Origin: an uncultured Actinomycetes bacterium
Lineage (GTDB): Bacteria > Actinomycetota > Thermoleophilia > Solirubrobacterales > Solirubrobacteraceae
Assembly (NCBI GenBank): GCA_937888775.1
Contig: CALAQT010000328.1
Coordinates: forward strand, 1-27,103
Direction: 5' to 3'
Length of the DNA: 27,103 nucleotides
In this document: piece by piece, positions 1-27,103 of the stretch
How positions within the stretch are numbered: the stretch's first letter is position 1
How the letters are laid out: each line of letters starts with the position of its first letter
Notes under the pieces: generated by a model
What the model was told of the DNA's origin: nothing
The model's input: the letters and a program-made list of their open reading frames with translations, nothing else
Databases searched by the model: none
Position numbers and translations under genes: made by a program

Positions 1-1
1 G

Positions 2-889
2 GCCTACGAGGCGTGTGACCAGTGCGGCGCGCCGGTGGAGGCCAGCCAGCGCTACTGCGTCGTGTGCGGAACCCGCCGCAAGCATGCCTATGACCCGGCG
101 GCACAGTTTCTCTCCGGCGCCACCAGCCGCGCGCGGGCGGCGGCGGTTCCCGTCCGCGGCAGCGGGCCGCGCAGGCGCCGGTCCTTCGGTCTCGCAACGG
201 CGGCGGTGCTGGCGGCGATCCCGCTGGCGGTGGCGGTCGGCGTGCTCGTCGGCCATAGCGGTGACAGCGCCGATCAGAGGCTGCTGGCCGCGCTGCGCGC
301 GCAGAAGCCCACCGTGGTGAACGTCGGCGAGGCCAACGGCACCGCCGCCGCCGCTTCGGGCGCCACGCCGGTCTCGACCTCAGTCGCGACGAAGCTCAGC
401 AGCGATTTCTCGCTGACCCGGGGCTATGCGGTGCAGTTGCAGACGCTCGCGGCGGGCGCCACGCAGTCCACGGTGACGGGGGATGAGCGGGCGGCGCGAG
501 CCAAGGGAGCGACTGCCGTGGGGCTCATCAGCCAATCCGACTTCAAGGTCACACCGAGCCCGCCGGCCGGCGATTACGTGATCTACTCGGGCCAGTACAA
601 GTCCAAGGCGGCCGCCGACGCGGCGCTGGCCAAGCTCGGGCACAAGTTCCCGGGCGCCAAGGTGATCGCGGTCAAGTCGAGCTCGAGCCCGGGTTCGAGC
701 GCCACCGCAGGGGCCGGCAAGGTCCTGGCCAGCAGCTCGTACGGATCCGCTCACCAGGTGACCGGCTTCAAGCCGACCGCCAGCCAGCTCGCCGCCGGCG
801 GACAGATCGCCAGTAAGGAAAGCAAGCAGACCAACAGTGGCTACGTCAACGGGCAGAACAGCCTGCCCGACGTGGTTTCGGTTCCATGA
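2..889 (+). CDS. Zinc-ribbon membrane protein with SPOR-like C-terminal region (5' partial)
   Basis: The frame is already open at base 2, so the true start lies upstream of the window; the GTG at 35 would cut the zinc ribbon in half. The visible part is 295 residues. Residues 5-22 carry a CxxC-x10-CxxC zinc ribbon (Cys5, Cys8, Cys19, Cys22). A basic stretch follows, then one hydrophobic helix (about residues 62-86), then a low-complexity linker. A roughly 85-residue segment (about 140-225) has a GYAVQLQTL...GDYVIYSGQYKSKAAADAAL pattern resembling SPOR-type peptidoglycan-binding repeats. I infer a single-pass protein with the ribbon inside and the SPOR-like part outside the membrane. Its stop overlaps the start of the next gene (ATGA, 886-889), implying translational coupling. 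A cell-envelope or division role is a guess from the SPOR-like pattern; substrate and partner are unknown. Confidence 0.75.
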   Translation, partial: AYEACDQCGAPVEASQRYCVVCGTRRKHAYDPAAQFLSGATSRARAAAVPVRGSGPRRRRSFGLATAAVLAAIPLAVAVGVLVGHSGDSADQRLLAALRAQKPTVVNVGEANGTAAAASGATPVSTSVATKLSSDFSLTRGYAVQLQTLAAGATQSTVTGDERAARAKGATAVGLISQSDFKVTPSPPAGDYVIYSGQYKSKAAADAALAKLGHKFPGAKVIAVKSSSSPGSSATAGAGKVLASSSYGSAHQVTGFKPTASQLAAGGQIASKESKQTNSGYVNGQNSLPDVVSVP

Positions 890-1290
890 CGCCACTGCGC
901 CGGCGAACCTCGAGTGCCGCTCTGGATCTGGATCGGACGGCGTCCGTGGACTCGATCGCCTCGGCCAGATCGTCGGGCCCGCCGGATCCACCGGCGGTCG
1001 ATCCCGAGCTGCTCGCGCAGCGCGGTCGGCTGATCGAGCGCTTTGCCGTGATGCAGTCCGAGCTCGGCGGACTGTTCTACGAGATGGCGATCCGTGATCA
1101 CGTGAGGATGGACGTGCTGATCCCGAAGGCAGCCGAGCTCCAGCGGGTCGACTCCGAGCTTGGACAACTGCAGCGAATGATCGAGACCGGCGCCACCAGC
1201 GTGGGCGGCAACTGCCCCGCCTGCGGGGCCGTATACGGGCACGGCGCCGCGTTCTGTGCCCAATGCGCCCAGCCACTGGCCGAGCCATGA
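886..1290 (+). CDS. Small coiled-coil protein with C-terminal zinc ribbon
   Basis: This 134-residue protein starts at the ATG overlapping the previous stop. Residues 1-35 look disordered (Ser/Asp/Pro-rich). Residues about 38-95 are rich in Leu/Glu/Arg with heptad-like spacing, so probably helical or coiled coil. The C-terminus carries a CPACG...CAQC zinc ribbon with Cys110, Cys113, Cys124 and Cys127. No signal peptide or membrane helix is visible, so it is probably cytoplasmic. Its stop overlaps the ATG of the next gene (1287-1290). The neighbouring upstream protein carries a similar ribbon, so the two may belong to one assembly. I do not recognise a named family, and no enzymatic motif is visible. 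Confidence 0.75.
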   Translation: MTPLRRRTSSAALDLDRTASVDSIASARSSGPPDPPAVDPELLAQRGRLIERFAVMQSELGGLFYEMAIRDHVRMDVLIPKAAELQRVDSELGQLQRMIETGATSVGGNCPACGAVYGHGAAFCAQCAQPLAEP

Positions 1291-2662
1291 TCTCCCGGCT
1301 ACGGGGCATCCGCCTGACCCTGGCGCAGATCCTCGTCGTGGCGGCGACCTCGGCGGTCGCCACGGCGCTGATCATCGATTCGGCGAGCGGCGGGGGCGGG
1401 TTGCCGACGGCCGAATTGGCGGCGCTCACGCGCCAGGTGGTCGTGCACCGGAGCCCCAGAAGCGCCCCCACGCCGACGCCGGTCCGCACCGCAGCCGCGG
1501 CCTTGCCCAGCCCGGCGACCCAGTCGTCCGCCCCGGCTCAGACCAGCTCCACGTCATCGGGCGCCGGCGCGTCGCAGGACACGCCCGCGACCTCCAACAC
1601 GTCCACGGCCGCCACGACCCCCACGACCCCCACGAACTCCACCACCCCGGCCGCCACCACGCCGGCCAAGCCCACCTACAAGGTCAAGCACGTGTTCATC
1701 ATCGCGCTCTCGACCACGAGCTATCAGGCCGTCTTCGGCCGGCACTCGCTCGCTCGCTATCTCAACGGCACGCTGCGGCGCAAGGGAACGCTGCTGAGCA
1801 ATTACCGGACGCTCGGGTCAACTGAGCTCCCGGACTACCTGGCGATGGTCAGCGGCCAGGCTCCCAACGCCGATACGCGGGCGGACTGCACAACGTACGC
1901 GGAGTTCCCGTCCACGGCCAAAGCGGCCGCCAACGGCCAGGTCTCCGGCCGCGGCTGCATCTATCCCGACACGGCCCTGACAATCGGCGACCAGGTCACA
2001 GGCGCCGGCAAGCGGTGGAAGGCCTACATCGACGCGATGGGCAGCTCTACGTGTGAGCACCCGAACTCAAACGCCCTCGCCGACACCCAGCTCGCCGGAC
2101 CAGGAAGCCAGTACGCGACGCGCCACAACCCGTTCATCTACTTCCATTCGCTGCTTGATCTGGGCGATTGCAGCAGCGACGACGTCACGCTGGATCGGCT
2201 GCCGACCGACCTGCGTTCGGTCTCCAAGACGCCGAGCTATGCGTTCATCTCCCCCGGTGCCTGCGATGACGCCTCGGTGCTCACATGCCCGGCAATCAGC
2301 GGCACCTCCCCCAGTAGCACGACCACGCCTAATCAGCCTGGGGGATTGGCCGCCGAGGATGCATTCCTGAAGCTCTGGGTGCCGAAGATCCTCGGCTCAC
2401 CGGCCTACAAGCGCAATGGCGCCCTGATGATTGTCTTCACCGCGACCCCGCCGGCCACCACCACCGGTCACCCCTCCGCCGATCATCCGGTCCGCACCGG
2501 GGGCGGATCCTGTCGCGCTACGCCAAGGCCGACCGGACGCTGACCGGCTCCTACGATCCGTACTCGGTCCTGCGCGCGGTCGAGGAGCTGTTCGGGTACG
2601 CGCTGCTCGCGCATGCCCACGGCGCCAAGTCCTTCTTGACATCCGCGCTGCCCGGCGCTTAG
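1287..2662 (+). CDS. Membrane-anchored phosphoesterase-like protein, degenerate active site, frameshifted near 3' end
   Basis: The start is the ATG at 1287 (ATGA overlap). An N-terminal hydrophobic anchor (about residues 8-28) and a roughly 90-residue Thr/Pro/Ala-rich linker precede a domain of the phosphoesterase family (PF04185; acid phosphatase/phospholipase C-like). Recognisable family segments are HVFIIAL...SY, YLAMVSGQAPN, YATRHNPFIYFHS and WVPKILGSPAY. The uninterrupted frame stops at 2543 in unrelated sequence, but the -1 frame after the G run at 2499-2503 encodes RILSRYAKADRTLTGSYDPY and then SVLRAVEELFGY. That is the expected family C-terminus, and it stops at 2662. Restoring one base gives 458 residues. 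The metal-binding ENxSY and FDEA motifs of active members read STTSY and FTATP here, so catalysis is doubtful. It ends 6 bases from the convergent lipoprotein gene. Confidence 0.72.
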
Positions 2663-2668
2663 TCAGGA

Positions 2669-3280
2669 TCAGCGCACGGACCAGGTCACCCGGTGGCCGG
2701 CCCGGCCGCCGTCGGGCGAGAAGCGCACGCTGGTCGGCTTCTGGCCGTTGGGCAGCGCGAACGACACGCACCCAGTCCTCAGCTCTCCCGCGGAGATCGC
2801 GTTCATGAAGTCGCGATCCTGCGTTTGGCACGGCCCCTTTGAGACGAACGCGGGCGCCGCCGGTCCGGCCGCCGAGAGCAGCGAGAAGTCACCGGTGGCC
2901 GAGCTATCATAACCCCCCGGGCCGGCATTGCGCACCGAGACCTCAACGCCCACCGGCGTGGTCCCGGGTGGCACGCTGGCGCCCGAGCCCCGTAGTGGAT
3001 CGAGCACGGAGGTGACCGTCACGACCAGAGTCGTGCCGAGGGCACGCGTCCGTTGCGCGCGGCCGACGCCGGGCGCGCGCGCCGCCGACGGCGAAACGTT
3101 GCGCCGTGGCGGCGTTGTCCGGCGGCGGTGGCCCGGCGGCGGCGCGGTGCGCGTGTGAGCGGTGGTGGTACTTGCCGACGTCGTGGGAATTGTCGATGTC
3201 GTGCTCGTGGCGCCGCAGGCGCAGAGCGCCAGGCCCGCGACGGTCGGTGCGAGCAGGACTTGGATCGGGCGCCGGTGCAC
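2669..3280 (-). CDS. Putative secreted lipoprotein with DUF4352-like domain
   Basis: This 203-residue protein starts at a GTG (3280). The N-terminus MHRRPIQVLLAPTVAGLALC has the basic-hydrophobic shape of a lipoprotein signal. The likely lipidated residue is Cys22 (LCAC; Cys20 is an alternative), so it is predicted to be anchored on the outer face of the membrane. Residues about 24-75 are a Thr/Pro/Arg-rich linker. From about residue 80 a beta-rich domain follows (LVVTVTSVLDPL, then TPVGVEVSVRNAGP, then GCVSFALPNGQKPTSVRFSP), the usual layout of DUF4352/immunoglobulin-like telokin domains in actinobacterial lipoproteins. The function is unknown. It is transcribed divergently from the exporter gene across a 150-bp gap. 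Confidence 0.65.
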   Translation of the reverse strand: MHRRPIQVLLAPTVAGLALCACGATSTTSTIPTTSASTTTAHTRTAPPPGHRRRTTPPRRNVSPSAARAPGVGRAQRTRALGTTLVVTVTSVLDPLRGSGASVPPGTTPVGVEVSVRNAGPGGYDSSATGDFSLLSAAGPAAPAFVSKGPCQTQDRDFMNAISAGELRTGCVSFALPNGQKPTSVRFSPDGGRAGHRVTWSVR

Positions 3281-3378
3281 CTGACCGAGCGTAGCTAGTG
3301 CCGTGATTGCAGATCTCTGAATCGCGGCGCCAAACCGGGCCGACGCGCAGGGGACCGGTTCAGCGGCTCAGTTACTCA

Positions 3379-3396
3379 CCTGGGTAGCCTGGGTAG
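3379..3396 (+). repeat. Tandem 9-bp repeat in the divergent promoter region
   Basis: CCTGGGTAG occurs twice head to tail (3379-3387 and 3388-3396), about 35 bp before the exporter start codon and inside the 150-bp divergent gap. It could be an operator or a chance duplication; no regulator gene lies next to it. A Shine-Dalgarno-like AAAGGGA follows at about 3413-3419. Confidence 0.35.
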
Positions 3397-3430
3397 CGAA
3401 CGCCCGGCACGAAAGGGAGCCGATTCTCTG

Positions 3431-5116
3431 ATGGAGCGCAAGTGGTGGACCCTGATCGCGGTGTGCGTCGGCACGTTCATGCTGTTGCTCGACGTCACGA
3501 TCGTCAATGTCGCGCTGCCCGCGATCCAAACCTCGCTGAAGGCGAGCTTCACCGACCTGCAGTGGGTCGTGGACGCCTACGCGCTGATGCTGGCGGCGCT
3601 GCTGCTGACCACCGGCTCGCTGGCGGATCTGTTCGGTCGCCGCCGCCTGTTCTCCGTCGGCCTGGTGATCTTCAGTCTCAGCTCGCTGCTGTCCGGGCTG
3701 GCCTCGGACCCGCTGTGGCTCAACCTGGCGCGCGGGGCGCAGGGCATCGGCGGTGCGGCGATGTTCTCCACATCGCTCGCGCTGCTGGGAACCGCATTTC
3801 AGGGCCGCGAGCGTGGGACGGCGTTCGGCGTGTGGGGTGCGATCACCGGACTCGCGGTGGCGATCGGACCCGTGGTCGGCGGGGCGCTGACGACCGGGCT
3901 GTCCTGGCGCTGGATCTTCCTCGTCAATGTGCCGATCGGCGTGATCGCGCTGCTGCTTTGCTATTTCCGCGTCGAGGAGTCCAAGCCGCCCGGAGCACAG
4001 CGGCCGGACGTGATTGGTGCGGTGACCTTCAGCGGCGCGCTGGGGGCGCTGGTCTATGCGCTGATCAAGGGCGACACCAAGGGTTGGGGGTCGGCGGTGA
4101 TCCTTGCCTGCCTGATCGGCGCCGCGGCATTGCTCGTGGCGTTCGTGATCGCCGAGTCCGTTCAGGGCGAGCGCGCGATGTTCGATCTCAAGCTGTTTCG
4201 CAAGCCCACCTTCACGGGCGGATTGATCGCCGCCTTCGCGCTGTCCGCCGGGCTGTTCGCGCTGCTGCTCTACCTCACGCTTTACCTGCAGGACGTGCTG
4301 CGCTACTCGGCGTTTCAGACCGGCCTGCGGCTGCTCGTCATCTCGGGCGGCATCCTGCTGACCTCAACGCTGGCGGGGCGTTTGACCACTCGCGTGCCGA
4401 TCCGCCTCCTGATCGGACCCGGCCTGGCGCTGGTGGGCGTGGGCCTGCTCCTGATGCGAGGGCTCAACGCCGGGTCCGGCTGGACCCATCTGATCCCCGG
4501 GTTCATCGTCGCCGGCGCGGGCACGGGCGTGATCAACCCACCGCTGGCCTCGACCGCGATCGGAGTGGTGGCACCCCAGCGCGCGGGCATGGCGTCGGGC
4601 ATCAACTCGACCTTTCGCCAGGTGGGGATCGCGACCGGGATTGCCGGTCTCGGCTCGCTGTTCTCCCACACCGTGCGCACCCGCATCGAGTCGATTCTCA
4701 GCGGCGGCGCGGCCCATCTGAGTAGCGCGCAGGTCCACACGCTCGCCGCCAACGTGGCACAGGGAAACGGCGCCGGCTCGGGTCTGGCCGCGCTGCCGGC
4801 GAAAGCTCGCCCGGCTGCCGTGCACGCCATCCGCTCGGGCTTCACCGCCGGTCTCAACGACGTCTTCCTGATCGGCGCGATCCTCGCGTTCGTCGCCGCC
4901 GGGCTGACGCTGGTGTTGATCCGCAGTCGCGACTTTGAGGTGTCGGCGGCGCGCAGTGGCGGGCCGAAGCCCGAGGGCCAGCCCCACACGGCGCACCCGC
5001 CCCTGGCCCGGCCCCACGACGAAGGCCCCGATGACGCGCCGCCGCAGGGCGTAGACGGCAACAGCTCAGACAGCAACCAGGCGCCGGCGCCGGGACTGCA
5101 CCCAGAAGCGCGCTGA
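3431..5116 (+). CDS. MFS exporter, DHA2 family (14-helix, EmrB/QacA type)
   Basis: This 561-residue proton-antiport exporter has the DHA2 signature LDVTIVNVALP at residues 20-30 (end of helix 1), motif A GSLADLFGRRR around 62-72, and an antiporter-type GPVVGGAL segment near residue 156. About 14 hydrophobic helices are seen up to roughly residue 500. The last 60 residues are hydrophilic, Pro/Gly-rich and probably a disordered cytoplasmic tail. An AAAGGGA ribosome site lies about 12 bases before the ATG. The next gene, a decarboxylase-type amidohydrolase, begins 44 bp downstream on the same strand, so the exporter may move an aromatic acid or its product. That substrate guess rests only on adjacency; a multidrug role is equally possible. 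Confidence 0.92.
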   Translation: MERKWWTLIAVCVGTFMLLLDVTIVNVALPAIQTSLKASFTDLQWVVDAYALMLAALLLTTGSLADLFGRRRLFSVGLVIFSLSSLLSGLASDPLWLNLARGAQGIGGAAMFSTSLALLGTAFQGRERGTAFGVWGAITGLAVAIGPVVGGALTTGLSWRWIFLVNVPIGVIALLLCYFRVEESKPPGAQRPDVIGAVTFSGALGALVYALIKGDTKGWGSAVILACLIGAAALLVAFVIAESVQGERAMFDLKLFRKPTFTGGLIAAFALSAGLFALLLYLTLYLQDVLRYSAFQTGLRLLVISGGILLTSTLAGRLTTRVPIRLLIGPGLALVGVGLLLMRGLNAGSGWTHLIPGFIVAGAGTGVINPPLASTAIGVVAPQRAGMASGINSTFRQVGIATGIAGLGSLFSHTVRTRIESILSGGAAHLSSAQVHTLAANVAQGNGAGSGLAALPAKARPAAVHAIRSGFTAGLNDVFLIGAILAFVAAGLTLVLIRSRDFEVSAARSGGPKPEGQPHTAHPPLARPHDEGPDDAPPQGVDGNSSDSNQAPAPGLHPEAR

Positions 5117-5160
5117 CCGCTTCATGCTGCACACGTCACCGACCCAGAGGAAGCCGAGCA

Positions 5161-6135
5161 ATGCGGCTGATCACGCTTGAAGAGCATTACCGCGCGCCGA
5201 TAATGAGTCAATCCGCCGGCTCCGGCGGTGGCCATTTCGGCAACCCGCCAGCCGACAGTCCGATCGCCAGGAACCTCGCCAAGCTCGACGAGATCGGCCC
5301 GACCCGCCTGGCGGACATGGACGCGGCCGGAATCGACGTCCAGGTGCTGTCTCACACCGTGCCGGCCGCCGAGCAGTTCCCGGCTGACGAGGCCGTGACC
5401 GTGGCCCAGGCGGCCAACGACTATCTGGCCAAGGCCGTCGGCGCACACCCCGACCGGTTCGCCGGCTTCGCCACGCTGCCCACCCCAGCGCCGCAAGCCG
5501 CCGCCGACGAGCTGGAGCGCGCGGTGACGACGCTTGGATTCAAGGGCGCGCTGATCAACGGCCACACCCAGGGCCGGTTTCTCGACGACCGGTTCTTCTG
5601 GCCGATCTTCGAACGGGCGCAGCGTCTGGAGGTCCCGATCTACCTGCATCCGTCCGAGCCGCCGCCCGCGGTCCGGACCGCCTACTACGACGGGCTGCCA
5701 CCGCAGGCCGCGCAGATGCTCGCCACCGCCGCCTGGGGCTGGCACGTCGATACCGGGTTGCACGTCCTGCGCCTGATCGTCGGCGGCGTGTTCGAGGAGT
5801 TCCCGCGCCTGCAGATGATCATCGGTCACATGGGGGAGGCGCTCCCGTTCATGCTCGCGCGGTCCTCCCGGAACCTCACTCAAGCCGCCGGCCTGCCCAA
5901 GCCACTTGAGGCCTACATGGCCGAGAACTTCTACATCACCACCAGCGGGCTGTTCACCCCGCCGCCGCTGCTCTGCCTGCTGCTGGTGCTCGGATCAGAC
6001 CGGGTCATGTTCTCGGTCGACTATCCCTACGCGACCAACCGGGAGGGTGCGGAGTTCATCCTCGGCGCGCCGATCAGCGAGGCCGACCGGGAGAAGATCG
6101 CCCACGGCAACGCCGAACAACTGCTCGGGCTGTAG
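5161..6135 (+). CDS. Amidohydrolase-2 family protein, gamma-resorcylate decarboxylase-like
   Basis: This 324-residue TIM-barrel metal enzyme belongs to the amidohydrolase-related family PF04909 (ACMS decarboxylase, gamma-resorcylate and 5-carboxyvanillate decarboxylases). The metal-ligand pattern is intact: Glu7/Glu8 and His9 in the N-terminal TLEEHY, His163 in IYLHPSEPP, His223 in IIGHMGE and Asp287 in FSVDYPY, close to the positions known for gamma-resorcylate decarboxylase. The presence of the N-terminal E-x-H-type motif and the C-terminal FSVDYPY favours non-oxidative decarboxylation of a phenolic acid over hydrolysis, but the substrate is not determined by these residues. An AGAGGAAG ribosome site precedes the ATG. 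It probably shares an operon with the exporter upstream and converges on the aminotransferase gene across 126 bp. Confidence 0.88.
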   Translation: MRLITLEEHYRAPIMSQSAGSGGGHFGNPPADSPIARNLAKLDEIGPTRLADMDAAGIDVQVLSHTVPAAEQFPADEAVTVAQAANDYLAKAVGAHPDRFAGFATLPTPAPQAAADELERAVTTLGFKGALINGHTQGRFLDDRFFWPIFERAQRLEVPIYLHPSEPPPAVRTAYYDGLPPQAAQMLATAAWGWHVDTGLHVLRLIVGGVFEEFPRLQMIIGHMGEALPFMLARSSRNLTQAAGLPKPLEAYMAENFYITTSGLFTPPPLLCLLLVLGSDRVMFSVDYPYATNREGAEFILGAPISEADREKIAHGNAEQLLGL

Positions 6136-6261
6136 CGCGGAGGCCGGGCGCGGATGCGTGATCCTCGCGGGACAGTGGGGGAAAAGCGGAATCATTCCTA
6201 CAAGTCCACCAGGCCCCTACACTACCCGGTGGCCCGGGTTGTCCCGGAGAAGCACAGCCTT

Positions 6262-7416
6262 TCAGGACAGGCTCTCCAAGCGCCGCGACGCCTCCGCGAT
6301 CACCTCGTCGCGCTTGCAGAACGCGAACCGCGCCAGCGTGGGGGCGGCTTCGGGGTTGTCATAGAAGACGCTGGTCGGGATCGCGACGATGCCGCATCGC
6401 TCCACCAGTCCCCGGCAGAACGCGGTCGCCTCGGTGCCGACGTCGACGTTGACGAAATACGTGCCGGCGGGAATCAGCGGCGTAAGTCCCGCGGCCGACA
6501 GCCCGGCACAAAGCCGGTCGCGCTTGGCCCGCAGATCCTCACGCAGCCCCTCCAGGTAGGCCGGCGCCAGGCGCAGGGCGGCCGCCGCGGCGTGCTGGAG
6601 CGGCGTCCCGCCGGCGAAGGTCAGAAATTGCTTGACCGTGCGCGTCGCGGCCACGAGGTCGGCCGGCCCTGAGCACCAGCCGATCTTCCAGCCGGTGAAC
6701 GAGAACGACTTGCCGACGCTGGAGATGGTCAGCGTCCGCTGCGCCATCCCGGGCAGCGTCGCGATCGGTATGTGCCGACCGTCGTAGGCCAGGTGCTCGT
6801 ATACCTCGTCACTGATGCAGATCAGGTCGTGCTCGATGCACGCCACGGCGATCGCTTCAAGCTCGCAGCGATCCAGCACGCGGCCGGTCGGATTGTGGGG
6901 GGTGTTGAGCAGCATCACGCGCGCGCGAGGGCCGATCGCGGCGCGCAGCGCGTCGCCGTCCAGCGCGAACCGAGGTGGGCGCAGCGTCACCGGCCGCCGC
7001 TTGGCGCCGGCGAACGCGATGCAGGCCGCATAGGAGTCGTAGTAGGGCTCCAGTACCACCACCTCGTCCCCGGGATCGCACAGGCCCAGCAGCGCGGCGG
7101 CGATCGCTTCGGTGGCCCCGAAGGTGACCAGCACGTCCTCGGGCTCAAGGCCGTAATAGCTGCGCTGGTGCTCGAGCACCGCCTCACGCAGCGCCGGGAC
7201 CCCCGGCAGCGGCGCGTACTGGTTCTCGCCACCGCGCAGGGCGGCGACTGCGGCCTCGATCACCGACTCCGGACCGTCGGTGTCCGGAAAGCCCTGGCCG
7301 AGATTGATCGCCCCGGTCCGCGCGGCGAGTGCGCTCATCTCGGTGAAGATCGTCGTCCCGAGTCCGTCCAGGCGCGCGGCGCCCACCGGCCGCCCGCGTG
7401 GAGGGCCGGGGCTCAT
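6262..7416 (-). CDS. PLP-dependent aminotransferase class I/II
   Basis: This 384-residue fold-type I aminotransferase has the N-terminal NLGQGFPD segment typical of the kynurenine/methionine aminotransferase (YbdL, KAT, MsAT) and actinobacterial DapC-like group. It also has the substrate loop NTPHNPTG, the SDEVYEHLAYDG strand, the PLP lysine (Lys236 in SSVGKSFSFTGWK) and a C-terminal arginine in LARFAFCKRDE. The likely reaction is transfer of an amino group from a hydrophobic, aromatic or sulfur amino acid to a 2-oxo acid in the cytoplasm. Its ATG overlaps the stop of the Lrp-type gene upstream (7413-7416), so the two are co-transcribed and the regulator probably senses an amino acid handled by this enzyme. 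Methionine or a related thioether is plausible given the transsulfuration genes next door, but this is inferred. Confidence 0.9.
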   Translation of the reverse strand: MSPGPPRGRPVGAARLDGLGTTIFTEMSALAARTGAINLGQGFPDTDGPESVIEAAVAALRGGENQYAPLPGVPALREAVLEHQRSYYGLEPEDVLVTFGATEAIAAALLGLCDPGDEVVVLEPYYDSYAACIAFAGAKRRPVTLRPPRFALDGDALRAAIGPRARVMLLNTPHNPTGRVLDRCELEAIAVACIEHDLICISDEVYEHLAYDGRHIPIATLPGMAQRTLTISSVGKSFSFTGWKIGWCSGPADLVAATRTVKQFLTFAGGTPLQHAAAAALRLAPAYLEGLREDLRAKRDRLCAGLSAAGLTPLIPAGTYFVNVDVGTEATAFCRGLVERCGIVAIPTSVFYDNPEAAPTLARFAFCKRDEVIAEASRRLESLS

Positions 7417-7901
7417 GCCGGTTCGGCCGCGCCCCAGATCCCCGGGCCGCGGCTGTGCTCGTAGATCAGCGAGGTCTCGGCGTGGGCGACGGCCGGGTGG
7501 GTGGCGAGATGGTCGACGACGAAATCCCGCAGCTCCTGGGCGTCGGCGGCGGCCACCCAGACGAGGTAGTCGGTCACGCCGGCGAGGTGGAAGAGCATCA
7601 CGACGCCGGTGAGTCCGCGCACCGTCTCGGTGAACGCGTCGATCTGCTCGCGCGCGTGCACGGCCAAGCGCACCGCGATCAGCGCCTGCAGCGGGCGCCC
7701 CAGGGCGGCCAGGTCCAGCTTGGCGTGGTAGCCGCGAATCACCCCCCGGGTTCGCAGCGCGCGCAGCCGGGCCAGCGCGGTCGACGGCGCGACGCCGACG
7801 CGCTCGGCGAGGCGCTGGTTGGTGATCCGTGCGTCCTGCGCAAGCAACTCGAGCATCGCGCGGTCGACGGCATCGATGGCGGGCGGTGGATGATTCGGCA
7901 T
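7413..7901 (-). CDS. Lrp/AsnC family transcriptional regulator
   Basis: This 162-residue protein has an N-terminal winged helix-turn-helix of Lrp type (IDAVDRAMLELLAQDARITNQRLAERVGVAPSTALARLRAL, about residues 9-50). After a short linker comes the RAM/AsnC effector domain (about 70-150), including the GVTDYLVWVAAADAQEL strand-helix. Such proteins form dimers and octamers that bind several sites spaced by helical turns and respond to amino acids. It is the first gene of a minus-strand pair with the aminotransferase. It faces the cystathionine beta-synthase gene across a 108-bp AT-rich gap that contains a direct repeat spaced exactly 30 bp, a good candidate operator. The very C-terminus (EHSRGPGIWG) is unusual but short. 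Confidence 0.92.
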   Translation of the reverse strand: MPNHPPPAIDAVDRAMLELLAQDARITNQRLAERVGVAPSTALARLRALRTRGVIRGYHAKLDLAALGRPLQALIAVRLAVHAREQIDAFTETVRGLTGVVMLFHLAGVTDYLVWVAAADAQELRDFVVDHLATHPAVAHAETSLIYEHSRGPGIWGAAEPA

Positions 7902-7955
7902 GGAGCGATATCTACGGCTTGCTAATGAAGAATATATAAATAGTTATGTTGTTAT

Positions 7956-8000
7956 CCGCAGAATCATCGGTAGCTTGAGTTCTGGCCGCATAATCATCAG
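7956..8000. promoter_or_regulatory. Candidate Lrp-type operator: 15-bp direct repeat, 30-bp period
   Basis: CCGCAGAATCATCGG (7956-7970) and CCGCATAATCATCAG (7986-8000) match at 13 of 15 positions and start exactly 30 bp apart, about three helical turns. A third partial copy of the core lies inverted at 7889-7896 (GATGATTC), inside the first codons of the regulator gene. The repeats sit in the only AT-rich gap of the area (7902-8009, with AATATATAAATAG at 7930-7942), between divergent genes. The upstream regulator is Lrp/AsnC, a family that binds helically phased sites, so it is the obvious candidate ligand. This is inferred and no footprint is known to me. Confidence 0.5.
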
Positions 8001-8009
8001 ACTTTGCAC

Positions 8010-9401
8010 ATGTCCGAGACAATTGTCGCGCCCGTCGTGAAGGATTCGATCCTCGACACGATCGGCGATACGCCGCTGGTCAGGCTGTCGCGGATCGGAG
8101 CCGGGCTGCGCCCGCAGATCGTGGCCAAGCTCGAGGCGTTCAACCCGGGCGGGTCGATCAAGGACCGCGTCGCGGTCGCGTTGGTCGAGGCCGCCGAGCG
8201 TGACGGCCGGCTGCGGCCCGGCGGCACGATTGTCGAGCCGACCTCGGGCAACACCGGCACCGGACTGGCGATCGTTGCGCGACTGAAGGGCTACCGGGTG
8301 ATAGCGGTGATGCCCGACAAGATGTCACGGGAGAAGATCGACCTGCTGCGTGCCTACGGGGCCGAGGTCGTGCTCGCCCCGACCGACGTCGCACCCGACT
8401 CGCCGCAGTCCTACTATCGCGTCGCCGACCGCCTGACCGAGGAGATTCCCGGCGCGTTTCAGCCCAACCAGTACGCCAACCCCGCCAACCCGCGCGCGCA
8501 CTACGAATCGACCGGTCCCGAGTTGTGGGCGCAGCTGGGCGACCGGATCACCCACCTGGTGGCCGGCGTCGGCACCGGGGGCACGATCACCGGCACCGTC
8601 CGCTATCTGCGTGAGCACAAGCCGGAGCTGGTGGTGATCGGGGCCGACCCCGAGGGCTCGATCTACTCGGGCGGGGCCGACAACGTGCGGCCCTACCTGG
8701 TCGAGGGGGTGGGCGAGGATTTCTGGCCTCAGACGTTCGATCCGTCGGTCGTCGACCGCTGGGTGACCGTGTCCGATCGCGACGCGTTCCTGACCACCCG
8801 GCGACTGGCCCAGGCCGAGGGCATCCTGGCCGGCGGCTCGGGCGGCCTGGCGCTCCACGCGGCGCTGCAGGTCGCCGCGGAGATCGAGGATCCCGCGGCG
8901 CTGATCGTAGTGATCCTCCCCGACGGCGGTCGCTCGTACCTGTCGAAGATCTACTCCGACGCCTGGATGCGCCAGTACGGCTTTTTGGAGCGGGGCGGGG
9001 ACCTGACCGTCGGCGACGTGCTGCGGCGCAAGCGCGCGGCCGGCGAGATCCCCTCGCTGGTCACGGTCCAGACCCACTTCCGGGTCCGCGACGCCGTCGC
9101 GCTGCTGCACGAGCACCGCGTCTCCCAGCTGCCGGTGGTCAGCACCCATGACCCGGCGACGATCGTCGGGGCGATCGGCGAGCGTGGCCTGCTCAGGCAC
9201 GCGGCCGAGGATCCGACGCTGCTCGATGCGCAGATCGTCGAGGTGATGGAGGCGCCGTTGGCAGCCGTCTCGGACCAGGATCCGGTGCGCGAGGCGGTCG
9301 CGCTGCTGGTCGGCGATCAGCAGGCGCTGGTGGTCACCCAGGACGGCCGCGCCGCAGGACTGGTGACCCGCACCGATCTGCTGGAAGCGCTGGCTACGTG
9401 A
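8010..9401 (+). CDS. cbs: Cystathionine beta-synthase (PLP domain plus CBS pair)
   Basis: This 463-residue protein has a fold-type II PLP domain (about 1-325) with ILDTIGDTPLVRL, the PLP lysine Lys51 in FNPGGSIKDR, the phosphate/substrate loop PTSGNTGTG and the glycine-rich GVGTGGTITG. A tandem CBS-domain pair (about 340-460) follows. Length and architecture match actinobacterial cystathionine beta-synthases, which condense homocysteine with serine; O-acetylserine-using cysteine synthases normally lack the CBS pair. The CBS pair may bind an adenosyl effector, but that is not universal. I chose the ATG at 8010 over the in-frame TTG at 8004. No Shine-Dalgarno is seen, so a short-leader or leaderless message is possible. 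The stop overlaps the GTG of the next gene (GTGA, 9398-9401), giving a coupled transsulfuration pair. Confidence 0.92.
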   Translation: MSETIVAPVVKDSILDTIGDTPLVRLSRIGAGLRPQIVAKLEAFNPGGSIKDRVAVALVEAAERDGRLRPGGTIVEPTSGNTGTGLAIVARLKGYRVIAVMPDKMSREKIDLLRAYGAEVVLAPTDVAPDSPQSYYRVADRLTEEIPGAFQPNQYANPANPRAHYESTGPELWAQLGDRITHLVAGVGTGGTITGTVRYLREHKPELVVIGADPEGSIYSGGADNVRPYLVEGVGEDFWPQTFDPSVVDRWVTVSDRDAFLTTRRLAQAEGILAGGSGGLALHAALQVAAEIEDPAALIVVILPDGGRSYLSKIYSDAWMRQYGFLERGGDLTVGDVLRRKRAAGEIPSLVTVQTHFRVRDAVALLHEHRVSQLPVVSTHDPATIVGAIGERGLLRHAAEDPTLLDAQIVEVMEAPLAAVSDQDPVREAVALLVGDQQALVVTQDGRAAGLVTRTDLLEALAT

Positions 9402-10492
9402 GCGACGTTCAGGGCCCGCGTGACGCGTTCGCCACCCGGGCTGTCCACGCGGGGCTTACCCCGGACCCGACGTACGGATCGGTGATCCCCGCGATCCACC
9501 AGACCTCGACCTACGCGCAGCGCCGGCCGGGGGAGTTCGTGGCGGACTACGACTACGCCCGCACGGCCAACCCTACCCGCGCGGCGCTGGAGCGGGCATT
9601 GGGCGAGCTGGAGGGCGGTCATGCCGTCGCGTTCGCCTCGGGTATGGCCGCCGAGCACGCGTTGATCACCGTCGTCTGCGGGGCGGGCTCGCACATCGTG
9701 CTGCCGGCCGATCTGTACGGCGGCACCTTCCGGCTGGTGGACAAGGTGATGAGCGGCTGGGGTCTCGAGTACGACCTCGTCGATCAGACCGACTTGGATG
9801 CACTGGCGCGCATGGTTCGCGCCGAGACGAAGCTGATCTGGGTCGAGAGCCCGACCAACCCGTCGCTCGACGTGATCGACATCGAGGGCGTGATCGCCCG
9901 TCGGGGGGATGCGCTGGTCGCGGTCGACAACACGTTCGCCACGCCTGCCAACCAGCGCCCGCTGGAGCTTGGCGCCGATGTCGTCGTGCACTCCACCACC
10001 AAGTACCTCGGCGGACACTCGGATGTCGTTGGGGGCGCGCTGATCACGCGGCACCCCGAGCTCTACGAGCGGCTGCGCTTCGTGCAGAACGCGGTCGGCG
10101 CCGTCCCGGGCCCGTTTGACTGCTTCCTCGTGCACCGCGGGCTGCGCACGCTGCATCTGCGGATGGCTGCCCACGCACGCAGCGCCGCCGCTGTGGTGGA
10201 GTTGCTGAAGGCCACGCCGTCCGTGGCAGATGTTCGCTGGCCCGGGTTCAGCGGCATGGTCAGCTTCCGCCATCCCGACGCCGCGGGGGTGGCATCGCTC
10301 ACGCGGCTGTTCACGTTGGCCGAGTCGCTGGGCGGCGTCGAGTCGCTGATCGAGGTGCCCCAGGCGATGACCCACCAGTCGGTCGAGGGGTCAGACGCCG
10401 CCGTCCCCGCCGATCTCGTGCGCCTCAGCTGCGGCGTGGAGGAGCCAAGCGATCTGGTCGCGGACCTCCGCCAGGCTCTCGCCCAGCCATAG
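9398..10492 (+). CDS. metB: Cystathionine gamma-synthase / gamma-lyase
   Basis: This 364-residue Cys/Met-metabolism PLP enzyme starts at a GTG overlapping the previous stop. Family features are FATRAVHAG near the N-terminus, the YDYARTANPTR loop, the VAVDNTFATP strand, the PLP lysine Lys202 in HSTTKYLGGHSD and the C-terminal VRLSCGVEEPSDLVADL. Paired with cystathionine beta-synthase it most likely works in reverse transsulfuration (cystathionine to cysteine, 2-oxobutyrate and ammonia), but family members also run the synthase reaction and sequence alone does not separate them. Its last about 13 codons are repeated twice downstream (10454-10609). The third repeat keeps the frame and ends in its own TAG, so the gene end appears to have been tandemly duplicated. 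Confidence 0.9.
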   Translation: MSDVQGPRDAFATRAVHAGLTPDPTYGSVIPAIHQTSTYAQRRPGEFVADYDYARTANPTRAALERALGELEGGHAVAFASGMAAEHALITVVCGAGSHIVLPADLYGGTFRLVDKVMSGWGLEYDLVDQTDLDALARMVRAETKLIWVESPTNPSLDVIDIEGVIARRGDALVAVDNTFATPANQRPLELGADVVVHSTTKYLGGHSDVVGGALITRHPELYERLRFVQNAVGAVPGPFDCFLVHRGLRTLHLRMAAHARSAAAVVELLKATPSVADVRWPGFSGMVSFRHPDAAGVASLTRLFTLAESLGGVESLIEVPQAMTHQSVEGSDAAVPADLVRLSCGVEEPSDLVADLRQALAQP

Positions 10493-10609
10493 TCGCGACC
10501 TGATTGCCGCGATCCTGGTCGCGGACCTCCGCCAGGCTCTCGCCCAGCCATAGTCGCGACCTGGATTGCCGCGATCCTGGTCGCGGACCTGCGCCAAGCG
10601 CTGGCGTAG
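10454..10609 (+). repeat. Three tandem copies of the metB 3' end (61/62-bp units)
   Basis: Units begin with CTGGTCGCGGACCT at 10454, 10515 and 10577. Copies 1 and 2 are identical for 49 bp and differ by one G (ACCTGATTG versus ACCTGGATTG). Copy 3 is shorter and diverged (GACCTGCGCCAAGCGCTGGC) but still encodes LVADLRQALA followed by TAG at 10607. Copy 3 lies 123 bp, or 41 codons, from copy 1 and so is in the metB frame, separated only by the TAG at 10490. Copy 3 may therefore be the ancestral gene end. Confidence 0.85.
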
Positions 10610-10611
10610 AG

Positions 10612-10626
10612 GCCCCCGGCGGGGGC
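10612..10626. terminator. GC hairpin after the transsulfuration genes
   Basis: GCCCCCGGCGGGGGC forms a short GC-only stem just after the third repeat copy. There is no T tract. A second possible stem (GGGTGA at 10669-10674 with TCACCC at 10687-10692) lies downstream. Together they could end both the plus-strand metB message and the minus-strand message reading toward it; strength is uncertain. Confidence 0.35.
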
Positions 10627-10714
10627 GAGGCTGGTAACCGCGAGGCCCGTCGGGTCGCTCGTGGCCGAGGGTGACCGGTGCGTTGCTCACCCCGGGGTTG
10701 GCGAATGCACGCGC

Positions 10715-10909
10715 TCAGGCCTGGGACTGCAAGCGGGCGAGGGCGCCCTGGCGACGGCGATCGGAGGCCGGCTCGCGCACGCTGCGGGCGGGTGACGGTG
10801 AGGCCGTCCGGGGCTGGCGGGAGGTCAGGATCGGCCAGCTGATCAGGCCGATGATCGCGATGAAGACGATTACTGAGAGCAGGATGTTGATGGTGAGTGC
10901 GGTTGCCAT
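10715..10909 (-). CDS. Small single-helix membrane protein
   Basis: This 64-residue protein has one strongly hydrophobic N-terminal segment (MATALTINILLSVIVFIAII..., about residues 2-27) followed by an Arg/Ser/Pro-rich tail, suggesting a single-pass protein with a basic cytoplasmic end. The ATG at 10909 is preceded by a clear GGAGCC ribosome site (plus-strand GGCTCC at 10912-10917), which is the main reason to accept it as real. It lies 144 bp downstream of the glycosyltransferase on the same strand, but a strong hairpin (10999-11023) separates them. No named family is recognised. Confidence 0.6.
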   Translation of the reverse strand: MATALTINILLSVIVFIAIIGLISWPILTSRQPRTASPSPARSVREPASDRRRQGALARLQSQA

Positions 10910-10998
10910 GTCGGCTCCTTGGTTGGTTGCTGGATACAGCTTGGTGGGGGGAGCGAAGACAGATGTGGGATCGTTGTAGGTGTCTTGTAAGACAGCTG

Positions 10999-11023
10999 CC
11001 GGGCGCCGCGGCGCGGCGCCCGG
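10999..11023 (-). terminator. Perfect 11-bp GC stem-loop after the glycosyltransferase
   Basis: The arms CCGGGCGCCGC (10999-11009) and GCGGCGCCCGG (11013-11023) pair perfectly around a 3-base loop, 31 bases after the restored stop of the minus-strand glycosyltransferase (11054). There is no U tract, as is common for high-GC actinobacterial terminators. Confidence 0.55.
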
Positions 11024-11053
11024 CCCTTCGTCCGATCGATCAGCGGCGGCTGC

Positions 11054-13161
11054 TCAGCTGCGCGCCTGGGAGAGGTCGTAGACGGTCTGCCCGCCTACCG
11101 TCACCGCCTTGTAATGCGCCTTGACCCAGCTGGTGATGGCGCTGTTGCCCGCGCCTCCAGGGCCGCCGGCCGTGCCGGAGCCAAAGCGGCGGGCGGCGGT
11201 TCCTGAGCCTGGGAATCCGCCGGTGGTCCCCCCTCCTGGAAATCCGCCAGCGCTCTCTGCGCCCGGGCGTCCGCCGGTGGTCGTCCCGCCACCGGACAGA
11301 CGGGCGCCGGCCCCGCTGGGCGGAGCGCCAGTGGCCGCGCCACCGGTCGCCTGGGTCGAAACCCCACCACCACCACCGTTGCCGGAGGCGATGTAGTAGT
11401 GGATCTCGCCGCTGGCGACGTACTGTTTGAACTGCGTCAGGGTGAGGTTGCCGCCCTCGTGTCAAACCCGCCGATGGCCATCACCGGCTCGCCGCCGGTG
11501 GCGAGTTCCAGCGAGGCGGCGCTCTGAGATCCGGAGACGGCGGCGACCCAGCGGTAATGGCCGGCGTCTGACTCGAGCGCCTTGACCAGGGCGCTGCTCT
11601 GGGTGCTCTGGCCCGCGCCGCCAAAGCCGCCGCCGCCAGGGCCGGCGCCGCTCAGCCCGGATCTGGGGCCGGCGGAGGGGATCGAACCGGTATGAGCGGT
11701 GGTGATCGTCTGGGCGGAATACGCCACCGGACCCGACAGGCAGGACACCAGCGCCAGCGTGGCGGTGACGATCGCCGTTCGGCGTCCAGCCCGGCGCAGC
11801 GCGGGGGCAGCGAGCAGGCCGATGGTCGCGAGGACCGCGGTGACGATGATCAGCACGCGCAGCCAGGACTCCCATCCGGGGGTGAGGTCGAGCAGCACCC
11901 AGGACCAGACGGCGGTAGCCAGCACGCCGAAGGCCAGCATCGCCCTCGCCCCGATCGTCTGGCGCGTCCGCCACAGCGCGGTGGTGCTGATCGCGACCAG
12001 CGCGGCGATCGCCGGCGCGAGCGCGACGGTGTAGTAGGTGTGGATGATGCCGCTGGAGAGGCTGAACACGAGGCCGCTGACCACCAGCCATCCGCCCCAC
12101 AGCAGCATCGCCGCGCGGGTGCGGTCGGTACGGGGCGCACGCCGGCTGGTCCACAGGCCGACCACGAGCGCGAGCAGCGCCGCCGGCAGCAGCCAGGATG
12201 CCTGGCCGCCCATCAGATCGTTGAACAGCCGCAGCACACCGGTGGTGCCGCTGAAGTTCGCACCCCCACCTCCGCCCCCAGGGCCGCTGGCGCCGAAGAT
12301 GCGCCCCAGTCCGTTGTAGCCGAGGATCAGATTGAAGATGTTGTTGGTCGGCGATCCGTCGATGAACGGGCGCGAACCGGCCGGCCACAGAGCGACGATC
12401 GCCACCCACCACCCCGCGCTGGCCGCGATCGCCAGCCCGCCGGCTCCCAGCTGCGCCAGCCGGCGGCGCATCCCGGTCGGGGCCGCCACCAGATAGACCA
12501 GCCCGAAGCCCGGCAGGACCAGGAACGCCTGCATCATCTTCGCCAAAAACGCGAAGCCGACCATCGCCCCGACCGCCATCACCCAGCGCGTCGAGGCGCC
12601 CTCCAGCGCGCGGACGAGACAGTAGGCGGCCGCCACCAGCAGACAGACGAGCAGCGCGTCGGGGTTGTTGAAGCGGAACATCAGCGCGGCGACCGGCGTG
12701 AGCGCCAGGATCGCACCGGCCATCAGCCCGGCGCCTGACCCGAACCAACGTTTGACCGCCGCATACAGCAGCGCGACGGCGGCGACACCCTCGAGCACCT
12801 GCGGGATGAGCATGCTCGCGCTGCTGAAGCCGAAGATCCGCCCCGACAGGGCCATCACCCAGATCGACGCCGGCGGCTTGTCGACGGTGATGAAGCTCGA
12901 GGAGTCAAGCGAGCCGAAGAAGAACGCCTTCCAGCTCTTGGTCCCCGCCTGCACGGCCGCCGAATAGAAGCTGTTGGCGTAACCCGAGGCGCTGAGATCC
13001 CACAGGTAGGCGGCGGCGGTGCAGACCAGCAGCGCGATCAGCGCCGGGCGCGCCCAGCCAGCGTCCTGCGCGCGGCCGCGGACGAGGCTGCGCAATCGGC
13101 CGCGGACCCGTTCCGATGGGGGCGGCGGCGACAGCCGGCGGGGGAGGGTGGTGGTGCTCAT
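11054..13161 (-). CDS. PMT/ArnT-like membrane glycosyltransferase (GT39 family), frameshifted near C-terminus
   Basis: The start is the ATG at 13161, preceded by AGGAGA, rather than an upstream in-frame codon at 13224. About a dozen hydrophobic segments follow an Arg-rich N-terminus. Family motifs are the first external loop with ITVDKPPASIW (the DKPP motif), FRFNNPDALL and HTYYTVALAP. These enzymes transfer a sugar from a polyprenyl phosphate donor to an acceptor outside the membrane. The frame breaks at about 11453-11456: after VMAIGGFD it ends in a short unrelated tail. One extra base brings in NLTLTQFKQYVASGEIHYYI, a Gly-rich stretch, and NSAITSWVKAHYKAVTVGGQ followed by TVYDLS, the normal end of this family, with stop at 11054 (702 residues restored). 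It lies 126 bp after the histidine kinase gene, so it is a plausible target of that two-component system. Confidence 0.82.
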
Positions 13162-13286
13162 GGTGGCTTCTCCTGGTCCAGGGCGGTCAGTGGGTTTCAG
13201 CGCGATTGCGGCAAGCGCCGACACCCTCAGTTCTACGGCCGCCCCGTCGCAAACCCGTGAGGAGAATCTAAGAGTGCTGCGAGAGC

Positions 13287-14708
13287 TCAGCGCGCCGCGG
13301 GAGCCTTGGTCGCGTCCGGCGCGGTGGTCTCACCCCTGCCGGTCGAGGGTCCGAAGGAGATCCGCAGGACCGCGCCGCCGTCGGGCGCGTTGGCGGCCTC
13401 CACGGACCCGCCGTGGGCTTCGGCCGCCTGTTTGACGATCGCCAGACCGAGGCCCGATCCCGGCATTCGCCGCGCTGCCTCGGCGCGGTAGAAGCGATCG
13501 AACACGTGCTGGAGGTCGGCTTCCTTGAAGCCCGGGCCGTGGTCGCGGACGCACAGCAGTCCATCGCGGAGAAGGACTTCGATCCGTCCGTCCGGTGGAC
13601 TCCACTTGCGCGCGTTGTCGATCACGTTGGTGACGGCCCGGCTGACGCGATCGGGAGCATTGACGATCACCGTTGGTTCGAGCTGCAGGCTGAACTGCAG
13701 CTGAGAAGCCCGGCGCTGGGCTCGTCCCACCGCCTCACTGACGATCTGGTCGAGTTCGATCGCCTCCGTGTGCTCGCTGGGGGCCGATCCGCGCGCCAGC
13801 TCGACGACATCGGCGACCAGCTGCGTGAGCTCGTCGAGCTCGGCGACGATCGCATGCTGCAGGCCCTCGCGCTCCTCCTCGGGAAGCCGGTGGGCCTCCA
13901 GGAAGATCTGGATGTTGCTGCGCAGCGCGGCCATCGGCGTGCGCAGCTCATGCGAAGCGTCGGCGATCAGGTGACGCTGAGACTGAATCGAGCGCTCGAG
14001 TGCATCCAGGGTCCGGTTAAAGCTCGCGGCCAGGCGACGAAGCTCGCTGGCCCCCTTCTCCTCCAGCCGCCGCGGCCGGTCAAGCGCGCTGGTCACCTGT
14101 TCGGTCTGCTCGGAGAAGCGCTCGATCGGGGCCAGCGCCGAGCGGGCGATCAAGGTGCCGAGCACCCCCGCCAGCAGCACCCCGCCCCCGATCAGCAGGC
14201 CGTAGGTCAGCAGCAGCGAGCTCAGGACCGAATCGACCGAGGTCAGCGGCAGTGCGATCTCGACCGCGTAGTGGTCGTAGGGGTCGCCGACCGTCAGCAC
14301 CTCGACGTGGTAGCCGTGAACCGTGGCGGTCGTGAAGAAGCTCCCGCGCGCCCGTCTGGCGATCGCCAGCGTGCGCGCATCGACCGGCAGGTCCTTGCCG
14401 CCGGTCACGGCGACCACGCGGCCATCCGGGCGCACGATCTGGAAGTACCCGGGCGCTCCGCCCAGCGGCGGAGCCTTCGGCGGGCTGGGGCGTCCGGAAA
14501 ACTGCGGCCCGCCGCCGCCGTTTGCGCCAGACTGGCCCCCGCCGGAGGTATGCGGTTGCAGGTACGGCTTGGCGCGTCCGTGCAGCTCCTGCTGAAGCTC
14601 TCCGACCAGATGCGAGCGGGTGCTGAGGTATCCGGCGACTCCCAGCGTCACGGCCACCGCCGCGACCGCCAGCGCGGCCGCCCCGGTGATCCGCCGTCGC
14701 AGGCTCAC
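13287..14708 (-). CDS. Two-component sensor histidine kinase (HAMP, HisKA, HATPase_c)
   Basis: This 473-residue membrane kinase has a first membrane helix at about 8-29 and an extracytoplasmic region (about 30-165) with a Gly/Pro-rich insert and a small sensor-like fold (YFQIVRPDGRVVAVTGG). A second helix (about 168-188), a HAMP linker, the phospho-acceptor His253 in DASHELRTP, the N box (NVIDNARKW), the DHGPGF G1 box and GSGLGLAIVKQ (G2) follow. This is the MprB/TcrY-like actinobacterial layout. The ATG at 14708 overlaps the stop of the response-regulator gene, so the pair is co-translated. The signal is unknown; the envelope-facing domain and the adjacent glycosyltransferase point to envelope stress or composition. 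Confidence 0.93.
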   Translation of the reverse strand: MSLRRRITGAAALAVAAVAVTLGVAGYLSTRSHLVGELQQELHGRAKPYLQPHTSGGGQSGANGGGGPQFSGRPSPPKAPPLGGAPGYFQIVRPDGRVVAVTGGKDLPVDARTLAIARRARGSFFTTATVHGYHVEVLTVGDPYDHYAVEIALPLTSVDSVLSSLLLTYGLLIGGGVLLAGVLGTLIARSALAPIERFSEQTEQVTSALDRPRRLEEKGASELRRLAASFNRTLDALERSIQSQRHLIADASHELRTPMAALRSNIQIFLEAHRLPEEEREGLQHAIVAELDELTQLVADVVELARGSAPSEHTEAIELDQIVSEAVGRAQRRASQLQFSLQLEPTVIVNAPDRVSRAVTNVIDNARKWSPPDGRIEVLLRDGLLCVRDHGPGFKEADLQHVFDRFYRAEAARRMPGSGLGLAIVKQAAEAHGGSVEAANAPDGGAVLRISFGPSTGRGETTAPDATKAPAAR

Positions 14709-15379
14709 GACTGACGCAGGACGTAGCCCACGCCGTGGACCGTCTGGATCAGCCGCGGTTCCCCGTCGGCCTCCAGCTTGCGTCGCAGGTAACCGATGTA
14801 CACGCGCAGCGCATTGCCGCCCGGACCGAAGTCATAGCCCCAGATGCGGTCATAGATCAGCTCCGTGGAGAGCACCCGGCGCGGATTGAGCATCAGCAGC
14901 TCCAGGAGCTGGTATTCGGTGCGGGTCAGATCGATCAGCCGATCGCCGATCCGCGCACCGTGGGCATCCGCGTCGAGCTCGAGCCCGTTGAACTTCAGCG
15001 ATCGGCCGTCGACGCCATCGATGTGCCGGCGCATGATCGCGTGCAGCCGCGCCTGCAACTCACGCACGTCGTAGGGCTTGATCAGATAGTCATCGGCCCC
15101 GGCCTCCAGACCATCGACGCGGTCCTCGACCGCGTCGCGGGCCGTGAGCATCAGGATCGGGGTCCGGTTGCCGACGCTGCGCAGCCGGCGACAGACCTCC
15201 ATCCCGTCGATGTCGGGCAGGCCCAGGTCGAGCACGATCGCGTCCGGCACGTCCGTTTCGGCTTTGAGCAGACCTTCCTGGCCGTTCTGTGCAGCCAGGA
15301 CCTCGTAGCCGGCGAGCAGAAGCGCCCGTCGCACCGCGGCACGGACCGAGTCGTCGTCGTCGATCACCAACACTCGCAT
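14705..15379 (-). CDS. OmpR/PhoB-family response regulator
   Basis: This 224-residue protein has a receiver domain (1-115) with the acidic pocket IDDDDS, the phospho-acceptor Asp51 in VLDLGLPD, the conserved Thr in MLTARD and the switch Lys in YLIKPYD. A winged-helix DNA-binding domain follows (about 125-222) with LTRTEYQLLELLMLNPRRVL and the wing GYVLRQS. The ATG at 15379 has an AGAGGAGA ribosome site just upstream. It is the first gene of a minus-strand operon with the kinase, and probably controls its own promoter and the glycosyltransferase gene. Sequence type resembles MprA/TcrX; the actual regulon is unknown. Confidence 0.94.
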   Translation of the reverse strand: MRVLVIDDDDSVRAAVRRALLLAGYEVLAAQNGQEGLLKAETDVPDAIVLDLGLPDIDGMEVCRRLRSVGNRTPILMLTARDAVEDRVDGLEAGADDYLIKPYDVRELQARLHAIMRRHIDGVDGRSLKFNGLELDADAHGARIGDRLIDLTRTEYQLLELLMLNPRRVLSTELIYDRIWGYDFGPGGNALRVYIGYLRRKLEADGEPRLIQTVHGVGYVLRQS

Positions 15380-15698
15380 CGCGATCTCCTCTGGCTCATG
15401 GCATGCATCTCTGTCGCCGATCAGTTTGCCGATCGCGCCATGGATGTTGTCCGATCGCGCCCAGGCGTGTAGAGCGCTCGGTCATCGCCCGGCCGTCACG
15501 ATCTCGGACGCCTTCCCGTGGGTGCGCCGATGAGGCCAGGCCTTCCCGAGATCATCGCTTACCTCTTACTCAGTTGCAGAGACGTGATGCCCGATGGTCC
15601 CGGTGACCTCTCGCAACGCCGTGAGAGGGATGTAAGCCAGAGGTATGAGCGACCGCCGCCGCAAGCGCGCGGCTGCTCGGCCACCGACCGTCGCAGTT
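15380..15698. other. Intergenic region upstream of the two-component operon
   Basis: About 320 bases with no convincing gene. It must hold the minus-strand promoter of the response-regulator operon. The only structure I see is an inverted repeat CCTCTC (15607-15612) / GAGAGG (15623-15628). No repeat family or RNA gene is recognised. Confidence 0.4.
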
Positions 15699-15761
15699 GT
15701 GGCACCATCATGGCACGTATTAGCTTGACATGGTGCCATGATGGTGCCATAATGGCACCAT
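15699..15761. promoter_or_regulatory. Operator array: two clusters of ATGGTGCCAT-type sites at 11-bp spacing
   Basis: Cluster A has GTGGCACCAT (15699-15708) and the weaker ATGGCACGTA (15710-15719), 11 bp apart. Cluster B has ATGGTGCCAT (15730-15739), ATGGTGCCAT (15741-15750) and its complement ATGGCACCAT (15752-15761), again exactly 11 bp apart. Each decamer is a palindrome except for its central two bases. One-turn phasing puts all sites of a cluster on one face of the helix, as in tandem operators of ribbon-helix-helix repressors. The next gene encodes a ribbon-helix-helix domain, so autorepression is likely. Cluster B covers the promoter spacer, the -10 box and the predicted transcription start. 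Confidence 0.75.
15725..15753 (+). promoter_or_regulatory. Near-consensus housekeeping-sigma promoter
   Basis: TTGACA (15725-15730) and CATAAT (15748-15753) are separated by 17 bp, an unusually good match for a high-GC genome. Transcription should start about 15759-15761, right where coding homology of the next gene begins, implying a leaderless or nearly leaderless message. The operator array overlaps it. Confidence 0.7.
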
Positions 15762-16314
15762 AGATCTGCGGCTCTACATCGATGACATCCACCACCAGCT
15801 CGCGGTTGCCGCCGAGGCCGGTGGTGATGACGCTCGTGCGCTCGCCGAGCGCCTTGTCGCACCTCTGGACGCAGCGATCCGCCTCGCTTTGCAGGACGTG
15901 CTGGCGGCGGCGGCTGAGGAGATCACCTGCGAGCTCGCTCCGGGCTCGGTTGAGCTGCGCCTGCGCGGACGTAACCCCGAGTTCGTGGTGACACCGCCGC
16001 CTGTCGATACGTCCGTCGACGACCTGTCCGAGGGCGACCATGACAAGACGCCAACCGGCTGGCCGGTGACCGCGACGGGTGTCGCGCCGCGCGCTTCAGT
16101 CGAGGCTGACGAGGGCGCGATGTCGCGGATCAACCTCCGCATGCATGATCACCTCAAGGCTCGGATCGAGCAGGCCGCGGGCAGCGAAGGACTTTCGGTC
16201 AACACCTGGCTCGTACGAGCAGCCACCGCCGCTCTGGAAAGAGGCGATCTCGACCGTCGGCGCGAGCCACGCGCCCCGCAGAGCGCTCAGCGCTACACGG
16301 GCTGGGCGCGCTAA
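15760..16314 (+). CDS. Ribbon-helix-helix (HicB/Arc-like) protein, candidate autorepressor; start codon abnormal
   Basis: The frame is open from 15742 to the TAA at 16314. Protein-like sequence begins with DLRLYIDDIHHQLAVAAEAG at 15763, yet no in-frame ATG, GTG or TTG occurs before the TTG at 15889, which would remove half of the N-terminal domain. The codon at the expected position is ATA (15760); CTG at 15766 is another possibility. Counting from 15760 gives 184 residues. An N-terminal helical domain (about 1-75, with ERLVAPLDAAIRLALQDVLA) resembles proteins annotated as HicB-type antitoxins. A Pro/Asp-rich linker and a C-terminal ribbon-helix-helix follow (about 121-165: SRINLRMHDHLKARIEQAAG then LSVNTWLVRAATAAL). 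No toxin gene adjoins it. It probably binds the array upstream and controls the DUF4097 gene 78 bp downstream. Confidence 0.75.
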   Translation: MDLRLYIDDIHHQLAVAAEAGGDDARALAERLVAPLDAAIRLALQDVLAAAAEEITCELAPGSVELRLRGRNPEFVVTPPPVDTSVDDLSEGDHDKTPTGWPVTATGVAPRASVEADEGAMSRINLRMHDHLKARIEQAAGSEGLSVNTWLVRAATAALERGDLDRRREPRAPQSAQRYTGWAR

Positions 16315-16392
16315 CCGAGCTCGCGCCCGGGAATGTCTCGCACCACGACTCTCAGCAGCGGGACCGCCCGCCATCCCACCGGAAGGACTGCC

Positions 16393-17280
16393 ATGCCTGC
16401 TTTCGATACTCCCGAACCCATCTCCGTCACCGTGGAGCTCGGGGTCGGTGACATCCGGATCGTGGCAACTGAGCGCACTGACACCATCGTTGAGGTGCGC
16501 CCGAGCGACGGTGCCAAGAAGTCTGACGTGACCGGCGCCGATCAAACTCGCGTCCAGTACGCCAGCGGCAGGCTGCTGATCAAGGCACCCAAGGGATGGC
16601 GGAGGTACACCCCTTGGGGAGGCCGCGAGTCGATCGATGTGCAGATCGCGCTTCCGGCGGGGTCGCACGTGCGGGCCGATGCAGGGATCGCGGCGTTGCG
16701 GTGCGCAGGTCGGCTCGGCGAATGCCGCTATCAGACCGGCATCGGCGATATCCAACTCGACCAAGCTGGCCCGGTGGCGCTCAAGACCGGCGCGGGTGAC
16801 ATCACCGTGGATCGAGCGCTGGACCACGCTGAGCTCACTACGGGTTCTGGTGCGGTGCAAATCGGCAGCATCGACGGCACCGCCGTGATCAAGAACTCCA
16901 ACGGCGACACTTGGATTGGCGAGGTCACCGGCGACCTTAGGTTGAACGCGGCAAACGGGAAGATCTCTGTCGATCAGGCGCACGCCACGGTTGCGGCCAA
17001 GACCGCCAACGGCGACGTCCGCCTCGGCGAGGTCGCGCGTGGTGCGGTCCTCGTCCAGACTGGCTTCGGCAAGCTCGATGTCGGAGTCCGTGACGGCGTC
17101 GCGGCCTGGTTGGAGCTCAATACGCAATTCGGCAACGTGCACAACAGCCTGGACGCCGCCGAGCGCCCTGAACCGGGCGAGGACACGGTGCAGGTGCGCG
17201 CCCGCACCGCCTATGGCGACATCACCATCCACCGAAACGCCACTCATCCCACCGCCGGCCCCCGAAAAGACGAGGCATGA
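16393..17280 (+). CDS. DUF4097-family beta-repeat protein
   Basis: I start at the ATG at 16393, preceded by GGAAGGA; an in-frame ATG at 16333 has no family support. The 295-residue product has the DUF4097 opening TPEPISVTVELGVGDIRIVA and then a ladder of short beta repeats with a Gly-x-Gly/Asn-Gly-Asp rhythm (KTGAGDITVDRA, TTGSGAVQIGSIDG, KNSNGDTWIGEV, NAANGKISVDQA, KTANGDVRLGEV, QTGFGKLDVGV, RTAYGDITIHR), suggesting a right-handed beta-solenoid. No signal peptide or membrane helix is visible. The function is unknown. In related actinobacteria such genes often lie between a ribbon-helix-helix gene and an ABC exporter, and here its stop overlaps the ATG of an ABC ATPase remnant (17277-17280). 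Confidence 0.85.
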   Translation: MPAFDTPEPISVTVELGVGDIRIVATERTDTIVEVRPSDGAKKSDVTGADQTRVQYASGRLLIKAPKGWRRYTPWGGRESIDVQIALPAGSHVRADAGIAALRCAGRLGECRYQTGIGDIQLDQAGPVALKTGAGDITVDRALDHAELTTGSGAVQIGSIDGTAVIKNSNGDTWIGEVTGDLRLNAANGKISVDQAHATVAAKTANGDVRLGEVARGAVLVQTGFGKLDVGVRDGVAAWLELNTQFGNVHNSLDAAERPEPGEDTVQVRARTAYGDITIHRNATHPTAGPRKDEA

Positions 17281-17448
17281 CCACGACCACGGTTCGGCCG
17301 GCGCTGGAGGCCACCCACCGTCTTCCTCACCACCCAGAACCTGGAGGAAGCCGACCAGCTCGCCGACCGCATTGCCCTCCTCGACCACGGTCGCCTGGTT
17401 GCCGATGGCACCCCGCGGTCTCTCCGAGCCGTTCTCGACCGGGTTTGA
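17277..17448 (+). pseudogene. Remnant of DrrA-type ABC exporter ATPase (internal deletion)
   Basis: After an ATG overlapping the DUF4097 stop, about 13 codons of a plausible N-terminus ([13 protein letters not shown]) run directly, with a frame change, into the C-terminal part of a DrrA-like ATPase. The other frame reads [20 protein letters not shown] and then [12 protein letters not shown], stopping at 17446-17448. The Walker A, Q-loop, signature and Walker B regions, roughly 150-200 codons, are absent, as is any permease gene. It cannot encode a working transporter. The preserved ends show this was once the third gene of the operon. Confidence 0.8.
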
Positions 17449-17509
17449 ATCGCGCATCGTCTTCACCAGGAGCACCGCGATTCACACCGACCGAGTCGCC
17501 TTCAGAACG

Positions 17510-17665
17510 TTTGATCGGTCAAATACCATAAACCATGGGCTAAAATAGGGTTTTAGGCGAAAGGCGGGCTCGCCGATGGCAGCAGCTACGTGGGAATTGC
17601 TGCCCACCAAACAATAAAATAAAATCAATCCAGTTTATGCACTTTGCGGACGGAGGGAACTAAGA
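17510..17665 (+). promoter_or_regulatory. AT-rich leader of the peroxiredoxin gene with inverted repeats
   Basis: This region is far more AT-rich than its surroundings. It contains the near-palindrome TTTGATCGGTCAAA (17510-17523), a possible -10 TAAAAT (17541-17546), the stem TAAAA/TTTTA (17541-17555), a small GGCG/CGCC stem (17563-17574), and a 7-bp stem GGCAGCA (17578-17584) with TGCTGCC (17598-17604). A strong GGAGGGA ribosome site lies at 17652-17658. The first repeat could be a redox or repressor operator and the later stems a structured leader; I cannot match it to a known riboswitch. Confidence 0.4.
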
Positions 17666-18325
17666 ATGACCTTGCAGATTGGCTCGACCGCCCCGGATTT
17701 CGAGGCCGAGACGACAGAAGGCCGGATCCACTTCCATGACTGGATCGGCGACTCCTGGGCGGTGCTGTTCTCACACCCCCGTAACTTCACCCCGGTCTGC
17801 ACGACAGAGCTCGGGTACATGGCTCGGATCGAGCCCGAGTTCGAGCGCCGCGGCGTGAAGGTCATCGGACTCTCCGTCGATCCGATCGAGAACCACGCGA
17901 AATGGGCGATCGACATTGAGGACACCCAGGGCACCGCGCCGAATTATCCGATCATCGCCGACGCCGACTTCGCGGTCTCCAAGCTCTACGGGATGCTGCC
18001 GGCCGATACCTCGGGTGACCCGACGGCGCGCACCCCGGCAGACAACCAGACTGTGCGCAACGTGTTCGTGATCGGGCCTGACAGGAAGGTCAAGCTGATC
18101 CTGATCTACCCGATGACGACCGGCCGCAACTTCGACGAAGTCCTCCGCGTGATCGACTCACTGCAGCTGACCGCGCAGCACAAGGTCGCCACTCCGGTCA
18201 ACTGGAAGCCGGGCGACGACGTCATCATCGCCGGCTCGGTCTCCGACGAGGAGGCCCGCGACAAGTACCCCGATGGCTGGGAGTCCCCGCGCCCCTACAT
18301 CCGCATCGTCCCGCAGCCCAAATGA
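17666..18325 (+). CDS. 1-Cys peroxiredoxin (Prx6 family)
   Basis: This 219-residue thiol peroxidase has the active-site signature P38-x-x-x-T42-x-x-C45 (PRNFTPVCTTE), where Cys45 is the peroxidatic cysteine. The long C-terminal domain (about 165-219, with VNWKPGDDVIIAGSVSDEEA) is typical of the Prx6/AhpE-like 1-Cys class. No resolving cysteine is visible: Cys45 is the only cysteine in the protein. It reduces peroxides in the cytoplasm using an external thiol. The start is firmly set by GGAGGGA 8 bases before the ATG. It seems to be transcribed alone, from the AT-rich leader, and a hairpin lies about 155 bases after the stop. Confidence 0.94.
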   Translation: MTLQIGSTAPDFEAETTEGRIHFHDWIGDSWAVLFSHPRNFTPVCTTELGYMARIEPEFERRGVKVIGLSVDPIENHAKWAIDIEDTQGTAPNYPIIADADFAVSKLYGMLPADTSGDPTARTPADNQTVRNVFVIGPDRKVKLILIYPMTTGRNFDEVLRVIDSLQLTAQHKVATPVNWKPGDDVIIAGSVSDEEARDKYPDGWESPRPYIRIVPQPK

Positions 18326-18752
18326 ACGCCAAGAATCCGGACTGAACGACGGAACAACCCAGGGCCTGATCGTCGAGGCCGGCTAGGGCGATTACGCGGA
18401 CGCGGCGGCTGCCCGTGCGCCCGGCTGTCGCTCGCTCAAATCCTGCTCATCACCCCTCGGAGCAGTGTCCCGGGGACAGCGGCGCGCCCAACACGGGCGC
18501 GCCGCCGCTGCTTCACAAATGCATTGCGTGGAAGGTTGATCCTCCTCCACCCGCGGGTGTACACGCGAGAGGCAAGCGAACCGCTCCGGGCGCAAGTTGC
18601 TGCTGGCGATTTCGTTTGAGTGGTGCCCGGCATGTCGCCAACGATTTCCTTGGCCACCAGCGACGAATGCCCTCAGCCCCCCAGAACTCGCGGCGGGCGT
18701 CGATTACCGGCGCATCCTCGGCGACCGTGGCGACGATCGCATCCTCGTCGTC
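18326..18752. other. Gene-poor gap with a strong hairpin (18479-18505)
   Basis: I see no credible gene in these about 430 bases; frames on both strands lack ribosome sites and family features. The notable element is a perfect 11-bp stem, GCGGCGCGCCC (18479-18489) with GGGCGCGCCGC (18495-18505) around the loop AACAC. It fits a bidirectional terminator between the plus-strand peroxiredoxin and the minus-strand DUF2630 gene. Confidence 0.5.
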
Positions 18753-19007
18753 CTACTGCAGGAATTTCTCGACGATGTCGGCGTCTCGCTCTTGAGCCTC
18801 GTCGGGATCCTGTCCGGCACTGCGACGGGCCCGTCGCTGGCGCAACAGATCCCAACAGCGGTCAAGCTCGACAGAGACCCGCTCCAAGCGCTGCCGATCG
18901 GCCGCGAGCGCTTCGTCCTCCGACGCATCGGCCTGCTCTCGACCCAGCAGTGCGTGCTCCTCCTCGACCAGCGACTCGATACGACCGAGGATCGATTCAT
19001 CGTCCAT
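18753..19007 (-). CDS. DUF2630 family protein
   Basis: This 84-residue acidic, helical protein has the full DUF2630 layout: MDDESILGRIESLVEEEHAL at the start, RLERVSVELDRCWDLLRQRR in the middle and SAGQDPDEAQERDADIVEKF at the end. I chose the ATG at 19007, where the family begins, over longer in-frame starts up to 19169 that add sequence unlike the family. No strong ribosome site is visible. It is cytoplasmic, with two probable helices, and its function is unknown. It is divergent from the DUF1275 membrane protein. Confidence 0.85.
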   Translation of the reverse strand: MDDESILGRIESLVEEEHALLGREQADASEDEALAADRQRLERVSVELDRCWDLLRQRRARRSAGQDPDEAQERDADIVEKFLQ

Positions 19008-19152
19008 GAGCGAACGATACCCGACCGCTGACGCCCGTAGGCGGAGCCCTCCGTGGACGACGCCCCACGGCTGGTCGTGACGCTCGTCGGCGGCGATCGG
19101 GGTGCGCACATGAAGCGCCAGCGCCGGCGACGACACCGACGGTCGCGGACGG

Positions 19153-19962
19153 ATGGTCGACCAGCGCACCCTCTACCCTGCTTCTAGTCTAGACACACCA
19201 CTCGCTGACCAGAAGGCTCCAGTTAACGACCTACGTGGCATTGCGCGAATGCGGTGGCCGTGGAGCGGCAGCGGTCACGGGCCGCTGCCAGCGCTCCTGA
19301 TGTTGCTCACCGTCGTGACGGGGACAGTGGATGCCGTGAGCTATGTCGCGCTCGGCCACGTGTTCGTCGCCAACATGACCGGCAACGTCGTGTTCCTGGG
19401 CTTCGCCCTCGCTGGAGCGCGAGGACTGTCGGCGACAGCATCGCTCGCCGCTCTGGCTGCGTTTCTGATCGGAGCGCTCTCCGGAGGTCGCATCGGCGCG
19501 CGTCTGGGAGCCCACCGCGGCCACACCCTCCGGACGGCTACCGCGACCAGCGTCACGCTTGTAGGGGTCGGTGTACTCGTGGCGGCAGTAGCCGGACAGC
19601 CCGTACCTCAGGCAGCCCGGTACGGGTTGATCATCACCTTGGCGATCGCTATGGGCGTGCAGAACGCGACCGCCCGCCGGCTCGCGGTCCCCGACCTCAC
19701 TACCACCGTCCTCACGCTCACCCTCACCGGCATCGCGGCCGACTCCCGCGCCGCCGGCGGCGCGGGAGGTCACCCAGCGCGCCGTCTCATCTCGGTCTCG
19801 GCAATGCTCGCGGGCGCTCTAATCGGCGCGCTGCTCGTCATAAACGTGGACCTCGTCCTGCCGCTCGCGATCGCCGCCGGCCTGCTGGCAACCACCGCAA
19901 TCGCCGCTCACCTGCTCTCGGCAAACGATCCGGACTGGGCGCGCCCCCACGAATCAGCCTGA
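19153..19962 (+). CDS. DUF1275 (YoaK-like) membrane protein
   Basis: This polytopic protein has the DUF1275 signature LLTVVTGTVDAVSYVALGHV followed by FVANMTGNVVFLGFALAG, and later YGLIITLAIAMGVQNATARRL and VPDLTTTVLTLTLTGIA. About six to seven hydrophobic helices are visible. The function is unknown; the family is often described as a possible permease. The start is uncertain: ATG 19153 gives 269 residues with a non-family N-terminus, while ATG 19249 (MRWPWSGSGHGPLP) gives 237 residues, closer to the family length. Neither has a good ribosome site. Confidence 0.85.
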   Translation: MVDQRTLYPASSLDTPLADQKAPVNDLRGIARMRWPWSGSGHGPLPALLMLLTVVTGTVDAVSYVALGHVFVANMTGNVVFLGFALAGARGLSATASLAALAAFLIGALSGGRIGARLGAHRGHTLRTATATSVTLVGVGVLVAAVAGQPVPQAARYGLIITLAIAMGVQNATARRLAVPDLTTTVLTLTLTGIAADSRAAGGAGGHPARRLISVSAMLAGALIGALLVINVDLVLPLAIAAGLLATTAIAAHLLSANDPDWARPHESA

Positions 19963-20300
19963 CGACGACCCACTCGCAGCCGGGGGCTCGGGCAGCCGCC
20001 GCGGCCGGGTGCGCCCCATCGGAGGCGCTGCGCTCAGACTCCTTCACTTGGGGTGCGAGCGGCGCCATGTGTGCTTGTACGGAGCCGATGCGGCGCGGTT
20101 CCTGCGCGACGTAACTCAGGCTCTCGTCCCCTCAGGGCGGCCACGTCAGAAAGTGTACGTGGGAATCCTCGCCTTAGCCGCCGCTTCTATTACGACCTCT
20201 CGACCAGCGGGCCGAGCGGGCCTCACACCCGTGGAGATTTCAACTAGCTCAACCGAACCTGGTTCGAGCAGCGGTGCACGATCGGGCGCAAGGCTTTCGA
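19963..20300. other. Gap without recognisable genes
   Basis: About 340 bases between the DUF1275 gene and the convergent secreted-protein gene. A plus-strand frame near 20009 is open but has no ribosome site or family features that I trust. The only local structure is the palindrome CGAACCTGGTTCG near 20258-20270. Confidence 0.4.
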
Positions 20301-20944
20301 CTAGTGACTCATGCGCGGATCTACCCAGAAGTTGTAGATCTGGAAGTCGCTGCTGTTGCCGCCCGGGATGAACGTGAACCGGATGTGCTGCCAGCCGGGG
20401 CGGTTGCTGGGCTGGACGTTGACGGGATTTGAGAGCGTCCAGTCCGTCCGGTTGCCGTTGACCTGGCCTGTGTTCTGCGGGTTCTCGGCGGTGTTGGTGC
20501 CGTCGTAGGAGACGGAGAAGGAGACTCCTTCGGCTCCGGTCACGTCGCGCACCATCGTGCGGGCGGCCTGGAAGCCTGACTGCACGCACATGGTGGGACT
20601 GACGGCGTTTGAGCCGTTGGGTAGGTCAAGGACGTCACCGGTCTGGCCGTCCGCCAGTTGTGTCGTGACGATCCTGGCTCCGCCGCTGAGCGTCCATCCG
20701 CCGGCGTCGAAGTTGTCGACGGTTTGTCCGGGCGTCAGCATGTACCAGTTGGCGTCGCCAGCGGATAGAACGGCTGGGATAGGTCCGGCGGCGAGCACGG
20801 CGCCTGGCCGCTCTGGGTGGTGCCCGCTAGCGCGGGACTGGCCGCGAGACCGGCAGACATGGCCGCGAGACCGGCAGACATGGCTGCGATAGCGCTGCAC
20901 GCGCCGACTGAGCGTGAGCGACGGCTGAAAAGGCACTGCGTCAT
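20301..20944 (-). CDS. Secreted protein of an unnamed actinobacterial family, frameshifted
   Basis: The ATG at 20944 follows a GGGAAGG-like ribosome site and begins a signal peptide (basic MTQCLFSRRSRSVG, then an Ala-rich core ending ASPALA|G). The mature protein starts GTTQSGQAPCSPPDLSQPFY. At about 20756-20762 the frame ends prematurely in a short tail. One added base joins it to DANWYMLTPGQTVDNFDAGG and then GWTLSGGARIVTT, running to the stop at 20301 (214 residues restored). The rest is beta-rich and ends in a hydrophobic/aromatic NSSDFQIYNFWVDPRM. I recall similar uncharacterised secreted proteins in Thermoleophilia but no function. A 21-bp tandem repeat lengthens the signal peptide. Confidence 0.65.
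20840..20881 (-). repeat. Two 21-bp tandem repeats inside the signal-peptide coding region
   Basis: Two exact 21-bp units (20840-20860 and 20861-20881) add seven residues (an AAMSAGL-type unit) to the hydrophobic core of the secreted protein's signal peptide. The repeat keeps the frame, so copy-number change would alter signal length without destroying the gene. Confidence 0.85.
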
Positions 20945-21372
20945 CGGTACGCACCTTCCCTAGTGCTAGTGGCAGCCGAGCTATCTCACACCACGCGTGA
21001 GGCCTCTAGCTTTGCGTCCCCGGCTCGCGCCGGGTTTGCCCTTCTTCAGTGTCGGGTCGTCCATTTGTACTCGGCCTTCGACAGTTAGCCTGATTGTCGG
21101 CGGGGGGTTGTTCACTAATTCGCCTGTAGCGGGATGGTCTGTGAGCGGCGTTGGGCGGCGAATGGGGATCTTGGTTCATCAGGATTGGTGGACGATGAGC
21201 GGTGCTCTGCTTGGGGTAGTGCCTGCGGGCGGCGGCGCTCGGCGCGCCGGCTCGCCCGGTTGATAGCCAGGATTTCGCGTTGGTTTGATGGCCGGGGTAC
21301 GGTCGCGGCATCGATCCGTCCGCGGGATCATGCACCATACGCGGCGGTTCTGTTCACCAATTCGACTGAGCT

Positions 21373-21831
21373 ATGGCCCGTCCAGGACACGAGCGCTTTA
21401 CGGAGCCGACGCTTGCCGCCCAGCGTCGGTATGAGGCGCTGCGCGCCTACTGGGTCGAGGAACTCTCGGCCGCCCAGATCGCCGAGCGCTTCGGCTACGG
21501 CAAGGCAAGCGTGCAGACGCTGATCTCCCAGTACCGACAGGCCGATCTCGCGGAGCTGTTCTCCTCATCGCGCCCGGGGCCCAAGCATCAGCCGAAGAAG
21601 GACGCCGCCCGCGAGCGGGTGATCGGGTTGCGCCGCTCCCGCCACGGGATCGAGGAGATCGTGGCCGAGCTCGAGCGGGCGGGCACCCCCTTGTCGCGCA
21701 CCGCCGTGTGGGAGATCCTCAAAGAGGCCGGGCTCTCACCGATGCCCAGGCCGCCCGCCAAGCCCAACGGCGAGGGAGAGCCCGAGCGGCTCTCCGCGCC
21801 GAAGGTGCACGTGCTCGAAGACGCCGAGTAG
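21373..21831 (+). CDS. Transposase N-terminal part (helix-turn-helix), ending at an amber stop
   Basis: These 152 residues carry a helix-turn-helix (about 15-50: RYEALRAYWVEELSAAQIAE then RFGYGKASVQTLISQYR) and a second helical DNA-binding-like segment (RSRHGIEEIVAELERAGTPL then SRTAVWEILKEAG). The TAG at 21829-21831 interrupts it, but the same frame stays open afterwards and continues as the catalytic part. Homologues that I recall are single polypeptides, so this is most simply the front half of a transposase broken by one nonsense codon. The ATG directly abuts a copy of the inverted repeat, so the transposase may repress its own gene. Confidence 0.7.
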   Translation: MARPGHERFTEPTLAAQRRYEALRAYWVEELSAAQIAERFGYGKASVQTLISQYRQADLAELFSSSRPGPKHQPKKDAARERVIGLRRSRHGIEEIVAELERAGTPLSRTAVWEILKEAGLSPMPRPPAKPNGEGEPERLSAPKVHVLEDAE

Positions 21832-21873
21832 CCCGAGTCGGGCAGGCTTGAGACCCAGCACGCCGGGCTGTTT

Positions 21874-23106
21874 TTGTTGATCGGCGACCTGATCGAGCTC
21901 GACTTGCCCGGGCTGATCGAGGCGGCCGGCTGGCCGTCCACCAGCCAGCTGTCCGCGTTGCGCTCGGTGCTGTCGCTGATGACGCTCAAGCTCGCCGGTC
22001 GTCGCCGGCGCAGCCACGTGCAAAACGTGGTTCATGACCCAGCGCTCGGGCTGTTCTGCGGGCTCAACGCGCTGCCCAAGACCTGGCGCTTGAAGACCTA
22101 CTCCTATCGCACCACCCGCGCCCAGCAAGTGGCGTTGTTCGAGGCGCTGCAGCCCCGCCTCAGCGACGCGGGGCTGCTGGGCGACCAGGGGCTCAACCTC
22201 GACTTTCACGCGATCATGAGCTACGGCGAGGACACGATCCTCGACAAACACTACGTTCCCCGCCGCTCGCAGCGCACCCGCTCGGTGCTGACGTACATCG
22301 CCCAAGACGGCCAACAGCACAAGATCATCTACGCCAACGCCGAGCTGACCGCACGGGCGCAGTCAGGCGAGGTGATCGAGTTCTGCCGCTTCTACGAGCG
22401 CACCCATGGCGAGCTGCCGAAGCTGTTGGTGTTCGACGGAAAGCTCACCACCCACGAGCACCTCGCCGAGCTCGACGAACTGGGCGTCGCCTTCATCACG
22501 CTGCGCCAGCGCTCCCCGAAGCTGATCGCCACGCTCGAGCAGCTGCCCGCGAGCGGGTGGACCAAGACCCGGCTTGACCGCGCCGGCAAGCACAAGACCG
22601 CCAGCTACCACGAACACCCGGTCACGCTCAAAGGCCGCAGCTTCCGCCAACTCGCCGTCAAAGGCCTCGGCCGCGACCAGCCAACGCTGCTCCTCACCAA
22701 CCGCCAAGACCTCACCCCCAAGCAGCTGATCGAGCGCTACGCCAAACGCTGGGGGATCGAGAACCAGCTCGCCGAACAGATCCGCGCCTTCCACCTCGAC
22801 TCGCTCTGCGCCCAAGTCCCGCTCGCCGTCGACTTCGACGTCGCGCTCACGATCCTCGCCGACCTCATCTACCGACACTTCGCCCACGGCCTGCACGCCG
22901 CCTACCGCAACCAGACCCCCGACACGCTCCGCGCCCAGCTGATCGACGGAATCGGCGAACTACGCTTCACCCCCGGCCACATCGAAGTCGCGCTCCGACG
23001 CCGCACCCACACCCCCGCGCTACTCGACGCCAGCTACCAAGACAAACGCATCGAGGTTCCCTGGTGGGGCGCCCGCACCCTCAGCTACAGCTTCCCCGCC
23101 CGCTGA
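21874..23106 (+). CDS. Transposase catalytic part (DDE, IS4/IS1634-like)
   Basis: This segment is in the same frame as the helix-turn-helix part, 14 codons after its TAG. An independent start would have to be a TTG (21874) with no good ribosome site. Its 410 residues include LDFHAIMSYGED (first Asp region), DKHYVPRRSQRTRSVLTYIA, LLVFDGKLTTHEHLAELDEL (second Asp region) and QLIERYAKRWGIENQLAEQI (the YxxRWxIE-like motif with the catalytic Glu). This pattern fits DDE transposases of the IS4/IS1634 kind. The catalytic core looks intact; only the amber codon separates it from its DNA-binding half, so activity in this copy is doubtful. Confidence 0.78.
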   Translation: MLIGDLIELDLPGLIEAAGWPSTSQLSALRSVLSLMTLKLAGRRRRSHVQNVVHDPALGLFCGLNALPKTWRLKTYSYRTTRAQQVALFEALQPRLSDAGLLGDQGLNLDFHAIMSYGEDTILDKHYVPRRSQRTRSVLTYIAQDGQQHKIIYANAELTARAQSGEVIEFCRFYERTHGELPKLLVFDGKLTTHEHLAELDELGVAFITLRQRSPKLIATLEQLPASGWTKTRLDRAGKHKTASYHEHPVTLKGRSFRQLAVKGLGRDQPTLLLTNRQDLTPKQLIERYAKRWGIENQLAEQIRAFHLDSLCAQVPLAVDFDVALTILADLIYRHFAHGLHAAYRNQTPDTLRAQLIDGIGELRFTPGHIEVALRRRTHTPALLDASYQDKRIEVPWWGARTLSYSFPAR

Positions 23107-23249
23107 TCCAAGCCCAGAAAGCTCAGTCGAATTAACGAACCGACAATCGAGGTTAGCGAGGCTCCACGAGCCGGAATCTGGACGAATGTACGACGGCCAG
23201 GCGTCCAGGCGCGGTTACGCTCGACGCGCATCTGGTCGATGGAGGACGG

Positions 23250-23306
23250 ATGTCTCTGAAACTGAGCCTGGAGGAGCAGGAACTGCTCGCCGACACGTTT
23301 TGTTAG
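23250..23306 (+). CDS. Possible 18-residue peptide with strong ribosome site
   Basis: The frame MSLKLSLEEQELLADTFC stops at TAG 23304-23306. GGAGG (23241-23245) lies 4 bases before the ATG, one of the best ribosome sites in the window, and the HD-GYP gene begins 12 bases after the stop. It could be a leader peptide coupling translation into that gene, or the stub of a gene cut by the nearby insertion. It is too short to identify. Confidence 0.3.
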   Translation: MSLKLSLEEQELLADTFC

Positions 23307-23318
23307 GCGGACTCTCGC

Positions 23319-24638
23319 ATGCCCCCGCGTGAACGACTGACCGAGATGCTGGTGGGGGTCGGGTTCGCGGCGGCCGTGCCGCGCTCTGGTTCATCGACCC
23401 GCCGCACGCGTTCACTCTCGCTCCGGCCGTGCTGTGCCTGGCGGTATTGGTGCTGGCCACGCGTGTGCGCTTCGATACCCCGTTCGGGTTCACCGTCGCG
23501 ACCCAGTTGGCTTTCGTCCCGTTGTTGTTTGCGATGCCGGTCGCGATCGTCCCGATCGCGGTCGTTGCGGCCTTGACGATCGCCCGGCTGCCTGAGGTGC
23601 TGGCCGGGAAGGGCCGGCCTAGCCGGCTGGTGAAGGAGTCGGCAACTCATGGTTCGCGATTGGCCCGGTGGCGGTGTTCGCGCTGGCCAACGTTGCGCCA
23701 GCCGCGGCCGGTCCGGTGCTTCTGATCGGCGCACTCGTGGCTCAATTTGCCGTCGACTTCGTCGTCTCAACGCTGCGTTACTGGATCGAACGAGCGGCGA
23801 CCTTCACAGCCCAGCTCCGCGAAACATGGGTCTACGCCATCGACGCGGGACTCTCGGGCATCGCGCTGATTGTGGCGGAAGACGTTCACCGGACTCCGGT
23901 CGCGGCGCTTGCGCCGCTTCCGCTGGTGGCGCTGCTGGCGGTGTTCGCCCGCGAGCGCCACGAGCGCATCGCGGGCCTGCTCGAGCTCAACAACGCCTAC
24001 CGCGGAACCGCACTTGTTCTGGGTGACGTAGTCGAGGCCGACGATGGCTACACCGGTGAGCACTGCAAGGGTGTCGTCCAGCTCGCGCTCGCACTCGGCG
24101 AGAAGCTCGGACTCGACGCCGAGCAGCGGCGGAACCTGGAATTCGGGGCTCTGCTGCACGACGTCGGCAAGATCGCGATCCCCAATGCGATCATCAACAA
24201 GCCCGGCAAGCTTGACTCCGCGAGTGGAAGATCATCAAGACCCACACCGTTGAGGGTCAGAAGATGCTTGACCGAGTCGGCGGCTTCATGCACAACGTCG
24301 GCCTGATCGTCCGCTCCCACCACGAACGCTGGGACGGCCGAGGCTACCCGGACGGCCTCGCCGGCGAGGCCATTCCCCTTGAAGCGCGAATCATCACCTG
24401 CTGTGACTCGTGGAACGCGATGCGCACCCACCGCTCGTACCGCAAAGCGCTATCTCACGAGGTAGCCCTCGCCGAACTTGAAGCCAACGCCGGCGACCAA
24501 TTCGACCCTCGCATCGTCGCCGCTTTCCTGCAAATCATCGAAGCCGCGTCGAGCGCTCAGGAGTCACGCGGACCCATCAGCGTGCAGCCGCGGACGGCAC
24601 CGCAAAGCCAGGCCCATCTCGGGGTATCAGTGCCCTGA
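23319..24638 (+). CDS. HD-GYP domain membrane protein (c-di-GMP phosphodiesterase-like), three frame breaks
   Basis: Four consecutive frame segments give one coherent protein: MPPRERLTEMLVGVGFAAA; then ALWFIDPPHAFTLAPAVLCL and onward to LVKES; then NSWFAIGPVAVFALANVAP and onward to NKPGKLDS; then EWKIIKTHTVEGQKMLDRVG to the end. Breaks lie at about 23366-23380, 23633-23641 and 24218-24222, each repaired by one base, giving 440 residues. The N-terminal half has about six membrane helices (MASE-like). The C-terminal half is an HD domain with HDVGKIAIP, HHERWDGRGYP and CCDSWNAMR intact, so a c-di-GMP hydrolase if expressed. A c-di-GMP synthase/hydrolase gene follows 0.5 kb downstream. Confidence 0.72.
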
Positions 24639-24676
24639 CCAGATCGCGAATTCCACAACGACGTCGAGCCGCAAGC

Positions 24677-25012
24677 GTGGAGACATCGCGCGGGATGGAG
24701 TTGCGCGTGGCGGACCGGGAGGCGGCGCGGGTCCGCGACCTGGTCAGATCCCATAACAGGTTGCATGAGCTGATCGCACGGGACGCTCCGATCGGGGACG
24801 TGCTCGGCGAGCTGGTGGAGGGCATCGAGCGCTACGAGCCCTCGGTGATGCCCAGCGTGGTCCTACTCGATCGGGAGTCAAGCACGCTGCATCCGATGGC
24901 GACGTGCTGGGAACTTTTGCACTGTATGGGCCGCGACCGCTCCTTCCGCTTCCTGAACACACCCGCACCCGGCGCCGAGGCGCTCTTCGTGGAGCCGTGC
25001 GGGTGTCGCTAA
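24677..25012 (+). pseudogene. GAF-domain protein fragment with internal deletion
   Basis: The N-terminus RDLVRSHNRLHELIARDAPI then GDVLGELVEGIERYEPSVMP and SVVLLDRESSTLHP matches the start of GAF sensor domains seen in actinobacterial signalling proteins. After LHP, at about 24893-24900, the frame is lost. The neighbouring frame reads GDVLGTFALYGPRPLLPLPE, the last strand of a GAF domain. The middle, roughly 70-80 codons, is missing. The ATG at 24695 is an alternative start to the GTG at 24677. It cannot fold as a complete GAF domain. Confidence 0.6.
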
Positions 25013-25142
25013 GCCTTCGGGGGTTTCGAGCCGATGGATGGGTCATGTACGTTTTCGGCTGCGAGCGTGGTCACGGCTAATGTGCCCTCTTGTCAAGGGT
25101 CCGCGTGTACCGGGCCATGCCCCAGGTGAAGTGGATCCGGTC

Positions 25143-27103
25143 GTGGAGACGCTAGCTGAACCCGGCGCCGCCGACGGAGGTCCGACGCTGGACGTCTCGG
25201 TTCTGCGCGCGGTGATTGCCATGCAGCACGAGCTCGCGGCCGTGGGCCTCGACCTCAAGGCGGTCATGCAGCGCATCGCGGACCGAACGCGCGAGCTGAC
25301 GGCAGGCACCTCGGCCGCGGTTCGGCTACTCGACGGCGATGCCCTGGTCTGCGGCGCGACGAGCGGTGCGCCCGAGATCCAGCGACCGCACCGCCTTCCG
25401 ATCGGGAACAACCTCTCGGGCCACGCGATGCGCAGCGGCCGCTCCCTGCTCTGCCTGGACACCGAGACCGACGAGCGAGTCGACTCCGCGCTGTCGCGAA
25501 GTCGCGGCGTTCGCTCAATCATCGCGGTCCCGCTGCTGCACGGCGGGAAAGCCGTCGGCCTTCTGCTGTTGTACGGCGATGAGGCCGGTGCGTTCGGCGA
25601 GCGCGATGTAACCATGATGGAGCTGCTGTCCGTCGTCCTCTCAGCCGCGATGGCGCACGCCGCGGAATTCGAAGCGAAGCGAGACCAGGTCGAGGCGCTG
25701 GCTCGCTTTGAGGCCACCTTCGCGGGCGCGCAGGTAGGGATGCTGTTGATGGACCTGGACGGCAAGATCATCGACTCCAACCCCGCTATCCAGGAGCTGC
25801 TCGGTCACAGCCACGGCGAGCTTGTGGGGCGCCGGACCTCGGAGTTCGTGCACCCGGACGATCGCCACGAGGCTCGGGCGGCCTACGTGCGGATGATTGC
25901 CGACGGCGAGAGTTCGCTCCGCATGCAGCACCGCTTCGTGGGCCGCGACGGCGAGGTCCTATGGGTCGACGCCTCCGCCTCGCTCGTGCGGGACTCGGAC
26001 GGGCACAAGAGCTTCGCCGTCGGCATGATGCAGGACATCACCCAGCGCAAGGAGGCCGAGGCGGCGCTGCTCTCCCAGTCCGCTCTCAACGAGCACCAGG
26101 CGCTGCACGACGCACTGACCGGGCTCGCGAACCGCACGCTGCTCCGCAACCGCATCGACCACGCGGTCAAGGCCAGGCGCCGCACCGACGCTCGCGCCGC
26201 CGTGCTGGTGATGGACCTCGATGGCTTCAAGGAGATCAATGACTCGCTGGGTCACGCCGCGGGCGACGAGCTGCTCGTCGAACTCGGCCGCCGCCTGAAG
26301 GCGGCACTGCGCACCTCCGATACCGTGGCCCGCCTGGGCGGCGACGAGTTCGGGGTGCTGCTGCCGCAGGCGAGCGTCCCCGATGACGTGCTGCGCGCAG
26401 TCGAGCGGATGCAGGGGGCGATCGAGACCCCCATTACGCTCCAGGGCCTGTCGCTGTCCCTGGAGGCCTCGATCGGCATCGCGCTGTATCCCGATGACGG
26501 CAAGGACGTCGAGACACTGCTCCGGTGCGCTGACGGGGCGATGTACCACGCCAAAGCGGAGAAGTCGGGCTGGGCGTTCTACCAGAGCAGCCACGTCCGG
26601 CAGGACACCGTGCGGCTGACGCTGATGGGTGACCTGCGCCGCGCGCTCGACCAGCATGAGCTCGTCCTTTACTACCAGCCCAAGGCTGTCCTCGCCGACG
26701 GCGAGGTCCACGCGGTGGAGGCACTGCTGCGCTGGAACCACCCTGTCCGCGGCCTCGTGCCACCCGACGACTTCATCCCAATGGTCCAGCAGACGGGCCT
26801 GATCAAGCCGCTGACGCTCTACGTGATCGACGAGGCGTTGCGACAGTGCCGGTCGTGGCAGGACGACGGATTGCGGCTGGCGATCGCGGTTAACCTCTCC
26901 GCCCGCAACCTCGTGGACGCCGAGTTCCCGACGCAGGTGGCGGGGTTGCTCGAGCGCTGGAACGTCGAGCCCGCCCTGCTCGAGTTTGAGATCACCGAGT
27001 CGGCCATGCTCGCCGACCCGACGCGCACCAAGCTGATCCTCGAGCACCTGTCGGCAATGGGCATCCGGCTCTCGATCGACGACTTCGGCACCGGGTACTC
27101 CTC
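25143..27103 (+). CDS. GAF-PAS-GGDEF-EAL protein (c-di-GMP synthesis/hydrolysis), 3' partial
   Basis: The frame runs off the window end. Counting from GTG 25143 (ATG 25080 and GTG 25131 are other in-frame choices), 653 residues are visible. They form a GAF domain (about 20-180, with FGERDVTMMELLSVVLSAAM), a PAS domain (about 190-315, with NPAIQELLGHSHGELVG and DGEVLWVDASASLVRD), a GGDEF domain (about 335-495) and the front of an EAL domain. The catalytic GGDEF is intact at 399-403. An inhibitory RxxD site (RTSD) stands five residues before it. The EAL motif is at 526-528, and DDFGTGYSS near 646 is also intact. Both activities are therefore possible. No membrane helix is seen, so it is probably a cytoplasmic sensor of an unknown small ligand or redox state. 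Confidence 0.9.
   Translation, partial: METLAEPGAADGGPTLDVSVLRAVIAMQHELAAVGLDLKAVMQRIADRTRELTAGTSAAVRLLDGDALVCGATSGAPEIQRPHRLPIGNNLSGHAMRSGRSLLCLDTETDERVDSALSRSRGVRSIIAVPLLHGGKAVGLLLLYGDEAGAFGERDVTMMELLSVVLSAAMAHAAEFEAKRDQVEALARFEATFAGAQVGMLLMDLDGKIIDSNPAIQELLGHSHGELVGRRTSEFVHPDDRHEARAAYVRMIADGESSLRMQHRFVGRDGEVLWVDASASLVRDSDGHKSFAVGMMQDITQRKEAEAALLSQSALNEHQALHDALTGLANRTLLRNRIDHAVKARRRTDARAAVLVMDLDGFKEINDSLGHAAGDELLVELGRRLKAALRTSDTVARLGGDEFGVLLPQASVPDDVLRAVERMQGAIETPITLQGLSLSLEASIGIALYPDDGKDVETLLRCADGAMYHAKAEKSGWAFYQSSHVRQDTVRLTLMGDLRRALDQHELVLYYQPKAVLADGEVHAVEALLRWNHPVRGLVPPDDFIPMVQQTGLIKPLTLYVIDEALRQCRSWQDDGLRLAIAVNLSARNLVDAEFPTQVAGLLERWNVEPALLEFEITESAMLADPTRTKLILEHLSAMGIRLSIDDFGTGYS

Follow-up and report, generated by a model that had tools for sequence, protein, structure and literature searches.

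This work revealed a phased array of palindromic TGRYRYCA operators at positions 15,699–15,761 of the window (the whole stretch of 27,103 nucleotides that was analyzed), extending through a promoter up to the first base of a gene that encodes a putative ribbon-helix-helix (RHH) autoregulator. The array is confirmed as a real feature of this DNA. We consider, with a probability of about 0.86, that it is the operator for cooperative autorepression of an operon encoding the RHH protein, a Toastrack (DUF4097) protein and an ABC exporter. The autorepression switch predicted in a preliminary description of this DNA is thus supported. What was observed in the window and its relatives is the array, its conservation and register, the co-variation between operator and RHH domain, the gene order and the RHH domain itself; DNA binding, cooperativity, repression, the transcription start point, a single transcript and the inducing signal are inferred.

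Organization of the Array and Promoter in the Window

The promoter includes a −35 hexamer TTGACA (15,725–15,730, plus strand), supported by sequence and column conservation, and a −10 hexamer CATAAT (15,748–15,753, plus strand) at a distance of 17 bp, exactly as the preliminary description had proposed. Three operators cover it (as for the two upstream sites, no strand is assigned): (i) O1 (15,730–15,739; octamer 15,731–15,738, slot −29), located in the promoter spacer and devoid of mismatches on one strand, (ii) O2 (15,741–15,750; octamer 15,742–15,749, slot −18; no mismatch), whose last CA opens the −10 box, and (iii) O3 (15,752–15,761; octamer 15,753–15,760, slot −7; no mismatch), which runs into the start codon. 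The −10 hexamer is thus common to O2 and O3. Two other sites lie upstream: gtggcaccat (15,699–15,708; one mismatch), which occupies the family slot at about −61/−60 (family peak −62 to −60), and atggcacgta (15,710–15,719; three mismatches to the better strand reading), at about −50/−49 (family peak −52 to −49). The start-to-start distances between these five decamers are 11, 20, 11 and 11 bp. The five near-palindromes counted in the preliminary description are therefore reduced to four good sites, each of which, on one strand, differs from the decamer ATGGTGCCAT by no more than one base, the copy at 15,710–15,719 being a half-operator at best. Taken alone, this decamer is not rarer than expected by chance (22 matches with up to two mismatches in the window versus 16.1 expected, a value of 22 being reached in 12 of 100 shuffles). 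The 11-bp-phased TGRYRYCA triplet is found once in the window versus never in 1000 dinucleotide shuffles of the window.

Conservation of the Array and of Its Register

Of 7999 candidates scored by phmmer, at least 6888 proved to be relatives of the RHH protein (E ≤ 0.001). The promoters examined (n = 251) correspond to the window, the 80 best-scoring places out of 187 confirmed in genomes, 90 loci that were the best matches of further searches and 80 regions that we chose from match lists; removal of four duplicates left 247 distinct members, including the window. An in-register site was defined as a 7-of-8 octamer match at a fixed slot, with a tolerance of one base on either side for O1. The preliminary description had cited absence of the array from orthologous promoters as one observation that would refute its reading. 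The search was carried out and did not show such an absence: at least one in-register octamer is present in 237 of the 247 promoters and two or three in 212 (three sites in 163 members, two in 49, one in 25 and none in 10). The corresponding averages for shuffled upstream sequences of the 247 members are 239.1 with no site, 7.8 with one and 0.02 with two (7.9 with at least one). Furthermore, among the first 80 loci, two or more sites were found at 71 of the 80 RHH starts compared to only nine of 3355 other ATG starts, six of these nine being the same array read on the opposite strand; these control starts are those of any open frame of at least 150 codons, most of which are surely not genes.

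The 10 members devoid of in-register sites all carry tandem octamers at 11 bp upstream if mismatches are allowed. These octamers are shifted by one base in L234 and L235, form a triplet whose last octamer lies 158–224 bp 5′ of the start in L183, L185, L197, L198, L199 and L201, form a pair at −134/−123 in L184 and are located at −61, −50 and −39 in L187. In L183, L185, L198, L199 and L201, a short open frame of 44–50 codons begins at the triplet. In L259–L263 (genomes G076, G125, G090, G111 and G051), short frames of 44–50 codons that resemble one another start at the array, with ATG in four of them and ATA in L261, the RHH gene being located 151–217 bp further downstream. The near-fixed register spans genomes titled Actinomycetota and Dormibacterota. 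Relatives were found in 43 plasmid records, 37 of them from Streptomyces; none was found in viral contigs or phage records.

Alignment of the 247 promoters on their start codons reveals a family-wide TGRYRYCA comb with a period of 11 bp, whose teeth are near −72 (53 octamers, ±1 base), −61 (115, ±1 base), −50 (129, −52 to −49), −30/−29 (214), −18 (177) and −7 (219), compared to 0–4 octamers per position in shuffled controls. Sites thus recur every 11 bp through the promoter. The slot at −40/−39, beside the −35 box, is occupied by three octamers only, and smaller peaks are found off the comb at −35/−34 (33), −15 (22) and −10 (10). The −10 box takes its two initial bases from O2 and its final one from O3, whose own last base is the first of the start codon.

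Gene Start and Predicted Leaderless Message

The putative RHH autoregulator gene (184 codons) extends from 15,760 to 16,314 on the plus strand, its start being assigned by homology. The frame downstream of the array contains no ATG, GTG or TTG before 15,889, and all 20 aligned homologues begin at the codon aligned with 15,760. An ATG is found at the equivalent position in 246 of the 247 distinct members, the window carrying ATA (15,760–15,762). For L081 and later loci, the start retained was whichever ATG, GTG or TTG lay closest to the start predicted by homology, at a distance of no more than four codons; the start of L056 was shifted by two codons. As the start codon lies seven bases past the end of the −10 box, i.e., at the predicted transcription start (+1), the message of the RHH gene should be leaderless. 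This gene start, the predicted leaderless promoter and the extension of the comb through the whole promoter across the family had all been overlooked in the preliminary description. Besides, the present findings provide a means to correct start codons.

Leaderless genes of actinobacteria have been described as carrying a TANNNT box about 10–12 bp 5′ of the start codon (PMC3160421, PMC3898074). In the present family, the −10 box spans −12 to −7; among the 247 members, 228 have A at −11 and 231 have T at −7, and these two bases and the ATG are invariant in the first 80 loci (80/80). The box opens with C in 225 of the 247 members, so that the position of the resulting CANNNT fits whereas its first letter differs from the textbook leaderless box, because the operator demands a C there. 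Leaderless translation is reported to strictly require ATG in Escherichia coli and to accept also GTG in Mycobacterium tuberculosis (PMC3898074). Therefore, translation from the ATA of the window should be weak. This codon, which heads an otherwise open gene, may have arisen by mutation or reflect an error in the sequence.

Domains of the RHH Protein

The presence of an RHH domain in the downstream gene, already asserted in the preliminary description, is borne out by profile and structure matches. The protein is predicted to be an Arc-like RHH regulator preceded by an N-terminal domain for which Pfam and PDB gave no convincing match. The RHH match covers residues 123–153 (16,126–16,218, plus strand) and includes a predicted base-contacting strand, R123-I-N125-L-R127. 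Among 60 members searched against Pfam (E up to 0.01), PF05534 (HicB) was found in 54, RHH_1 in 24, TacA1 in 19 and Arc in 16; all the families matched are of RHH type, except for a weak Apolipoprotein match in two of the 60. The PF05534 score of the window protein is just over the cut-off (22.1 versus 21). The HicB RNase-H-like domain has no Pfam match in the window protein nor among the eight families matched by the 60 members. In a profile search of the PDB, the best match of the RHH domain is the DUF1778 antitoxin 6ajm (E = 0.00057), with the Arc mutant MYL at E = 0.004 and wild-type Arc at E = 0.46. Foldseek ranks Arc first for the C-terminal domain (probability 0.98–0.99, E = 0.6), with no match at E ≤ 0.001; for the N-terminal domain, it gave no convincing PDB match among the best 50 of 111.

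The AlphaFold model (pTM 0.45) comprises a confident N-terminal domain (helices at residues 4–21 and 23–59, strands at 63–69 and 72–78) and a low-confidence linker followed by the RHH helices; in this monomer, both RHH helices are visible and the strand is not. Since the N-terminal domain is unmatched in the libraries searched, it is a candidate sensor. PADLOC gave no match for the RHH or DUF4097 protein. Residues 178–184 form a conserved C-terminal tail resembling (Y/F)TGW(A/V)R after the RHH domain.

The Associated Operon and the Proposed Mechanism

In the window, the RHH gene is followed after 78 bp by a DUF4097/Toastrack gene (16,393–17,280, plus strand; Pfam score 49.4 versus a cut-off of 22.9), predicted to belong to the same operon. 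All of the 80 loci examined have a DUF4097 gene downstream in the same orientation, its match beginning no more than 252 bp away in 77 of them and about 1.8 kb after the RHH gene in L016, L026 and L028. Judged by this downstream gene and by the Pfam matches of the RHH protein, the locus does not look like a HicAB system. An identity of the DUF4097 protein with the envelope stress proteins LiaG or LiaX was rejected (26.3 bits versus a cut-off of 285 and 18.4 versus 350, respectively). An ABC ATPase motif, presumably of a DrrA-like protein, was detected downstream in 53 of the 80 loci; 17 loci with more than 3.5 kb available have none by motif and 10 are too short. The third and fourth genes encode an ABC ATPase and an ABC-2 permease in L001 and L005, and permease domains follow too in L034, L036 and L046; the downstream gene tested in L059 has no Pfam match. 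One sentence of a 2024 article (PMC11237479) mentions an operon of actinobacteria in which Toastrack, ABC ATPase and permease genes are combined with an RHH factor; this operon is very probably of the present type. The words “operator”, “palindrom”, “autoregulat” and “inverted repeat” are absent from the main text of that article.

The window itself retains only a remnant of the ATPase gene (17,277–17,436, plus strand), made of about 12 N-terminal codons (judged by eye) followed by a segment (17,317–17,436) corresponding to residues 192–231 of the intact relative in L001. About 180 codons are missing through an internal deletion within 17,277–17,447. Fewer than 250 bases separate this remnant from a peroxiredoxin gene at 17,666, which is too short for a permease gene. 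Taken together with the ATA codon, the deletion and the lack of room for a permease suggest that the copy of the window may be decaying or poorly translated. On its other side, the array adjoins divergent genes encoding a histidine kinase and a response regulator (13,287–15,379, minus strand).

In the mechanism that we propose, each RHH dimer would take one TGRYRYCA octamer. As the octamers are 11 bp apart, adjacent dimers would occupy the same face of the DNA next to one another and should show cooperative binding all along the promoter as far as +1. Since O2 and O3 supply bases of the −10 box and O3 reaches the start codon, binding of the repressor and of RNA polymerase should be mutually exclusive. 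Once repression is lifted, transcription would begin at the start codon and yield a single leaderless RHH-DUF4097-ABC exporter message. The N-terminal domain is the likely site of action of the derepressing signal, possibly together with the Toastrack protein. We also lean, with clearly less assurance, towards an extended version of this mechanism that combines a strand-residue code, a leaderless 11-bp comb with up to six or seven slots, a new N-terminal domain that would sense envelope or drug stress and release the Toastrack-ABC exporter operon, and a regulon that may reach further exporters. If true, it would define a very large family of actinobacterial regulators with a readable protein-DNA code.

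The most serious alternative, which we nevertheless regard as unlikely, is that the array is bound by the RHH protein, which would however act as an activator, or would repress only with the Toastrack protein or be titrated by it. The constant presence of the Toastrack gene downstream on the same strand recalls toxin-antitoxin operons, in which RelE for instance acts as a co-repressor of RelB (PMC2812701), and the RHH protein AmrZ is both an activator and a repressor (PMC3325190), which provides a precedent for activation. However, sites that cover the −10 box and the start point fit blocking rather than activation. Moreover, tuning by the Toastrack protein would add to autorepression, so that this alternative partly overlaps the explanation that we favor.

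Co-Variation of the RHH Domain and the Operator

OmpR/PhoB-type regulators bind tandem repeats at 10–11 bp, and a gene encoding such a regulator (14,705–15,379) lies upstream in the window on the opposite strand; the array could thus be bound by this or another regulator while the RHH protein acts elsewhere. The bases of the operators make this very improbable, as they track the strand residues of the RHH protein. Among octamers passing the threshold, proteins with Asn125 are associated with G at site position 3 (215/255) and C at position 6 (219/255), those with Thr125 with A at position 3 (210/307) and T at position 6 (238/307), and those with Ser125 with A (27/50) and T (33/50), respectively. 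Asn thus goes with TGGYRCCA, and Thr or Ser more with TGAYRTCA-like sites, the arrays being of the type TGGTGCCA in the Asn class and TGACGTCA in the Thr class. The majority half-site is concordant with residue 125 in 198 of 206 loci, a count that leaves out 41 of the 247 loci because they are tied or have no passing site. The discordant loci are L069, L144, L148, L195, L207, L215, L245 and L246, four of which carry Ser. The share of G-type half-sites averages 0.86 in the 93 Asn loci, 0.27 in the 102 Thr loci and 0.44 in the 16 Ser loci, the Ser members being intermediate.

Tree-based independent contrasts between Asn and non-Asn members number one on well-supported branches and seven on all branches. 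With a single contrast on supported branches, a tree-based sign test has no power, and phylogenetic regression and within-genome paralogues were used instead. The regression, run on the 211 loci in which four or more half-sites were scored, gave a slope of 0.50 (t = 8.7 at the best lambda of 0.85; t = 6.2 at lambda 1). In the eight genomes in which Asn and Thr paralogues were compared, the G share is higher for the Asn copy in seven and tied in one; the Thr/Ser paralogues of genome G290 differ too, the Ser copy having more G. This co-variation, in 206 loci and between paralogues of the same genome, ties the RHH protein to the DNA of the array. In profile alignment, residues 123, 125 and 127 align with Gln9, Asn11 and Arg13 of Arc, R123 and R127 being invariant in 60 of 60 aligned members; these three Arc residues were reported to contact bases (PMC12645479). 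Residue 125 (Arc Asn11) would set the third operator base, with Asn selecting G and Thr or Ser favoring A. Members with the strand RTTLR, such as L142–L149, have lopsided O1–O3 sites: 45 of their 54 perfect octamers are of the TGACACCA/TGGTGTCA type, a hint that specificity may also depend on residue 124.

Scans that take no account of proteins point in the same direction, as they land on RHH-family genes. A triplet ending in ATG, with one mismatch allowed, was searched for in two sets of 121 genomes (all but G006 of the first already searched by protein, all but G010 of the second new). It was found in 29 genomes of the first set and five of the second (34/242), and the reversed control pattern gave no match in either set. 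After merging of strands, 35 distinct triplets were retained: 27 start exactly at the ATG of an RHH-family gene, six lie 47–217 bp upstream of such an ATG (G115:C175 by coordinates only) and two are located elsewhere (G117:C30 and G115:C275). No genome searched contained more than two such triplets. A further scan of 12 genomes (two of them among the 242), with two mismatches allowed, identified 12 places in nine genomes. Nine are at RHH genes; in L252 the array precedes a degenerate RHH copy and, after it, an ATPase gene (judged by eye), L251 is ambiguous, and L253 has it directly before an ABC ATPase gene whose own ATG lies at the array. This last array (1050–1230, minus strand), accompanied by a TTGAC box, belongs to the same genome as L037 (Solirubrobacter soli), and the separate ABC ATPase gene that it precedes is a possible second member of the regulon. 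A looser array was also observed at about 7545 in L068, past the DUF4097 gene and around the third gene.

That the repeats arose by chance or form a structural element (hairpin RNA, terminator or simple repeat), as their palindromic nature and the ability of inverted copies to pair in the window could suggest, is scarcely credible given their absence as a phased triplet from the 1000 shuffles, the lack of any Rfam match at the gathering threshold in 14,500–18,500, their conservation in register with the promoter and the fact that a leaderless message would lack them.

Comparison with Known Systems

In the open-licence literature, we found no description of the array or of the residue-base code, and nothing linking DUF4097 with HicB. 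The present family lends itself readily to tests of RHH specificity and offers a first point of access to the regulation of the widespread Toastrack-exporter operon. Some relatives are named “HicB family antitoxin”, a name that is misleading for this family and can be corrected: like HicB and other RHH proteins of autorepressing toxin-antitoxin operons, most of its members searched match PF05534, but the downstream neighbor encodes DUF4097 and not HicA. DUF1778/TacA-AtaR antitoxins include the best profile match of the RHH domain, and TacA1 is the Pfam family detected in 19 of 60 members; however, they have only 81–88 residues (among the matches listed) and a toxin as partner, whereas the present partner is DUF4097.

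MetJ carries a K-I-T strand at residues 23–25 that resembles the R-I-T of the present family, and its Met boxes abut at 8 bp, unlike the sites found here, which are spaced by 11 bp. The MetJ operator is described as tandem copies of the 8-bp palindrome AGACGTCT, whose GACGTC core is also that of the Thr-class operator, and its regulon as including 9–33 genes (PMC4239095), compared to no more than two triplets per genome here. MetJ is absent from the profile matches of the RHH domain.

The Arc repressor of phage P22 is the top structural match for the C-terminal domain, a profile match and the protein with whose base-contacting residues the strand residues align; its dimers sit in two adjacent major grooves, a placement that the present dimers may share. 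Nevertheless, Arc has only 53 residues, lacks the N-terminal domain and recognizes a TAGA-type operator, and the parts of the literature examined do not report for Arc any 11-bp comb joined to a leaderless start. Overall, RHH autorepressors with tandem sites are already known; what is new is a comb integrated into a predicted leaderless promoter and its start codon, together with the near-constant register of this comb and a residue-to-base switch that about two hundred natural pairs display.
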